A stretch of 64,000 nucleotides of DNA from positions 1-64,000 of the forward strand of contig JAHHGV010000007.1 of the NCBI GenBank assembly GCA_019359695.1, in the 5' to 3' direction. Under the pieces are notes generated by a model, which did not search any database, was not told the origin of the DNA, and worked only from the letters and a program-made list of their open reading frames with translations. This DNA is from Brasilonema angustatum HA4187-MV1 (lineage in GTDB: Bacteria; Cyanobacteriota; Cyanobacteriia; Cyanobacteriales; Nostocaceae). Of the stretch, positions 1-64,000 are shown one piece after another. Position numbers and translations under genes: made by a program. How positions within the stretch are numbered: position 1 is the first letter of the stretch; each line of letters starts with the position of its first letter.

Positions 1-61
1 AAATTTTTCTAGCCCGTTCCTGACACCGCCCATTAGAGCGAAGCGTCATCCGGTTCGCCAC

Positions 62-2455
62 TTGGGACGAGTAGTCGAGGTTTTGGGATTGAGATATTTA
101 TCCTCTTTTTTTGGCGAAGGTATTGTTATTGGAAGGGAAATATTTGTCAACGGTTTGGTAGAAGCAGTTAAAAAACAGCCCTTAGTAGGAGTCATTGGTC
201 CTTCGGGTACTGGAAAATCTTCTGTTGTGTATGCTGGGCTGATTCCCCAACTGCGTATGACAGAAAACTGGGTGATTGAATCATTTCGTCCTGGGAATCA
301 ACCATTTTATCAGCTAGCATCTGCGTTAGTTCGTCAATTAGTGCCAGGAGTTGATGAAATTCAACAATTGCGCTCAGCAGCTGGACTAGATAAAAATATA
401 CAGCAGGGTTTAGTTACTTTGGAGCAGATAATGTCTCGCATTATGGAACGTAATCCGGGTAAACGTCTGCTGCTGTTTGTCGATCAATTTGAAGAACTCT
501 ACACCCTTTGTCAGAAGGAAGAACAAGAACGCTTTGCTGATTTGATGCTCCAAGCTATCCATCAGGAAAATTTAACATTAGTTTTCACATTACGGGCTGA
601 CTTCTACGGCTTTGTCCTTGGTTATCGTCCTTTACGAGATGCATTGCAGCAGTTTACACCGCAACTGTTAAGTGCAATGAATCGAGAGGAACTACTTCGA
701 GCAATTGAACAACCAGCCCAGAAGATAGAAGTCCAATTAGAAGCACAATTGGCGCAACGAATTTTAGATGATGTTGGCAATGAACCGGGGAATCTCCCAT
801 TGCTAGAATTTGCCATGACTCGACTTTGGTCTTTACAGCAAAACCGCACACTCACTCATCAAGCATACCAAGAGATAGGTGGTGTGAAAAAAGCGCTAGC
901 AAATCATGCTGAGGAAGTTTACCAAAAATTGAGTGAAACAAAGCAAAAAGCTGCACAGCGCATCTTTGTGCAATTGGTGCGCCCAGGGGAAGGAACTGAG
1001 GATACTCGTCGCATCGCCACCCGCAAAGAAGTAGGAAATGAGAATTGGGGATTGGTGAGTGATTTAGCAGGATACACAGCCCGTTTGGTTGTCACCGGAC
1101 ATGATGAGAAATCTGGGGAAGATACAGTGGAAGTTGTCCATGAAGCCCTAATCCGCGAATGGCAAACGCTGCGCGAGTGGATGAAAAAAGACCGTTTGTT
1201 TCGAGCTTGGCAAGAGCGGTTAAGGGATATTATACATCAATGGGAAGAGACAAAACGAGATCAAGGAGTATTGTTGCGTGGTGTGCCGCTGTCAGAAGCA
1301 GAAGAAAAATTAAACACACGGAGCGAAGAGCTAAGTTCATCAGAGCAAGATTTTATCCAACTAAGTATTGAACAACGCGATCGCCAGCTTCGAGAAGAGA
1401 AAGCCCGTAGGCGAAGGGGAATTGCTAGTGTTTCAGGGGCAGTATTGATGATTATGACGACATTGGGACTGACAGCTTGGTATCAGTCGAAACAAGCAGA
1501 ACTCAATTTTGCTATAGCTAAACACTACTCACAAGCGTTTATTTTTATGGCTGAGTACGGGAACAAGAAAGGAGCACTAAACGAGTTCACCCAAGCGTTG
1601 CGCCTAAATCCTAACAATGCTAATCTCTACTACAACCGAGGGTTTGTCTATATTAAGTTGGGAAACAACAAAGGCGCAATAGAAGATTACACCCAAGCCC
1701 TGCGTCTTAATCCTAAGTATACTAAGGCCTACAACAACCGAGGGTTTGTCTATATTAAGTTGGGAAACAACAAAGGCGCAATAGAAGATTACACCCAAGC
1801 CCTGCGCCTAGAGCCTAACTATGCTGATGCCTACTACAACCGAGGGCTTGTCCGTACAAACTTGGGAGACAACAAAGGCGCAATAGAAGATTACAACCAA
1901 GCGTTGCGTCTAAATCCTAACGATGCTAAAGCCTACTACAACCGAGGGCTTGTCCGTACAAACTTGGGGAACAAAAAAGGGGCAATAGACGATTACAACC
2001 AAGCCCTGCGCCTTAATCCTAACGATGCTAAAGCCTACTACAACCGAGGGTATGTCCGTAGTGATTTGGGAGACAAAAAAGGCGCATTAGACGATTACAA
2101 CCAAGCCCTGCGCCTTAATCCTAAATATACTGATATCTACTACAACCGAGGGCTTATCCGTGGTGACTTGGGAGACAAAAAAGGGGCAATAGAAGATTAC
2201 AACCAAGCCCTGCGCCTAGATCCTAAGTATGCTAACGCCTACTACAACCGAGCGCTTGTCCGTAGTGACTTGGGAGACAACAAAGGTGCATTAGACGATT
2301 ACAACCAAGCCCTGCGCCTTAATCCTAACGATCCTGACGCCTACAACAACCGAGCGCTTGTCCGTAGAGATTTGGGAGACAACAAAGGGGCATTAGACGA
2401 TTACAACCAAGCCCTGCGCCTAAGGGACGAGGGCGCGAAGAACCAAAAAAATTAA
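62..2455 (+). CDS. STAND-type NTPase with C-terminal TPR array (left part possibly outside the window)
   Basis: P-loop signalling ATPase of the nSTAND1 type. It shows a Walker A (GPSGTGKSS, about aa 46-54) and a Walker B followed by DQFEELYTL (about aa 140-148). A hydrophobic segment near aa 454-476 probably anchors it in a membrane. Eight 34-residue TPRs preceded by a partial one fill aa 495-791. Such proteins are thought to be signal-triggered oligomerising switches, with the TPRs as sensor or docking part. The listed start is a TTG. The same frame is open to the window edge from base 2, and paralogs in this window carry a CHAT protease domain ahead of this ATPase, so the true start and a CHAT domain could lie upstream. 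The first 20 residues match the family poorly. No stop or frameshift is seen inside. Confidence 0.8.
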   Translation: MGRVVEVLGLRYLSSFFGEGIVIGREIFVNGLVEAVKKQPLVGVIGPSGTGKSSVVYAGLIPQLRMTENWVIESFRPGNQPFYQLASALVRQLVPGVDEIQQLRSAAGLDKNIQQGLVTLEQIMSRIMERNPGKRLLLFVDQFEELYTLCQKEEQERFADLMLQAIHQENLTLVFTLRADFYGFVLGYRPLRDALQQFTPQLLSAMNREELLRAIEQPAQKIEVQLEAQLAQRILDDVGNEPGNLPLLEFAMTRLWSLQQNRTLTHQAYQEIGGVKKALANHAEEVYQKLSETKQKAAQRIFVQLVRPGEGTEDTRRIATRKEVGNENWGLVSDLAGYTARLVVTGHDEKSGEDTVEVVHEALIREWQTLREWMKKDRLFRAWQERLRDIIHQWEETKRDQGVLLRGVPLSEAEEKLNTRSEELSSSEQDFIQLSIEQRDRQLREEKARRRRGIASVSGAVLMIMTTLGLTAWYQSKQAELNFAIAKHYSQAFIFMAEYGNKKGALNEFTQALRLNPNNANLYYNRGFVYIKLGNNKGAIEDYTQALRLNPKYTKAYNNRGFVYIKLGNNKGAIEDYTQALRLEPNYADAYYNRGLVRTNLGDNKGAIEDYNQALRLNPNDAKAYYNRGLVRTNLGNKKGAIDDYNQALRLNPNDAKAYYNRGYVRSDLGDKKGALDDYNQALRLNPKYTDIYYNRGLIRGDLGDKKGAIEDYNQALRLDPKYANAYYNRALVRSDLGDNKGALDDYNQALRLNPNDPDAYNNRALVRRDLGDNKGALDDYNQALRLRDEGAKNQKN
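1619..2434 (+). repeat. Eight tandem 102-bp repeats encoding TPRs
   Basis: Eight consecutive 102-bp units encode 34-residue TPRs with the pattern NRGxVxxxLGxxKGAxxDYxQALRLxP. Neighbouring units are almost identical at DNA level; units 2 and 3 share long exact runs. This suggests recent expansion or gene conversion and makes copy number likely to vary between strains. Confidence 0.9.
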
Positions 2456-2699
2456 TTTTATTATGGCTTATCCTAATTATGGCAACAATTTTAAACTTAG
2501 TTATTAGGGCGCGTAATTTAACTGGGCAAGCTTTTTCTTCATTACAATCAAGAAAAATATGTTTCTTTCATATGTTGCTAGTGACGATTGCCCAAAGGGC
2601 TTCATCCTTAAGAAAGAGGACTAATTCTTTCCAATAGAAGTAGCACAGTTATAGAATTAGGTACTTAATTGAAATTAAAAATTATGAAATGGAAAAAAG
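2456..2699. other. Intergenic region without recognised gene
   Basis: AT-rich sequence between the STAND-TPR gene and a small membrane protein gene. I see no convincing ORF or strong hairpin followed by a T-run. Confidence 0.4.
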
Positions 2700-2882
2700 A
2701 TGAATAAGACATTGATATCAATTCTAATGTTTGGATTCTTACTGTTGTTTATCATTTCTCCCTTTGCTGGTCTTGCAAGCTTGATGATCCTGTTGTTATT
2801 CACAGCTTTTTTCTCTTTAGCATCGAACATATTCCAAGCAATTATCGGTAGCAGTGATACCAACTCTAATTCCTCAGGTTAA
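2700..2882 (+). CDS. Small hydrophobic membrane protein (60 aa), unknown
   Basis: The 60-residue product starts MNKTLIS and consists almost entirely of one or two hydrophobic segments (about aa 5-23 and 26-50), then a short polar tail rich in Ser and Asn. It starts with ATG after an A/G-rich stretch that could act as a weak ribosome site. No family is recognised. It stands alone between repeats, so a chance ORF is possible, but its composition is that of a genuine small membrane protein. Confidence 0.4.
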   Translation: MNKTLISILMFGFLLLFIISPFAGLASLMILLLFTAFFSLASNIFQAIIGSSDTNSNSSG

Positions 2883-2904
2883 TGGGAGCATCCCAATTTT
2901 GCAC

Positions 2905-3025
2905 AGACACCTGGCGAATAGAATTCGCGGCTACACAGGCAAAGTCCGCCTGCGCGGACTAATTACAGCCTGCCTCCGCAGGCTTTGTTTGTATAGCCCC
3001 AGACTTCCAGTCTGTTAGCGAAGCG
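2905..3025. repeat. Dispersed hairpin repeat cluster
   Basis: Successive short inverted repeats (for example AGTCCGCCTGCGCGGACT and AGCCTGCCTCCGCAGGCT) are flanked by GCGGCTACACAGGC and a related GTATAGCCCC. This is the style of dispersed palindromic repeat common in filamentous cyanobacteria. Non-coding. Confidence 0.6.
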
Positions 3026-3160
3026 GCACGAAGTGCGGGCATTTTGCACATTTGGGATGTTCCCGTTTGTATTTGGGTGCAATACACGCTCAAATTAAAT
3101 AGGTTGGGCATTGTAGTGCCCAACCTACACAATATGTGTATTTCAGTAGTCCATAGGTTT

Positions 3161-3330
3161 ACTCAGATCTTGCACCTCCGGCTGATACGCCTTGAACTGA
3201 AGTTCAAGGCTAATAACCCAAGTCCGTTAAAACGGACTGAAAAACTTACCCAGTCCGTTTTAACGGACTTGGACTTTGAGCCAATAAATTTATTTCTTGG
3301 CGGACGAAAAGTATGGTGCAAGATCTGAGT
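3161..3330. repeat. MITE-like element, copy 1 (170 bp)
   Basis: The ends are a perfect 16-bp inverted repeat, ACTCAGATCTTGCACC and its complement. Inside lies a long near-palindrome around AAGTCCGTTAAAACGGACT. A second copy in the other orientation lies at 42831-42993. No ORF of its own is credible. Confidence 0.8.
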
Positions 3331-3351
3331 TTACCTGTTTCTCCGTCATCA

Positions 3352-3535
3352 GCAGGACTTACGCAACAAGGGAGAATGTCATTGCGAACGGAACGTAGTG
3401 GAGTGTAGATGCGAAGCGGCTTCCCGATAGCCGTAAGGCGTGGCGTCAGCCATAGGGTAGCAATCTCGACCTTGAGGAGATTGCTTCGCTGTCGCTCGCA
3501 ATGACGGAATTACGTTGAAATGCGTAAGTCCTGAT
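3352..3535. repeat. MITE-like element with AGGACTTACGCA termini
   Basis: Terminal inverted repeats AGGACTTACGCA (near 3354) and TGCGTAAGTCCT (3521-3532) enclose a second inverted pair, GTCATTGCG and CGCAATGAC. Related internal sequence occurs near 14595 and 37400. Non-coding. Confidence 0.7.
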
Positions 3536-3552
3536 CACAAAGGAAAAGCTGT

Positions 3553-4458
3553 TCAAACAGATGACTCAAGTAAAGGTAAAAATTTCCTAATTAGCCCAAT
3601 CGTGACAGCAGGAAGTTCCAATTGGGGGGTTAAGCCTACATCCTCTAAGTTATAAAAGATGCGGACTGCCTGAGGGTTCATGTCTGCAAGTCGGCGACCG
3701 ACTTCTGGTCCTGTAAATTCTGACTTTTGCCCCCAAATCATAGCAGTAGGAATGGTCAATTGAGTTATATATTGAGATAAATCAAAAGATAAATCACCAC
3801 GTACGAAAGCAAGAGCAGCATACTCTCCATTAAACTGTTGAGCAGATTGCAAATATGCTTCGACAATTTCAGGATAAACTCGTTCTGGACGAGCAAATTG
3901 ACGTTCTTCCAAAAAGCTGCGAATGCCAAAACTGCTAGAAACCCCAGTCATGTAAAGCAATCGATCTACAACTGGGATGTTGACAATTTGAGCAGATAAA
4001 CTCTTGCTGTAATCTTGTCCAAATTCAGCCAAACCTGCTGGTGTGGTCAAAATTAAAGACTTGAATAAATCGGGGCGAAGAATCGCAGCGCGAATCGTGA
4101 AAGCAGCAGTGAGTGAAGAGGCGATCGCACTAATCGGACCATTGCAAGTCCTTTCTATGAACTCAATAATAGTTTGAATGTAGTCATTAACACTATAACT
4201 TCGAGCCGGATGGTCAGAGCGTCCCCACCCAATCAAATCCGGCGCGACGATTCGATAATCCGCAGCAAAAGCTGGATAAACTTTAGACCACTCGTAAGCA
4301 GAAGAACCACCACCAAACGCGTGTAGGAAAACTAATGTTTTCTCGCTTGATTGCTCAACATTTGTGTCAGACCACGGTTTCCCAATAGCAGTATAGTACA
4401 CTATTCTTCCTAGCGTGGTCATCACATATTTTTCACCAAACCCAGGGGGTAAAAACAT
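3553..4458 (-). CDS. Alpha/beta-hydrolase-fold protein, possibly catalytically altered
   Basis: The 301-residue protein has the alpha/beta hydrolase fold: an oxyanion-type FLHAFGGGS near aa 45, DLIGWGRSDHP near aa 90, and a nucleophile elbow AIASSLTAA in which the usual GxSxG is A-S-S-L-T. At the C-terminus, where relatives carry Gly-His before P-Q-L-E-x-P, this protein reads VGLTPQLELP, so the expected catalytic His appears to be Leu. It may be a non-hydrolytic member or use another base. No signal peptide. An ATG start with AGG about 10 bases ahead is plausible. It is co-directional with acsF about 290 bp away but separated by a repeat, so co-transcription is uncertain. Confidence 0.8.
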   Translation of the reverse strand: MFLPPGFGEKYVMTTLGRIVYYTAIGKPWSDTNVEQSSEKTLVFLHAFGGGSSAYEWSKVYPAFAADYRIVAPDLIGWGRSDHPARSYSVNDYIQTIIEFIERTCNGPISAIASSLTAAFTIRAAILRPDLFKSLILTTPAGLAEFGQDYSKSLSAQIVNIPVVDRLLYMTGVSSSFGIRSFLEERQFARPERVYPEIVEAYLQSAQQFNGEYAALAFVRGDLSFDLSQYITQLTIPTAMIWGQKSEFTGPEVGRRLADMNPQAVRIFYNLEDVGLTPQLELPAVTIGLIRKFLPLLESSV

Positions 4459-4538
4459 AGAAATACCTAGTGTGCTGCATTATCATTTCCATCGTGCAGA
4501 CAGCAGCTAGGAAAAGACATCATTCTAAAGTTGAATCT

Positions 4539-4655
4539 ATAGCAGGGAACAGGGAACAGGGAACAGGGAACAGGGAATAGGGAACAGACTTTCAAGTCTC
4601 TTGGTGACCGTGTTTTCTCATTAGTTCGTGTCTTAATCTACCTGGCGACTGCTGT
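4539..4655. repeat. MITE-like repeat with AGGGAAC heptamer array, copy 1
   Basis: Begins TATAGCAGGGAAC, holds a tandem array of the heptamer AGGGAAC, and ends CTACCTGGCGACTGCTGTAC, so its ends are inverted (TATAGCAG / CTGCTGTA). A second copy lies at 53775-53911 and shares the TTAGTTCGTGTC part. Non-coding. Confidence 0.7.
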
Positions 4656-4750
4656 ACAAAGCGAATGGTGCAGCAAACAAGTGAATGATTTACACTCAGT
4701 CCTTAAGGACGAGTGTAGGCGAATGGCAAATCTTTATGTTTCCGGAAAGT

Positions 4751-5827
4751 TCAGCAAACTGCTTGGCGAGATACTTCAGCATCAATAGGCTTGATAAAGT
4801 AAAGCCGTAACAAATGCCCGATGATTGAAAGTATCAAGGGTAACTTTTGAAAGAATTTGACAATCTTTGGACTATTGCTGTTGTTAATCTCTGTAAGCTT
4901 GAGATTAATATCAGAACACTCTTCCAGCCGCCGGAAAAACTCTGGGTGTTCTGTATTTAATATCACAGGAAATGCCCGTGCAGCGGTTTCATTCGTCTTT
5001 TCAATCACTTGGATATTGTACTCGTATGCATTGATGCCAATAGAGTGATAAAATGACGCCCTCTCCAGCACTGTTAAAGTATGAGTCGCGAACACAGACA
5101 GCAGGAAAAACCGTACCCACAAACGGGCTTTCCAGTTGTTCCAGAGTTGGGGTTGCGATCGCAACAGCGCTTTAAAGAAATCTCCATGTCGATTCTCATC
5201 TTGACACCAACTCTCGAAATAGCCAAACAAGGGATAGAATTTCAACTCTGGATGTTTCTCTAGGTGACGGAACATAATGATGTAGCGCCAGTAGCCAATT
5301 TTCTCAGACAGGTAAACTGCGTAGATAATCCACTCTGGTGGGAAAAAGGTGTAGGTACGATTCTTTGTCAGATAGCCCAAATCCAGTGAGAGATTAAAAT
5401 CCCCCATTGCTTTATTGAGAAATCCCGCATGGCGTGCTTCATCCCGCGCCATAAAATTAAAAGCTTCCGCCAAAAGAGGATTTCGCTGTTTGAGTCTGCG
5501 CGATAACTCTTTAAACAGAAGAAACCCAGAAAACTCTGAAGTGCAAGAGCGTTCTAAAAAATCAATAAAAGCACGGCGTGTTTCCCCATCAATCATATCC
5601 CAACTCTGCTGAAACTCAGAATCACGCACGAAGTGATGGCGGTTATAATCAGCCCGCAGTTCATCCACAATAGCTCTCAACTGGGCTTCATCCGCTGAAA
5701 TGTCCAACTGTGCTACAGCGTCAAAGTCAGTCGTGTAAAACCTGGGCGTTAACAATGTTTCCTGCACAGGCGCTTTCACACCTGGCTTTTGCAACTCAGG
5801 CGTAGGAGTTTGAAGAGACTTAGCCAT
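4751..5827 (-). CDS. acsF: Aerobic Mg-protoporphyrin IX monomethyl ester oxidative cyclase (AcsF/ChlA)
   Basis: Diiron oxygenase that forms the isocyclic ring E of chlorophyll from Mg-protoporphyrin IX monomethyl ester. The 358-residue length and the diiron ligand motifs ([20 protein letters not shown] and later [11 protein letters not shown]) are those of AcsF. The start is ATG at 5827. Heme oxygenase and hemN follow on the other strand. In cyanobacteria such as Synechocystis the same trio (chlAII, ho2, hemN2) forms a low-oxygen-induced operon, so this copy is probably the micro-oxic isoenzyme; that assignment is inferred from context. Here the trio is split divergently rather than co-directional. 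Confidence 0.95.
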
Positions 5828-6461
5828 GAGAATCGTTCAATCAATTTATCTTTTTAAAGCTATATAAGCATAAAATCTTCTTGAAATCTATCAAAAGTAA
5901 AATAATTTAAAAAAATGATTTGTAAATCCGAAAATATAAATAAATATAAACGGTTTCCTAGTTACACAACGATTTGATAGTTTAATGGTTAAAGTAGTCA
6001 TCAATATGGTTTGGAGCAACAAGCGAGCGTGATAGTGTCTCGCTCAGTTCTGCTCTAAACCCAAGATAGCTATCTCTGCCTAACTCTGAGGTTAACTGTG
6101 AACTGCTTTTATAATCAGTGAACAGTGAACAGTAAACAGTGAACAAGGGGTGGACGAGTCCATTTCCTACCTGATAACTGATACGAGTGGTACCAATACG
6201 GTTCGGTTAAGATCCCCCCGCCTGCGGCGACCCCCTTAAAAAGGGGGTAAAAGAGGGTTATAAGCCCCCCTTTTTAAGGGGGGTTGGGGGGATCTTCAAA
6301 ATATTAAAACGTTAACCGAACCGTATTGCGAGTGGTACTTGATAACTGATAACTGATAACTGTTGAAGCCTTACACTGGGAATTCTGCGAAAATCCGAAA
6401 CTTCAATAAATCAAACCCTTGTTTGGGTACGTATTTTATTTGGACGAGAACGATTTTAACG
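5828..6461. promoter_or_regulatory. Divergent intergenic region between acsF and heme oxygenase
   Basis: This 634-bp region must contain promoters for acsF (minus) and ho (plus). It holds short heptamer arrays (CAGTGAA near 6117 and GATAACT near 6340) and one complete MITE at 6194-6328. The AT-rich part next to acsF (5860-5990) is the more likely regulatory part. I could not identify a regulator binding site with confidence. Confidence 0.4.
6194..6328. mobile_element. 135-bp MITE with 17-bp TIRs and 10-bp target duplication, copy 1
   Basis: Ends are perfect inverted repeats CAATACGGTTCGGTTAA / TTAACCGAACCGTATTG. The flanks CGAGTGGTAC at 6184-6193 and 6329-6338 are an exact 10-bp direct repeat, read as a target-site duplication. 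The interior is a G/C-run palindrome able to form strong hairpins. A near-identical copy is at 46860-46994. No coding capacity, so it needs a transposase supplied elsewhere. Confidence 0.85.
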
Positions 6462-7175
6462 ATGAGTAGCAATCTAGCCCAAAAACTTCGCTGCGGAACA
6501 CAACAGGCTCATGCAGCAATTGAAAATGTGGGATTTATGAAATGTTTTGTTAAAGGAGTTGTCAATAGAGACTGCTTTGCAAAATTTTTAGGTAACTTGT
6601 ATTACATCTACAGCGAACTAGAAGCAGCATTAGAGCACTACAAAGACCATTCTTTGATCAGTGCTGTGTACTTTAAAGAACTCAATCGCAAAGCTCATTT
6701 GGAAAAAGACTTAGAATTTTACTATGGGCAAGACTGGAGAGGGAAAATCGCACCTTCAAAAGCTGCTCAAACTTACATAAGCCGCATTCATGAACTTTCT
6801 GCCAAAGAACCTGCGTTATTAATAGGTCATGCCTATACTCGCTACATGGGTGACTTGTCTGGTGGTCAAATGTTGCAAAAGGTTGCTCAGTCAGTCTTGA
6901 AGCTTTCCGGATATGAAGGCACATCTTTCTACAATTTTGACCAAATTCCAGACAAGAAAGCATTTAAGGACAAATATCGTCAAACGTTAGATGAACTGCC
7001 AATAGATGACGCAACCGCCGACCGGATTGTTGCAGAAGCAAACAACGCATTTCACCTGAATATGCAAATGGTTCAGGAGTTAGAACAAACCCTGATCAAA
7101 GCAATTGGTCAAGTCATGTTCAATACCCTGATTAATAGCAATAACACTGATAGCACCGAACTCAGTACAGCTTAG
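6462..7175 (+). CDS. ho2: Heme oxygenase (biliverdin-producing)
   Basis: Opens heme to biliverdin IX-alpha, CO and iron, feeding phycobilin synthesis, with ferredoxin as the usual electron donor in cyanobacteria. The proximal heme ligand is His17 in QQAHAAIE. The distal-helix signature YMGDLSGGQ sits near aa 128-136. The open frame reaches back to a TTG at 6363, but the ATG at 6462 gives MSSNLAQKLR, the usual N-terminus and length (237 aa), and the extra 33 residues resemble no heme oxygenase. hemN lies 267 bp downstream on the same strand and acsF diverges upstream, so I infer the low-oxygen paralog Ho2. A MITE sits 133 bp upstream of this start and may influence expression. Confidence 0.92.
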   Translation: MSSNLAQKLRCGTQQAHAAIENVGFMKCFVKGVVNRDCFAKFLGNLYYIYSELEAALEHYKDHSLISAVYFKELNRKAHLEKDLEFYYGQDWRGKIAPSKAAQTYISRIHELSAKEPALLIGHAYTRYMGDLSGGQMLQKVAQSVLKLSGYEGTSFYNFDQIPDKKAFKDKYRQTLDELPIDDATADRIVAEANNAFHLNMQMVQELEQTLIKAIGQVMFNTLINSNNTDSTELSTA

Positions 7176-7207
7176 AAATTACACCTCATGCAAAAGTCAA
7201 CAAACTA

Positions 7208-7285
7208 GGGGTGTAAGGGTGTAGGGGTGTAGGGGTATAAGGGTTTGAACATCTACACCCTGGCACTCCTATACCCCTTGCCCAA
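7208..7285. repeat. Heptamer-type short tandem repeat
   Basis: Runs of GGGTGTA/GGGGTGT followed by the complementary ACACCC-type sequence make a degenerate inverted tandem repeat between ho and hemN. This is the STRR-style repeat common in filamentous cyanobacteria. A related array is near 54278. Confidence 0.6.
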
Positions 7286-7442
7286 ACCCTTGATTTCTTG
7301 TTTCCATGCCTAAGTTCTAATATAAATATGAGTGCTTTTATCAAGGTGCATGAATAACGGATTTTATGACGCGTATATAAGATGATTTATCTGTTTGATT
7401 CTGACGGTATTCTATACGCTCATCTTATTGGAAGCTACCTCA

Positions 7443-8825
7443 ATGGTTTATCAAATTCCTGGTGTAAAATTTGATTTCGATATCATCAAAAAGTACGATG
7501 CTCCTGTACCCAGATACACCAGCTATCCACCAGCAACACAATTAATAGAAGCATTCACCCCAAGCGACTTTAAAAGTGCGATCGCCACCTCAAATCAAAG
7601 AAAAACTCCCCTTTCTTTGTATTTTCACATACCCTTTTGCCAAAGTCCTTGTTACTTTTGCGGTTGTAACGTAGTCATTTCAAACAACAAGAATATTGCT
7701 CAACCATACGTGGAGTATCTGGTTCGCGACATCAAGAAAACAGCCAGCTTCATTGACCGAGATAGAGAAGTGGTTCAGATTCACTGGGGTGGCGGAACCC
7801 CTAATTATTTAAGCCTTGAACAAGTAGAATTTTTATGGAAAAATATCAAGAAAAATTTCACCCTGAGCCAGACAGCAGAAATTTCTATTGAGATTAATCC
7901 CCGCTATATCGATAAAAACTACATTTTCTTTTTGAAAGAAATTGGGTTTAACCGCATTAGTTTTGGTATTCAAGATTTTAATCGTCAAGTGCAAGTTGCA
8001 GTGAATCGCGTCCAGCCAGAAGAAATGCTGTTTGATGTGATGAGCGCGATTAAAGAAGCGAAGTTTGACAGTGTGAATGTAGATCTCATATACGGTCTAC
8101 CTTACCAGACTGTCCAGACATTTCAAGAAACGGTTAAAAAAACAATTGAATTAAACCCAGACAGGATTGCTGTTTTTAACTTTGCTTATGTCCCTTGGCT
8201 GAAAACAGTGCAAAAAAACATACCAGTAGAAGCACTACCGCCAGCACAGGAAAAGTTAGAAATTTTGAAGACGACAGTTGAGGAGTTGACGAATCATCAA
8301 TATTTATTTATTGGCATGGATCATTTTGCCAAATCTAATGATGAATTAGCAATCGCTCAAGGCGATCGCACTCTCAAACGCAACTTCCAAGGCTACACAA
8401 CTCAAGCACAAGCAGAACTCTTTGGTTTTGGTGCCACATCCATCAGTATGCTAGAAGATACCTACGCCCAAAATCACAAGCAATTAAAGGATTACTATCA
8501 GGCAATTGACACAGATATTCTACCTATTAGTAAAGGTATCAAACTTACTTGGGATGATATTCTCAGACGCGATGTGATCATGAGCATCATGTGTCATTTT
8601 CAACTGTATAAGCAAGATATTGAAGACAAGTACCATATCGTTTTTGACGATTATTTCTCTGAGGAATTAGAAGTGTTGAAGAGTTTAGAAGCAGATGGAT
8701 TGGTTAGGCTATCAAAAAACCACATTAGTGTCACAGAAATCGGTAGACTACTCATACGAAACATTGCTGTCATCTTTGATATGCACACAATCAAACAAGA
8801 GAAAAAGTTCTCTCGTGCAATTTAA
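7443..8825 (+). CDS. hemN: Oxygen-independent coproporphyrinogen III dehydrogenase (HemN)
   Basis: Radical-SAM enzyme that oxidatively decarboxylates coproporphyrinogen III to protoporphyrinogen IX without oxygen. The CX3CX2C cluster motif with the extra HemN cysteine is seen as CQSPCYFCGC (Cys66, 70, 73, 75), followed by HWGGGTPNYL and the C-terminal HemN domain (about aa 360-450). I prefer the ATG at 7443 (MVYQIPGVKFDF, 460 aa), with GGAAG about 12 bases upstream, over a TTG at 7395. It follows ho co-directionally, and the pair probably forms one low-oxygen transcription unit. Fragments closely matching its last codons recur at 12459-12662. Confidence 0.94.
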   Translation: MVYQIPGVKFDFDIIKKYDAPVPRYTSYPPATQLIEAFTPSDFKSAIATSNQRKTPLSLYFHIPFCQSPCYFCGCNVVISNNKNIAQPYVEYLVRDIKKTASFIDRDREVVQIHWGGGTPNYLSLEQVEFLWKNIKKNFTLSQTAEISIEINPRYIDKNYIFFLKEIGFNRISFGIQDFNRQVQVAVNRVQPEEMLFDVMSAIKEAKFDSVNVDLIYGLPYQTVQTFQETVKKTIELNPDRIAVFNFAYVPWLKTVQKNIPVEALPPAQEKLEILKTTVEELTNHQYLFIGMDHFAKSNDELAIAQGDRTLKRNFQGYTTQAQAELFGFGATSISMLEDTYAQNHKQLKDYYQAIDTDILPISKGIKLTWDDILRRDVIMSIMCHFQLYKQDIEDKYHIVFDDYFSEELEVLKSLEADGLVRLSKNHISVTEIGRLLIRNIAVIFDMHTIKQEKKFSRAI

Positions 8826-8832
8826 AGACTTA

Positions 8833-8977
8833 TATAGCAATCCGTGCAGGAGTTGTGAAATTACTCGTTGAGGTAGGGAACGCTTAACAGGGAACAGGGA
8901 AGAAGAATGTACAAATGTACTTTGTTTTTAAGCGCAGAGCGCAGGCACTTTCACACAAATGAAATAGGACTGCTATA
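8833..8977. repeat. MITE-like repeat with TATAGCA termini, copy 1
   Basis: Begins TATAGCAATCCGTGCAGG and ends AAATAGGACTGCTATA, giving imperfect inverted ends. A shorter second copy, 60975-61096, shares the left and right thirds. Non-coding, directly after hemN. Confidence 0.75.
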
Positions 8978-9109
8978 GGCGCTTGCCCTTTAACCGAAAA
9001 GTATTGAGACCTCTTGCAGAAGTCGGAAACTCTTAACTTTTAACAAAATCTTGTAACATTTCACTTTTGCCAGAGGTTTAATGTCTAAAATTACGAGATT
9101 CTTTGATTT

Positions 9110-10444
9110 CTAAATGCCTTGAACAATCCTAAAACCTGCGTGTTGATAGAAGTTGGGACGGAACCAGTTGCGGTAATATTTTAAAGCCTCTGTGCCGTTC
9201 GTTATCCAACATCCTCCTAACATCATGTGATGTTTTGTATCGAAAAAAATAGCAGAATTATCTTCATAAAGATAATGAGGTTTATATCCTGAAAGTGGGT
9301 TTAGATTATCACTCAACCATTCCCAAACATTACCCCGCAAATCGTACAGTTCAGAGTAGCTTTTTGCTGTTTCTAACATCCCGACGGGACTCGGTGATCC
9401 AAATTTTAAATTGAGATTGTAATTATCTACATCATCTTCTAACAAAGTATTACCGTAAGTAGCTAAATGGTACTCTGCTTCACTCATTAAGCGAGTCTGA
9501 TTGTCTTTCCAATGACAGTAAGCCATTGCTTCATAGTGATTGACTTCCACAGGCCAATCTAAAGGTAAGTCCATTTCATCAAACATGGCTCGATATTTAT
9601 AGCTACCATTTTCATGTAGCCAAAATTTGGGATGTTGAATATTGTATTGAGTTTTCCAATTCCAAGATTCTTCATCCCAATAATCTTGATTTTCGTAGCC
9701 ACCTGACTTGACAAAGTAGATAAATTCGGCATTGGTAATTAGATATTTACTGGCTAAAAAAGATGCAACTTCAACAGTGCGATCGCCATACTCAATATCC
9801 CATCCGTAGGTTGGATCATCATAGGCTTTGCCTATTTTCACGACTCCACCAGCAACTTCTATCATTTCATTCTGAGGAGTGTAACCATTAAAAGGGGCAT
9901 ATTTCCAGTTTTGGGGACGTTTGACTCTCTCTACAGACAATTGGCGAATTAACACCGAAGAGGTTTCAATGTGAATACGCTGGTGTTCTATCCCCATCAT
10001 TAAAGCCCAAAGAGGATGATTTGGATGGATAGGATTCGTGATGGGTGTTTTCTTAATCAGTTCTGCAATGATTTCATAGGCTTGTTCTCGATATTGCCAA
10101 ACCTCTGCAACTTGGGGCCATTCAAGATGAGCGATCGCTTGATTTAACTCCTGTGGTATTTCAGGATCAACCCCAATTTCAAAGAGAATTTCATAGTCAT
10201 GATTGAGGTGTTTTTTTAACAAATCAACGCAAATTAATTTATTAATGTAAAAAACAGCCGAATGTCCCAGATAAAAAATCAGAGGATTTCTCAGAGGATC
10301 GGGATTGAGATAGAATGTATCTTCTCCAACCAGACTTTTCATCAGAATATCTTCCAATTGCCAAGCATTTTCAAAGTAATTGAGAAGAACTTGATTATTG
10401 CAATTATCAAGCTTTGGAGGATAAGCAGATTTAAGAGTATTCAT
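9110..10444 (-). CDS. egtB: OvoA/EgtB-type mononuclear iron sulfoxide synthase
   Basis: Fe(II)- and O2-dependent C-S bond formation between a histidine derivative and a thiol. The N-terminal DinB-like domain carries the iron triad HX3HXE as GIEHQRIHIE (His154, His158, Glu160), and the C-terminal half is an FGE-sulfatase-like domain ending in MLGGCWITNG and HAGFRIV. The N-terminus (FENAWQLEDIL, PLRNPLIFYLGH, YINKL) resembles the 5-histidylcysteine sulfoxide synthase OvoA more than mycobacterial EgtB, but the OvoA C-terminal methyltransferase domain is absent. egtD lies directly upstream, so hercynine is the likely substrate and ergothioneine the likely product. The ATG at 10444 (444 aa) is chosen over a TTG 51 bp further out. 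Confidence 0.85.
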   Translation of the reverse strand: MNTLKSAYPPKLDNCNNQVLLNYFENAWQLEDILMKSLVGEDTFYLNPDPLRNPLIFYLGHSAVFYINKLICVDLLKKHLNHDYEILFEIGVDPEIPQELNQAIAHLEWPQVAEVWQYREQAYEIIAELIKKTPITNPIHPNHPLWALMMGIEHQRIHIETSSVLIRQLSVERVKRPQNWKYAPFNGYTPQNEMIEVAGGVVKIGKAYDDPTYGWDIEYGDRTVEVASFLASKYLITNAEFIYFVKSGGYENQDYWDEESWNWKTQYNIQHPKFWLHENGSYKYRAMFDEMDLPLDWPVEVNHYEAMAYCHWKDNQTRLMSEAEYHLATYGNTLLEDDVDNYNLNLKFGSPSPVGMLETAKSYSELYDLRGNVWEWLSDNLNPLSGYKPHYLYEDNSAIFFDTKHHMMLGGCWITNGTEALKYYRNWFRPNFYQHAGFRIVQGI

Positions 10445-10489
10445 GGTGTCACTAAATTGCTGTGGAAGTAGGACGCTAGAAATTTTTAT

Positions 10490-10541
10490 CCGCAAATTAA
10501 CTTATAAACCTTGTAAATCAAGGCGAAAAATTTAATTTGCG
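10490..10541. repeat. Nested palindrome between egtD and egtB
   Basis: The outer arms CCGCAAATTAA / TTAATTTGCGG enclose an inner hairpin CCTTG-TAAAT-CAAGG. It lies in the 135-bp gap between egtD and egtB, where it could stabilise or attenuate the shared transcript. There is no T-run, so it is not a standard terminator. Confidence 0.6.
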
Positions 10542-10579
10542 GATCTGTTTATTCTATTTTAAGTTTTCGGAAGGAAGAT

Positions 10580-11554
10580 TTAAGCTTGGCAAAGAATTAA
10601 CCCAAACCACTGATTGGGATCTGTCCAAATTTTTAGTGTTTTTAGTCCTTGTAACTCAAGTTCTTTTTGGATAGTTACTAAATCGAACTTGCGAGAAATT
10701 TCCGTGAGAATACTTTCTCCAACTTCAAACAAAACATTTAAATTTAGAGTTTCTAGGGACACCCAATGACTTTCAAGGCAATGAAGATACATTTCTATCT
10801 GAGTCTCCGTTTGATTATAAATAGCTTCATGGATAAAGAAATTCAAATCGAAACTACCCTGGAAACGCCAATTTAAATGGGAAAGCATATTCAAATTAAA
10901 AGCAGCCGTTACTCCTTGACTATCGTTATAAGCCGCTTCTAAAATATCCTTGGGTTTTTGTAAATCAATACCAAGGAGAAAATAATCACCTGTTTTTAAA
11001 GTGTGAGCAATTTGCCTCAAAAACCTGTTGCACTCTTGTGCTGTAAAATTCCCGATTGAACTTCCCAGGAAAAAAATCATCCGTGATGGCACGGTAATCG
11101 ATTCTAGTTTTGCTAAGGCTTGTTCGTAAGTTCCTATTAAGCCCTCAATCGACAAATCGGGATATTTTTGTTGTAGCTGTAACACGCTACTTTTGAGGAT
11201 TCCTTCACTAACATCAACCGGTACATATTTACAGGAACCTGGAATTTTTTGGTAAGCATCTAATAAAAACCGGGTCTTGGTAGAACTGCCACTGCCTAAT
11301 TCTACAAGTTCATAAGCACCTGTTATCTGAGCAATTTCATCGGCATATTGACGCAATATCCACGCTTCTGTTCGTGTAGGGTAATATTCTGGTAATTCAC
11401 ATATTTGTTCAAAGAATTCTGAGCCGCGATCATCATAAAAATATTTGGGAGGTAAACTTTTTGGTGTTTGAGTTAATCCTTGAATGACATCTTTACCCTC
11501 ATTGTTGAGAGCTTGATAATGCTCATTAAGAATTTTTAAATATGTTGTTAACAT
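10580..11554 (-). CDS. egtD: L-histidine N-alpha-methyltransferase (EgtD)
   Basis: Trimethylates the alpha-amino group of L-histidine to hercynine, the first step to ergothioneine. The 324-residue length fits. Family motifs are visible: PPKYFYDDRGSEFFEQI and PEYYPTRTE near the N-terminus, the SAM-binding ELGSGSSTKT (about aa 84-93), FFLGSSIGNF, and LGIDLQKPKDIL. The ATG start is at 11554. It is the first gene of a probable two-gene operon with the sulfoxide synthase. No EgtC or EgtE-like partner is in the window, so the final C-S lyase step must be encoded elsewhere. Confidence 0.95.
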   Translation of the reverse strand: MLTTYLKILNEHYQALNNEGKDVIQGLTQTPKSLPPKYFYDDRGSEFFEQICELPEYYPTRTEAWILRQYADEIAQITGAYELVELGSGSSTKTRFLLDAYQKIPGSCKYVPVDVSEGILKSSVLQLQQKYPDLSIEGLIGTYEQALAKLESITVPSRMIFFLGSSIGNFTAQECNRFLRQIAHTLKTGDYFLLGIDLQKPKDILEAAYNDSQGVTAAFNLNMLSHLNWRFQGSFDLNFFIHEAIYNQTETQIEMYLHCLESHWVSLETLNLNVLFEVGESILTEISRKFDLVTIQKELELQGLKTLKIWTDPNQWFGLILCQA

Positions 11555-12458
11555 TTTGTTAATGTCTTAATTTCTGGATTTAGGGTTTAACCCATTACTA
11601 TTGCAGATTTAGAATGTAATAGCAATACTTTTTATAAGAATAATTTTGTCTAAAATTACCTAATAATCAATAGATTTAACGTAGTATAACGAAAGATTTT
11701 ACTAATATAATATTGATGAAATCATTCAAAGCTGAGCCAATATAATTCAGTTAAGAAGAATTGTAGGTTGGGTAGCGATCGCAAAACCAAAACTACTTTT
11801 ATTCTTGTATCGAAAAATAACTGAAAAGTCTTGGAGCATGAGTAGTATACAAATATAAATATGAAAAAAAATATCATAATAATGATATTATCATGAGAAT
11901 CTGCTTAAAATGTGCTGAATTTTTACGTTTTATGATCCAGATTTTTTGCAATTTGTTTATCTCACCTAGCACTTTTATTTTATTTGTGAATTTACTCCTA
12001 CAAATAGGGAACTTTTAACTCTTAATAACTCAAGTTCCTAGTTATCAAAAAGCGCCTTGCTTGGGATCATCCATCCTATCTTTGTCAATTTGTAGTGCCA
12101 AGAGTTGCGCATTGCGGTGAATCCAGCGCTGCAAGCGGGTTTCCCGCCGTAGGCGACTGGTGTATGCGCAAAGCGCACGCCCAGAGGTCTAAAGCGCAGC
12201 GAGACCGGAGATCTTCCCCGGAGGAAGCCAGTACTTGATGAGGGTTTCCCGACCTAGGTATCTGGCGTCGGGTTCCCGGTGTTGTAGCGACTTCGGGGCT
12301 GTCCAACCCGGTTTTGTTCAAAAAGGGAGCAAGATGCTCCCACTCTTTGTATTTTGCATGCATAGGGATGCTCTCCCTTGCTTCAATTACAAATTTTTTT
12401 GTATCAAAAAAATACTTTTTGACGGACACTCACTAGCAACTTACGTTAGTAAGTAGAT
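11555..12458. other. Intergenic region with dispersed repeats
   Basis: 11555-12050 is AT-rich and should hold the egtD promoter; I see no gene. From 12090 to 12300 the sequence becomes GC-rich and repetitive (GCGGGTTTCCCGCCGTAG, AGCCAGTACTTGATGAGG), matching a repeat family also present near 54300-54400. Two open frames crossing this block are repeat translations, not genes. From 12313 there is GGGAGCAAGATGCTCCC, whose inverted relative lies near 12536. Confidence 0.5.
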
Positions 12459-12662
12459 AGTACGAAAGATGCCCGTTATCTTTAATATGCACATAATCAA
12501 ACAGGGAGTATCCCAATTTAAAAAAAAGACAGTAGTGGGAGCATCTTGCTCTCTACTTTTTTACAAAAGTGTGCTGTTCTGCCCGCACTAAAATATAAAA
12601 TAAATTTACATATTTTGCATGTTGCAATAAAAAAATAGAAAAAGTTCTCTCGTGCAATTTAG
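12459..12662 (+). pseudogene. Remnant of a hemN 3' end, split by an insertion of about 133 bp
   Basis: The left piece (12459-12504) encodes VIFNMHIIKQ where hemN has VIFDMHTIKQ. The right piece (12638-12661) is base-for-base identical to the 24 bases that end hemN (KKFSRAI and the first bases of its stop). Between them is about 133 bp of unrelated sequence containing GGGAGCATCTTGCTC. Everything upstream of the last 25 codons is missing, so this is debris of a duplicated or second hemN. Confidence 0.7.
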
Positions 12663-12784
12663 AGAGTCTAGGATAACTTTTCGTTCACTTATTAATATGA
12701 ATACCCTCAAGAAAGAGTTATATATCAAGTTTTGAGAGATTTATCATCAAACAGGATGGTTCTTCTGTAAGGCTTTTTAGGAAG

Positions 12785-12835
12785 TTAATTTTCGCAACGA
12801 GACACAACACATCCTCCTAGCATCAAGGTTGCCAT
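12785..12835 (-). pseudogene. Possible remnant of the egtB 3' end
   Basis: Read on the minus strand this short stretch gives MLGGCVVSRC, close to MLGGCWITNG near the end of the sulfoxide synthase at 9110-10444. The DNA shares CATCCTCCTARCATCA with 9210-9225. It lies just beyond the hemN remnant in the same relative orientation as the intact genes. Too short to be certain. Confidence 0.3.
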
Positions 12836-13110
12836 TGCTTATTTGATTTGTTGTGGATAACAAACCACTCTTTAAATTTAAAGACTGACATAGCCAAATG
12901 AATGTTCCCAAGAATTTTTTTATGTGGAAAAACCGTTGTTAATTTCGGCTATAACACAAATAACTTAGTTTTCTGTTACTAAACTCACTTGCGATAACGC
13001 AACTAATTAGGAATAATTACAGTTTCATGTACTTTTTTTCCGGATAAGGCCATAAAAATCTGGAAAAATTGTCCATACCAATCCTACTATCGCTCACAAA
13101 AATCACACGG

Positions 13111-14424
13111 ATGAGACTTAGTTTCCTGTTAGCTAGCGTCGTCAGTATTGTACTGTTATCTTCTCCAGTCAAAGCGGCTCGCTTACAATCTTGGTATTTC
13201 GACCCTGTTCAAAATCAACTAGATATAACTACTGATTCTGGAGTACAACCAAAAGCTTTTTTAATCAATAACCCGATGAGACTTGTTATTGATTTGCCAG
13301 GAACAACGAATCTAAACGAGAATACAATCCGTAAAAATCTTGGCTCAGCAATTCGAGAGATTCGGCTTGGACAAGTAGACTCCCAGACAACCAGATTGGT
13401 TGTTGAATTAGCACCTGGTTACACAGTTTCCCCAGAAAAATTACTGATTCAGGGAGATTCTTCTTCACATTGGATAGTAAAATTCTCCTCAATTGAGCGT
13501 GCAGCTATCGGTGATGCACAAGCAACTGTCGTAAATACCAGCGTTGGAGAAGAACAAATTCCCCTCCAAATTGGCGCTATTTCGACCTTTGCTGGAGTTG
13601 TCCCCTTGGGTAAGGAATTGTTGCAGCTCAGTTCTCCACTGAAAACACTGATGGCTCGCTACAGCTTTCTCTCACCAGGAATGTTTTTCCTAGACTTGGA
13701 TACAGGCAACTATTTGGATTTCAATGGAGAGAAAGTATTTCCAGCTGCTAGCACCATTAAGTTTCCGATTTTGGTTGCTTTATTTCAGGAGGTCGATGCA
13801 GGTAGAGTCAAGCTGAATGAAACGTTAGTAGTGCGGCGTGACTTGAAGGCTGAAGCTGAAGGTTCTGGAGTCTTACAATTCAAACCTGTGGGAACCAAGC
13901 TGAGTGTTTTAGATACTGCCATAAAGATGATTACTATCAGTGATAATACTGCCACTAATATGATTATTGACCGTTTAGGTGGTATGGCTAAGTTAAACGA
14001 CCGGTTTCGCAGTTGGGGACTGCAAAATACCGTGATTCGTCATCAGTTAGGCGACTTTAAGGGAACTAATACAACCAGTCCCAAAGACTTGGTTAGACTA
14101 TCGGCGTTAGTTGCAAATAACAAGTTGCTTAGTAGTACAAGCCACTCCCAAGCTTTGGGAATCATGCGTCGCGTTGAGAACAAAAGACTATTACCAGCTG
14201 GTCTTGGTAAAGGTGCGGTCATTGCTCACAAAACAGGAACTCTTGGAGTTCTGCTTGGGGATGCAGGTATCATTGAGTTGCCATCCGGTAAGCGATATTT
14301 AGCAGGCATTTTGGTGACAAGACCTTTTGGTGATACAAGAGCCAGAGACTTTATTAGTCAAGTTTCTAAGCTCGTTTATGCCTATCTAGACCAACCGAAA
14401 GTGACTAGTAGTGTATCTCAATAG
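13111..14424 (+). CDS. AMIN-domain, class A beta-lactamase-like serine hydrolase, exported
   Basis: The 437-residue exported protein has a signal peptide (MRLSFLLASVV..., cleavage probably after VKA), an AMIN domain at about aa 25-115 (cell-wall targeting, as in AmiC), and a serine beta-lactamase-like domain at about aa 180-425. Catalytic motifs are SxxK as Ser214-TIK217, SDN at 277-279, and KTG at 374-376. The region after SDN reads GTNTTSPKDL without an obvious omega-loop Glu, so hydrolysis of beta-lactams may be weak; a peptidoglycan or housekeeping role is possible. The ATG at 13111 directly precedes the signal peptide and is preferred to a TTG at 13069. Confidence 0.85.
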   Translation: MRLSFLLASVVSIVLLSSPVKAARLQSWYFDPVQNQLDITTDSGVQPKAFLINNPMRLVIDLPGTTNLNENTIRKNLGSAIREIRLGQVDSQTTRLVVELAPGYTVSPEKLLIQGDSSSHWIVKFSSIERAAIGDAQATVVNTSVGEEQIPLQIGAISTFAGVVPLGKELLQLSSPLKTLMARYSFLSPGMFFLDLDTGNYLDFNGEKVFPAASTIKFPILVALFQEVDAGRVKLNETLVVRRDLKAEAEGSGVLQFKPVGTKLSVLDTAIKMITISDNTATNMIIDRLGGMAKLNDRFRSWGLQNTVIRHQLGDFKGTNTTSPKDLVRLSALVANNKLLSSTSHSQALGIMRRVENKRLLPAGLGKGAVIAHKTGTLGVLLGDAGIIELPSGKRYLAGILVTRPFGDTRARDFISQVSKLVYAYLDQPKVTSSVSQ

Positions 14425-14576
14425 AAGTTATTGACAAAAAGTTTGTGGGTATAAGAGAAATATTGTTCTCCCTTATACCTAGCCAAACTTATAGCCTCTA
14501 CGGCGCTTCTGGTGGCTGCACTTGGCATACTTTGAACAACAGCTTAAACAGCTTGTTCTGAGATAAGTAAGTCAGC

Positions 14577-14705
14577 GTAAAAATTTCAAGGTATGTCATT
14601 GCGAGTGGAACGTAGCGTAGCGGTTCCTCTTAGGAACTAGTAAAACGTAGACCCCGGAGGGGGCTTCCCGCAGGGTAGCAATCGCAAGGATTTTGTGGAT
14701 TTTAC
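14577..14705. repeat. Dispersed repeat (TGTCATTGCGAG family)
   Basis: Contains TGTCATTGCGAGTGGAACG and GTAGCAATCGCAAGG, sequence shared with the MITE-like element at 3352-3535. Flanking AAGTAAGTC and GACTTACTT are inverted. Non-coding. Confidence 0.55.
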
Positions 14706-14912
14706 ATTCTGTTACATAGTTTGATTTATTTGTGCCGACTTACTTAGTCCCCACATTCCGCATGAGTAAATGTGCTTAAAAAATCTGCTCTCCGCAGGTT
14801 GTCGCGTCAAAACCAGAATTTTTCAGAATCGGATAAAATCCAGTCTAGATAAACATTTCACTCTTTTTCTCATATATGGGGGTCGCGAGAAGCGTTTTAG
14901 GTAAAACCGACT

Positions 14913-15221
14913 AATACGCCCGCTCGATTACTGAGAATAGAGTCAATAAACATGATTTTGACACTTTTATTCAAGGCAAAGCTGAGTGTAGAATTTTGGT
15001 TTTCATGGTTGAACCCCTTGTTTTAACTAGATTCTGGAAAATACCAAAATCTGAAAATTAACCCACAGAATGTGGGTTAGTCATTTGTTACAAGTTAAAA
15101 TAAGATTTGTTTGTAGATAAATTCTACTATTCTTTCAATAAAAAAGGTATAAAATTAACCATTTATACTGCTTTTTCCGCTTCAGAATGAGTGATGAGTG
15201 CAAAGATTAGGCGGGCGTATT
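14913..15221. repeat. Possible MITE with ATACGCCCGC inverted termini
   Basis: Inverted repeats ATACGCCCGC (near 14914) and GCGGGCGTAT (15211-15220) are about 290 bp apart in a gene-free region. Inside lies a hairpin AACCCACA-GAA-TGTGGGTT (15060-15078). No target duplication is obvious. The 14425-15387 interval otherwise holds no gene that I can support. Confidence 0.4.
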
Positions 15222-15387
15222 GCTCTTCTAAATCTTACTATAGATATACTTATAAACTAGCTAGAGATAGATATTTTTTTACAAAAAAAGACTAGATAAT
15301 ACCCTTGTTTGTAGCGGCACATGATCCTTAAAAGTCTATTCATCATGGGTCTGCAAACCTTATTTATCTAGGATTTTTCATTTTAAT

Positions 15388-17316
15388 ATGGTAGATACTC
15401 CTCCTTCGCTGTTTTCAAAAGCTCAATACAACGTTGAAAATACAGAGGCAGAAGTCTCAAATATTATAGAGACATCGCCATCAGAAACAGAAGTTGATCT
15501 AGAGTTTCTTTACACTAGAGATATTGAATTTCGTCAGGAAACGATTTACTTTCTTGTCGTGGATCGCTTTCATGATGGCGATCCAGAAAACAGCGAAGGT
15601 AGTAATCCCGAACTGTATGACCCAACCAGGAAGGATTGGGGTAAGTATTGGGGTGGTGACTTGCAAGGTGTTATCGATAAGTTAGACTATCTCAAAAGCA
15701 TGGGAGTGACTGCAATTTGGTTAACTCCTTTGTTTGAACAAGTTGAAGACTTGTTTGTTGGCAGTGCTGCGATACATGGCTATTGGACAAAGGACTTTAA
15801 GCGGATTAATCCTCGCTTTATTGCAACAGATGAAAACCCTTCTTTAAACGAAACACAGGAAACAAGAAATACAACGTTTGATAAATTACTTGATGAGCTG
15901 CACAAGCGCAAGATGAAATTGGTGCTGGATATTGTTTGTAATCACAGTTCACCCGATTTCAGCGGTAGCAAAGGCGAATTGTATGATGATGGAGTCAAAA
16001 TTGCTGACTTCAATGATGACAAGCAGCATTGGTATCACCATTATGGCGAAGTGAAAAACTGGGAAGACGAATGGCAAGTACAAAATTGTGAACTTGCTGG
16101 TCTTGCAACTTTTAACGAGAACAATACTGAATATCGCAGTTATATCAAGTCAGCAATTAAGCAATGGCTAGACCGGGGTGTGGATGTACTGCGGGTGGAC
16201 ACTGTCAAACATATGCCCATCTGGTTTTGGCAGGAATTCACTGGTGATATGTACAATCACAAGCCAGATGTGTTCATTTTTGGTGAATGGATTTACAACC
16301 ATCCCAATGATGAGCGTTCTGTTGACTTTGCCAATAACTCTGGGATGACGGTTTTAGACTTTGGGCTGTGCGGGGCAATTCGGGAAGTGTTAGCACAAGG
16401 TGCAAAAAGTGGATTTCAACTTGTTCAAGATATTTTTGACCAGGATTATCGCTATAACGGGGCAACAGAATTAGTTACCTTTCTTGATAACCACGATATG
16501 CCCCGTTTCCAATCGCTGAATCCAGATCCAGCGATGCTGAAAGTGGGAATTGTTTTGATTATGACGGCTCGTGGTATTCCTTGCATCTATTACGGTACAG
16601 AACAATATCTCCACGATGACACTGATGGTGGTAATGACCCGTACAACCGCCCTATGATGGAAAATTGGGATAGGGATACGGAAATTTATCGCTGCATCAG
16701 GCTACTTTCTGGTTTACGGCGACTCAATCCAGCAATGTCGATGGGTAGCCAATGGAAAAAATATCTTACACCCAATGTTTTCTGTTACGTGCGTCGCTAT
16801 CGTGAATCAGTGTGCTTTGTAGCACTAAATAGAGGTGGAGAAGTCACGATACCAGAAGTGGAAACAGAACTGCCTGATGGAGAACACACTTGTGTGATAA
16901 CTCGCAACAAGTATGAAGTGAAAGATGGTAAAATTTCTAACTTCCACCTTGAAGAGCGAGGCGCTATCGTCTTAAGCCGTCTTGGAGAACGGGTGAAAGG
17001 GGAAACTATTGTGCGAGTCCAACTCAATGGTGTGCAGACTCTACCAGGTGAAACCATCGTCATTATTGGAGATTGTCCCGAATTAGGCAACTGGGATATA
17101 GGCAAGGCATATCCTCTGGAATATATCAACACCAACACATGGTTTGCGGAAATTCCTTTTAACGAAAGTGCTGGTAAGCTCGTCAGCTATAAATATGCTA
17201 TGTGGCGAGAAGGGAAATCGCCTCTGCGCGAAAATCTGATGAATCGTCGCTGGGTGATTGCCAAAGAAGGTACTGTCAAATGGCGTGATACTTGGGTTTC
17301 TGGATCAGAATCGTAA
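15388..17316 (+). CDS. GH13 alpha-amylase-family enzyme with C-terminal CBM20
   Basis: Glycoside hydrolase or transglycosylase acting on alpha-1,4-glucans. The GH13 (beta/alpha)8 barrel covers about aa 50-440 with the four conserved regions: DIVCNHSS, GVDVLRVDTVKH (nucleophile Asp), FGEW (acid/base Glu) and FLDNHD. A CBM20 starch-binding domain occupies about aa 545-640 (VQLNGVQTLPGETIVIIGDC, ELGNW). The layout resembles cyclodextrin glucanotransferases and maltogenic amylases. No signal peptide is visible, so an intracellular role on glycogen is likely. ATG start with AGGA about 13 bases upstream. The acidic, Glu/Thr-rich first 45 residues are unassigned. Confidence 0.88.
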   Translation: MVDTPPSLFSKAQYNVENTEAEVSNIIETSPSETEVDLEFLYTRDIEFRQETIYFLVVDRFHDGDPENSEGSNPELYDPTRKDWGKYWGGDLQGVIDKLDYLKSMGVTAIWLTPLFEQVEDLFVGSAAIHGYWTKDFKRINPRFIATDENPSLNETQETRNTTFDKLLDELHKRKMKLVLDIVCNHSSPDFSGSKGELYDDGVKIADFNDDKQHWYHHYGEVKNWEDEWQVQNCELAGLATFNENNTEYRSYIKSAIKQWLDRGVDVLRVDTVKHMPIWFWQEFTGDMYNHKPDVFIFGEWIYNHPNDERSVDFANNSGMTVLDFGLCGAIREVLAQGAKSGFQLVQDIFDQDYRYNGATELVTFLDNHDMPRFQSLNPDPAMLKVGIVLIMTARGIPCIYYGTEQYLHDDTDGGNDPYNRPMMENWDRDTEIYRCIRLLSGLRRLNPAMSMGSQWKKYLTPNVFCYVRRYRESVCFVALNRGGEVTIPEVETELPDGEHTCVITRNKYEVKDGKISNFHLEERGAIVLSRLGERVKGETIVRVQLNGVQTLPGETIVIIGDCPELGNWDIGKAYPLEYINTNTWFAEIPFNESAGKLVSYKYAMWREGKSPLRENLMNRRWVIAKEGTVKWRDTWVSGSES

Positions 17317-17652
17317 CAACAGGAGTCAGAACTCAAAAGTCAGGAGTCAGAATATTATGTTTAATCTTTCCTGACTCCTGAATTCTCCCCAGCAGAGAAA
17401 TCTGTTTTGCTCAGATCATCTACGCCTGAAAGTATGTTGTTCTCGGAAAAAAGCTGCTCTTGTGAGAGTGAACCAGAACTCAAAAAGGTAAAGGTCTTGT
17501 TGTCAGAGTCAAATGTACCAAAATACCAAGCAACTGGCAGTAGTTTTTGATATTTTTACCATCAACTTACCTATCCTTAAGTTGTCATTTGCCGAGCGCC
17601 ATACATTCTTTTTCGCAGATATCTAATGCATTTGGTGTATTTGTCTGCTTTG
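17317..17652. other. Intergenic region with inverted CAGGAGTCAGAA repeat
   Basis: Begins with direct copies of AGGAGTCAGAA and later has the complementary CCTGACTCCTGAATTC (near 17371), giving a long hairpin downstream of the amylase gene. This is a common dispersed repeat type and may also act as a transcription barrier between the convergent genes. No gene seen in the remainder. Confidence 0.45.
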
Positions 17653-18840
17653 TCAATTTTTGATCGGTTCTAAATTATTTTGAGCTTCTCCAAGATTAGT
17701 TTGGAGTTGCACCGGATAATAGGTGAATAGATTAATCTGCTCTTTTTCCAGTAGAGTCAGTATCGCTAGGTTGATTTTTTCGATGGTATCAAAGTATAAT
17801 CTAGGATTACCATTAGTATTAGCAAAAACCCTAATTTTAATGATACGAGAATTTTGATTTAGTTCGCTAAAGTAGATAAAAAACTTTTCAGTCAATATAT
17901 CAATTGACTGAGGAATTTCCCGAAGACCGACACAAACTTTTTCGGTTTGTTCTGCCGAAATACCATCAATTTTTAGGGTTAAGTTAATACCTATTGAATT
18001 ATCATTTCCTATCGGTTGGAACCAATTTTCAACGACTCCATTAATCATTTTAGAATTGGGCACTTTTTGGATAGTGTTTCTGGTCAGTATACGAAGGGTT
18101 GTACTTCGCAGTCCAACATTTTCCACTTTAATTAGACCCTCTACTCCATGCATCGTCACTTGGTCACCGGGTCGAAACAGGTTATCTACGTAGATAATGA
18201 CAGTACAACATAAGTCATAGAACAGGTCTTTAAGTAACAAACCGATGGCAACACCCGCTCCACCAAGCAGACCGATCAGTGCCCCTGCCGATGCACCCAA
18301 AAACACCTCACTTGCTTTAAGTAAGATGATCACGATCGCCAGCACCTGAAACAATTTCGGCAAATAGGGCACGAGCAAATCGTCTAACTCGGTTTCAGTT
18401 GAGAGCGTCCATTGTTTAAGCACCTCTCCCAACACAGGAGCGGCACGGTAAACAATAAAGGCGAAGGTAGCGTAAGCACCAAACCTGAGAATCCCTTCTA
18501 CTTGTTTGTTCAATTCTGGGCTGAAATTTTCTGCCAGAATTAGCTGCACTATCCAGAGTCCACCGATAACAATCAGCCAGTTTAAAGGTTGTTTGATAAC
18601 CTTGACCAACTCATCGTCAAAGGTGGTCTGTGTTCCGCTCGTCAGATGCTCGATTCTACGAATGATAATTTCGGAGAAAACTTGTTTTAACGCCAGGGTA
18701 AGTATGAGGACAATAACGCTCAGAACTATTTTGAACAGCGGTATATGTATATTGAGGATAGAGATGTCTGCACTAGAAATGAGTTTCCAAACATCAGAAC
18801 CAGCAAGAGCTTCTATAGATGATATTGCAAAAGTTTTCAT
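17653..18840 (-). CDS. MscS-family mechanosensitive ion channel
   Basis: The 395-residue membrane protein has four to five hydrophobic segments (about aa 30-55, 88-108, 120-140, 165-185, 190-215). The pore-lining helix is rich in Ala and Gly (GASAGALIGLLGGAGVAIGLLLKDL). The MscS beta domain then shows NLFRPGDQVTMHGVEGLIKVENVGLRST and VPNSKMINGVVENW. A C-terminal alpha/beta region follows. It should gate on membrane tension and release small osmolytes. ATG start at 18840. The next minus-strand gene ends its upstream region 91 bp away. Confidence 0.9.
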   Translation of the reverse strand: MKTFAISSIEALAGSDVWKLISSADISILNIHIPLFKIVLSVIVLILTLALKQVFSEIIIRRIEHLTSGTQTTFDDELVKVIKQPLNWLIVIGGLWIVQLILAENFSPELNKQVEGILRFGAYATFAFIVYRAAPVLGEVLKQWTLSTETELDDLLVPYLPKLFQVLAIVIILLKASEVFLGASAGALIGLLGGAGVAIGLLLKDLFYDLCCTVIIYVDNLFRPGDQVTMHGVEGLIKVENVGLRSTTLRILTRNTIQKVPNSKMINGVVENWFQPIGNDNSIGINLTLKIDGISAEQTEKVCVGLREIPQSIDILTEKFFIYFSELNQNSRIIKIRVFANTNGNPRLYFDTIEKINLAILTLLEKEQINLFTYYPVQLQTNLGEAQNNLEPIKN

Positions 18841-18931
18841 GGTTATCTAATGTGATACTTACAAAATTCGTAGGGTACATTAGCCTAGGGCATAACACAC
18901 CTTACGTAGCAGTTTGCCCAACCTCGCTTTC

Positions 18932-20965
18932 TTATGTTGTTACTGGGGATGCAGCAGCAGAGACAACGTTAAGGTTAGCAACCAACCCGTAGGTTGATAC
19001 ATAATCTTCTAACTCTTGCAAATCAACTGTGCCATTTTTATCGGAGTCAAGAGTCGCAAAAAGATAATCAGTTACGTATCTCCTGACATCATCAGAGCTA
19101 CGTTCACCTGTTGTCATATCTTCTATTCGCCCTAAAAGCTCCATAATCTCGTCTTTATCGAGTGCATTGCTTCCATCCGTATCCAATTGATGGAAAAGTT
19201 TTCTCACATCTTCTGTAGCCATTCTCGAAGAACGCAGTGTTTCTCGCAATAATTCATTACCAAATGAATTCATAAACAAGATCTGCTCGACGAGTGGTAT
19301 GCAGAAGAACCCCAGTGCTGCCCAAAAAATTGCATAACTTACTGCGTAAGGATTTGCAGTTGAACTAACTCCGAGGAATAAAGCAGCCCAAAGGAAAAAG
19401 TTGGGATTAACAAGCAGGATATAAGCATCCTGAGCTTCTGCCTTGATCAACTTGCCTTTTGTAAACACTGAAGTTAATACAGCAAAGACGCGGATGAAGA
19501 TAAAGACTAATGTTGCCACTGCCAGTTGTTGCAGACAAGCTAGCGAGCGGTTCGCATCTGTTGAGAAATATAAATCGCTTAGGAATGTTGATGGAGTAAA
19601 TTGAAAACCACTTGCTAAAGCCATAAATGCGACAGCAAGCACTCCAATAAATTTCCAGTTCTTACTATGGTGGTTTGATTCAACAGGAGATTTGTCACGC
19701 CAAAACTGGGCTAAAGCTCCCGGTATTGCCAAACCAACAATTAGAATCACACCGAAAAATATCAGGCTTGAGGTGTTAATTGGTAATTGTTTTGCCAAAC
19801 CAAATGTAACAATCAGTGCCACTGGAGCGATGATTGATAACGTCCTTGATAAGATAGCCGAGGGATAAAGATTACCGCCCCAGAGTATTGATAAAACTGG
19901 GGAAGTAAGGGCGGGTGGAACCATCCAAAAAAGCACCCACATAACTTTGTACAAATCGCCGGGGCTTTGATACAAGATTCCAGAAAATATTAAAAGTAGC
20001 CCAACTACCCATCTGACCAACATCCAGGCGTAGACTATATACTTCACAGTTGAAGTTACTTTACGTTTACTTGCTGCAAAGTCAATGTCCAAGTAGGTAT
20101 AAAACGTCGAAGCTGCCAGACAGACAACGATGATCCCTCGAAATAGTTCTGAGGGAATGCCTCCGACGGAGGCGCTTACTGCCCTAACCAAGCATCCCAA
20201 TAAGAAAGCAGCCGCATAAAGCAAAATTGCCCACATAATTGACAGATCGTTGATCTGTTTACGCACCGAAGCTGCACCGCCAGATTCCTTGCCGCGAAAC
20301 TTGACTAGCTCCTCACCACTAAGAGCTTTACCATTAGGGAGTTTCAGATGTTTATAATCAGTGGGTGGTAAATCGCTTAAATAAAGTGCTAAAGGCTCCA
20401 ATACATATTGGTGGCACACTACTAAAACAGTTTCGCCCCTCCTCAAGTGCGGTACAACCCGCTCCTCGTAGAAAGAAGCAGCGCGTCCGTAAACTTGTGC
20501 AATCTTCTCGCCAGCCGGAGGGGCTTCGTTATGGGAATGCAACATTTCCTCGAAGCCTTCGTAGCCCAAAGCAAGACGCAGCAGATTTAGGTTACGTCCG
20601 GCAAAAATGCCAAAGGATTTCTCGCTAATTCGATGGTCGATTTCAACAGGGATATCGGGTGACTTCAGCGCCTGACTTTCAGCAAGGGCTATTTCGCAAG
20701 TTTGCCGCGCCCGTCTCATGTGAGAGACATATACTGCATCAAACTTCACACCTTTTTTCTTAATATCAACACCTGCACGGCGTGCCTGTAACCTCCCAAA
20801 TGCTGTGAGGTCAACATCCAGTACTCCTGCAAAAATGTTACGTTCGTTGCTTGTGCTTTCACCATGCCGAATAAAGTAGGCACGTCCTGGATAATCATCC
20901 TTTTGTGCTACTTTGTCAGACCCATTTGAAGACAGACTAGTAGTAGAATTATTAGTTTTTTCCAT
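18932..20965 (-). CDS. Histidine phosphatase / polytopic membrane / EF-hand fusion protein
   Basis: The 677-residue product has three parts. Aa 25-215 are a phosphoglycerate-mutase-like histidine phosphatase with the catalytic FIRHGES (His34) and later VCHQYVLEP. Aa 245-575 contain about ten hydrophobic segments, with PPALTSPVLSILWGG reminiscent of transporter-like motifs, though no family is secure. Aa 590-665 form a pair of EF-hands with Ca-binding loops DTDGSNALDKDE and DSDKNGTVDLQE. The order suggests a cytosolic phosphatase tied to a membrane domain and regulated by calcium. ATG start at 20965; no frameshift. Substrate unknown. Confidence 0.8.
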   Translation of the reverse strand: MEKTNNSTTSLSSNGSDKVAQKDDYPGRAYFIRHGESTSNERNIFAGVLDVDLTAFGRLQARRAGVDIKKKGVKFDAVYVSHMRRARQTCEIALAESQALKSPDIPVEIDHRISEKSFGIFAGRNLNLLRLALGYEGFEEMLHSHNEAPPAGEKIAQVYGRAASFYEERVVPHLRRGETVLVVCHQYVLEPLALYLSDLPPTDYKHLKLPNGKALSGEELVKFRGKESGGAASVRKQINDLSIMWAILLYAAAFLLGCLVRAVSASVGGIPSELFRGIIVVCLAASTFYTYLDIDFAASKRKVTSTVKYIVYAWMLVRWVVGLLLIFSGILYQSPGDLYKVMWVLFWMVPPALTSPVLSILWGGNLYPSAILSRTLSIIAPVALIVTFGLAKQLPINTSSLIFFGVILIVGLAIPGALAQFWRDKSPVESNHHSKNWKFIGVLAVAFMALASGFQFTPSTFLSDLYFSTDANRSLACLQQLAVATLVFIFIRVFAVLTSVFTKGKLIKAEAQDAYILLVNPNFFLWAALFLGVSSTANPYAVSYAIFWAALGFFCIPLVEQILFMNSFGNELLRETLRSSRMATEDVRKLFHQLDTDGSNALDKDEIMELLGRIEDMTTGERSSDDVRRYVTDYLFATLDSDKNGTVDLQELEDYVSTYGLVANLNVVSAAASPVTT

Positions 20966-21461
20966 AAATCACATTTCATAAATCAGGTTTATTTTAAAAT
21001 GAAACTATTGGTAACTATATAAATTTAGAATTAAGTTATATTAAGATATCTAGCAAATATATCAGGTAAAAAAGTGGTACAAATTCTCAACTTATTCTCA
21101 TACCAAAAGTCGAATTTCAAAAATTAAACCTCCAAAAGGTTCCTTAAATCGTGAAGACAAACAGAGATTCCAAAAAGCGGGACAGCTACAGTCATTCGTG
21201 TTTTGTCAACCGGTAAAAAATCCTCTGCTACCAGCTAAAGTTAAGGTTCCTGTTATCGGGTGGGTTAAGTTTCGTTAATCACGAAATACTCCGTTAGATG
21301 CCGTTTTCTCATTTGTTGCACCTAACCGTAGAAAACCGTACAAGCTAAAAAGATGCAACGGTAAGCTACATTATCCCAACCCCTGATTGAAAATCAGGGA
21401 TTTTTACTGATTGGAATCCAAATTATTGTGTCGCAAACTATCCCCCAATTGACTTGCTTTC
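20966..21461. other. Intergenic region upstream of the phosphatase fusion and LysR gene
   Basis: About 500 bp, AT-rich near the phosphatase start. No ORF, terminator-like hairpin or repeat stands out until the duplicated LysR leader begins at 21462. Confidence 0.4.
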
Positions 21462-21554
21462 AAAAAACATATTGATAGTAAACAATTCATGATTCTTTGT
21501 CAAATGCACCACATCAATAGTATGTATGCATGAAATAGATTTGTCCCAACTCGA
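21462..21554 (+). pseudogene. Duplicated promoter and first codons of the downstream LysR gene
   Basis: This 93-bp stretch repeats 21614-21704 with scattered differences, including AACATAYTGATAGTAAA and the exact run TATGCATGAAATAGATTTG plus CCCAACTCGA. It encodes the same first ten residues, MHEIDLSQLD, then diverges and soon stops. It is a 5' fragment left by a tandem duplication. Confidence 0.75.
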
Positions 21555-21675
21555 TATCCTCATCAACTGTACTGGCTCACCTACACCTGTCCCAAAGGGA
21601 TTCGGTTATTTCTTAAGAAACATACTGATAGTAAATAATTGAGTATTTTCTAAATGCATGATATCAATAATAAGT

Positions 21676-22614
21676 ATGCATGAAATAGATTTGTCCCAAC
21701 TCGACCTTAATCTTCTACTGGTGTTATATGCCTTGCTGCAAGAACGTAACGTCACGAATGCTGGAAAAAAAATTGGTTTGAGTCAATCGGCTACCAGTCA
21801 CGCACTTCAACGATTACGTCAAGTGTTCAATGATCCACTACTTGTACGGTCAAAAAAAGACATGCTTCTTACACCATGTGGTCTTTCTCTACTTGAACCA
21901 CTAGAGAAAATTTTGTTAAATATCGAGCAGCTAATTCAACCAACCGTTTTTGAACCTAAAACAGCACTAGGTACAATCGGGCTAGCTGTATCAGATTACG
22001 CAACCGTTTTGATTCTTCCTATGGTTTTGAAGGAAATTTCTCAGCAGGCTCCTCAACTGAATATCGAATGCCATATTTGGCGTGGTGAGACATTAGATAA
22101 CTTACGAAATGGAGCCATCAATCTAGGCTTAGGAGTTCCTAAGCTACCGGAAACTGAGGAGTTTAAATCCCAAAAGTTATTTGTAGAAGATTTTGTGTGT
22201 ATCGTTCGGGCTGACCATCCTATCACTCAAACGGATCTTACAGTTGAATCTTATCTTGCTTTGCCACACGGGTCGGTCACGCCTATAAACGTAATCCCGA
22301 TTAAAGGCCATCTGGATAATGTGTTCTCAAACTTAGGCGTAAAGCGTCGAGTGATGTTGAAGACACCACATTTTCTCTCGGTTCCTATGATTGCGGAACA
22401 GACTGATCTGATTTTTACCTTGCCTCGTCGAATTGCAATGCAGTTTGCTCAATATACAAACGTTGCTATACTTGAGCCACCGATTGAACTTGGTCAGTAC
22501 GATTATCTTATGATTTGGCATCAGCGTTATCATGAGGATCCGCTACATATTTGGCTACGCTCACTAATAGTGTCCCAAACCCAGGACTTTGAAACTAAGA
22601 GCAAAAATTATTAA
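21676..22614 (+). CDS. LysR-family transcriptional regulator (NodD/NahR-like)
   Basis: The 312-residue regulator has an N-terminal winged helix-turn-helix at about aa 6-65 (LDLNLLLVLYALLQERNVTNAG, SQSATSHALQRLRQ, DPLLVR) and a periplasmic-binding-like effector domain from about aa 88. The start LxQLDLNLL is typical of the NodD/NahR/LeuO side of the family. Two ATGs are possible, 21658 and 21676. I prefer 21676 because the decayed upstream copy preserves exactly this ATG and the next ten codons but not the longer reading. No adjacent co-regulated operon is evident; the ligand is unknown. Confidence 0.88.
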   Translation: MHEIDLSQLDLNLLLVLYALLQERNVTNAGKKIGLSQSATSHALQRLRQVFNDPLLVRSKKDMLLTPCGLSLLEPLEKILLNIEQLIQPTVFEPKTALGTIGLAVSDYATVLILPMVLKEISQQAPQLNIECHIWRGETLDNLRNGAINLGLGVPKLPETEEFKSQKLFVEDFVCIVRADHPITQTDLTVESYLALPHGSVTPINVIPIKGHLDNVFSNLGVKRRVMLKTPHFLSVPMIAEQTDLIFTLPRRIAMQFAQYTNVAILEPPIELGQYDYLMIWHQRYHEDPLHIWLRSLIVSQTQDFETKSKNY

Positions 22615-22667
22615 GCAAAAAAATATTTTATTTATACTTTTTTCTGATAACATAGTCAAAAATGGAT

Positions 22668-23900
22668 CTACCCACTGCTAATCTTTAGTGATAAACCAAG
22701 TAGCTGACGCGATCGCTCATCATACATTGCCTCTGTCTTATTGTTGGCAGCTTCGATTTGAACGGCATTCATATTAACCGCATCCCTCAAATCAGCACCC
22801 CTGAGGTCAGCACCTGCTAAGTTCGCATTCAGTAGGTTGGCATTTTTCAGTCTGGCACCCGACAGATTGGCATTTAGCAAATTAGTTTTTTCTAGCTTGG
22901 CACCTCCTAGGTCAGCGTTCACCAAGCTAGCGTTTTCCAGCCTAGCACCCGACAGGTTAGCATTTGCCAGTCGGGCGCTCCTCAGGTTGGCATTTTCCAG
23001 TCTGGCACCCGACAGATTGGCATTTTCCAGTATGGTACTCCTCAGGTTGGCATTCAGCAACTTGGCGCCCATTAGATTCGTATTCTTTAAGTTCGCTTCC
23101 CTCAAATCGACATTTTCCAGCTTGATCCCCGCTAAGTTGGCATTCAGCAAGTTGGCCTTCTCTAGCTTGGCACCTCTAAGATCGGAATCACTCAGATCCG
23201 CATTCTCTAAATCAGCACCTCTGAGGTCGGTATCTTCTAAATTGATACCTGCCATATCAGCATTCCTAAAATCAGCATCGCTGAGGTTCAACTTACTCAT
23301 CAGTTCTGCGTCAATTAAGAAGCGCACCACATTGCCTTTGCGCTCTCTGTCTTCTCCTAGCCGCCGCAATATTGATAAAGTCCTGGCACGGATCACATTC
23401 AGAGCGACTTCTTGTACCGGATCATCCTTACTTAAAATAGACAATTTTTTGTCAAGCAATAATTCTGCCAAGCGATCAAAATAAGCTTGTAAAGCTTCTT
23501 CACATAGATTAATATTAGCTATCTCTTTGTCCAGTTCTGCTTGCTCCTCAGCCCGTTTTTCTTGCTGCTGCTGAAACAAAGCTCCCAAAACCGTCAGCGA
23601 AAATGGGACGATCAATGTATTTACCCATTCTATAAGTGTCGCCCCCGATTCAGGCTCTTTAGTAGTGATGCGCTTGATAGTTGTAATTTCTCCATTTTTT
23701 TCTATAGTTTCTGTGACGATTGATACATCTGGTTCTGAACTAAGTCCAGTCCAGTCTGCCCATACCCAAGCTCCTTTTTGAATGGTTAAGGGTGGAAAAA
23801 CTACCAAAATTGCGGCAACAACAAGAATAGAAATAACCCCAATCAACAATTTATTTGGAGTCAACCAAGCAAGCTTTTTTGTTAAGCTTGTCAAATCCAT
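22668..23900 (-). CDS. Membrane-anchored pentapeptide-repeat protein
   Basis: The 410-residue protein has a transmembrane helix at about aa 18-36, a second hydrophobic stretch around aa 88-108, a charged coiled-coil-like linker (QQQQEKRAEEQAELDKE) and about 38 pentapeptide repeats A(D/N)Lxx from aa 205 to 385. The pentapeptide part forms a right-handed beta-helix; cyanobacteria have many of these, most without known function. ATG start at 23900. The long open frame on the opposite strand is a by-product of the repeats. Confidence 0.88.
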   Translation of the reverse strand: MDLTSLTKKLAWLTPNKLLIGVISILVVAAILVVFPPLTIQKGAWVWADWTGLSSEPDVSIVTETIEKNGEITTIKRITTKEPESGATLIEWVNTLIVPFSLTVLGALFQQQQEKRAEEQAELDKEIANINLCEEALQAYFDRLAELLLDKKLSILSKDDPVQEVALNVIRARTLSILRRLGEDRERKGNVVRFLIDAELMSKLNLSDADFRNADMAGINLEDTDLRGADLENADLSDSDLRGAKLEKANLLNANLAGIKLENVDLREANLKNTNLMGAKLLNANLRSTILENANLSGARLENANLRSARLANANLSGARLENASLVNADLGGAKLEKTNLLNANLSGARLKNANLLNANLAGADLRGADLRDAVNMNAVQIEAANNKTEAMYDERSRQLLGLSLKISSG

Positions 23901-23965
23901 ACTAAACTATTCTCCCTTAATTTCTGATATTGTAACCGTTCGAGTGGGTCTAGAAGAGCTATAAA

Positions 23966-24137
23966 ATTCAGAAGGCAGAAGGCACCCACGCTTAAAAACG
24001 TGGGATTGAAACAAGGATGCTTTATACCTCTTGGTACTCTCCGCTCAGTATAATTCTTTTAAAGTGGGCAATGACCCACAACTAAAGTTGTATTGATATT
24101 TCTTTCCTTCTGCCCTCTGCCTTCTACTTGGTGCCTT
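23966..24137. repeat. Inverted dispersed repeat with CAGAAGGCAGAAGGCACC arms
   Basis: The left arm CAGAAGGCAGAAGGCACC (near 23970) is mirrored by GGTGCC-adjacent CTTCTGCCCTCTGCCTTCTA around 24110-24137. Inside is the hairpin CCCACGCTTAAAAACGTGGG followed by ATTGAAAC. Non-coding; a palindromic repeat rather than a CRISPR. The rest of 23901-24506 shows no gene. Confidence 0.55.
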
Positions 24138-24506
24138 TCTTGGTAAGCTGTTTAAGACATCATTCTCAGCTTGATTCGTAAAAAAATTAAAGTCGGAAAA
24201 GTAGGAGAATTTTTTTGATAAATTAGTTAAATCTCCGGTATTCATCCGTTGAGATGGTTTAGATGATGGTACCTGAAAGAACTTGAGTTATAATTGTGGT
24301 CGATATAGATCTACTTAAGTGTACCAAAAGTAGCAATTTAAAAATTTACTATTATAGACCTTGCAAGTATAGGTAGGGTATGGGCATGTCTGTCGTGTTG
24401 CCAAAATTTATGGGAAGAGAGTTTGATTTTCTTTAGTTAAGACTTTCAAATTCTCATATTTTATATATTTACAAAATGAATATTATATGCATTTTAAAAA
24501 TATCTT

Positions 24507-27047
24507 GTGGAAACAATTCCTAACACTGATTTTAGACTCATGAAAGAAGGCCATGTAGACCGTCGTACTCAACCGAAAAATTGGCTCACTCAGCTCAGTG
24601 TTCGCACTAAGCTCATCGTTATGCTGCTGGTGGTCAGCTTCTGCTCAGTGATAGCAAGTACAAACATTTGCGCTAATGCTGGTAAGGAAATTCTGTCGGA
24701 AAAGGTGTTCAATCAGTTAACCACTGTACGGGCTACCCACGCGCAACAGTTCCAGCAGTACTCCAAGTTGCTGGTTGACCACGTCGAGACCCTTAGTGAG
24801 AACGCAATGTTTATCAGCGCGATGAAGGAGTTCAAGCAAGCGTTTGATAAACTAGCTACGGTAAACGTGCCCAAGGCATATGATGACAAACTGGAGCAGT
24901 TCTACAGTAAGGAGTTTATTCCCCGTCTTAAACAGAAGATGGAAGCTGCACCGCAGCCCGAAACTTTTCTGCCCACAACTACAGCCGCCCGCTACATTCA
25001 GTATCACTACATTGCCAATAACCCCTATCCCATTGGTGAGAAATATAAGCTAGTAGACCCCAAAGATGGTAGTGAATATAGCCGCTACAAAGCTCAATAC
25101 ACAGAGAATTTTCATAATATCATTGAGCGCTTTGGGTACTACGATATTTTTCTGATTGATATGCAAGGAAATATCGTTTATACGCTCTTTAACGAAACCG
25201 ATTTGGCTACTAACCTGCTGTTGAGTCCCGCCGATGACAATAATTTGAGTCAAGCGTTTCGAGATTGTCGCCGCTCTAATAGCAAAGGGTTGGTCAAAAT
25301 CGTTGATTTCCAACCCTACCTCAGATCCTACAATATGCCGTCGGCATTTGTGGCTGCCCCGATTTTTGAGGGAGCGCAGATGATTGGCGTGTTGGCGTTC
25401 CAGACGCCAACTAGTCGAATTAATGACCTCTTTAACCATGCTAAGAAGTGGAGAGAACACGGATTAGGGGAAACAGGAGAAGTCTATTTGGTAGGACCAG
25501 ACCTGTTATTGAGAACAGACTCTCGGTTTTTGGTTGAAGACCCAGACAAGTTCGCTCAAACGCTGCGTAACAACGGACTGCCTGAAGCAACCATCAAGAA
25601 AATCCGCGATTATAAGACAACAATTCTGCTTCAGCCCACTCAAAATGAAGGGATAAAACAGGCATTTCGGGGTAAGACGATGACAATGCGTAGCAGAGAC
25701 TACCGGGGTATTGAAGTGTTGGGAGCCTATGCTCCGATAGAATTTGCTGGCTTGCAATGGGTAATCGCCGCCAAAATGGATGTCGCTGAAGCCTTTGCAT
25801 CCATCAGTCACTTTGAACGAAAAGTCCTTGTTGCTGCTGCTTTAATCATGGTAATTGTCACCTTAGTAGCGATGTGGATAACGCGGGTTTTTGTCAAGCC
25901 GATTGAGCGCCTAATTGCCACAACGCAGAAAGTGGAAGCCGGCAGTGAAAGTGCGATGGTAGTGTCGGGAACGCGGGATGAATTTCACGATCTAGCGACG
26001 GAGTTCAACAAGACGGTGTATAGCTTTCGCCACCAAATTCGAGAACGTGAACACCGCCTTGCTGAGAGTGATACCTTGATTACGCAACTCTTACCGCTAC
26101 ATATTGCTAACCGCCTCAAAGCCGGAGCGGGTGTGATTGCCGACCCGATGCCCAACGTCACAGTTATGTTCACCGATTTACATCGCTTCACGCGGCTTTC
26201 TCAGATCATGAGTGGCGAGCAGATTGTGTATCTCCTAGATGAATTAGTGGATGCGTTTGACGATTTGGTAGATAAATATGGTCTGGAGAAGATCAAAACC
26301 ATTGGTGATGGCTATATGGCAGCCTGTGGCTTGTCTATGCCTCACCTCGACAGCGACAAGCGGGCGATTGATTGTGCGCTGGAAATGATCGCGCACGTTC
26401 GCCGCTTCAACAATGAGCGAGGTTTGGATCTCGATTTGCGAGTTGGTATCAACACTGGCGAAGTGATAGCGGGTGCGGTTGGGAAAACTCGGTATGCTTA
26501 CGATATCTGGGGTGAAACCGTGAATATTGCCTATCGGTTAAAGTCTGCTGCCCCACCTGGAGGAATCCTAGTTTCTGCAACTATCCATGAACGTCTCGTT
26601 GACATGTATGAGTTTGAGCCGTCTCGACCGATCGCAGAACCTGATAAGGAAGCACTAGAGGCTTGGCTATTGCGAAGTGAGCGCAAAGTTGTTGCCGAAA
26701 AGGAAAAAGAGCGTGTTTCTAATGGGACTGGCACGGCAACTAAAGCTACTAGGCGAACAGAGGCTAACCGTTTGGGTCAGGTGAGAGATGAGATGGGTAA
26801 CAAGGGCGAGGCGGTGGACAGATCTAAGCTGGATCATTCTTTGAGCCGTACCGTCATCCAAGCGGAATCTGGGAATGGAGCCAAACGAGAATTTAGTGAC
26901 AAGTTGTTGAATTCAGCTAATGAACAACTAGGAAATACTCGTGTTCAACCAGCATGGCGAAATGGTAAACAAGACATAGCGGATCGCCGCGTCAATGACT
27001 CTCTCAAAAAGAAATTGAGCATCTGGAATCGACTTTGGAAGCGGTAA
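24507..27047 (+). CDS. Membrane adenylate cyclase: Cache-type sensor, HAMP, class III catalytic domain
   Basis: The 846-residue protein makes cAMP. Transmembrane helices at about aa 35-55 and 438-458 bracket a large extracytoplasmic dCache-like sensor (GLGETGEVYLVGPDLLLRTDSR). A HAMP follows (aa 455-510). The class III cyclase domain is at about aa 545-725 with both metal Asp (MFTDLHRF, IGDGYMA), a substrate-specifying Lys (EKIKTIGDG) and Asp (YDIWGETVNIAYR), so ATP rather than GTP is the predicted substrate. The tail of about 110 residues is basic and disordered. The start is GTG at 24507 or ATG at 24540; neither has a clear ribosome site. The next gene, 54 bp downstream, binds cyclic nucleotides. 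Confidence 0.9.
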   Translation: METIPNTDFRLMKEGHVDRRTQPKNWLTQLSVRTKLIVMLLVVSFCSVIASTNICANAGKEILSEKVFNQLTTVRATHAQQFQQYSKLLVDHVETLSENAMFISAMKEFKQAFDKLATVNVPKAYDDKLEQFYSKEFIPRLKQKMEAAPQPETFLPTTTAARYIQYHYIANNPYPIGEKYKLVDPKDGSEYSRYKAQYTENFHNIIERFGYYDIFLIDMQGNIVYTLFNETDLATNLLLSPADDNNLSQAFRDCRRSNSKGLVKIVDFQPYLRSYNMPSAFVAAPIFEGAQMIGVLAFQTPTSRINDLFNHAKKWREHGLGETGEVYLVGPDLLLRTDSRFLVEDPDKFAQTLRNNGLPEATIKKIRDYKTTILLQPTQNEGIKQAFRGKTMTMRSRDYRGIEVLGAYAPIEFAGLQWVIAAKMDVAEAFASISHFERKVLVAAALIMVIVTLVAMWITRVFVKPIERLIATTQKVEAGSESAMVVSGTRDEFHDLATEFNKTVYSFRHQIREREHRLAESDTLITQLLPLHIANRLKAGAGVIADPMPNVTVMFTDLHRFTRLSQIMSGEQIVYLLDELVDAFDDLVDKYGLEKIKTIGDGYMAACGLSMPHLDSDKRAIDCALEMIAHVRRFNNERGLDLDLRVGINTGEVIAGAVGKTRYAYDIWGETVNIAYRLKSAAPPGGILVSATIHERLVDMYEFEPSRPIAEPDKEALEAWLLRSERKVVAEKEKERVSNGTGTATKATRRTEANRLGQVRDEMGNKGEAVDRSKLDHSLSRTVIQAESGNGAKREFSDKLLNSANEQLGNTRVQPAWRNGKQDIADRRVNDSLKKKLSIWNRLWKR

Positions 27048-27101
27048 TTTGTACGGACGACTTGGAGACAACTGACCCCTGTGTGCACGTGGAACTGTTT
27101 G

Positions 27102-28601
27102 ATGAATACCTCAAACTGGAATGAGCCTTGGTTTATTTGGGCGATCGCATTAGGCTTTGGCTTTCCATTGCTGACTATTGTGCTAGAAGAGGTAATTCAG
27201 CAGTTGAAGCGACGGAACAATGCCTTTGCTCCAATTTTGCAACTGGTAAAGAATTTCGTCCTGCCGACTTTCATCCTCCTAGTATTTGTTCGAGATGTCT
27301 TTAGGCTTGACCAACAAGGGTCACTCTCCAAGATTCTGGAAACGCTGTTTTTGATATCGGCGATCAACATTGTTTTGTCCCTGATCAATGTATGGTTATT
27401 TGAGCGGACACAGACAGAGTCTTGGCAGTCCCGGATACCAAAACTACTGATTAACCTTTGTCACTTCTTAGCTATTTTAATTGGTGGGCTACTGATTCTC
27501 TCAAAGGTATGGAGCGTTGACCTAGCTGGACTAGCGACTGCTCTAGTCGTAGTCGCGCTTGTCATGGGTCTAGCCTTGAAAGACCCGCTTGGCGGCATTT
27601 TGACCGGAATTATGGTGGTGTTTGAGCGCCCGTATCGTGTAGGAGATTGGCTGAAGGTCGGCGAAGTTGAGGGTCAGGTGACTGATATTAACTGGCGATC
27701 AGTACGTCTGTTAACGACGGATCGCAAAGCGATCATCTTGCCCTATCAGGTAATCGGGCAGGAAGTTGTTTGCAATCATACTGGGAATGATCATTTCTCT
27801 TCCGCCACAATTAAGCTGAGTTTCTCCTACGACAATCCGCCCAATTTAGTTAAGCGAGTCCTCACAAATACAGCTCTGTCAGTCCGAGGAATTCTAGAAA
27901 CTCCGCCCCCAGAATGTACTCCTGTTTCCTATGAGGGATCATTCATTACTTATGAGCTGGAATTCTATGTCAAAGATTTTGCAGCAGTTAAGCCAATTCG
28001 AGGTGAATTGATGTCCCGCCTCTGGTACGCTGCTCGCCGTAACGGTCTTGTACTTTACCACTACAACTACGAATGCCAGGTAGAGCTACCAACTAACAGA
28101 GTCGAAAATTCTAAGCACAAACTTAGCCAATCGTTCTCTTCTATACCTGCCTTCATCCCGCTTACCAAAGAGCAGCGTCAACTCGATGATTTAGCCAAGG
28201 GAACAACCATTCAACACTTTGGTGCAGGAGAGCAGATCGTTTGCCAAGGTGAGCGTGTTCGTACCTTATACGTCATTATTGCTGGGTCTGCCAGCATGAC
28301 GGTTCAAGATGATGCTGATGCCGACGAGTTAAAGGTTCTAACTCTGTGCCCTGGAGAATTTTTTGGGGTACAGTCACTGTTTAGTCGCAGCCCCAGTCCC
28401 GTCTCATTCATGGCGGCAGAGGACATAGAGGTGATGGTGATCGGTGCAGATGCGCTTGATGCGATGCTGGTACGCCAGCCAAGCTTATCGCATGAAATGG
28501 CTAAAGTGATTGAAGTCCGAGAGAATGCTATTAATGTGGCAAAACGAGCTAATCAAACTGAACAACGCTCTATTGATAATGGACATAAAACTATTGATTG
28601 A
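27102..28601 (+). CDS. Cyclic-nucleotide-binding MscS-type channel (bCNG-like)
   Basis: The 499-residue channel has hydrophobic helices at about aa 8-28, 48-65, 85-105 and 125-150 and the MscS pore helix (ALVVVALVMGLALKDPLGGILTG). The MscS beta domain reads RPYRVGDWLKVGEVEGQVTDINWRS. A C-terminal cyclic-nucleotide-binding domain spans aa 360-475, with the phosphate-binding cassette region around CPGEFFGVQSLFSRSPSPVSF. Members of this bCNG family are known to be gated by cAMP rather than tension. The ATG at 27102, with GGA 9 bases upstream, is preferred to a GTG at 27081. Probably in one operon with the adenylate cyclase. Confidence 0.9.
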   Translation: MNTSNWNEPWFIWAIALGFGFPLLTIVLEEVIQQLKRRNNAFAPILQLVKNFVLPTFILLVFVRDVFRLDQQGSLSKILETLFLISAINIVLSLINVWLFERTQTESWQSRIPKLLINLCHFLAILIGGLLILSKVWSVDLAGLATALVVVALVMGLALKDPLGGILTGIMVVFERPYRVGDWLKVGEVEGQVTDINWRSVRLLTTDRKAIILPYQVIGQEVVCNHTGNDHFSSATIKLSFSYDNPPNLVKRVLTNTALSVRGILETPPPECTPVSYEGSFITYELEFYVKDFAAVKPIRGELMSRLWYAARRNGLVLYHYNYECQVELPTNRVENSKHKLSQSFSSIPAFIPLTKEQRQLDDLAKGTTIQHFGAGEQIVCQGERVRTLYVIIAGSASMTVQDDADADELKVLTLCPGEFFGVQSLFSRSPSPVSFMAAEDIEVMVIGADALDAMLVRQPSLSHEMAKVIEVRENAINVAKRANQTEQRSIDNGHKTID

Positions 28602-28664
28602 TTAATTTGTAATTTAGTTTTATTCTACTTTAACATAGTGGGACTTCAAACTATAGCTTACTAC

Positions 28665-29177
28665 TCAGTACACTTCATCATGACTGCCAATATCTACAAA
28701 CACAGCTTTTGCATTTTCTGCGAAGTGGAACAATACTCTCTCATCGTAGTCTATGCTAAAACTCCACGGATCCTTGAGTTTTCCTGATAGTTTGTGCGTT
28801 TTCAGGCTCGTATCAAATGGGTCAATTGTGAACTGCTCTAATTTCTGCCAAAATCTCGCTTCCAAATCTCAATACCTTTGCCAAAATAAGAGCCTACAAA
28901 AATTTTGGCAAAACTGGCAAAAAGACCCATACATAAGCGTTTAGTTGACCCTGTAGTTTTGACTCTCAAACCCTTTATGCTGCGGGCAATACGTTAAAAA
29001 AATCTTGCGACAAACCTTGAAGGAATTTTTAGGACTTATTGTTTTGCCAAGCCTCAGAGAAATGGGAGTTTAGACATCAACTCACCCTCGTTAATTGGCA
29101 AAGGTATTGAAATCTACATTGCCTTTAATACGCTTTTTTAAAGCACGCTTGAATGAGGAACTGAAACTGACTTCCAC
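28665..29177 (-). pseudogene. RelE/ParE-superfamily toxin split by a MITE
   Basis: The 5' part (29177-29110, GTG start directly after the antitoxin stop) encodes VEVSFSSSFKRALKKRIKG. The 3' part (28869-28665) encodes LEARFWQKLEQ through SFSIDYDERVLF and ends IGSHDEVY. A 240-bp element lies between them with a 6-bp AAATCT duplication. Removing the element and one duplication restores an uninterrupted 88-residue ORF (junction GNVDLEARFW) typical of RelE-like mRNA interferases. As it stands the N-terminal piece reaches a stop inside the element, so the toxin is inactivated. Only a TTG is available for the 3' piece, and it lacks the first beta strand and helices. Confidence 0.88.
28870..29109. 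mobile_element. 240-bp MITE inserted in the toxin gene
   Basis: Terminal inverted repeats CAATACCTTTGCCAA (15 bp) lie at both ends. The target duplication AAATCT is at 28864-28869 and 29110-29115. No transposase. The interior has several TTTTGCCAA/TTGGCAAAA inverted motifs. Precise excision restores the toxin frame, which fixes both boundaries. Confidence 0.88.
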
Positions 29178-29179
29178 TA

Positions 29180-29386
29180 TTATTCCTCTAGTAGTTGTCT
29201 CAGTTCATTGATATTGGAAGAAAACTTTAGTTCCCCTTTTTGCTGCTCAACCTGTGCTGACTTTAAGTTCCTATGGATCTGTTCGCGACGTTCTTCGCCC
29301 AGATACTGCTTCAGTAGCAGTTGAATTTCTTGCTTTTCGTCAGTGGAAAGACTTTTGATTGCCTCAACCACATCACTGAAAGTCAT
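29180..29386 (-). CDS. Antitoxin-like protein of the disrupted RelE-type pair
   Basis: The 68-residue protein is charged and largely helical: an N-terminal MTFSDVVEAIKSLSTDEKQEIQLLL, a Glu/Arg/Gln-rich middle and an acidic C-terminus NINELRQLLEE. Proteins of this type sit directly upstream of RelE-like toxins in filamentous cyanobacteria and are taken as antitoxins. The toxin GTG lies 3 bases beyond its stop. The frame is intact although the toxin is broken, so it may be kept by chance, or to neutralise a homologous toxin elsewhere. Confidence 0.75.
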   Translation of the reverse strand: MTFSDVVEAIKSLSTDEKQEIQLLLKQYLGEERREQIHRNLKSAQVEQQKGELKFSSNINELRQLLEE

Positions 29387-29495
29387 GGTTTGTAAAACCT
29401 TAACGTATCTACATCGACTAATTTAACACGCTGTTTGTTCTTGGAAGATGAAAAGACGTAACAAAAAATATTAATGCAAGAAGTCTAGTTAACCA

Positions 29496-30173
29496 TCAAC
29501 TCACAACCGCTCCCAAACTATCTTGCAGTTTTGCCACCATTTCAGCACGAGCTGAAACTTCCAACTTACGAAACATCCGTTTGAGCGCCTGCTTCACAGA
29601 ATTTTGTGTGATCCATAGTTGTTCGCCAATTTCCCCATTGGTTAACCCCCGCGCTACCAACTCAGCAATTTCTAACTCACGGGGAGTCAGACGACTAGCA
29701 AACGAGCACACAGGTGTTTTTGGTTTGGCGCGTAAAGTTGCAAGTTTTGCAGAAACATGAAGGCATAAAGCACTCATGTCCCCGAGATCATTGACGTTAA
29801 AAGCTGCAGTTCCACTCGCACGAGCAAGATTAAGCGTTCCCACTAGACGTCCATCACAAACAATTGGTCCACTCATCACGTGTTCATGATCATGGCGCGA
29901 GCAAAAATGCTTCCACTCTCCTGTAGGTAACACCAATTGCTCGTGAGCTGGAGCATGACGTTCAACCACGTAGCGTCCAACTGGGTTGCTTTCCATACAC
30001 ACACCAGGAACATCCTGAACATTCTCTGTTAGGAACGGCTCATCCAACAGATGAATCCCCCAATGCTGCACGCCAAAATACTCCGCCACTGTATCTATCA
30101 GAGCTAGTCGTAATTCTTGCTCATTGCTCACAGAAGCTATTTCATAAAATACAGTTTGGAGAGACTTTTCCAT
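29496..30173 (-). CDS. GAF-LuxR transcriptional regulator
   Basis: The 225-residue regulator has a GAF-like sensor at about aa 10-150 (containing the Cys/His-rich KHFCSRHDHEHVMSGPIVCDG, a possible redox or metal site) and a LuxR/GerE helix-turn-helix at aa 160-220 (LTPRELEIAELVARGLTNGEIGEQLWITQNSVKQALKRM in parts). The ATG at 30173 is preferred to the GTG 12 bases upstream. It is divergent from the DUF3386 gene, with 102 bp between starts, and may regulate it. Ligand unknown. Confidence 0.88.
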   Translation of the reverse strand: MEKSLQTVFYEIASVSNEQELRLALIDTVAEYFGVQHWGIHLLDEPFLTENVQDVPGVCMESNPVGRYVVERHAPAHEQLVLPTGEWKHFCSRHDHEHVMSGPIVCDGRLVGTLNLARASGTAAFNVNDLGDMSALCLHVSAKLATLRAKPKTPVCSFASRLTPRELEIAELVARGLTNGEIGEQLWITQNSVKQALKRMFRKLEVSARAEMVAKLQDSLGAVVS

Positions 30174-30275
30174 AGGTGTACCCACTTGGGGTCTATGCGA
30201 AACTTAATAATTACTTCTATGCTAATAGCAGCAAAGGTAAAAAGCTAATATAACTGGTGATATATAGGAGAAACA

Positions 30276-30932
30276 ATGACAGTAACACAAGTTTCTGCTC
30301 AAGAACTTTTTCGTGCTGCTTACGAAAACCGCTACACTTGGGAAACAAACTTCCCTGGCTACACCGCAGATGTCACTTATAAGCAAGACGAGCAGGTGTT
30401 TACAGGAAAAATTCGTATCAACTCAAATCTCAAAGCGGAAGTTTTTGAGATAGAAGATGAGCAGGCAAAGCAAGTGATTCACAATCAAGCTTGGGAAATA
30501 GCGATTCACCGCATTCGTCGCTCCTTTGAACAAACCCACGGCGAGAATACATTTCGCTATGGTGCGACTGACGAAACTGGTGCGGTTGAAATTTTTCTAG
30601 GCGGAAAGTCCGAGGGCGATCACTACAAACTCCGCAATAATGAAGTTTGTCTCGTCCACCGTCATATCCACGGTGTTGTTGTGACAATTAACACGTTCAG
30701 CAGTCATGAGACCGGAGAAGGTTACCTGTCCCACCAATATGATTCTGTTTACCACGATCCAAAAACGGGTGAACAAAAGGGCGGAAGAAGCGAGTTTACA
30801 GATGAGTACGAAAAAGTTGGTGATTACTTTATTCTAAATCGCCGAGAAATTCGGACCCAGACAGCAGCACAACTATCGATTCAGGAAATTATCTTTTCTA
30901 ACATTCAGTTGTTGGAACCTGTAGCTGCTTAA
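30276..30932 (+). CDS. DUF3386 family protein
   Basis: The 218-residue soluble protein belongs to the cyanobacterial/plastid DUF3386 family, recognised from the N-terminal ELFRAAYENRYTW with FPGYTADV and the C-terminal YFILNRREIRTQ. No catalytic motif or signal peptide is visible. The start is well supported by AGGAGAAACAATG. Function unknown. It is transcribed divergently from a GAF-LuxR regulator and followed by a perfect hairpin. Confidence 0.85.
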   Translation: MTVTQVSAQELFRAAYENRYTWETNFPGYTADVTYKQDEQVFTGKIRINSNLKAEVFEIEDEQAKQVIHNQAWEIAIHRIRRSFEQTHGENTFRYGATDETGAVEIFLGGKSEGDHYKLRNNEVCLVHRHIHGVVVTINTFSSHETGEGYLSHQYDSVYHDPKTGEQKGGRSEFTDEYEKVGDYFILNRREIRTQTAAQLSIQEIIFSNIQLLEPVAA

Positions 30933-30946
30933 GTTTTTTGATAGGG

Positions 30947-30975
30947 CTAATATATGCAACGTGCATATATTAGCC
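30947..30975 (+). terminator. Perfect hairpin after the DUF3386 gene
   Basis: A 13-bp stem GCTAATATATGCA / TGCATATATTAGC with a 3-base loop, followed by CTGTATTTTC. AU-rich with a short T-run, so a likely but not classical terminator. Confidence 0.6.
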
Positions 30976-31055
30976 TGTATTTTCATAGACTTATTTTTTA
31001 CCAAGTTACTTATAAGTTTTACTTGGGTTCCATATAAATAATCTAAATCTAATAA

Positions 31056-31151
31056 CTATCTAGTTCTTCTTGTTTTTTTAACCTCTGTTGTACGACAGAT
31101 AACTGGTGCAGACAGAATCACAAAAGCAATCAAAGCCAAATTAGTAAACAT
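31056..31151 (-). CDS. Possible 31-aa membrane mini-protein
   Basis: A minus-strand ATG at 31151 is preceded at good spacing by AGGGG (AACAGGGGTTAAACAATG). It encodes 31 residues: a hydrophobic stretch (LALIAFVILSAPVI) followed by a strongly basic tail (KKTRRTR). This single-helix plus basic-tail shape resembles small membrane subunits, but it matches no photosystem or cytochrome b6f peptide I recognise. The surrounding 30933-31294 interval otherwise holds only the upstream terminator hairpin. Confidence 0.3.
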   Translation of the reverse strand: MFTNLALIAFVILSAPVICRTTEVKKTRRTR

Positions 31152-31294
31152 TGTTTAACCCCTGTTATTTTTTAAGTCCTTCTGGGTATAAGACTACAGA
31201 TGGTTCCGGCGAAGTTCCAGAAATTTCTGATATTTAGGACACTTTTCAAACCTTCATATATAAACTACTTTTTTATCTACAGGTTGTATCATGT

Positions 31295-31795
31295 ATGTCC
31301 CAATTTGAAACCGCCCTCGCCGCCTATCAAAGTTTCACAGACTCTTTCCAAAGCCTTATTATCAGTACCGTGAGTGCTGATAACACCCCCAATGCTAGCT
31401 ATGCTCCTTTTGTGATAGATGACAGCAGAAATATTTACATCTATGTCAGTGGTCTTTCTACCCATACTCAAAATCTTCATGCTGTCCCCAAAGCAAGCGT
31501 ATTATTTATTGATGATGAGTCTCAAACTAAACAAATTTTTGCCCGTAGCCGTTTAACCTTTGACTGTACAGCTACCTTAGTAGAACGCGAGACTGATTTA
31601 TGGAAGCAAATTGTAGATAGCTTTGAAGCGCGTTTTGGAGAAATGATTCAGATATTGCGGGATTTAGCAGACTTCCGCATTTTTCAACTGACGCCAAGCA
31701 AAGGTCGCTTTGTCATCGGCTTTGGTGCTATTTATGATGTCGATCCGAATGACCTCAGCACCTTGACTCATATTACTGGTGAAAGCAAAGGATAG
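31295..31795 (+). CDS. HugZ-like / pyridoxamine-phosphate-oxidase-fold protein
   Basis: The 166-residue split-barrel FMN-binding-fold protein starts with YQSFTDSFQSLIISTVSADNTPNASYAPFV, and IYIYVSGLSTHTQNL forms the second strand pair. It ends in GFGAIYDVDP. These features match the HugZ family, some members of which bind or degrade heme, others of which are general flavin-fold oxidoreductases. Heme binding cannot be decided from the sequence. ATG at 31295. The gene stands alone, about 150 bp before gatB on the same strand. Confidence 0.8.
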   Translation: MSQFETALAAYQSFTDSFQSLIISTVSADNTPNASYAPFVIDDSRNIYIYVSGLSTHTQNLHAVPKASVLFIDDESQTKQIFARSRLTFDCTATLVERETDLWKQIVDSFEARFGEMIQILRDLADFRIFQLTPSKGRFVIGFGAIYDVDPNDLSTLTHITGESKG

Positions 31796-31945
31796 CAAAG
31801 GAATAACAGCAACCAACCCAAATATCGTTTTGTAATTTGTGGTCGGTTTTCCTGTCAATAGGCATCAGGATTTAAACATTCAAAGCAAGTCGTAATAAAG
31901 CTAAAATAGTACCACTATGAAGGACTATGCCTAATTTGTGATTTT

Positions 31946-33421
31946 ATGACTTCTGCTGCTCCAGTAAAAACTGAATACGAGGCGATTATTGGTCTGGAAA
32001 CCCATTGTCAACTCAGCACCAAAACTAAAATTTTCTCTTCTAGCTCTACGGCATTTGGTGCTGACCCCAATACTAACATTGACCCGGTTTGCATGGGTTT
32101 GCCTGGTGTCTTGCCCGTACTGAATGAAAAAGTTCTAGAATATGCTGTTAAAGCAGGTTTAGCGCTGAATTGTCAAATCGCCAAATATAGCAAATTTGAC
32201 CGCAAGCAATATTTCTATCCTGACTTACCCAAAAATTATCAAATTTCTCAGTACGACTTACCCATTGCTGAACATGGCTGGTTAGAAATTGAATTGGTAG
32301 ATGCTGACGCTAACCCTGTTCGCAAAAAGATTGGTATCACCCGTCTGCATATGGAAGAAGATGCAGGGAAATTGGTACATGCAGGAAGCGATCGCCTTTC
32401 CGGTTCCACCTACTCTCTGGTAGATTACAATCGTGCTGGCATACCTTTAGTAGAAATTGTTTCTGAACCAGATTTGCGTTCTGGACAAGAAGCCGCTGAG
32501 TACGCCCAAGAATTGCGTCGAATCTTACTTTACCTGGGCGTCAGCGACGGGAATATGCAAGAAGGTTCTCTGCGTTGTGATGTTAATATCTCCGTGCGTC
32601 CTGTTGGACAAAAGGAATTTGGCACTAAAGTAGAAATCAAAAACATGAACTCGTTCAACGCCATCCAACGGGCGATTGAATACGAAATTGAACGGCAAAC
32701 TGCAGCAGTAGAAGCTGGCGAACGTATCATACAAGAAACTCGTCTGTGGGAAGAAGGTTCTCAACGTACAATTAGTATGCGGATTAAAGAAGGTTCTAGC
32801 GATTACCGCTACTTCCCCGAACCTGATTTAGCTCCCATCGAAGTTTCAGAACAACAATTACAAGAGTGGCGCAGTCAACTTCCTGAACTCCCAGCCCTCA
32901 AACGCCATCATTATGAAAGCGAGTTGGGGCTGACTGCTTATGATGCGCGAGTCTTGACGGAAGAACGTGCAACTGCTGAGTATTTTGAAGCGGTAATTGC
33001 TGCAGGGGCAAATCCTAAAGCTGCTGCTAACTGGATTACTCAGGATGTCGCCGCTTACCTCAACAAAAATAAACTCAAGATCACCGAAATTGGCTTGACA
33101 CCCACTAACTTGGCTGATGTAATCACTCGGATTGAGAAAGGGAAAATTAGCAATGCGATCGCCAAAGAAAAACTACCAGACTTGCTGAGTGGGACTTCTC
33201 CTGAAGAACTGTTTAAAGGCAAAGAACTCATCACTGATCCCAGCGTACTGGAATCTATTATTGATGAAGTCATGGCTGCCAATCCCAAAGAACTAGAAAA
33301 GTACCGCAACGGTAACACCAACCTCAAAGGCTTCTTTGTGGGACAAGTTCTGAAAAAAACCAACAAACTCGCAGAACCCAAACTCACAAACCAATTGGTG
33401 GAACAAAAGCTGAACGGCTAA
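31946..33421 (+). CDS. gatB: Aspartyl/glutamyl-tRNA(Asn/Gln) amidotransferase subunit B
   Basis: GatB is the kinase/docking subunit of the GatCAB complex that converts Glu-tRNA(Gln) to Gln-tRNA(Gln). The 491-residue length is normal. The N-terminal YEAIIGLETHCQL, FYPDLPKNYQISQYD, EEDAGKLVH and DYNRAGIPLVEIVSEPD are family signatures. The C-terminal YqeY-like domain covers about aa 330-480 (FFVGQVLKKTNKLAEPKL). ATG at 31946. It stands as a single gene; gatA and gatC are not in the window. Confidence 0.97.
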   Translation: MTSAAPVKTEYEAIIGLETHCQLSTKTKIFSSSSTAFGADPNTNIDPVCMGLPGVLPVLNEKVLEYAVKAGLALNCQIAKYSKFDRKQYFYPDLPKNYQISQYDLPIAEHGWLEIELVDADANPVRKKIGITRLHMEEDAGKLVHAGSDRLSGSTYSLVDYNRAGIPLVEIVSEPDLRSGQEAAEYAQELRRILLYLGVSDGNMQEGSLRCDVNISVRPVGQKEFGTKVEIKNMNSFNAIQRAIEYEIERQTAAVEAGERIIQETRLWEEGSQRTISMRIKEGSSDYRYFPEPDLAPIEVSEQQLQEWRSQLPELPALKRHHYESELGLTAYDARVLTEERATAEYFEAVIAAGANPKAAANWITQDVAAYLNKNKLKITEIGLTPTNLADVITRIEKGKISNAIAKEKLPDLLSGTSPEELFKGKELITDPSVLESIIDEVMAANPKELEKYRNGNTNLKGFFVGQVLKKTNKLAEPKLTNQLVEQKLNG

Positions 33422-33544
33422 ACTCTGTAAAGACGTTGGGTTTAACATCTCCATTTTTCCAGTAAGCCCCTGCTTAACAATTCTTTACAAAAAAAATCCT
33501 AAAAAATCAGGAAAAAGGGGTGACACCCCCCACCCCAAAGAGTA

Positions 33545-33608
33545 TATACTATGTTTAGTAGATGCACCCTGATGATCTGGAGAGCTACCCAAGTGGTTCT
33601 CCTTTTTT
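33545..33608 (+). ncRNA. Candidate small RNA downstream of gatB
   Basis: A TATACT -10-like hexamer (33545-33550) is followed about 30 bases later by the hairpin GGAGAGCTACC-caagt-GGTTCTCC and TTTTTT (33579-33608), giving a putative transcript of about 50 nt. Just upstream is another hairpin, GGGGTGACACCCC (33517-33529). This could simply be the gatB terminator, but the independent -10 and a 120-bp gap from gatB suggest a short autonomous RNA. The rest of 33422-33784 holds no gene. Confidence 0.4.
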
Positions 33609-33784
33609 ATTTCTTTAATTTGGTTACTTGTCCGGTCATTACGGAACGTATCGGGCATTGCAACGCTAGAAAGTGCGTTACCGCTTCGGTTAATTCAAAA
33701 TTCAAAATGGACTGCGTCGCGCTGCGCTAACAAAATTCACGCATTGAAGATCCCTTCGGGGTGACTGGCATCGCGAAAAGCGAA

Positions 33785-34516
33785 CTAACCACGAACGACT
33801 AGGCGATCGCCCATAACTTCAACATCTTTCACCTCCACTGGAAGTTTTTTCAATTCATTTGCAACTTGTTGGTTGAGGAGTTTTTCGTCAAGCCCAAAAC
33901 GTTGATACATATCGGAGAGAGTCAAGCTGAGACTGCCCAACTTAACGCGGGTTGTCTGATCCAAGCTGATTTGTTTATTGTGCACCTTGGGTTTTCCTTC
34001 AACCTCTATGTATACGGGGCGATATTTTAAGATGGGCACAGTTGATAACAGTTTGGAAATCGCAACTTGTTCCTGGGATGGCAACTCGTTTAAGGGAATT
34101 GTTCTGAAATCTATCACAGCACCTGCAGAGATTTTGCCATCTTGAATTTGAGTATTTGTCTTAACAACTGCTTGAGCAAGCCGACTTTTATCAGTCGTTT
34201 GAGCAATTCCTGAAAGAATCAGCGTATTAACTTCATTCGCATCTAGTTGGACTTCACGTTTGGCATTTGCCCCTTTAAGATGCTCAGAAATTTTACTCAA
34301 TACTTGCTGTTCTGATGGTTGAATCTGGGTTTCGTTTTGCTCTGTTTTGGCAGGTAGACTTGCTGTTGTCGATGGATTTGAGTACCAAGCAGGTAGCTGA
34401 GTTGCTTGTTGCCAAAAGAAGAATAAAACAGCACTACTACCAGCGATCGCACAACACAACAGTAACAAAAGTCGCTTGAACATAACCAAATTCCAAGTCG
34501 ATATTTTAAGTTTCAT
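33785..34516 (-). CDS. Membrane-anchored conserved hypothetical protein
   Basis: The 243-residue protein has one N-terminal transmembrane/signal segment (MFKRLLLLLCCAIAGSSAVLFFFW, about aa 12-35), a Ser/Thr/Gln-rich linker and a soluble domain from aa 70 with alternating strands (VNTLILSGIAQTTDKSR, VKLGSLSLTLSDMYQRFG). The layout is somewhat like the DUF2140/YpmS group, but I am not certain. It would face the periplasm. ATG at 34516, or an internal ATG at 34483 that starts directly at the hydrophobic segment. Confidence 0.65.
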   Translation of the reverse strand: MKLKISTWNLVMFKRLLLLLCCAIAGSSAVLFFFWQQATQLPAWYSNPSTTASLPAKTEQNETQIQPSEQQVLSKISEHLKGANAKREVQLDANEVNTLILSGIAQTTDKSRLAQAVVKTNTQIQDGKISAGAVIDFRTIPLNELPSQEQVAISKLLSTVPILKYRPVYIEVEGKPKVHNKQISLDQTTRVKLGSLSLTLSDMYQRFGLDEKLLNQQVANELKKLPVEVKDVEVMGDRLVVRG

Positions 34517-34676
34517 ATTTTTTTATATACATTTTTCTCGACCATTAGGTCTAGGTTCAAAAAAATGTTTAAGCAAGCGTCAGAAGTCTCTAGTGGAAGA
34601 TTTAAATAGCCCTGGTTACATTCATTTAACATAGGTTTTTTGTTTGGTGATTAGTTCACAATAAAGATATAAAACA

Positions 34677-35495
34677 ATGCTCCCGTGGTTTTTATTTATG
34701 CTGCATCGTTTCACTAAACAGGGACTCATTTGCATTACTCAACCAAATCACGCTTGGCTTTCAGGTCAATTGGCACAAGTTTGGGGAAATGAAGACTTTG
34801 GTGACTTTGCTCCAAAAAAAGAAGTCTGTCTCGGTGCGGAACTACATGATATTGGTTGGCTGTTTTGGGAACAAGCACCGACGCTGAACCCGAAAACTGG
34901 CTACCCTTATAAATTTATGGAACTTCCAACGCGGGAGCATATAAATATCTGGTCTGGTGCTAGACAACTCGCACTTCCTCTGAGTAGGTATGTAGGACTC
35001 CTTGTCTCACTTCACGGAACAGGTTTGTATGAACGCTTTACAAGTTGGCAAAACTCAGCAACTTCCTCTCAAATTGTGCAGCAGTTTTTAGAGGGCGAAT
35101 ATGCCTTCCAAAAACAAATGATAGCTTTTCTCAAAAATGACCAATATTATGCACCATATACAAAACCAGAAGTTATTCAGCGCAATAGAAAACTGATAGC
35201 TATATGGGATGCACTATCTATCATTTTATGTCAAGAATTAACTAATAGTAATGATGCACATGTTTCTCACGTACCAACAATTGACGGTGAAACCACTGTC
35301 AAACTGACTTTAAAAGAGGTTAAAAACAACCATTATCAAGTCACAGTATCTCCTTGGCCTTTTCAATACAGTCAGGTAGAACTTGTTTACGAGGGACGAC
35401 TTTTACAGGAGACTTTTAGTGATGAAAAAGCGATGCGAGAAGCTTTGATGAGTGATTGTGCGGTGACTCTGAGCACGACTTTGCAACCAGACTAG
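34677..35495 (+). CDS. DUF3891 family protein
   Basis: The 272-residue protein fits the DUF3891 family: QPNHAWLSGQLAQVWGN, GAELHDIGWLFWEQAP and LLVSLHGTGLYERF give a pattern of His/Asp pairs like a small HD-type metal-binding helical domain. Enzymatic activity is unproven for the family. ATG at 34677; a second ATG at 34698 is also possible. It is convergent with the glutathionyl-hydroquinone reductase gene, whose stop is only 9 bp beyond. Confidence 0.75.
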   Translation: MLPWFLFMLHRFTKQGLICITQPNHAWLSGQLAQVWGNEDFGDFAPKKEVCLGAELHDIGWLFWEQAPTLNPKTGYPYKFMELPTREHINIWSGARQLALPLSRYVGLLVSLHGTGLYERFTSWQNSATSSQIVQQFLEGEYAFQKQMIAFLKNDQYYAPYTKPEVIQRNRKLIAIWDALSIILCQELTNSNDAHVSHVPTIDGETTVKLTLKEVKNNHYQVTVSPWPFQYSQVELVYEGRLLQETFSDEKAMREALMSDCAVTLSTTLQPD

Positions 35496-35503
35496 AAAGC
35501 TTT

Positions 35504-36568
35504 TTATACATAATTTGTTTGCTTGCCCATCTTGTCGCGATTATGTGGTTCTTGAAGAAACATTGGATCAGGACCAGATGGGATAATACCACCTGGATTG
35601 AGTGGAAACAAATTCCCGTAGTAGTCTTGCTTGACACTTTCTAAGTCGCAGGTGTCAGCAATACCTCTGATTTGATACAAGTCACGCAGGTAAGGTCCCA
35701 GGTTCTGATAGTCCTGAATTCTTTTGCGATTACACTTAAAAAGCGCGTAGTAAACAGTATCGAAGCGGAATAACGTTGTAAACAAACGGACGTCTGCCAG
35801 TGTGACAGTCTCACCACAAAGGTATCGACTGCCACTCAATGCTGTGTCAATTTCATCTAGAGCGGTAAACAGTTCATGATAAACTTGATCATAAGCTTCT
35901 TGTGTCTGGGCAAAGCCGCAACGATACACCCCGTTATTTACACTGCTGTAAATCCTTTCATTCCATTGGTCAATCTTTTCTTTGAGTTCCTGTGGGTAGA
36001 GATCTAGTGTGGGATTGTTTGCCAACTCGTTGAACTGTGAGTTGAGCATCACAATAATCTCTGAACTTTCGTTGTTAACAATCGTCTTTGTTTGGGTGTC
36101 CCACAACACTGGAACTGTAAAGCGTCCACCGTAACCAGGTTGTGCTAATTCATAAAGTTCGGCAAGCGTACGACAACCTTCGTATTCCTGATTAAACACC
36201 CAACCTCCTTCAATTGGAGAAGGCGACACAATTGTCAGCGATATTGCTTGTTCAAGTCCTTTGAGCGATCGCACAACAAGAGTACGATGTGCCCAGGGAC
36301 AACCCAGCCCTGCTATGAGATTGTAACGCCCTGTTGCTGGTTGATACAGATTGCCTTGCTCTGTCCCAACAGAGTTTCTAAATTCGCTGTTTGGTCGAAT
36401 GTACTCGCCTGACTTGTTACGGGGAGCTAATTTCGACATCATCAGATGCCAAATAGTCGTCCAGACGAACTTTCCTAGCTTAATGATGAGCTTTGGTGGA
36501 AGTGACTTCTTACCCTTTTTTGTTTTGGTTTGTTTGTCTGCGACTGGTGAAAGGGTTTGTTGTGACAT
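35504..36568 (-). CDS. Glutathionyl-hydroquinone reductase (GST omega-like)
   Basis: Reduces glutathionyl-hydroquinones, releasing glutathione and hydroquinone. The 354-residue protein has the thioredoxin-fold half with the catalytic Cys in GLGCPWAHRT, the cis-Pro region FTVPVLWD, NNESSEI glutathione contacts, and an all-helical C-terminal half (GSRYLCGETVTLADVRLFTTLFRFD). It ends in the family-typical IIPSGP region. Its about 45 extra N-terminal residues are basic. ATG at 36568. Likely a detoxification or quinone-repair role. Confidence 0.92.
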   Translation of the reverse strand: MSQQTLSPVADKQTKTKKGKKSLPPKLIIKLGKFVWTTIWHLMMSKLAPRNKSGEYIRPNSEFRNSVGTEQGNLYQPATGRYNLIAGLGCPWAHRTLVVRSLKGLEQAISLTIVSPSPIEGGWVFNQEYEGCRTLAELYELAQPGYGGRFTVPVLWDTQTKTIVNNESSEIIVMLNSQFNELANNPTLDLYPQELKEKIDQWNERIYSSVNNGVYRCGFAQTQEAYDQVYHELFTALDEIDTALSGSRYLCGETVTLADVRLFTTLFRFDTVYYALFKCNRKRIQDYQNLGPYLRDLYQIRGIADTCDLESVKQDYYGNLFPLNPGGIIPSGPDPMFLQEPHNRDKMGKQTNYV

Positions 36569-36690
36569 AAGACTAAGCCGCGCGTTGTACAGTTCATAAA
36601 TTTAATGGTAACGCTACATTTTTCACGCTTAGTTCCACAAGAGTTATTTTATCCCTGAGTCATCTGTCGCAAACATTTTTTGAATCGGTA

Positions 36691-37149
36691 TTACTTACCG
36701 AAAACCCCAACCCCGTAGTAGCATATTGCAGAGTTGCAACTGGGCAGATCAACCTTGACTCGATACGTTCCACTTCGAGCTGGAGTCACACCAACAACCG
36801 GAATGTCATCATCATCGGTATCAGCCGCAACGACTTGACCACGGTTATTATAAAGGGTAAGGTCTAAATCTCCACAATCTCCGTCGCACACGCCAACGAT
36901 GCCATATTCGTGACCGGCACGCAGATTTATGGTTAAATAATCAGAGCCACCACTACGAATTGCATCGATAAAAGGTTCATGGGTTAGCTGATAGCCATTT
37001 AAACCAGCACGAATTGCACCTCCCATTAATTGCGCCCTTACTTCCTCAATAAAAGTGTTAGCACTCGCGGGAGTTGGTGCAATAAAAAGCAAACCAGAGA
37101 TGCCAGAGATAATAGCTGCTGCACCTAAAAAATGAGCTTTGATATTCAT
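36691..37149 (-). CDS. Exported hypothetical protein, PPC-like beta-sandwich
   Basis: The 152-residue protein has a clear signal peptide (hydrophobic aa 8-26, cleavage near ASA) and a C-terminal beta domain with a Cys pair (CDGDCG), an acidic DTDDDD stretch and SGTYRVKVDLPSCNSAICYYGVGVFGK. This resembles bacterial pre-peptidase C-terminal (PPC) domains found on secreted proteins. No catalytic residues. ATG at 37149 with GGAAG about 9 bases upstream. Confidence 0.7.
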   Translation of the reverse strand: MNIKAHFLGAAAIISGISGLLFIAPTPASANTFIEEVRAQLMGGAIRAGLNGYQLTHEPFIDAIRSGGSDYLTINLRAGHEYGIVGVCDGDCGDLDLTLYNNRGQVVAADTDDDDIPVVGVTPARSGTYRVKVDLPSCNSAICYYGVGVFGK

Positions 37150-37602
37150 AAGTTAAGCTTCCTTTTGTGGTAATTTTGTACGGGAATTTATGCACTTGAA
37201 ATCAAGCACAAGGATTTTGTAGAGACGGGTTTGATCACGTTTCTACAAGCGAATATGTATCTTGCACCTGTTGAAGTTCAAAAAGGCGAGATTACTAGTA
37301 CACAAGATCTTTCTTAATTTGTGGGATGAGTTGATTGTTGGAACGATCTGTAGGTGTAATACCAAGTTGCGTTCTGTTGTAGTAGCGCTTTAGGGGAGAT
37401 TGCTTCGCTCCACTTCGTTTCACTCGCAATGACAGGTACTACCGGGGAATTGCAATTTTGTGTAAGATGTGGAAGAAAAAGAATGCGCTCGCAAAGCGAC
37501 TCAGAACTGGAGCATCGCCTTCTTTTATCCTTTTAACCTCTTCACTTACATCTACGAATTTACCTGTGTTCAAATACGCAATTTCGGATTTTTTTAGAGG
37601 AA
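37150..37602. other. Intergenic region with dispersed repeats
   Basis: Contains a GTAGAGACG...CGTTTCTAC hairpin near 37217 and a fragment of the ATTGCTTCGC/CTCGCAATGAC repeat family (37398-37432) also seen at 3352-3535. No gene supported. Confidence 0.45.
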
Positions 37603-38505
37603 TTACCGAGAGATAAATCTGGAGTTAATTCGCAAAGATACTCTATCTTCTGACAAATCTAATTTGAGTGGTTGAGGATTATTTTTTAATCGCTCATTAC
37701 CATCTATCCATAAAGGAAGCCACGAATATTTCTTCATCACTTGGTTAAGTGCATAAATTCTTTGTTGTGTCGGTGGATGGCTGCTATTTTCTGTGTAGTC
37801 AGAGGGTAAACGAGAAAGCAGGTTAAACACTCGCAAACCTCCATTTGGATCATAACCAGCTTTAATCATATAGGTGTAACCGATTTCGTCTGCTTGAAAT
37901 TCATGCTGGCGACTTAATGCTTGTATGGTTCTATCAAACTCTTGTTTTTTCTGAAGAATAATTTGTTGTTTCATGACATCTTTTGTAGCTGGATATATGG
38001 GAGTTTTAGATTTTCTCCGTTCTTGTGCAATCCAATTGTTATATTCTGACTGTGCTTGTTTGAGTAATTTTTCTTTTAAACTAGCTTCTGTTTCTTGTTG
38101 CTGTGCTAAATGGCGTTGTGTGTGGTGGGCTAATTCATGACTGATAATAAAAGCTAAAGTTGCATCATCACCGTGGATTTGATCTAGCAAGCCTTTGTAG
38201 ATAACTATTTTATTTAATTCACCCGCGTATGCACTGAAATTATATTCATCAGTGATTTGAAAGCGCCACGGGTGCTCATCAAGTCCATTGGCACGAATCA
38301 CTCTTTCCGCTACGCTGTAAACCCATTTTAGATTATTATTTTTTGGTTGTAATCGTGGGGTGGAAGTTGATGAATTTGTAGTTGTTGAAAGTGATGGTAA
38401 TGTATTTATGGCATGGGCTAAACCTGATGTATTGAGGTTGAGTAAAACGCTGCTGCTAAGACCTAATGTGGTAAAAAGGAATTTGCGGATGTATGAAGAT
38501 GCCAT
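37603..38505 (-). CDS. M48-family metallopeptidase, exported
   Basis: The 300-residue zinc protease has an N-terminal signal or anchor segment (about aa 8-32) and a Ser/Thr-rich linker. The catalytic core has HEXXH as ISHELAHH (about aa 122-129) and the third ligand Glu in HEFQADEIGYTYM. A GYDPNGG and SSHPPTQQRI follow, as in BepA/HtpX-like M48 proteases that maintain outer-membrane or periplasmic protein quality. ATG at 38505. A monocistronic setting. Confidence 0.88.
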   Translation of the reverse strand: MASSYIRKFLFTTLGLSSSVLLNLNTSGLAHAINTLPSLSTTTNSSTSTPRLQPKNNNLKWVYSVAERVIRANGLDEHPWRFQITDEYNFSAYAGELNKIVIYKGLLDQIHGDDATLAFIISHELAHHTQRHLAQQQETEASLKEKLLKQAQSEYNNWIAQERRKSKTPIYPATKDVMKQQIILQKKQEFDRTIQALSRQHEFQADEIGYTYMIKAGYDPNGGLRVFNLLSRLPSDYTENSSHPPTQQRIYALNQVMKKYSWLPLWIDGNERLKNNPQPLKLDLSEDRVSLRINSRFISR

Positions 38506-38946
38506 AATCGTAAATGCTTATTTGCTTCGTTTCAATGCCTTTGATTATGTTTACGAAATGACAACTGTGTTATTACGCATTTTTTAAAATTTTCTCAATC
38601 CAGCAGGGGTTGCCCAAAAATAACGATAAAACGCAAGCGATACCTACGCTAAGCTATGCGATGGGCGAAGCCCCGCCAAGGGCGATCGCACTGTCCCCTA
38701 ATCTTACAGACAAGCGAGTGCGTGAAGACGCACGCTGCGCGATACGCGTAGCGTCAAGCCTCCGGCTTATCGCACTCTGTACCCGTCTGAGCGCAAACCG
38801 CACGCTCCGTGTTCGCCCTCGCTTGCGCTTACGCGATGGACTTTTGCCCCGACTTTGGCGCAACCAGATATAGCTAGAAAGCTAGAATGTCAGGTGGAGT
38901 GCATACTCTTCAGTAAAATTTTAGAATAGAACTAAGGTACTAGGAA
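38506..38946. repeat. GC-rich dispersed repeat block
   Basis: From about 38630 to 38870 the sequence is GC-rich and packed with short palindromes and GCGATCGC-type words (GCGATGGGCG, GCGATACGCGTAGCGTCAAG, TCCGGCTTATCGCAC). Related words occur at 40790-40850. Open frames on both strands reflect this repeat, not genes. Confidence 0.6.
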
Positions 38947-39222
38947 ATGAACATTTCCCTAAATCCTGAACAAGAGGATTTTATAAAAAAACAGATAGAA
39001 AAGGGTAAATATACTAATGCTTTAGAAGTTATTAGTGCTGCTTTTAAGGTACTAGAAGAAAAAGAATTACAGCCTGATAATTCGCCTCATACAAATGAAA
39101 ATAAAATAGTCTTAGATGATGATAAAATACGAAGTTTAATGAAATTTAGCGAATCTGCAATAAACGAATATTGGCTTAACGAAGAGGAAGACGAAGCTTG
39201 GAAAAACCTATACAATACTTGA
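38947..39222 (+). CDS. ParD-like antitoxin, apparently orphan
   Basis: The 91-residue protein has a ribbon-helix-helix-like N-terminus as in ParD/CopG antitoxins (NISLNPEQEDFIKKQIEKGKY, TNALEVISAAFKVLEE) and an acidic C-terminal tail ending EEDEAWKNLYNT. Antitoxins with this tail normally overlap a toxin gene; here only an 11-codon stub resembling a MazF/PemK start follows. ATG at 38947. Probably an orphan that has lost its toxin. Confidence 0.75.
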   Translation: MNISLNPEQEDFIKKQIEKGKYTNALEVISAAFKVLEEKELQPDNSPHTNENKIVLDDDKIRSLMKFSESAINEYWLNEEEDEAWKNLYNT

Positions 39223-39251
39223 GCAAGGGTGATGTCATTAAGCTAAAATAG
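39219..39251 (+). pseudogene. Stub of a MazF/PemK-like toxin start
   Basis: Overlapping the antitoxin stop, a TTG-started frame encodes LSKGDVIKLK and then stops. The K-G-D-V-I motif is how MazF/PemK toxins begin. No continuation is found in any frame, so most of the toxin gene has been deleted. Confidence 0.4.
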
Positions 39252-39317
39252 GAATTAAAGCGAATACTGCGTATTATCTACTTTTAACCAGCCTAATTTT
39301 TAGTATAGTGAACTTTT

Positions 39318-39728
39318 ATGGCAAAAGATAGATTTCATAATGTTGTCAGAAATGCTTTAGAAAAAGACAGATGGATGATTACGGCAGATCCTTATGAAAT
39401 CAATGTGAATGATGTAGATTTTGAGATTGATTTAGCAGCAGAGCAACTTTTAGGAGCAGAGCGAGAAGGACAAAAAATAGCGGTGGAAATTAAAAGCTTT
39501 ATTAGTCCATCGAATGTTTCAGAATTTCATACTGCTTTAGGACAATTTTTAAATTATCGGGATGCATTAGATAAAATTGAACCCGCTCGCTTACTTTATT
39601 TAGCTGTTCGTGTCCCAGTTTATGAAACTTTTTTTCAAAGGAAATTTATTGCATCGGCAGTTGCAAAATATCAATTACGATTGATGATTTACGATGTACA
39701 AGAGGAGGTTATTCGTCAATGGCTGTAG
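39318..39728 (+). CDS. xisH: XisH family protein (fdxN-element excision controlling factor)
   Basis: The 136-residue protein is homologous to XisH, first described as needed with XisI for excision of the fdxN element in heterocysts; many extra copies occur in filamentous cyanobacteria away from that element. The fold is PD-(D/E)XK nuclease-like, with DFEIDLAAEQLL and IAVEIKSF as the likely Asp...ExK metal site. It overlaps xisI by 10 bp, so they are translationally coupled. No recombinase is nearby, so this copy is probably unrelated to element excision and may be toxin-antitoxin-like. Confidence 0.9.
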   Translation: MAKDRFHNVVRNALEKDRWMITADPYEINVNDVDFEIDLAAEQLLGAEREGQKIAVEIKSFISPSNVSEFHTALGQFLNYRDALDKIEPARLLYLAVRVPVYETFFQRKFIASAVAKYQLRLMIYDVQEEVIRQWL

Positions 39729-40057
39729 AAAAATATCGGCAATATATTCGACATCTTCTTTGCGAACGGCAAAAGCGAGCTTCGATGTCACGAAATTACG
39801 AAGAGTATGAAGTACAAACAATTTTCGACGAACAGCAAGATCACTATCAACTACTTTATGTTGGCTGGCGTGGAAATAAACGCGATTTTGGCTGTATTTT
39901 ACATCTCGATATTAAAGATGGGAGAATATGGATTCAACATGATGGCACAGAAGAGGGGATTGCCAATCGATTAGTTGAAATGGGAGTACCCAAGCAAGAT
40001 ATTATTTTGGCATTTCACGAACCCTATGTGCGTCAGTTTACCGGGTTTGGAACTTGA
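39719..40057 (+). CDS. xisI: XisI family protein
   Basis: The 112-residue partner of XisH is recognised by YRQYIRHLL at the N-terminus, YQLLYVGWRGNKRDFGCILHLDIKDGRIWIQHDGTE in parts, and the closing QDIILAFHEPYVRQFTGFGT region. Starts with ATG inside the 3' end of xisH. The consistent pairing suggests a protein complex; its biochemical activity is unknown. Confidence 0.92.
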   Translation: MAVEKYRQYIRHLLCERQKRASMSRNYEEYEVQTIFDEQQDHYQLLYVGWRGNKRDFGCILHLDIKDGRIWIQHDGTEEGIANRLVEMGVPKQDIILAFHEPYVRQFTGFGT

Positions 40058-40128
40058 GAAATAAAAGCACGGGAAAGAATTAATATAGCTTCGCTAAAAT
40101 AAAACCACCTGCTGTCACAATATGAACT

Positions 40129-40788
40129 ATGACCTACACCCCACCCAAGCTTCTCACTTTCGAGCAATTTATCGTTGAGTATGGGGATAATCCGCGTTAC
40201 GAACTTATTGACGGAGAATTACGTGACATGGAACCAACTGGTCCTCATGAAGAAGTTGCAGGAAATATTGCTGGTAGAATTTATACTGAAATTCTTCGTA
40301 CTCATTTAAACTGGTTGATTCCCAAAACTTGTTTGATTAAACACCCACGCGCAGAAGCAACAGCATTACGTCCAGATGTGATTGTTTTAGATAAAGAAAA
40401 ACTCGCTAAAGAACCACTTTGGCAAAAGGAACCTATTATTTGTAATGGTAATACGATTAAGCTGGTTGCGGAAGTTGTGAGTCAGTGCGTTGCGCGGGTT
40501 CCCCGCGTTGAAGCAACTGACGAACCCGTAAGGGTGAGTACTAATTGGCAAGATGATTATGCAAGAAAAGTTGAAGAATATGCTTTTCTGGAAATTCCTG
40601 AATATTGGATTGTAGATTTTCGTGGTTTGGGTGGTTTGCAATTTATCGGTAATCCCAAACAACCTACTTTTACTGTATGCCAATTAGTTAATGGTGTATA
40701 TCAGCAGCAACAATATCGCTTGGGAGATACTATTTCTTCTTATTTATTCCCAAATTTAGATCTGAAACTAGATGATGTCATGCCATAG
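40129..40788 (+). CDS. Uma2-family putative endonuclease carrying an in-frame repeat insertion
   Basis: The 219-residue protein is of the Uma2 family (restriction-endonuclease-like fold, very abundant in cyanobacteria). It shows YELIDGELRDMEPTGPHE, RPDVIVLD, KLVAEVVS and DDYARKVEEYAFLEIPEYWIVD. The usual KLVAEVVSTNWQDDY is interrupted after VVS by 19 residues (QCVARVPRVEATDEPVRVS) encoded by a small dispersed repeat at 40483-40539. The frame is kept. The insertion falls next to the ExV metal-site strand, so activity may be lost or tolerated in a loop. ATG at 40129; an in-frame alternative is not evident. Confidence 0.88.
   Translation: MTYTPPKLLTFEQFIVEYGDNPRYELIDGELRDMEPTGPHEEVAGNIAGRIYTEILRTHLNWLIPKTCLIKHPRAEATALRPDVIVLDKEKLAKEPLWQKEPIICNGNTIKLVAEVVSQCVARVPRVEATDEPVRVSTNWQDDYARKVEEYAFLEIPEYWIVDFRGLGGLQFIGNPKQPTFTVCQLVNGVYQQQQYRLGDTISSYLFPNLDLKLDDVMP
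40483..40539 (+). repeat. 57-bp dispersed repeat inserted in frame in the Uma2 gene
   Basis: Starts CAGTGCGTTGCGCGGG and ends with GTGAGT, the same hexamer that precedes it at 40477-40482, consistent with a 6-bp target duplication. Its words (CAGTGCGTTG, GGGTTCC, GAAGCAACTG) belong to the repeat family seen near 54300. The length is a multiple of three and contains no stop in the used frame. Confidence 0.8.
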
Positions 40789-40791
40789 CGA

Positions 40792-40856
40792 TAAGCCGGA
40801 GGACTTCGGCGTGAGCGCTCAGTCGAACGCTTGACGCTACGCGTATCGCACTTTTT
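40792..40856. repeat. Short dispersed repeat
   Basis: GCGATAAGCCGGAGGACTTC through GACGCTACGCGTATCGCAC, the same word set as the block at 38630-38870, in inverse orientation. Non-coding. Confidence 0.5.
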
Positions 40857-40907
40857 TTAAACTACACAATACAGATATTTAGTTGTTGTAAAGGTAAAAT
40901 TACAAAC

Positions 40908-41297
40908 TTAAGGTTGCTGTACTTCACAAGTAGTTAATCCCTTAGCTCTTTTTATAAACTTCTCATCAAAAGTATAAAATTGTGTATGATTTTGACTATT
41001 GGCAAGGTGAAAAGCATCCGCAAAATCTAAGCCAGCTTCATGCCATTGCAGCGATTGAGCCACCACATTTGCGTTATTAAGATGAACATTTGGTAAGCCG
41101 AAAAGTTTTCTTAAAGCTTCACAAATCTCGACAGGTTTAAATTTATAGGCAAATCTAAGCACCCATTCAGTTTCGAGAATGACAGTATCAGGTATAAAAA
41201 CATTCTGTGTTTGAAAAATTTCTAGACTCTTTTGGTATTGTAATTCGTCATCTTGAGTCAAAAAACGCACAATTATATTAGTATCAACTGCCACCAT
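40908..41297 (-). CDS. vapC: VapC-type PIN-domain toxin
   Basis: The 129-residue PIN-domain ribonuclease has the acidic active-site residues visible in VAVDTNIIVRFL (Asp5), ILETEWVL (Glu), LDFADAFHLAN (Asp) and FYTFDEKF (Asp). It should cleave RNA when released from its antitoxin. ATG start at 41297 lies inside the end of the AbrB-type antitoxin gene (14-bp overlap), so the two are translationally coupled. Confidence 0.92.
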   Translation of the reverse strand: MVAVDTNIIVRFLTQDDELQYQKSLEIFQTQNVFIPDTVILETEWVLRFAYKFKPVEICEALRKLFGLPNVHLNNANVVAQSLQWHEAGLDFADAFHLANSQNHTQFYTFDEKFIKRAKGLTTCEVQQP

Positions 41298-41547
41298 GCC
41301 ATGATTCCTCTATACCCTGACGGATAGCATCATCCATTTCTTCAAGAGTTTTTGGTATGCCTTGGTATTTTAAGCATCCAGCAACATCAGCCAATGTGGT
41401 TTCTAAAAAAGGTTTTTTTGGTTTCAGAAGAATTCCGTCACCCATATCAATTGCTATTAGTTCCTGTCCCACTTCCCAGCCATGAGACTTTCGCAATGGT
41501 TCGGGAATCATTACTTGTCCTTCATTGGAGATTTTTGTGATTTCCAT
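41284..41547 (-). CDS. vapB: AbrB-type VapB antitoxin
   Basis: The 87-residue protein has a swapped-hairpin AbrB DNA-binding N-terminus (ISNEGQVMIPEPLRKSHGWEVGQ) and an acidic C-terminal tail that would wrap the toxin (LEEMDDAIRQGIEESW). It precedes and overlaps vapC. Expected to repress its own promoter. ATG at 41547. Confidence 0.92.
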   Translation of the reverse strand: MEITKISNEGQVMIPEPLRKSHGWEVGQELIAIDMGDGILLKPKKPFLETTLADVAGCLKYQGIPKTLEEMDDAIRQGIEESWHGGS

Positions 41548-41570
41548 AATTGAGAGAACATAAAATATAA

Positions 41571-41879
41571 TTATTCTGTTGAAATTATTGTATGTGATTC
41601 TTTGCGGATAGTAGCTAGTTTCTCCATAAAATCGTCAAATGTTGGATCGTTAGCAAATATTCCTGCATACTTCATCTGAGTTATTTCTTGGTGAGGTAGT
41701 TCTTTAGGATTAACTTCGATAGTCACAAACTTACCTGTTGCTAATTGCGTTTCTAACGCCGTTTTAACCTTTGATATAGCTTCTTCTTCTGTATTAGCCT
41801 CAACCATTACATTTGGCATACCAACCACTGACGCTACAAAGTTATCTTTTTGATTTTGAACAAAAATTTGGTATTGCAT
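41571..41879 (-). CDS. HicB-like antitoxin-type protein
   Basis: The 102-residue protein has a HicB-like partial RNase-H-type fold (MQYQIFVQNQKDNFVASVVG, PNVMVEANTEEEAISKVKTAL) and a C-terminal GIFANDPTFDDFMEKLATIR. In cyanobacteria such proteins usually sit directly upstream of a PIN-domain toxin. Here it lies 23 bp upstream of vapB on the same strand, so it may be the first gene of a three-gene operon or an orphan antitoxin. Confidence 0.65.
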   Translation of the reverse strand: MQYQIFVQNQKDNFVASVVGMPNVMVEANTEEEAISKVKTALETQLATGKFVTIEVNPKELPHQEITQMKYAGIFANDPTFDDFMEKLATIRKESHTIISTE

Positions 41880-42182
41880 AATTGTTTATCTTTCGGTTGA
41901 GAAATAAGAATTATCTATAGATAACATTATAACCTATACCGATGGTTTCCAATATCGCTGAGTTCGGCGGTTTTTTTTCTGACATCAAAATATCGGCTAT
42001 TTGTATAGGTTCTTATGAAATAGAAGATTTTGAACTCGATTTGAAAAATTTGCGGGAGTTGGGTAGGTTGTGATTGTTATTAGAGCAGGTTAGTATGATA
42101 AGCGTTGACACCAAAGACCAGAAGATGCCTGAAAATGCCAAACTAGAGGTAGAGATTTGTTGAAATCATTTTGGGTTAGGCT
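41880..42182. other. Divergent intergenic region between HicB-like and MntA genes
   Basis: An AT-rich promoter region of 303 bp. Contains an inverted pair AACCTATAC (near 41930) and GTATAGGTT (near 42003). No gene seen. Confidence 0.4.
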
Positions 42183-42473
42183 ATGGGCATTGATGAAATA
42201 CTTAAAGCTTATCGGGAAGAAATTTTGAGAATTGCGGCTTTGTACGGAGCGTATAATGTCCGGGTATTTGGTTCTGTGGCGAGAGGAGAAGCAAGACTAG
42301 ATAGTGATGTAGATTTTCTGGTGGAACTTGAACCACAACGAACCTTACTAGATCAAATTGCTTTGATGCAGTCCTTGGAAGAATTGCTAGGACGTAAAGT
42401 GGATCTAACTGAACCAGAAACTCTACATGAGTTGATTAGAGATAAAGTGTTGCGGGAAGCTGTGGTGTTGTGA
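42183..42473 (+). CDS. mntA: MntA-type nucleotidyltransferase antitoxin
   Basis: The 96-residue minimal nucleotidyltransferase has the signature GSVARGEARLDSDVDFLVE, including the GSx10DxD metal motif. In HepT-MntA systems this enzyme adenylylates the HepT RNase to inactivate it. It overlaps the next gene by 4 bases (GTGA), so they are translationally coupled. ATG at 42183. Confidence 0.92.
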   Translation: MGIDEILKAYREEILRIAALYGAYNVRVFGSVARGEARLDSDVDFLVELEPQRTLLDQIALMQSLEELLGRKVDLTEPETLHELIRDKVLREAVVL

Positions 42474-42808
42474 GAGATGATCGGCTGTACTTGAGCAACA
42501 TCTTTGAATGTATCGAGCGCATAGAGTCTTATACTCGTGATGGCAAAGAGGTATTTTTGCAAACCACTATAATTCAAGATGCGGTAATTAGAAATTTTGA
42601 AATTATTGGGGAAGCAACGAAGCGGTTATCTCCCGAAATCAGAGCAGTTTACCCAGATGTACCTTGGCAGCAAGTAGCAGGTTTTAGAGATGTACTGATT
42701 CATGATTATTTGAAGGTGAATTTAAATCGAGTTTGGGGCGTGATTGAGCAGAATTTGCCCCAACTAAAGGCAACTATTGAGGCGATTTTGCTTGAATTGG
42801 GGAAGTAA
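42470..42808 (+). CDS. hepT: HepT-type HEPN RNase toxin
   Basis: The 112-residue helical HEPN protein has the RX4HXY catalytic motif (FRDVLIHDYLKV), the Tyr being the site AMPylated by MntA in characterised relatives. Also typical is IRNFEIIGEATKRLSPE. The GTG start overlaps the mntA stop. With mntA it forms an apparently intact toxin-antitoxin pair. Confidence 0.92.
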   Translation: MRDDRLYLSNIFECIERIESYTRDGKEVFLQTTIIQDAVIRNFEIIGEATKRLSPEIRAVYPDVPWQQVAGFRDVLIHDYLKVNLNRVWGVIEQNLPQLKATIEAILLELGK

Positions 42809-42830
42809 TTACAGGCTTTCCTGCTAGCTC

Positions 42831-42993
42831 AGATCTTGCACCATAATGTTCGTCCGCCAAGAAATAAATTTCTTGGCTCAAAGTCCAAGTCCGTTAAAAC
42901 GGACTGGATAAGTCTTTCAGTCCGTTTTAACGGACTTGGCTTATTAGCCTTGAACTTCAGTTCAAGGCGTACTCAGGTCGAGGTGCAAGATCT
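42831..42993. repeat. MITE-like element, copy 2 (inverted relative to 3161-3330)
   Basis: The ends AGATCTTGCAC / GTGCAAGATCT and the core AAGTCCGTTAAAACGGACT match the element at 3161-3330 in opposite orientation. Located 23 bp after hepT. Non-coding. Confidence 0.8.
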
Positions 42994-43086
42994 AATACGT
43001 TCTAGTAATTGCTTGTCTGTCATTATCTGGGGTGTGGCGTATTAAGTTTATTTTGATTTTAATTGAATTAACATCGCTATTGACCC

Positions 43087-46000
43087 TCAACGCTTGATGT
43101 CGTCACACAAACGCCTATCTTCTGCGCTGACATCGGGGTTATTTTTATTTTGTAGGTAGTCTCGTATTAAGCCACACCCCCGCACCAGCAAATTATCTAA
43201 ATCGAAATTCCACAGTTTTATAGTATTATCACTGGACGCAGAAGCAAGGGTTTTACCATCGGGACTAAAGCTGAGGCTTTGAATATAGGAGCTGTTAAAA
43301 TTACCTTTGTCTTCTTTGAGAGTTTGAATCTCCCTACCAGTGTTAACATTCCACAATTTCACCGTATTGTCATGTGATGCGGAAGCAAGGGTTTTGCCGT
43401 CGGGACTAAAGCTGAGGCTTGTAAACAAGTCTGTATGACCTTTAAGGGTTTTAATTTCCTTACCACTTTTGACATCCCACAGTTTCGCTGTCTTGTCAAT
43501 AGATGCGGTAGCAAGGATTTTACCATCCGGGCTAAAACTGACGCTATCAACAGTGTTTGTATGCCCTTGAAGGGTTTTAATTTCCTTGCCACTGTTTATA
43601 TCCCACAGTTTCGCTATCTTGTCAGCAGACCCGGAAGCAAGAGTTTTTCCATCCGGGCTAAAACTGACGCTATCAACAGTGTTTGTATGCCCTTGAAGGG
43701 TTTTAATTTCCTTGCCACTGTTTATATCCCACAGTTTCGCTGTCTTGTCCAAAGCAGACCCGGAAGCAAGAGTTTTTCCATCGGGACTAAAGCTGACGCT
43801 ATTAACATATTCTGTATGCCATTTCAGGATTTGTCTATCACTGTTGACATCCCACAAAATTATCGTATTGTCAGATACGGAAGCAAGGGTTTTTCCATCG
43901 GGACTAAAGCTGACGCTATTAACATTGTCTGTATGACCTTTCAGGATTTTAATTTTCTTGCCACTTTTTAGATCCCACAGTTTCACCGTTTTGTCACGAG
44001 ATGCGGCAAGGGTTTTACCATCGGGACTAAAGCTGGTACTATCAACCCATGATGTATGCCCTTGAAGAATCTTAACTTTCCTAGCACTGTTGATATTCCA
44101 CAGTTTCACCGTGTCGTCAGTAGATGCAGAAGCAAGAGTTTTGCCATCTGGGCTAAAGCTAACGCCATTAACTCCGGATGTATGCCATTGAAGGGTTTTA
44201 ATTTCCTTGCCACTGTTTATATCCCACAGTTTCGCTGTCTTGTCAACAGATGCGGAAGCAAGGATTTTACCATCTGGGCTAAAGCTAACGCTATTAACCC
44301 AGGATGCATGTCCAGTAAGTGTTTTAACTTCCCTACCACTGTCTGTGTCCCACAGTTTCACCGTGTTGTCAAGTAATGATGCGGAAGCAAGGGTTTTGCC
44401 ATTCGGGCTAAAGCTGACGCTTGTAACAGAGGATGTATGCCCATTAAGGGTTTTAATTTCTCTACCAGTGTTGATATCCCACAGTTTCACCGTTTTGTCA
44501 TATGATGCGGAAGCAAGGGTTTTGCCATCTGGGCTAAAGCTGACGCTTGTAACAGAGGATGTATGCCCCTTAAGGGTTTTAATTTCTGTACCACTGTTGA
44601 GATCCCACAGTTTCACTGTTTTGTCACTAGATGCCGAAGCGTCAGCTTTTGCCATTCGGGCTAAAGCTGACGCTTGTAACATGTTCTGTATGCCCAATAA
44701 GTGTTTTAATTTCTCTACCAGTGTTGAGATCCCACAGTTTCACTGTTTTGTCACTAGATGCCGAAGCAAGGATTTTACCATCCGGGCTAAAGCTAACACT
44801 ATTAACGGAGTCTGTATGACCTTTGAGAATTTTAATTTCCTTGCCACTGTTGATATCCCAAAGTTTCACCGTATTTTCATTAGCCCCGGAAGCAAGGGTT
44901 TTGCCATCTGGGCTAAAGCTGACGCTATTAACGGGGGCTGTATGACCTTTAAGGGTTTTAACTTGAAACTCTTCTACCACCTTTAGCAATGTCGATAGAG
45001 TTTGCATCTGTGTTTCCCCTGCTATCCAAGGTTTCCAAATATTTCCTGTAAGGAATTTTCCACCGTTCTAATTCTTCCCGGTTCATCCGCACCAGTAATT
45101 CTGGTTGATAATTCTGCAACGCTTTGCCAAAAGGTTCGTAATCATCAAGCGCCTTGCTAAAAAAGTCCGCCCGCAAAGTAAGCACCAGAGTAAAAAACGG
45201 TGCATTGTTCACCGCTTGCAGCAATCCATCTAAAAAGATTTTGCGTTCCGATGCATCCGCGCAAAGCGTATAAATTTCTTCAAATTGATCGCCAACAAGC
45301 AACAATCGGCGCTGCGAGTCGGGAGATAAAGTTTGGATGCTTTCGATAGTTGTTTGCAGAGTTGACGTATCTTGTCGCAATTGGAGTTCTAGTTTAGCTT
45401 CGAGTAAGTGGCGATCGTCGCCATCCTCCAAGTTAAACGCTGATGCCAACGCCAACGCTAACGACTCAAAAGGATTTTTCAAAGGACGAAACGAGAGAAT
45501 CAGCCAACTATTAACAGTATCCCGACGCAACTGAGGAATTAAACCAGCAAACACCAACGATGACTTTCCGCTTCCAGAAGCACCAACCACAGCAACTAAC
45601 GGCTTGCTGTTAACGGAGGATACAAGCTGCAAAGTCGCCTTCTCTCTACCAAAAAAATACTGGGCGTTCGCTTCCCCAAACGCCGCTAACCCTTGATAGG
45701 GACAAAAAGAAATTATCCCCAAACTTTGCCAAGTTGGTGGTATTTCCGTCTGATTTTGGACAATAACAGGCAACCAACTTGCACAAGGAAATTCTGACTC
45801 AAGTTTTTGTAACTCACTCCGCGCATTTCTCACAGAAATATAGAGAGACTTTCCACTAGTAAACTCTTGTAAAAAATACTTCAAAAACTTCTGCGCTACC
45901 TGATCTGGTACAGGTTCCCGCATGACAATCACTTGCGGAATATTCAATTGTTCTAATTCGTAGGCAATACCCAAACCATCGCAAGAATTAAAAAACGCTA

Positions 46001-46784
46001 TTTGCAATCGTCTTTTTATCGCCACTTGCAAAGCATCTCTCAATTCTGCCATCGTCAAACTATCACAGTTATTTAAATAAATCCTTCCCTGCATTCCTTG
46101 AGTTTGGGAATGTCCAGAGAAAAACAACATATCCCACCCTAGATTATCTTGCAGGTAATGATTTAATTCCTGGCGGGATGGGTTGTCAGTTAAAATAATT
46201 TCGGCATCATTGCCACAGAAACTTTGCAAATATTGCTTATCTTCGTCTATATTAATTCCCGTGCGATCGCCTAAAATAATTAAAATTCTAATCTTTTCTC
46301 GGTAAGGTCTTTCCCCACGTTCAGCATTGGGTGAGCTTAAAGCCACTTCTACCAGTGGAAACTTACTTAAAATATCCCACAAATGCCAGGGTAGCTGACG
46401 TAATTCATGGCAAGAAGTTGTAATAATTATTCTGATTTCATTTTCTGGTTCTAATTCCTTTAAACAATTGACAATTGAGTCAAAAGATGCTGAAGCTAGC
46501 CAAGAATTAAAATTCTCCAGTAAGTTTATTGATTGCTTTTCGCACTCTTCATTCAGAGATTGAATATTAATGCTGCGAACTTGAATAGCTTTAATTCTAA
46601 ATTGACCATACCGACTGCGATAGGTATTGTGCCATGTATTTAATAATGGGGTAATAGTCGTATTGCCTGGTAACTTAGCTGTGATTGTTCGATGAGGTGT
46701 TTCTCCATCATTAGCAATTTCTAAAGTTACATTAAGTTCGGAATTAATCTTACCATAAAACTTGAGCAGCACTAATTTTTTCAT
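43087..46784 (-). pseudogene. CHAT-STAND-WD40 signalling protein, broken by frameshifts
   Basis: The gene starts at ATG 46784 (MKKLVLLKFYG). Domains in order: unassigned N-terminus; CHAT caspase-like protease with His225 (FFSGHSQT) and Cys268 (FFNSCDGLG); STAND ATPase with Walker A GASGSGKSS (about aa 401-409) and GDQFEEIYTL. The ATPase is cut short after MNREELER. The frame then ends at 44958, while a WD40 frame opens at 45007. A one-base change near 44640 shifts the frame again, and the WD40 part continues to 43087. Added together there are about 14 WD40 units, enough for two seven-bladed propellers. It is third in an operon after a sigma-like gene and a DUF1822 gene. The frameshifts could be decay or sequencing error, but the missing ATPase C-terminus argues for real damage. 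Confidence 0.85.
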
Positions 46785-46859
46785 AAGCAATGTAAATGAT
46801 TTTTTTTTGTAGGGACGAAGGGCTATAAGAAAGTAGGAACACGGTAGAGCGATCGCCCC

Positions 46860-46994
46860 CAATACGGTTCGGTTAAGATCCCCCCGCCTGCGGCGACCCC
46901 CTTAAAAAGGGGGTAAAAGAGGGTTAAAAGCCCCCCTTTTTAAGGGGGGTTGGGGGGATCTTCAAAAGATTAAAACGTTAACCGAACCGTATTG
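46860..46994. mobile_element. 135-bp MITE with 10-bp target duplication, copy 2
   Basis: Nearly identical to 6194-6328, with the same CAATACGGTTCGGTTAA inverted ends. The flanking CGATCGCCCC at 46850-46859 and 46995-47004 is an exact 10-bp duplication. It sits between the DUF1822 gene and the CHAT gene of one operon, where its hairpins could block read-through. Confidence 0.88.
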
Positions 46995-47019
46995 CGATCG
47001 CCCCCACGCAATATACTTA

Positions 47020-47961
47020 TCACACAACGAACTCTTGTCTTACTTTCGACTCTCCTAAAATGACATCAATACTAAATGTCTCCCCAAAATCAGCGCTAAA
47101 TTCGACTTCAATCCAATTATCTTTCTGCCGAGAAGTCGTATCTAAAACTTCCTCTCCCTGATCATCAATCACAGCCACCTTTAATCCTTCAGATATATAC
47201 ACTTTTTCCCCAGGTATATATTCATCTTTAGGGAGAGACACTTGTATCAAAATTTTCACTTCATCTTGATTTTTAATTGCTAACTGATTTTCTGCTGCGA
47301 GCGTCACAATCAAAGCAACAGATTCGCCATTTAACTCCAAACCCAAATCAATTTTTCTACCGCGTGTGATACTGAAACTTCTACACCCCATCCATTCGAT
47401 TTGTTGCGGATGTAAAAGTTCATCAATTGTCTGCCAGCCTTCTGTAATAACTCCTTTTATCCATTGCTGAAGACTAACTGTTGCTGCTTGTTCTTTCTCC
47501 GTCAAATAATCGAGTAAATCGTCTACTGATTGCAACTGACTCAGAGAAACTTTTGCGGCTGCTTGAGTTGTAAAACCTAGAATCGTCGCTGATTTTAAAG
47601 ATTCGCTCAGCTGCACGGCTACATAGCCAACTCTATCAAATCTAACCTCTGGCGGAATCTCCAAATATTCTGCATTTGGTAAAACAGGACGACACTCTAA
47701 CTTTCCAATATTTTTGACTTCTAACTCTGCTACATCTATTAAACTCCGCATCCAAGGATTGTAATTATCTTCTTCTTCTTGATTGGTTTCAAAATCCATA
47801 CAGCGAAGATAAGAATCTACTGCATATACAGCTAAAGTATTGAGATATATTTTTCTGGCATTTTCATTGTTTGATATCCCTTGTCTGCGCTTATCAGCCT
47901 TATCATGAGCCTCAAAACTCAAAGGAACTCTAAAAGATATTTGTTCAGCGTTAGCGTTCAT
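47020..47961 (-). CDS. DUF1822 family protein
   Basis: The 313-residue soluble protein of the cyanobacterial DUF1822 family starts ISFRVPLSFEAHDKA, then NTLAVYAVDSYLRCMDFETN, a central CRPVLPNAEYLEIPPEVR strand region, and a C-terminal beta-rich part with sequences such as VYISEGLKVAVIDDQGEEVLD. Function unknown. Its gene follows a sigma-like gene by 47 bp and precedes the CHAT-STAND gene, an arrangement repeated elsewhere in cyanobacteria to my knowledge. A role as adaptor, inhibitor or protease target within that module is an inference. Confidence 0.85.
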   Translation of the reverse strand: MNANAEQISFRVPLSFEAHDKADKRRQGISNNENARKIYLNTLAVYAVDSYLRCMDFETNQEEEDNYNPWMRSLIDVAELEVKNIGKLECRPVLPNAEYLEIPPEVRFDRVGYVAVQLSESLKSATILGFTTQAAAKVSLSQLQSVDDLLDYLTEKEQAATVSLQQWIKGVITEGWQTIDELLHPQQIEWMGCRSFSITRGRKIDLGLELNGESVALIVTLAAENQLAIKNQDEVKILIQVSLPKDEYIPGEKVYISEGLKVAVIDDQGEEVLDTTSRQKDNWIEVEFSADFGETFSIDVILGESKVRQEFVV

Positions 47962-48008
47962 AATTAATTATCCTTAATGTTGAAGTGCAAAGAGTGAATG
48001 ATTGTAAA

Positions 48009-48695
48009 CTACTGTAAATATCTACGAAAATAATCGATAATCTTACGCTTTTTTAGACTCCGTTGGTAAAGCTCAGAAAGTCTTGGTATTGGATGATCTA
48101 ATTTTTCCGATATATACTTCCACTCTTCTCCATCTAATCTCATTAATAAAATTCGTTGCAAATTGGCATTTATGTCATTTCCGATGTAAGTAATCTGTAA
48201 AATCCTTTCTGGATCATCTTTGATAAATTCTCTAAGTAAATAATTTTCGCTATTTTCGTAGGTTTGAGATACTTCTTTTTCTTTTAGTTCTTTGCGAACT
48301 CTAGACAATTGCCCTTTCGCCGAATTATCAAAACCAACTTCCAAACTATATAATTCATCCAGACAGAAGATTGCTTGTTGTCGTCTGGCTTGTCTGAGAA
48401 TCTCAAAAAACCGTGAGTTCATTATTTGATTTACCCAAGCCATAACCGGATGTTGTGGATTGTAATTATGGATATTTTCGCAAATTTTCATCCAGGTTTT
48501 TCCCAGTGCTTCGTCATAAATGTCTTGAAAATGAGGATAATCTTCCCATTCTGTAAATCTTTTTATTTTTCCGGAATCCTGAATTTTTTTGATTAACCGA
48601 TTCAACGCTTTCCTTCGTTCACGACTCTTAGGCGGATGTTGTTGTGCTTCGTTTACTAACTGTCGCAGTTGATAATTTAAAACATCTTCATCCAT
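48009..48695 (-). CDS. Sigma-70-like (ECF-type) transcription factor of the CHAT operon
   Basis: The 228-residue protein resembles a divergent sigma factor: a region-2-like helix set (DIYDEALGKTWMKICENI, AWVNQIMNSRFFEILRQARRQ) and a C-terminal region-4-like helix-turn-helix (RILLMRLDGEEWKYISEKL, RLSELYQRSLKK). The start at 48695 is fixed by a perfect AGGAGG 7 bases upstream (AGGAGGTTTCAATG). A longer open frame to 48791 lacks such a site. It is the first gene of the sigma/DUF1822/CHAT-STAND operon and could drive that operon or an associated response. Confidence 0.8.
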   Translation of the reverse strand: MDEDVLNYQLRQLVNEAQQHPPKSRERRKALNRLIKKIQDSGKIKRFTEWEDYPHFQDIYDEALGKTWMKICENIHNYNPQHPVMAWVNQIMNSRFFEILRQARRQQAIFCLDELYSLEVGFDNSAKGQLSRVRKELKEKEVSQTYENSENYLLREFIKDDPERILQITYIGNDINANLQRILLMRLDGEEWKYISEKLDHPIPRLSELYQRSLKKRKIIDYFRRYLQ

Positions 48696-48934
48696 TGAAA
48701 CCTCCTGCTTAACTCCAAAAGTTCGGTAATTTGTTGTAAATATCGAAACATTAATATAAAATGATGCGATAAGACTCCCGTACCACTTCAAACCCTTCTA
48801 CGAATGAGACGGGGAGTTTTTACGCAAAATTAAGAATAATATTGTATGTAGTACAAAACTACATTATTTATAGTATCGAAAATCTATAATTTTCATTAGT
48901 GCAATTCGCGATCTCATTCCCTTTGGAAGTTACC

Positions 48935-50290
48935 ATGACCACTTCATCCCGACGCTATCACATCACCACCTTCGGTTGCCAAATGAACAAAGCCGACTCA
49001 GAACGTATGGCTGGCATCTTAGAAGACATGGGCTTTGAGTGGTCAGAAGACCCAAATCAAGCAGATTTGATTCTCTACAATACTTGTACAATCAGAGATA
49101 ATGCTGAGCAAAAAGTATATTCATATCTTGGTAGACAAGCAAAGCGTAAACATGAGCAACCAGACTTAACTATCGTTGTTTCAGGTTGTGTTGCCCAGCA
49201 GGAAGGCGAAGCACTGTTGCGGCGTGTGCCAGAATTAGACCTGGTGATGGGACCGCAACACACTAACCGTTTGAATGATTTGCTACAACAAGTGTTTGAC
49301 GGTAACCAAGTTGTCGCAACTGAACCCGTTCACATTATGGAAGATATCACCAAGCCGCGACGGGATAGTAATGTCAGCGCTTGGGTGAATGTGATTTATG
49401 GCTGTAATGAACGCTGCACTTACTGTGTGGTTCCAAATGTACGCGGTGTGGAGCAATCCCGTACACCCGAAGCAATTCGCGCGGAAATGGAAGAAATAGC
49501 GCGGCTTGGTTATAGAGAAGTGACTTTACTCGGTCAAAATATTGATGCTTACGGGCGAGATTTGCCGGGAGTCACGCCGCAAGGTCGCCATTTGCACACT
49601 TTGACAGATTTACTTTACTATGTCCATGATGTGCCAGGAATTGAGCGGATTCGGTTTGCCACTTCTCATCCCCGTTATTTCACCGAACGCCTGATCAAAG
49701 CTTGTGCAGAATTACCCAAGGTGTGCGAACACTTCCACATTCCCTTCCAATCTGGAGATAACGAAGTTCTAAAGCGCATGAGTCGGGGTTACACTCATGA
49801 GAAATATCGCCGGATAATCGATACAATTCGGCGGTATATGCCAGATGCGTCGATTAGTGCTGATGCAATTGTGGGTTTTCCGGGTGAGACAGAACAACAG
49901 TTTGAAAATACTCTCAAATTGGTAGATGATATTGGCTTTGATTTGTTGAATACAGCAGCGTATTCTCCACGTCCAGGAACACCAGCAGCAATTTGGGATG
50001 AGCAATTGAGTGAAGAAACCAAGAGCGATCGCCTGCAACGACTCAATCATCTTGTTGGTATGAAAGCAGCCGAGCGATCGCAACGTTACATGGGACGCAC
50101 TGAAGAAGTCCTAGTGGAAGACCAAAACACCAAAGACAAAACCCAAGTCATGGGACGTACCCGTGGAAACCGTCTCACCTTTTTCACTGGTGATATCAAT
50201 AAACTTAAGGGCAAGTTGGTTCAAGTAAAAATTACCGAAGTTCGTGCTTTTAGCTTAACAGGTGAGGAGATTCCGGTCTTGGTTTGCTAG
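48935..50290 (+). CDS. miaB: tRNA-2-methylthio-N6-dimethylallyladenosine synthase
   Basis: Radical-SAM methylthiotransferase that modifies A37 of tRNAs reading UNN codons. The 451-residue length is typical. The N-terminal UPF0004 domain holds three cluster cysteines ([22 protein letters not shown]), the radical-SAM motif is [12 protein letters not shown], and a TRAM domain is at the end ([17 protein letters not shown]). The ATG at 48935, with GGAAG 9 bases before it, is preferred over a GTG at 48899. Divergent from the sigma-like gene. Confidence 0.96.
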
Positions 50291-50459
50291 CTGTCAGCGT
50301 TAGAGGAACTTTTGGTTTGATTGGATGGTTCGATATCGCGCTTTTTGGCTGCGGTTTCGCAGTTCGCTTGCAAAGAAAAAGTGCTGGTGAGAACCTGTAA
50401 GTATTAATTACGTCGAAGTATTCGGAACATGCATTTTTTCTTTTAGTGAACAGGTAAGT

Positions 50460-50915
50460 ATGCAGCAACTAACTTGGAGACAGTTAAAGTTTGTAATAGG
50501 AGTTTTTTTGGCTATAGGGATTACTCCAGTCCTAGCTCAAAATACACCACAAAACCCACCCGCACGCACGTATCAACCTGGCTATTGGCAACCGATCGCA
50601 CGAGTCAATCCAAAAAGCCCATTTGCAGTTGTCCTAGTCAATCAAACAAAGTCTGCTTTGAAATACAATTTTCTTGATGGGCGTGCGGATAACGATTTAT
50701 CTGTGGGAGCTAATACACAACTCAAAAATATTTCCCTACCAGTTAACATTGCCGTTTACGATCCTTCGCAAGAAGCTGCAACTCAAGAAGCAAGCGGTTT
50801 GAGGTATGAAACTTCTGTTACGAATAATGTTCTGACAATCACAATTATGCCTGCTCGAACTACAGGTTATCATGTGATTAACATAGCTAAAAATGGAGCT
50901 ATTTACAAATACTAG
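50460..50915 (+). CDS. Exported hypothetical protein (151 aa)
   Basis: Signal peptide with hydrophobic core LKFVIGVFLAIGITPVLA and likely cleavage after VLA. A proline-rich segment follows (TPQNPPARTYQPGYW), then a beta-rich domain with FAVVLVNQTKSALKYNFLDGR. It may be periplasmic. No family recognised. ATG at 50460. It ends 22 bp before the repeated leader of the next gene. Confidence 0.65.
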   Translation: MQQLTWRQLKFVIGVFLAIGITPVLAQNTPQNPPARTYQPGYWQPIARVNPKSPFAVVLVNQTKSALKYNFLDGRADNDLSVGANTQLKNISLPVNIAVYDPSQEAATQEASGLRYETSVTNNVLTITIMPARTTGYHVINIAKNGAIYKY

Positions 50916-50936
50916 AGCAAACAAATACAAGATACA

Positions 50937-50986
50937 GCAACTTTGCCCGGATGTGCTACGCTATCTGAATTTGAGGCGTGATAGAG
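50937..50986 (+). repeat. 50-bp leader repeat, copy 1 (before the PuuD-like gene)
   Basis: A 50-bp sequence beginning GCAACTTTGCC and containing GTGCTACGCTATCTGAATTT is repeated at 51779-51828 with about five mismatches. It ends 12 bases before the start codon of the amidotransferase gene and includes its likely ribosome site (TTGAGG). A shared regulatory leader or a local duplication. Confidence 0.8.
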
Positions 50987-50998
50987 TGTGCAAAAACC

Positions 50999-51742
50999 AT
51001 GAGTCAAGAATCCAAACCCCCACAGATTGGTATCACAACCTATGGTCGTCAGCAAGCAACTGCTGTATCCCCACTCAGTGCTTACTCAAATGCTGTACAA
51101 GCCGCAGGTGGTGTGCCAGTTTTGTTGCCAGCAACAGAGGTTGAGCCATTAAAACTCCTTGAGCCTCTTGATGGTCTTATTCTTTCTGGTGGTGGAGATA
51201 TTGATCCAGTTTTTTACAATGGCTCGTTTCATCCTAAGATTTATTCTGTAGATTCACATAGAGATGTTTTTGAACTCCAAATAGCACGCTTTGCTTTAGA
51301 TAACCACATACCAGTGTTAGGCATTTGCAGAGGATTGCAAATCTTGACTGTAGTATCTGGTGGTACTCTCATTCCTGATATACCAGATAAGTATGGTACA
51401 TCCGTCTTGCATAGACTAGAACCAGAACCAGGACTGTGGCAATCTACAGAGCATATAATCAAAATCAATCCAAATAGCCGTCTGGCAAAGTTGATTCAAA
51501 AAACTCAAATATCTGTGGTTTCATTTCATCACCAAGCTGCACGTAGAATCCCGCCTGGTTGGCATGCTGTTGCATATGCATTGAAAGATGGAGTGATTGA
51601 AGCAATCGAACATGAACATCATCCTTGGGCAATAGGTGTTCAATGGCATCCAGAACTTTCTCCAAATGATCCCAATCATCAGCGAATTTTTCAGGGTTTT
51701 ATACAATCAACACTTTCTCGGAAAAATCTTATTAGAATTTGA
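50999..51742 (+). CDS. Class I glutamine-amidotransferase-like hydrolase (PuuD/peptidase C26 family)
   Basis: The 247-residue protein is of the gamma-glutamyl-gamma-aminobutyrate hydrolase type. The nucleophile Cys is in VLGICRGLQIL, and His and Glu of the triad are in GVQWHPE. The oxyanion region is LILSGGGDIDP, and SFHHQAARRIPPGWHAVA is typical of the family. The substrate could be a gamma-glutamyl amide. The ATG at 50999 (MSQESKPPQIG) is chosen over an upstream GTG. ddl follows co-directionally, and both have the same 50-bp leader. Confidence 0.85.
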   Translation: MSQESKPPQIGITTYGRQQATAVSPLSAYSNAVQAAGGVPVLLPATEVEPLKLLEPLDGLILSGGGDIDPVFYNGSFHPKIYSVDSHRDVFELQIARFALDNHIPVLGICRGLQILTVVSGGTLIPDIPDKYGTSVLHRLEPEPGLWQSTEHIIKINPNSRLAKLIQKTQISVVSFHHQAARRIPPGWHAVAYALKDGVIEAIEHEHHPWAIGVQWHPELSPNDPNHQRIFQGFIQSTLSRKNLIRI

Positions 51743-51778
51743 GTTTGTGTCTGTGATGGCTCAGTCAAGAAAAATAGA

Positions 51779-51828
51779 GCAACTTTGCCAAGTTGTGCTA
51801 CGCTATCTGAATTTGAGGCGTGACAGAG
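51779..51828 (+). repeat. 50-bp leader repeat, copy 2 (before ddl)
   Basis: Copy of 50937-50986 ending 9 bases before the ddl start codon. Differences cluster after GCAACTTTGCC. The conserved TTGAGGCGTGAYAGAG part places GAGG near the start codon in both genes. Confidence 0.8.
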
Positions 51829-51837
51829 GTATTTCCG

Positions 51838-52950
51838 ATGACAAAGCTGCGGGTGGGATTGCTTTTTGGTGGTCGTTCGGGAGAACATGAAGTTTCTATA
51901 AGTTCAGCGCGGGCGATCGCCAGAGCTTTAACGACAGAGCAAAATACTGATAAGTATGAAATCTTGCCTTTCTACATCCAGAAAGATGGACGTTGGCTAG
52001 CAGGGGATGTGCCGCAACAAGTTTTGGAATCCGGAACACCGCTGCAATTGCCAAGTACACCTAATGATCAATTATCAGTTGCCAAAAATCAAGTTCTGGG
52101 CCGTTGGCAATCTCCTTCCCAAGTTGCAGAAGTAGACGTTTGGTTTCCCATTCTCCACGGTCCCAACGGTGAAGATGGCACAATACAAGGGTTACTCACC
52201 TTAATGCAGGTTCCCTTTGTTGGTTCTGGAGTGTTGGGTTCGGCGGTGGGAATGGATAAAATTGCCATGAAAACAGCCTTTGCCCAAGCGGGATTGCCGC
52301 AGGTAAAATACAAAGCGTTAAATAGAGCGCAAATTTGGTCGAATCCTTGTGTTTTCCCCAAACTGTGTGACGAAATTGAGGCGACTTTGGGTTATCCGTG
52401 CTTTGTCAAACCTGCTAATTTAGGTTCATCGGTCGGTATTGCCAAAGTGCGAACAAGACCAGAATTAGAAGCAGCATTAGATAACGCCGCCAGCTACGAC
52501 CGAAGGATAATCGTTGAAGCTGGAGTTGTCGTACGAGAATTAGAGTGTGCCGTTTTAGGAAATGATAGTCCGAAAGCTTCAGTTATGGGTGAAATTACTT
52601 ACGCAAGCGATTATTACGATTACGATACTAAATACACAGAAGGAAAAGCAGGTTTACTGATTCCAGCACCTGTACCGGAAGCTGTCACTCGTCAAATTCA
52701 GGAAATGGCAATGCGCGCCTTTATTGCTGTTGACGCTGCTGGATTGGCAAGAGTAGATTTTTTCTACGTCGAAGCTACAGGAGAAGTTTTCATTAACGAA
52801 ATCAACACATTACCAGGCTTTACAGCAACAAGTATGTACCCTTTACTTTGGGCGCATAGCGGTGTTTCTTTCCCCCAATTAGTTGATAGATTAATCCAAC
52901 TGGCTCTCGAAAGACATTCTGCTTCCTCAACAACGCAAGAGGAAAACTGA
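51838..52950 (+). CDS. ddl: D-alanine--D-alanine ligase
   Basis: ATP-grasp enzyme joining two D-Ala for the peptidoglycan stem peptide. The 370-residue length fits the DdlA-type. Motifs: [50 protein letters not shown], and the metal/ATP end [20 protein letters not shown]. The ATG at 51838 with AGAGG 9 bases upstream is preferred over a GTG 18 bases earlier. With murE 3.3 kb downstream it belongs to cell-wall synthesis. Confidence 0.96.
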
Positions 52951-53111
52951 TTTCCCGCCCTCTAGCAAAAAGTATTAATAAATACAAATAGCGTAGAAAC
53001 AAATATCAGATTAAGTTACTAGTATTTTAAGAAACTATACTGAAACTACATGAGTTTCTACGGATACATCCTGGTTAACCCTTCAGTATAATCTAAAACT
53101 GGAGGGTTAAA

Positions 53112-53774
53112 ATGAGCAAAGCAACTATGGAAAATAGCCAGAGTATACAGCAGCAGTCATCGCAATCAAAAGCACCTATACCCAAGTCGGGGAAGAAAGT
53201 TCCACCAACGACAGGGAATAAAAATTTCCTGATAAATCTGCTTGTACGTCATACTTGGCTATTGCCAGCAGGGTTGTTATTGATTTCTCTAGGTAGTACT
53301 GCTGCTGCCTTGTACAGCTTGGGCTATGTGGGGCATATGCAACCAGAGGAAGCAGAAATCGCCCAAGCTGAAATTATCAAACCAATTAAAGCACCCTCCA
53401 AAGCAATCAACCCTACACCTTTATGGATGGTGGCTGCTATTGCTCTGAGTTGTGGTAGTGGTACCTTAATAATATTCCTACTGCTAAACCGTCGGGCACA
53501 GCCTCAAGAAGTCACAAATAACATTAACCGCTATCAAAAACGCTTAGCAAAACGTCGTCCAGCATCAAAACCCCGTCCCAAGAAGAACGTACCAGCTTTT
53601 GTGCCATCAAAACCAAGGACGCCTGTTGTCGCAATGCCCAAGCGAACAGAAACTGTAGTCACAGTTTTACCACCAGAACAAAATGTCTCGCCGAGTCAGG
53701 GTAAAGAATCTCTGGCAAATATATTGGATATGCGCAAACATACTCCATTGTCAACCATTATACGTAAAGATTAA
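53112..53774 (+). CDS. Two-helix membrane protein, conserved hypothetical
   Basis: The 220-residue protein has a Gln/Ser/Lys-rich N-terminus, transmembrane helices at about aa 49-70 (LLPAGLLLISLGSTAAALYS) and 104-126 (MVAAIALSCGSGTLIIFLLL), and a long basic Pro/Arg-rich C-terminal tail. The start is supported by GGAGGGTTAAAATG. Function unknown; such proteins with basic tails often link membrane and nucleic acid or cell-wall machinery, but nothing specific is visible. Confidence 0.7.
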   Translation: MSKATMENSQSIQQQSSQSKAPIPKSGKKVPPTTGNKNFLINLLVRHTWLLPAGLLLISLGSTAAALYSLGYVGHMQPEEAEIAQAEIIKPIKAPSKAINPTPLWMVAAIALSCGSGTLIIFLLLNRRAQPQEVTNNINRYQKRLAKRRPASKPRPKKNVPAFVPSKPRTPVVAMPKRTETVVTVLPPEQNVSPSQGKESLANILDMRKHTPLSTIIRKD

Positions 53775-53911
53775 TATAGCAGGGAACGCTTAACAGGGAA
53801 CAGGGAACACAACGACCACGCTCAATGCATCGCTCTTAACAGACTTGAAAGTCTCTTGGTGACCATGTTTTCTCATTAGTTCGTGTCCTAATCTACCTGG
53901 CGACTGCTATA
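53775..53911. repeat. MITE-like repeat, copy 2 (TATAGCAGGGAAC family)
   Basis: Begins TATAGCAGGGAACGCTTAAC, ends CGACTGCTATAC, with inverted ends TATAGCAG / CTGCTATA. Shares the right half (CTTGGTGACCRTGTTTTCTC and onward) with 4539-4655. Starts within two bases of the upstream stop codon. Confidence 0.7.
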
Positions 53912-54057
53912 CATAAAAATTAGCACAATTCACTAAACCGTATTGAAGTTTGAAATTTCTAGACTTCATCTGCTGTGCTTAGCAGTGAAAGATTGTGTTT
54001 CAAAAAAAGTCGCATTTTTGATTGCCAATAACATTTTTGCTAAGTGTTTACAAAGCA

Positions 54058-54515
54058 TCAGGTAGCTACATAACCGCCATCTACAACCAAAGACTGACTC
54101 ACGGTTTCTTCGCCTTCAGAGTCACGACGAGCCGCAACGACAACTTTTGCGCCTGCTTTACCAAAGGCGATCAGCAATGCTTCGGCTCCCTGCTGGAGCA
54201 TCGCCGTCGCCCGACCGATTCCAGAACTTCCACCTATAATAATTGCAACTTTGCCTTCAAACTCTGGAGAAACACAGGGGTGTAAGGGTGTAAGGGGAGC
54301 CAGTGCGTTGGGCGGGTTTCCCGACTTGAAGCACCTGGCGTTGTAGGGGTGTAAGGGAGCCAGTACTTGATGAGGGTCTCCCGACCTAGGTATCTGGTGA
54401 GACCAGCGCGAATGACGGCTTTCCCTCCCGCAGCGCTGGTCTCACCGTAAGGCGTGGCGTTAGCCATAGGGCGAACCCGGAGGGTGCTAGATATCAGTTC
54501 AAATTGACCTGCCAT
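54058..54515 (-). pseudogene. Short-chain dehydrogenase/reductase pseudogene
   Basis: Starts MAGQFE (54515), is interrupted by a 236-bp repeat insertion flanked by TTTGAA duplications, then continues with FEGKVAIIIGGSSGIGRATA, the NAD(P)-binding start of an SDR. A second insertion of 33 bases sits in a former GCGATCGCC site. The frame then reads GKAGAKVVVAARRDSEGEETV and jumps to the C-terminal SQSLVVDGGYVAT with the central 170 or so residues, including the catalytic YxxxK, missing. Thus two insertions and one large deletion; it cannot be functional. Confidence 0.85.
54262..54497. repeat. Composite dispersed repeat inserted in the SDR gene
   Basis: Flanked by TTCAAA on both sides (54256-54261 and 54498-54503), a 6-bp target duplication. 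Contains AGGGGTGTAAGGGTGTAAGG, GCCAGTGCGTTGGGCGGG and GCCAGTACTTGATGAGGG, the last also found at 12227-12266. Several repeat units are nested here. Confidence 0.75.
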
Positions 54516-54689
54516 AATTTATCCTGCAAAGACATACCAGACGCCAAGAAACAGAGATGCTTTTATTATGGGTGACTTGGCGGACATCATATCATTGGGG
54601 AATCAGCAAGAGCGCTTACACTCACCAACTGGCATACTTTAGGTGTGTAATCAAACTCTAACTTTCAGACAACACATGAAATTATAAAT

Positions 54690-54800
54690 TACTACGGATT
54701 AAGGGGTATGACCCATCATTTATTTATAGAATCATAAGGGGTCTAACCCATCATTTATTCATACGAAATCAGGGGTCTAACCCCACACTAATTTGTGACA
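54690..54800. repeat. Three spaced GGGGTCTAACCC-type repeats
   Basis: GGGGTATGACCC, GGGGTCTAACCC and GGGGTCTAACCCC occur at about 40-bp spacing, the first two followed by ATCATTTATT. Each is an imperfect palindrome. They lie upstream of the candidate RNA promoter; operator-like sites or repeat remains are both possible. Confidence 0.5.
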
Positions 54801-54846
54801 GAAAGAAGCACAAAAGTAGACTTGAGAGCCTTGTGAAGGACGATTT

Positions 54847-54874
54847 TTGTACTTTCCTCAAGTTAAGCTATACT
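54847..54874 (+). promoter_or_regulatory. Predicted promoter of tandem RNA copy 1
   Basis: TTGTAC (-35) and TATACT (-10) with a 16-bp spacer, directly upstream of a long gene-free transcript candidate that ends in a strong terminator. A start near 54881 is expected. Confidence 0.5.
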
Positions 54875-54880
54875 CATAGT

Positions 54881-55332
54881 GATTCAGCCACAAAAGTGAG
54901 GAACTATCTGGACTGATTACTAATTTATGTTGTGTTAGGTAGTTTGCAAAAAAAATAAAAAAATTGCCAAAGTGGCAACCAAGCTATGAGTGAATCGATT
55001 AAATTAAAGAAGGTAAACGACTTCAAGGGTTTTGTTATCAGGGTGTATCACATACCATAAAGTGTGATACATCTTTCACAAAAATTACCCAAGAAACAGA
55101 AAGTATATCCTCAAATGATCTACTGACTAGTTGTTGAGAGAAATCAATATGAATAATCAAGTTTACATTTACCGCGCCAGGAATATTCAGCCCGTACAGG
55201 CATTGTCCTTGACCTGCACATTAGCCCCCTAAATCACTGGCAGTGTCTGTACATATTCCTGTCTCTTCAGCGGTAAATGGTAAGTGGGAGCTTTGATAGC
55301 GTTTGGTATGCTTGCTCCCACTCTTTTTTTTT
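54881..55332 (+). ncRNA. Candidate structured RNA, copy 1
   Basis: From a predicted promoter to a strong rho-independent terminator (AGTGGGAGC...GCTCCCACT then TTTTTTTTT, 55283-55332). The conserved part 54947-55332 is repeated at 55408-55790. Helices visible: GTATCACA/TGTGATAC (55045-55071), TTTACCGC/GCGGTAAA, AGGAATAT/ATATTCCT and GTACAG/CTGTAC, the last three nested into one long arm (55166-55278). Two tiny ORFs lie inside (24 and 27 codons), but the second is truncated by a stop in the other copy. No match to tmRNA, RNase P, 6S or SRP RNA features that I know. Confidence 0.65.
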
Positions 55333-55407
55333 ACTTAACTTGACTAATATGAAATAAAGAATTTTTCAAAGATAAAATCTAAAATTGTGTTGTTATTGAT
55401 GAGCTTT

Positions 55408-55790
55408 CAAAAAATAAAAAAACTGCCAAAGTGGCAACCAAGCTATGAGTAAATCGATTAAATTAAAGAAGGTAAACGACTTCAAGGGTGTTGTTATCAG
55501 GGTGTATCACATACCATAAAGTGTGATACACCTTCTACCAAAAATCACCAAAGAAATAGAAAGTATATCACAAAATGATCTACTGACTAGTTGTTGAGAA
55601 AAATCAATATGAATAATCAAGTTTACATTTGCCGCACCAGGAATATTTAGCCCGTACAGGCATTGTCTTTAACCTGCACATTAGCCCCCTAAATCACTGG
55701 CAGTGTCTGTACATATTCCTGTCTCTTCAGCGGTAAATGGTAAGTGGGAGCTTTAATGGCGTTTGGTATGCCTGCTCCCACTTTTTTTTT
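55408..55790 (+). ncRNA. Candidate structured RNA, copy 2
   Basis: A direct repeat of 54947-55332 at roughly 90 percent identity by eye, with its own terminator (AGTGGGAGC...GCTCCCACTTTTTTTTT, 55743-55790). The hairpin GTATCACA/TGTGATAC is unchanged. In TTTGCCGC/GCGGTAAA a change leaves a G-U pair, so the helix is kept. The second internal ORF has a premature TAG. A separate promoter in the 75 bp between copies is not clear. Confidence 0.65.
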
Positions 55791-56298
55791 AATAGCAGAT
55801 AAGCCAAGTACAGTTAATCGAAAAGTTTTTTCCAATTGATCGAATAAGAGAACAGCGATTATTGGGAACAGGAAATTCTGTAAGCAGCGTCGAAGTGAGC
55901 CGAAGTGTTAAAGGGCAAGGATTAAAGTTCGTGGGAAGCACCTTTACCCCTTCACCGAACCGTATTGCCCGCACAACTATTAAGTGGTAAGTTTTGGGTG
56001 GGGGTTTAAATTTTTATGGGGATTCAAACGGAAGCATGAAAGCTCCGAAGTTTGATTGTCAAGAAATTGAATGAATTGACAATCAAACGTTATTTATGTC
56101 GAAAATGAAATGCGCGGAGGGTAAATTCGTTGGAATTCCTGGGACGCAAGAATCTGCGTGTCAAAAGAGCGCAGAGTGTCAACCAAAAACTCCTGTTGCC
56201 CGTTGCCTATTCCCAATTCAATTAACTCAAAGTATTTGTATAAACAGAAAACATAGTGCAAAATAAGCAAAATCAGAATGTGTGACGAGGTTCACAAA
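55791..56298. other. Intergenic region upstream of murE
   Basis: Contains an ACCGAACCGTATTG fragment (near 55956) like the end of the 135-bp MITE, and an inverted pair TTTGATTGTCAAG / GAATTGACAATCAAA around 56052-56088. No gene is supported. The murE promoter should lie in the last 100 bp. Confidence 0.45.
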
Positions 56299-57792
56299 AT
56301 GAAACTGCGGGAGTTACTAGCGACTGTAGATGATGTTGTGCAGTTACCACAACATCCAGCAATGGATGCCGAAATCAAGAATTTAAAGACAAATTCCCAT
56401 GCTTGCGTTGCGGGAGATTTGTTTATTGGGATGCCTGGAACACGAGTTGATGGTGGAGACTTTTGGCAAAGTGCGATCGCCGCTGGTGCTGTAGCTGCAA
56501 TTATTTCTCCTCAAGCAGCACAGAAACATCCACCGACACCATCTGCTTGTGTGATCAGCACTGATAACATCACAAAAGCCTGTGCCCAATTAGCAGCGAC
56601 TTTCTACGACTATCCTGGACAAAAACTCAAACTTGTAGGTGTGACGGGCACAAATGGTAAAACCACAACCACCCACCTGATTGAGTATTTTCTGCATCAA
56701 GCAAATCTGCCAACAGCTTTAATGGGGACTCTCTACACTCGTTGGCATGGTTTTGTCCAAACTGCTGCTTATACAACACCGTTTGCAGTGGAACTGCAAC
56801 AGCAGCTAGCGACGGCTTTTGATGCTGGGAATGAGTACGGAGTGATGGAAGTGAGTTCCCACGCTTTGGCGCAGGGTCGAATTTTGGGTTGTCAGTTCGA
56901 GGTAGGGGTGTTTAGCAATCTTACCCAAGACCATCTGGACTTTCACCTTGATATGGAAGATTATTTTACAGCAAAAGCACTGCTGTTTAGTCCTCAATAT
57001 CTTAAGGGACGGGCAATCATTAACGCTGATGACTCCTACGGCAAGCGGTTAATAGCATCCTTAAACGCAGAGAAAGTCTGGAGTTATAGTGTTAATGATT
57101 CTACAGCTGATTTGTGGATGAGTAACCTGAGTTATGAACCGAATGGTGTCAGTGGTACATTGCATACACCAAAAGGTGAGGTTGCTTTTCGTTCACCGCT
57201 TGTTGGTCAATATAACCTAGAAAATTTACTGGCAGCAGTAGGAGCAGTTTTACACTTGGGGTTAGATTTACAGTTAGTCGCATCTGTTATACCTGAGTTT
57301 CCCGGAGTTCCGGGACGGATGGAAAGAGTACAAATTCTTCCGGAGCAAGATATCAGTGTTATTGTGGATTATGCCCACACACCAGATAGTTTGGAGAATT
57401 TGCTCAAAGCAACGCGAGCGTTTATTCCAGGGAAAATGATTTGCGTGTTTGGGTGTGGAGGCGATCGCGATCGCACCAAACGCCCGAAAATGGGTAAAAT
57501 AGCTGCTCAATTAGCAGATGTCGCTGTAGTGACATCCGATAATCCCCGTACTGAAGACCCAGAAAGGATTTTGCAGGATATTTTAGAAGGAATTCCAGAA
57601 ACAGTAAAGCCGATAGTGATGGGCGATCGCGCAACCGCCATTCGTACTGCCATATTGCAAGCACAACCTGGAGACGGCGTTTTACTTGCCGGAAAAGGTC
57701 ACGAAGACTACCAAATTCTTGGAACAGAAAAAATCCATTTTGATGATCGAGAACACGCACGAGAAGCCTTAGAAGAAAGGATGAAAAGATAA
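56299..57792 (+). CDS. murE: UDP-N-acetylmuramoyl-tripeptide synthetase
   Basis: Adds the third amino acid to UDP-MurNAc-L-Ala-D-Glu in the cytoplasm. The 497-residue protein has the Mur ligase P-loop TGTNGKTTTTHL, EVSSHAL, the substrate Lys region and the DNPR motif in SDNPRTEDP, which marks meso-diaminopimelate specificity. Ends GKGHEDYQILG...HFDDREHA as usual. The ATG at 56299, preceded by GAGG at 8 bases, is preferred over an ATG 21 bases upstream. Works in the same pathway as ddl. Confidence 0.96.
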   Translation: MKLRELLATVDDVVQLPQHPAMDAEIKNLKTNSHACVAGDLFIGMPGTRVDGGDFWQSAIAAGAVAAIISPQAAQKHPPTPSACVISTDNITKACAQLAATFYDYPGQKLKLVGVTGTNGKTTTTHLIEYFLHQANLPTALMGTLYTRWHGFVQTAAYTTPFAVELQQQLATAFDAGNEYGVMEVSSHALAQGRILGCQFEVGVFSNLTQDHLDFHLDMEDYFTAKALLFSPQYLKGRAIINADDSYGKRLIASLNAEKVWSYSVNDSTADLWMSNLSYEPNGVSGTLHTPKGEVAFRSPLVGQYNLENLLAAVGAVLHLGLDLQLVASVIPEFPGVPGRMERVQILPEQDISVIVDYAHTPDSLENLLKATRAFIPGKMICVFGCGGDRDRTKRPKMGKIAAQLADVAVVTSDNPRTEDPERILQDILEGIPETVKPIVMGDRATAIRTAILQAQPGDGVLLAGKGHEDYQILGTEKIHFDDREHAREALEERMKR

Positions 57793-57801
57793 AAAAACAT
57801 G

Positions 57802-57831
57802 CACGCAGATGATAACTCGATCATCTACGTG
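57802..57831. terminator. Hairpin between convergent murE and VCBS genes
   Basis: CACGCAGATGAT-aactcg-ATCATCTACGTG forms a stem in the 72-bp gap between the ends of two convergent genes. It lacks a long T-run but is well placed to end both transcripts. Confidence 0.5.
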
Positions 57832-57864
57832 TACATTGTTTATAATCTGCATCACCACAAATTT

Positions 57865-59082
57865 CTAGAAAACAGACCACTCTACCGGAACAGCATCTGT
57901 AGAAGATGCAGAAACTGTAGTACCATTCATCTGCCAGATACTATTCTCACCAGTGTCGTATCTACGCCAAAAGATGTCACTCTTGCCATCACCATTGTAA
58001 TCGCCAATGCTGGGTTGCCAAGCTGGATCAGTTGCGGGCAGAAAAGCTGCAGTCTCAACGGATGTGCCATCCATCAACCAAGCAGTGTTTTCACCAGTTT
58101 GAGCATTATGCCAGAAGATGTCACTCTTGCCGTCACCGTTGAAATCACCAATACTAGATTTCCAGGAAGAATCTTTCTTGTCCAGAGAACCTGAGCTGAC
58201 GAAAATACCATTCATCAGCCAAACAGCATTTTCATCCGTTTGATTATTGTGCCAGAGCAAGTCGGTTTTACCATCACCGTTAAAATCGCCAAGGCTATAA
58301 TTCCAAGACGGATCTACTTTCGATAGAGAATATTCTGATGTGTCGGTACCATTTACAAACCAAATAGCATTTTCTCCCGTTGTTTGATTACGCCAAAAGA
58401 TGTCGCTTTTGCCATTACCATCGAAATCAACAATACTGTAAGACCATTGTGAATCAGTTTTGGGCAAAAAAGCTGCACTGGTTACTGTTGTGCCATCCAT
58501 CAGCCAAGTGGCATTTTCACCAGTTTTGGAATTGCGCCAGAAAATATCGCTTCTACCATCGCCATTAAAATCAGCAATGCTAGCAGTCCACGATGGATCG
58601 ACTTTCTCCAAATTAACCGCAGAAGCTATTTTTGTGCCATCCATCAGCCAAATGGAGTTCTCACCCGTAGTCTTATTGTGCCAAAAGATGTCAGTTTTGC
58701 CATCACGGTTAAAATCGGCATAAGCAAAGTCCCAAGATGAGTCTACCTTCGGTAAGGATCCGGCTGTCGGCTTTGAGCCATCCATAAGCCAAACAGCAGT
58801 TTCACCTGTTTGAGAATTGCGCCACAATCTGTCAGTTTTGCCATCACCGTTAAAATCGGCAACAATTCCCGTACTACTGAACAAACGATTAGGATTAGAA
58901 TTTGTTTTTGTAGTGACAGTATCTACAGGCTGCATCGAATCTTCTAGCAGTGATGGCAAAGAAGAGCGTCCAATGCCTATAACAGAATTCAAACCATCCG
59001 TGTTTATAAAATTATCGGAGGTTGGGAGAGATTGGAGTGCACTAGTACTTTTAGAAGAGTCCAAGATCCCAGATGCAAACAT
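57865..59082 (-). CDS. FG-GAP/VCBS-repeat protein, paralog 1
   Basis: The 405-residue protein has a Ser/Thr-rich N-terminal 75 residues followed by seven repeats of about 47 residues with the calcium-binding DFNGDGKTDIFWRN pattern and TGENxxWLMDGT. Seven such repeats suggest a seven-bladed beta-propeller like integrin-alpha or PVC-type VCBS domains. No standard signal peptide, so export (if any) is non-classical. ATG at 59082, with ACACTAGT about 20 bases upstream as in its paralog. Role unknown, perhaps extracellular adhesion. Confidence 0.82.
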   Translation of the reverse strand: MFASGILDSSKSTSALQSLPTSDNFINTDGLNSVIGIGRSSLPSLLEDSMQPVDTVTTKTNSNPNRLFSSTGIVADFNGDGKTDRLWRNSQTGETAVWLMDGSKPTAGSLPKVDSSWDFAYADFNRDGKTDIFWHNKTTGENSIWLMDGTKIASAVNLEKVDPSWTASIADFNGDGRSDIFWRNSKTGENATWLMDGTTVTSAAFLPKTDSQWSYSIVDFDGNGKSDIFWRNQTTGENAIWFVNGTDTSEYSLSKVDPSWNYSLGDFNGDGKTDLLWHNNQTDENAVWLMNGIFVSSGSLDKKDSSWKSSIGDFNGDGKSDIFWHNAQTGENTAWLMDGTSVETAAFLPATDPAWQPSIGDYNGDGKSDIFWRRYDTGENSIWQMNGTTVSASSTDAVPVEWSVF

Positions 59083-59537
59083 AATGTTTGTTTATGACTA
59101 GTGTTCATTATTTTTTTAACTGTTTTTTTTGCATGTTTCTGTTAAGACATAACATCTGTTATTTTTGTTATTTGTGATCAAACTGTATTTGCTAATAACA
59201 AATATGTTGTTAATAACACAGATGAGCGTAGTAGTTATCAATTGCGTGTAATATAGCCTCGAATTAAATAGCTATCATCGGCTACAGTGAGCATGCCAGA
59301 AAACCAGACATATTTATACAGAAGATGCATTCTACTACTTCTATATAAAGTTGCTATAGCAGTCTTAAATCCTGAGCCGCTACGGGCACGCACTCGCGTG
59401 TGTCAACAACAAAATTCCCGACTTTTATAAGAAGTCGGGAATCTGAACATTTCAGTTAAATCTCAAATAATTTGTCATTGATGACTTGCAAGAACAAATC
59501 AATTACGAATCACAAATTACGAATTATACAAAAATTC
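59083..59537. other. Intergenic region between the two VCBS paralogs
   Basis: A promoter region for paralog 1 (AT-rich, with repeated AATAACA words) and, closer to paralog 2, a hairpin at 59414-59442. No gene. Confidence 0.4.
59414..59442 (-). terminator. Hairpin downstream of VCBS paralog 2
   Basis: ATTCCCGACTT / AAGTCGGGAAT, 11-bp perfect stem with a 7-base loop, followed on the minus strand by TTTTGTTG. About 95 bp past the paralog 2 stop. Confidence 0.6.
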
Positions 59538-60788
59538 TTAGGCAGTCTGCCACGCTTTGTCAACTGTCGGTAGAGCAGATTCAGTAGGGGTAGAACCATT
59601 CATCTGCCAAACCTTGTTCTCACCTGTTTGGTAATTGCGCCAGAAGATATCAGTCTTGCCATCTCCATCAACATCGCTAATACTTGGTTTCCAAGCTGCA
59701 CTTTGTGTCGGTAAAGCAGTGTCACTGACAACATTTGCACCATCCATGGTCCAAATCTTGCTCTCACCTGTCTGCTGATTAGACCAAAGCAGATCTGTCT
59801 TACCATTACCATCAAAATCACCAACACTGGATGTCCAACCTGCACTTTGTGTCGGTAAGGCAGTCTGAGAAACAACGTTTGAGCCATCCATTAGCCAGGT
59901 AGAGTTCTCACCTGTTTTATCATTACGCCAGAGGATGTCGGTTTTACCATCACCATTGAAATCTGCAAGACTAGGCTGCCAATCTGTACCAAGGGTTGGC
60001 AATGCAGTTTTAGTAACGGTGTTACCATTGGTTATCCAAAGAGTGTTTTCACCTGTTGTTTTATCACGCCATAAGGTGTCAGTTTTACCATCACCGTTGA
60101 AATCACCAATAGTCCCTGTCCAGTTTGGATTAACCGCCTCCAAAGCAGACGAAGCCAGAACCTGTGTTCCATCCATCAGCCATACAGCATTCTCACCGGT
60201 TTTTGTATTGTGCCATCCAAGGTCGGTTTTGCCGTCACCATTGAACTCACCAGGACTGAAAGTCCAGTCTGTAGGGACATTCGCCACAGCTGCCTCTGAG
60301 GCAATATTTGTGCCATCCATCAGCCAAATGGTGTTATCACCCGTTTTGGTATTGCGCCAGATGACGTCAGTTTTGCCGTCACCGTTGAAATCTGCAAATT
60401 TAGCGTCCCAATCTGAACTCATTGTTTTCAACGCAGCCTGAGAGGCAACATTTGTACCATCCATTAGCCAGATAGCGTTTTCACCAGTTTGAGGGTTACG
60501 CCAAAACTTGTCCTTCTTTCCATCACCATTAAAATCAGGAAAAATTGCTGCGCTTGTAAATATGGGATTAGGATTAGGATTAGGATTAGCAATATTCGGA
60601 AGGGTTATTGCTGTATCATAAGACTCTTGATCTGCATCTAATAAAGATTGTGAAGAGGCACTCAGGCTCGAAGTATTATTTAAAAGACCATCTTTCTCAA
60701 AACTATTTGTGGGTTGAATATTTAATGCCCTAGAAGAATTTGCCGCTCCTAAAGTTGAAGAGCTTAAGGTATTTTGAGATTCCAACAT
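59538..60788 (-). CDS. FG-GAP/VCBS-repeat protein, paralog 2
   Basis: The 416-residue protein has the same layout as the gene downstream: a Ser/Asn-rich N-terminus, a short Asn-Pro dipeptide repeat (NPNPNPNP, encoded by a GGATTA hexamer array near 60565-60590), then seven DFNGDGKTD-type repeats with TGENxxWLMDG. Overall similarity shows a tandem duplication followed by divergence. ATG at 60788 preceded by the same ACACTAGT leader word. Probably binds calcium. Confidence 0.82.
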   Translation of the reverse strand: MLESQNTLSSSTLGAANSSRALNIQPTNSFEKDGLLNNTSSLSASSQSLLDADQESYDTAITLPNIANPNPNPNPIFTSAAIFPDFNGDGKKDKFWRNPQTGENAIWLMDGTNVASQAALKTMSSDWDAKFADFNGDGKTDVIWRNTKTGDNTIWLMDGTNIASEAAVANVPTDWTFSPGEFNGDGKTDLGWHNTKTGENAVWLMDGTQVLASSALEAVNPNWTGTIGDFNGDGKTDTLWRDKTTGENTLWITNGNTVTKTALPTLGTDWQPSLADFNGDGKTDILWRNDKTGENSTWLMDGSNVVSQTALPTQSAGWTSSVGDFDGNGKTDLLWSNQQTGESKIWTMDGANVVSDTALPTQSAAWKPSISDVDGDGKTDIFWRNYQTGENKVWQMNGSTPTESALPTVDKAWQTA

Positions 60789-60930
60789 GGTGTTTATCTA
60801 TCACTAGTGTTGATCAATGTTTTAACGCCTTTTTTGATTTCGTTTTGTCATCATTTAACAAAAATGATGTTTTAATTCTGTTTCTTTCATACTTTGTTGA
60901 ATCCGTGCTTATTATAAGAAAATACGACAT

Positions 60931-60959
60931 TCAAACTGTTATTGAATAACAGTTTGAAT
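60931..60959. repeat. Perfect 29-bp palindrome
   Basis: TTCAAACTGTTATT-g-AATAACAGTTTGAA, upstream of VCBS paralog 2. It could be a binding site for a dimeric regulator or a hairpin. No T-run after it. Confidence 0.6.
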
Positions 60960-60974
60960 ATTTGATAAAATAGT

Positions 60975-61096
60975 TATAGCAATCCGTGCAGGAGTTGTGA
61001 AATTACTCGTTGAGGTAGGGAACGCTTAACGCTTAACAGGGAAGAAGAATCTACAAATTTACTTTGTTTTTTCACAAATGAAATAGGACTGCTATA
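60975..61096. repeat. MITE-like repeat with TATAGCA termini, copy 2
   Basis: Shares TATAGCAATCCGTGCAGGAG, TACTCGTTGAGGTAGGG and ACAAATGAAATAGGACTGCT with 8833-8977, but lacks a segment in the middle. Non-coding. Confidence 0.75.
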
Positions 61097-61220
61097 TTAG
61101 CCCTGAATCACTACTTATGAGTTTTTTCGGTAAATACATCAATACAGTTCAGTTAAGTAGGTGGGTGGAAAAATTTATAAGTATCTAACGAAAAATTAAC
61201 CAGAGCAATTAGAGTTAAAT

Positions 61221-61322
61221 TTAAGACGTTGCGTAATGTAGGAGTCAAAAGCGCACCTAAGCCATAAACTATTTAAGACGTTGCGTAATGTAGGAGTCAA
61301 AAGCGCACCTAAGCCATAAACT
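61221..61322. repeat. Perfect 52-bp tandem direct repeat
   Basis: The unit starting TTAAGACGTTGCGTAATG is present twice back to back (61221-61272 and 61273-61322) without differences over about 50 bp, so the duplication is recent. Confidence 0.85.
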
Positions 61323-62035
61323 TTAGTGCCGTACTCTGTTGCTAATGCACACCATACACAGATTTTATGTTTCAATACGGTTCAGTTAAGGGTAATTTTA
61401 GGTTGGTTTGAGGCTTTGCGAAACCCAACAAATGCTTGAAGGGGAGTTCCCCCCGTTGTAGCACGTGCCGTTCCATTTTAATGGACTTTACCTATTAGCC
61501 TGGGACTTATACCCTTTCACAAAAATCTTGATACATTTGACTCCCCCTACTTCCCCCTTCGGGTTCCCGATAGCCTTTTGCCGTGGCGGAGCGCCATAGG
61601 GCGTTGGAAACCCTACCAAGAGCGCTGTCTCACCTACTCCCCCACTTACCCGCGTTTGTTCTAACTTTAAAGTGAAACGGTATTACAGTCCTAGGCGGAC
61701 AAAACGGAGTGAAATAAAATGTAATACTTTTGACATTTTTGACCAGGTGCAAGATATAAATTGACCTACTACGCACTGGTGAAGTTGTATTATGAAAAGT
61801 TTTATCAAGGAGAAAAAATGAAATCATAATATGTTATTATTTCGTTACTATAGAATTCCTATTTGATTTTTGAACGGAATTCAGTACAGTTTATGTTAAG
61901 CGTTCGGGTGTTCCCTATTAAGCTTTCCCTGTTAAGCGTTAAGCGCGATGCACTGAGCTTGGTCGTTGTGTTCCCTACCTCTACTTTGTCAATTCACACT
62001 CATCAAACCGGATTCCTATAGTAGGAATAATAACT
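61323..62035. other. Repeat-rich intergenic region
   Basis: Fragments of several dispersed families: CAATACGGTTCAGTTAAG (61373, MITE-end-like), GGGGAGTTCCCCCCGTTG (61442), CCCGATAGCC and GTAAGCGT-type words, and AGCGTTAAGC/GTTCCCT (61895-61975) related to the TATAGCAGGGAAC family in reverse. No gene is supported. Confidence 0.45.
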
Positions 62036-62242
62036 GTATCCGCTAACTATGCAGAGACACATAATTTATTGCTCTTGCAAAATACACCTCGAACCGTCAA
62101 AACTATTAAACAGAATCAGATACAAGCTCGAATACCACCTAATCGCGGGGTTCCAACTCGTCGTGAGAGTAGTGATGCTCGCAGCATCAAGCAGGCTGAA
62201 TTTAATATAAATCAGCAACAATTAATAGCAGCGGATAAATAG
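62036..62242 (+). pseudogene. Open reading frame remnant without start codon
   Basis: An uninterrupted 68-codon frame ending TAG at 62240-62242 encodes a Gln/Asn/Arg-rich tail including IPPNRGVPTRRES and AEFNINQQQLIAADK. It has no usable start within reach and runs back into repeat sequence. It looks like the 3' end of a real protein gene (the PPNRGxPxRR motif is reminiscent of DUF928 proteins), but the assignment is weak. Confidence 0.3.
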
Positions 62243-62405
62243 AAAAGCAGGGTTGCATGCTACCTTAAAAAAAGACAAGGATAAAAAAAGTAATAGTATT
62301 TTCTGCAGTTTGTTAATCTTTTTTTGTTTTTAATTATTGATTTTAGGATTTTTTTTAGAACAAAAATAGTCATGCTTTAAGTCAACTAATTTAGGCTGGT
62401 TGTTT

Positions 62406-64000
62406 ATGGAAATATGGGTAAACTTGGAGTTTGGTGACGGAAACTTTGAGTGCGGGTTTGGTAATCTCAATCTTGAGGTGATGATCGCAAACGCACAGCG
62501 TAACATCACACAACTAGAAGTACAATTACCCCCAAATCCGGAAATTCCAGTTTCCTATCAACGTTGGAAAGAGCAATACTACTTGTTACTACAGCATTCT
62601 AGAGGTGGTTTTAAAAAGAACCAAGTTACTCATATTTCCAATACAGATTGTTACGATTCTGCCCAGCGTTTATGTAGTCACCTTCATCAGTGGCTTTACC
62701 CTATTCAATCAGAATTAAAACAAGCATTGCCAAAACACCCCCAGCCAGAAATTCGTTTGGTTATCAACACACAGAAAGTTGGCTCACAGACAACCAAGGA
62801 TATTTTACATCGACTGCCTTGGCAGGAATGGGATTTTTTGGCTCAAAATTTCTCTTGTGAAGCGGCTGTTCGTTTTCACTCGTGTGTTGCAAGTTCTACC
62901 ACGTCTAAAAAATCATCGACTGCTAGTAAAATTAGAAGAGCTAGAATTCTCAGTATTTTTGGAGATAGTACAAACATTGATACTAATGTAGATAAGGAAT
63001 TGCTCCAAAAATTGCACAAACGAGCAGCGGAACTTATTGTTCTTACTGAACCAAATCGTTCAGAATTTAACGCCCTCTGGGAAGAACCTTGCGATATTCT
63101 GTTTTTTGGCGGTCATAGTGAAACTCAAGCTGATGGTCAAATAGGTGTCATCAATATTAATCCTAATGATAGTTTAAGTTTAGCAGAAATCAAAAGAACC
63201 CTCTCGACAGCAATTAACAAAGGTTTAAAATTAGCCATCTTCAATTCTTGTAATGGTTTAGGTTTAGCAAGGCAATTAGCTTCTTTAAATCTTCCCTACA
63301 TTATTGTCTGGCGCGAAGAAGTACCAGATAAATTAGCACAAAAGTTTCTCCAATATTTTTTAAGCTCTTTTTCTCAAGGGGAATCTTTATTTAATTCCGT
63401 CCGCCAAGCCAGAGATAAACTCTCTGAACTTGCAGATGAGCGAGATATTGCAAAGCAGCTACCAGGAGTAAACTGGTTGCCAATTATCTGTCAAAATACC
63501 ACTGAACCGCCACCGAGTTGGGAAGATTTAGGAGGACTTTCTGGTGAACTTCCTGAATGTCCTTATCACGGTTTATCTGCGTTTGGGGAGAAAGACGCAG
63601 ACTTCTTTTTTGGTAGGGAGAAATTTATTGCTTCTTTAGTGGAAGCAGTAAACAGCAAACCGCTAGTTCCTGTAGTTGGTGCTTCTGGGAGTGGAAAGTC
63701 TTCTGTAGTGTTTGCAGGGTTGATTAAGCGTTTAAGATGTGTTGAAAATGTGGGGATAGTCAGTTTTCGTCCGGGGAAAAATCCGTTTGATTCTTTGGCG
63801 ATCGCCCTAAACAAATATTGCCAGTCTTCAGTACAACGACAACCAAAAGTATCAGGAGAAGCTAATAGTAGGTTAGCAGAATTAGAATTTGAAGTAAACC
63901 TGCGACATGATGAGACAGCATTATGCAATTTTCTCGAAAATATCATTCACTCCTCAGGGTATCAGCGTTTGGTGTTAGTGGCAGATCAGTTTGAAGAACT
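62406..64000 (+). CDS. CHAT-STAND signalling protein (cut by the right window edge)
   Basis: Begins at ATG 62406 (MEIWVNLEFGDGNFECGF) and is open to the window end, giving 531 residues. The CHAT protease has His237 (FFGGHSET) and Cys282 (FNSCNGLG). The STAND module starts CPYHGLSAFGEKDADFFFGRE, Walker A GASGSGKSS at about aa 425-433, and reaches LVLVADQFEE at the edge. Close in layout to the broken CHAT-STAND-WD40 gene at 43087-46784 but intact here. The C-terminal sensor (WD40, TPR or other) lies outside. No sigma-like or DUF1822 gene is directly upstream. Confidence 0.9.
   Translation, partial: MEIWVNLEFGDGNFECGFGNLNLEVMIANAQRNITQLEVQLPPNPEIPVSYQRWKEQYYLLLQHSRGGFKKNQVTHISNTDCYDSAQRLCSHLHQWLYPIQSELKQALPKHPQPEIRLVINTQKVGSQTTKDILHRLPWQEWDFLAQNFSCEAAVRFHSCVASSTTSKKSSTASKIRRARILSIFGDSTNIDTNVDKELLQKLHKRAAELIVLTEPNRSEFNALWEEPCDILFFGGHSETQADGQIGVININPNDSLSLAEIKRTLSTAINKGLKLAIFNSCNGLGLARQLASLNLPYIIVWREEVPDKLAQKFLQYFLSSFSQGESLFNSVRQARDKLSELADERDIAKQLPGVNWLPIICQNTTEPPPSWEDLGGLSGELPECPYHGLSAFGEKDADFFFGREKFIASLVEAVNSKPLVPVVGASGSGKSSVVFAGLIKRLRCVENVGIVSFRPGKNPFDSLAIALNKYCQSSVQRQPKVSGEANSRLAELEFEVNLRHDETALCNFLENIIHSSGYQRLVLVADQFEE

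What the first reader, a model, noticed from the sequence alone, without database searches (positions are those of the whole stretch)
43087..48695. Sigma-like factor, DUF1822 protein and CHAT-STAND-WD40 protease in one operon: candidate undescribed signalling or defence system
Three co-directional genes: an ECF-sigma-like protein with a perfect AGGAGG start, a DUF1822 protein 47 bp later, and a caspase-like CHAT protease fused to a STAND ATPase and about 14 WD40 units. STAND NTPases are known ligand-triggered switches and CHAT domains are known proteases. In type III-E CRISPR a CHAT protease cleaves a partner (Csx30) that restrains a sigma factor. By analogy I infer that activated CHAT-STAND could cleave DUF1822 or the sigma-like protein and so convert ligand sensing into transcription or cell suicide. 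The analogy is in gene composition only.
Basis: partly seen in the sequence, partly recalled or inferred. Interest (0 to 1): 0.78.

Follow-up and report, generated by a model that had tools for sequence, protein, structure and literature searches.

The report
Protease-gated sigma switch, broken sensor gene
Many cyanobacteria carry a three-gene alarm circuit (a gene-switching sigma factor, a partner protein and a caspase-like sensor protease) that probably switches on itself and, in some relatives, other genes including several exported proteins; the copy in this window has a broken sensor gene, and the trio was already predicted in 2021, but I found no report of its likely promoter and targets.

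Summary
The three co-directional genes are real: an ECF-type sigma (48009-48695), DUF1822 (47020-47961) and an EACC2-like + CHAT + STAND + WD40 gene. The last is broken here: about 290 codons, including half of the STAND domain, are missing at about 45062, with two frame breaks; a relative of the same family (L129) has it whole. The arrangement is conserved: a co-directional gene precedes 126 of 132 DUF1822 ORFs; a protease gene follows 90 of 132. It is not undescribed: Kaur et al. 2021 reported EACC2-caspase + ECF sigma + DUF1822 neighbourhoods. What I did not find in print is its DNA target. A fixed-spacing element (TTTGTAAM-N13..15-TGCRTAAAA) has 97 sites in 195 genomes against 4 for the reversed pattern, 94 of them in genomes with this sigma. 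Sites precede sigma operons, an extra CHAT-STAND unit, and other genes; recurrent families are subtilases, DUF4114, M23, TPS haemagglutinins, trypsins, M50. In the window clade a variant element is kept; its exact form occurs once in the genome. Best reading: a sensor-activated CHAT protease relieves DUF1822 restraint of an autoregulated sigma. That DUF1822 is the inhibitor, and is cleaved, is inferred; suicide is not supported.

The parts
48799..48826 (-). promoter-like element TGCGTAAAA-N13-TTCGTA, 131 bp before the sigma ATG
   Evidence: 17 of 17 window-clade sigma upstreams, 16 with 0 mismatches and 1 with 1; one exact site in the own genome
48847..48863 (.). palindrome TGTA-N9-TACA upstream of the element, candidate operator
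   Evidence: in the 5 sequences aligned; not kept in the Calothrix-type loci L176, L178-L180, L205; not tested for chance
48009..48695 (-). ECF-type sigma factor (228 aa)
   Evidence: ribosome-binding site read
47020..47961 (-). DUF1822 protein (313 aa): N-terminal mixed alpha/beta part and C-terminal beta-rich part
   Evidence: PF08852 E 1e-57; AF2 model pLDDT 86.5, pTM 0.64
44958..46784 (-). EACC2-like + CHAT + first half of nSTAND1, broken at about 45062
   Evidence: start codon placed by comparison with own paralogs
46335..46784 (-). N-terminal alpha+beta domain in the EACC2 position; boundary approximate
   Evidence: AF2 model pLDDT 86.8
45981..46112 (-). stretch from His225 to Cys268 of the CHAT domain
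   Evidence: both at least 90% conserved in 51 sequences; the catalytic role is recalled from the CHAT/caspase family
45063..45701 (-). partial nSTAND1 (profile 1-194 of 379)
   Evidence: the relative in L129 has 1-378
44642..45007 (-). WD40 units in a second frame
43087..44697 (-). WD40 units in a third frame (11 stretches)

Best explanation
It is a decayed copy of a widespread cyanobacterial signalling module. In intact copies a variable C-terminal sensor (STAND-WD40, CHASE2 and others) activates an EACC2-CHAT cysteine protease; the protease cleaves or dislodges DUF1822, which holds the ECF-type sigma; the freed sigma transcribes its own operon through a fixed-spacing promoter element and, in several lineages, further genes, among them several exported proteins and extra CHAT-STAND sensors. 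Shown here: gene order and its conservation, the conserved CHAT His/Cys pair, sigma homology, the element and its link to sigma-bearing genomes. Inferred: that this sigma reads the element, that DUF1822 is the restraint, that CHAT cleaves it, and that ligand binding triggers CHAT. In the window the sensor-protease gene is broken, so this copy is probably no longer inducible.
For: Order: 126 of 132 DUF1822 ORFs have a co-directional gene directly upstream, 101 within 100 bp, 23 overlapping; 90 of 132 have a protease gene within two genes downstream (76 EACC2-CHAT, 9 TPR-CHAT, 3 trypsin, 2 C14) against 33 of 1118 genes further off. In 80 named loci 75 have the sigma directly upstream. Element: 97 sites in 195 genomes, reversed pattern 4; the sigma was found in 137 of the 195 genomes and in 38 of the 41 with sites; two of the other three sites precede psaL, and the two distinct contexts of those three lack the third box. 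In 209 loci fetched by DUF1822, 35 of 47 box pairs lie 13-14 bp apart and TAGA peaks at 26 bp (62 cases) (some loci are the same place twice). Third box: GAG in 16 of 18 non-self sites of family f13 and GAT/GAA in 13 of 14 of f6, as in their own sigma promoters (2 of 2, 3 of 3). Two of 22 motif-A sites precede a second CHAT-STAND gene. Partial distance correlations over 58 loci: sigma-DUF1822 0.52, DUF1822-CHAT 0.44, sigma-CHAT 0.32, as for a chain with DUF1822 in the middle. By ORF length the third gene is broken or a remnant in 6 of 16 assessable window-clade loci while the sigma ORF is open in all 16, as expected if DUF1822 is a lock and CHAT the key.
Against: No binding, cleavage or expression data. 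DUF1822 resembles no anti-sigma among the 50 fold rows shown, none at E <= 0.001. 38 of 132 DUF1822 ORFs have none of the labelled genes within two genes. Only 66 of 185 upstreams hold TGCRTAAA (control 140 of 2097), so other sigma clades must use other signals. In families f10 and f50 the third box of self and other sites does not agree. In the window clade the TTTGTAAM box is not in place. A crude hydrophobic N-terminus test did not separate targets (18 of 49) from background (30%). Target genomes are related, so counts are not independent. DUF1822 intactness in the breakage count is by construction, since loci were baited with it. TGCRTAAA on the opposite strand is also raised (21 of 185 against 64 of 2097), unexplained.
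Confidence: 0.5

Rival explanations
1. The CHAT-sensor protein itself is the anti-sigma, as in the transmembrane anti-sigma DdvA, and DUF1822 is a scaffold or co-factor.
For: The EACC2-CHAT model matches DdvA structures 8rot (E 1.1e-5) and 8rw5 (3.8e-5), named anti-sigma by their entries; a review passage says the ECF sigma DdvS controls an antiphage island (PMC12288465). 36 of 76 adjacent EACC2-CHAT genes carry CHASE2.
Against: His and Cys of the CHAT pair are at least 90% conserved, which a pure binder would not need; sigma-CHAT is the weakest of the three partial correlations; the sigma ORF stays open where the CHAT gene is broken.
Confidence: 0.2
2. Autoproteolysis: the caspase domain cuts its own protein, as Kaur et al. 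propose, and the sigma acts downstream without DUF1822 being a protease substrate.
For: Proposed in PMC8195603 section 9.
Against: Does not explain the tight sigma-DUF1822 order, nor why 14 DUF1822 ORFs have a TPR-CHAT, trypsin or C14 protease gene next.
Confidence: 0.15
3. The conserved element is the site of another regulator such as RpaB (HLR1), not of the sigma.
For: HLR1-like repeat with at most 1 mismatch in 32 of 185 upstreams against 35 of 2097 controls (the control set still holds some sigma genes; consensus read in PMC11633204 passages); two sites precede psaL.
Against: RpaB is near universal in cyanobacteria (recalled), yet 94 of 97 sites lie in the 137 genomes where the sigma was found and 3 in the other 58.
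Confidence: 0.2
4. Abortive-infection or suicide system.
For: STAND and CHAT parts occur in known suicide systems (recalled).
Against: Recurrent predicted targets are exported families and the circuit's own genes; PADLOC gives only weak matches to the ATPase stretch of the third gene and none to the other two.
Confidence: 0.1

Closest known systems
EACC2-caspase / ECF sigma / DUF1822 neighbourhoods (Kaur et al. 2021, eLife, PMC8195603)
   Same: The same three gene families; constant N-terminal alpha+beta + caspase module; variable C-terminus including STAND.
   Different: In the parts I read (section 9 and search passages) no promoter, target genes or DUF1822 role is named; DUF1822 is called a TPR protein there, while the model here is mixed alpha/beta plus a beta-rich part. 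The window copy is broken.
Type III-E CRISPR CASP/Craspase: Csx29 TPR-CHAT, Csx30, CASP-sigma (PMC10028731, passages read)
   Same: CHAT protease, ECF sigma and a third protein; predicted sigma sites within the locus.
   Different: RNA-guided trigger there; no match of DUF1822 to Csx30 in the 50 fold rows shown.
DdvS/DdvA of Myxococcus xanthus (PDB 8rot; PMC12288465, one passage)
   Same: ECF sigma with a regulator whose fold matches EACC2-CHAT.
   Different: I saw no mention of DUF1822; the primary papers are not held.
Classical ECF sigma, anti-sigma and regulated proteolysis (RseA-DegS, RsiW, named in PMC10028731 passages; review PMC8103513 passages)
   Same: Sigma with a partner gene, protease gate (inferred here), AAC/CGT-type promoter, autoregulation (inferred here).
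   Different: Caspase-like protease fused to its own sensor.

Membership tests
EACC2-caspase / ECF sigma / DUF1822 system | alpha+beta domain directly before a caspase-like domain | tested here: met
   AF2 model and CHAT by Pfam; identity with the published EACC2 alignment could not be compared
EACC2-caspase / ECF sigma / DUF1822 system | ECF sigma and DUF1822 genes adjacent | tested here: met
EACC2-caspase / ECF sigma / DUF1822 system | variable C-terminal part | tested here: met
   CHASE2 36, nSTAND1 with or without WD40 8, other 32 of 76
EACC2-caspase / ECF sigma / DUF1822 system | intact sensor-protease gene in the window | tested here: not met
Type III-E CRISPR CASP | CHAT protease of the Csx29 kind | tested here: inconclusive
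   CHAT fold match 8d9h E 4.3e-9, but no TPR family in the window protein at E 0.01
Type III-E CRISPR CASP | Csx30-like sigma inhibitor | tested here: not met
   no PDB sequence match at E <= 1; not among the 50 fold rows shown
Type III-E CRISPR CASP | Cas7-11 and CRISPR array | not tested
   no dedicated search made
ECF sigma factor | sigma-70 ECF homology | tested here: met
ECF sigma factor | AAC / CGT promoter and autoregulation | tested here: inconclusive
   TGTAAC-N15..17-CRT form before many relatives' sigma genes; in the window clade the AAC half is not in place; criterion read in PMC8103513 passages
ECF sigma factor | cognate anti-sigma | not testable with these tools
   no complex prediction or assay available

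The most novel reading that the evidence does not exclude
A bacterial counterpart of the animal Toll / NF-kappaB logic: sensor-gated caspase-like proteases (STAND-WD40 or CHASE2 receptors) release an ECF sigma from the inhibitor DUF1822, and the sigma induces a secreted arsenal of lectin-linked peptidoglycan hydrolases, proteases and TPS adhesins, plus more receptors, so that filamentous cyanobacteria mount an inducible extracellular response to other cells. The window holds a copy whose receptor has decayed.
Probability: 0.25. Interest if true: 0.85.

Novelty: new member of a known kind. Interest (0 to 1): 0.6.

Why it matters
The kind was predicted in 2021, and I found no paper naming its promoter or targets. 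A sharply spaced, sigma-linked promoter element makes its output testable: it names candidate target genes and gives a reporter. If right, caspase-like signalling in cyanobacteria drives transcription of exported proteins, not only cell death, and DUF1822 gains a function to test.

Tried and rejected
Suicide or phage-defence reading: dropped for want of support. DUF1822 as Csx30 kin: no match seen. The element as an Rfam RNA: only two matches, both below their gathering scores. A wide regulon for the window's own motif A: not found; exact once in the own genome, and in 118 family genomes 22 sites against 7 for the reversed pattern, 7 of the 22 without a related gene following. Protease swap in the trypsin clade: weakened, because 8 of 11 such named loci keep a CHAT-STAND gene within six genes, either strand. 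Signal-peptide enrichment by a crude score: negative. Which two of the four conserved boxes the sigma reads was not settled. dN/dS of the window against L168 (sigma 0.64 on a small dS of 0.09, DUF1822 0.20, CHAT part 0.23, STAND part 0.37) gave no clear sign of relaxed selection on the CHAT part.

Rows dropped before counts: the 120 survey regions were chosen from the listed PF08852 matches, leaving out weaker ones, a few second matches close to a chosen one and the f24 matches, and matches that the call did not list. Two of the 132 DUF1822 ORFs are pieces of one place (L062). Upstream genes went into A1 only if co-directional, 130-600 aa and within -100 to 210 bp (111 of 132; 110 used, one being a DUF1822 piece). 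71 distinct contexts were examined of 97 sites; 8 examined site rows had no gene within 600 bp in the DNA held. Of 66 first genes 12 were sigma, 5 shorter than 90 aa, 49 others; 47 of these 49 were scanned, two duplicates left out. print 25 of 40 and 25 of 72 families, so single hits may be hidden. In one search at most 15 candidates per genome were scored, so a sigma can have been missed. The 2097 control upstreams still hold some sigma genes, which makes the comparison conservative.
Full report
What is there. Minus strand, 48695 down to 43087: sigma-like gene (228 aa, ATG 48695 behind AGGAGG), 47 bp, DUF1822 (313 aa), then the sensor-protease gene. The third gene starts at 46784, has an alpha+beta domain and a CHAT domain, then nSTAND1 profile positions 1-194 of 379, and breaks at about 45062. 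Against the 1309-aa gene of Scytonema tolypothrichoides (L168) the window matches residues 1-575, then 867 onward in another frame, and changes frame again near 44650.

Is it a system? The own genome has 11 DUF1822 matches, 10 over the family's cut-off. Of 146 genomes of the phylum 102 had a match, many of them single weak ones in small genomes. I fetched 120 regions chosen from the listed matches, 9 own regions and used the window: 132 DUF1822 ORFs in 130 loci. 126 have a co-directional gene directly upstream, median gap 24.5 bp; within two co-directional genes downstream 76 have EACC2-CHAT, 9 TPR-CHAT, 3 trypsin, 2 C14, 3 a TPS protein, 38 none of these, 1 is at a contig edge. Of 110 upstream genes 62 match TIGR02937 and 36 Sigma70_r4_2 at E <= 0.01; the profile of 29 window-type members finds ECF sigma factors first in the PDB. 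In 80 named loci 75 have the sigma directly upstream; next come EACC2-CHAT in 60, trypsin in 11, a WD40 remnant in 1, none in 5, contig end in 3.

Is it new? Not as a kind. Kaur et al. 2021 (PMC8195603; section 9 read whole, other passages by search) describe EACC2 + caspase proteins with variable C-termini and say that most TRADD-N-independent neighbourhoods also hold an ECF sigma and DUF1822. They propose autoproteolytic activation and transcription of many genes. My searches listed no paper on a promoter or targets of this trio; the library lacks most subscription papers. DUF1822 is called a TPR protein there; the model here (pLDDT 86.5, pTM 0.64) has a mixed alpha/beta part and a beta-rich C-terminal part, with no PDB match at E <= 0.001.

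The promoter element. Upstream of the sigma, 17 of 17 window-clade loci hold TGCRTAAAA-N13-TTCGTA, 16 of them exactly, though the sigma of L170 is only 55% identical to the window's. Most loci of the trypsin clade have TGCGTAAAA-N13-GAAGATA, and eight others TGCRTAAAA-N13-[TC]CCGAAA. Exact motif A in 118 family genomes: 22 sites, reversed pattern 7; 13 precede the sigma, 2 a second CHAT-STAND gene, 7 nothing related. Motif B: 13 sites, control 0, 12 before the sigma, one of these a 79-aa piece. Outside the window clade a TTTGTAAM box often lies 13-14 bp further up. The pair was then searched in 195 genomes of the order: 97 sites in 41 genomes, reversed pattern 4. The window-type sigma was found at E <= 1e-8 in 137 of the 195, among them 38 of the 41. 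In 209 loci fetched by DUF1822 the spacing is sharp: 35 of 47 pairs at 13-14 bp, C.GA[GTA]A at 14 bp (26), TAGA at 26 bp (62) (some loci are the same place held twice). TGTAAC-N15..17-CRT fits the AAC/CGT form that a review gives for ECF promoters (PMC8103513 passages), but other box pairs are possible, and the first box also resembles half of an RpaB HLR1 site.

Targets. Of 71 distinct contexts seen, 47 have the third box (chance 1.8%). Its letters follow the own sigma promoter in families f13 and f6 but not in f10 and f50. Of 66 first genes 12 are sigma genes; 47 others were scanned: S8 5, DUF4114 5, M23 5, TPS 4, trypsin 3, M50 3, and 2 each of DUF4347, CHAP, SH3_3, PPC and ricin lectin; single hits include PsaL, a GTPase, a cytochrome peroxidase and Cas1. 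Families overlap within proteins. Examples: DUF4114 + C-type lectin + S8 (L326), M23 + ricin lectin (L297), M23 + tectonin (L347), SH3 + CHAP (L324). That most of the recurrent families are exported is recalled, not tested; a crude signal-peptide score showed no enrichment. Of 47 random genes TPS hit 1 and none of the other recurrent families appears among the 25 of 72 families shown. In the own genome two sites precede a 246-aa protein without a Pfam match (L318) and a 773-aa protein that is probably the cytochrome peroxidase hit (L342); whether the window's sigma reads them is unknown.

Mechanism. The EACC2-CHAT model matches separase, Craspase TPR-CHAT, SAVED-CHAT and the anti-sigma DdvA. 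The His/Cys pair is at least 90% conserved in 51 sequences. Distance correlations suggest DUF1822 as the middle partner. By ORF length the third gene is broken or a remnant in the window, L169, L175, L176, L179 and L180, 6 of 16 assessable window-clade loci (L167 is cut by its contig end), with the sigma open in all 16. I therefore favour a lock (DUF1822) and key (CHAT), at 0.5; DdvA-like restraint by CHAT itself is the main rival.

Noticed in passing
small genomes of family f24 (no loci fetched): Many of these 1.6-2.3 Mb genomes carry one weak PF08852 match (E about 1e-4 to 1e-13); those listed by place lie in ORFs of about 500-1300 aa.
   Followed up: no
window 46866-47010: A GC-rich palindromic repeat-like stretch lies between DUF1822 and the CHAT gene, seen by eye.
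   Followed up: no
window 40908-41547 (-) and 42183-42808 (+): A PIN-like / AbrB-like pair (by eye) and a nucleotidyltransferase-domain gene (PF01909) with an overlapping downstream ORF, resembling toxin-antitoxin pairs.
   Followed up: no
survey and named loci with CHASE2, for example L010, L014, L075, L108, L220, L224: CHASE2-type copies often sit with DUF928, a TPR-CHAT protein and TPS haemagglutinin genes.
   Followed up: partly
L182, L185, L190, L191, L193, L100: A trypsin-repeat gene lies between DUF1822 and a CHAT-STAND-WD40 gene on the same strand; in L185, L188, L192 and L198 the CHAT gene has its own TTTGCGTAAAA box.
   Followed up: partly
L265 (G155 contig 38): A window-type element with no sigma ORF in the 1.5 kb held downstream, perhaps an orphan promoter.
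   Followed up: no
185 sigma upstreams: TGCRTAAA is also raised on the opposite strand (21 of 185 against 64 of 2097 controls), unexplained.
   Followed up: no
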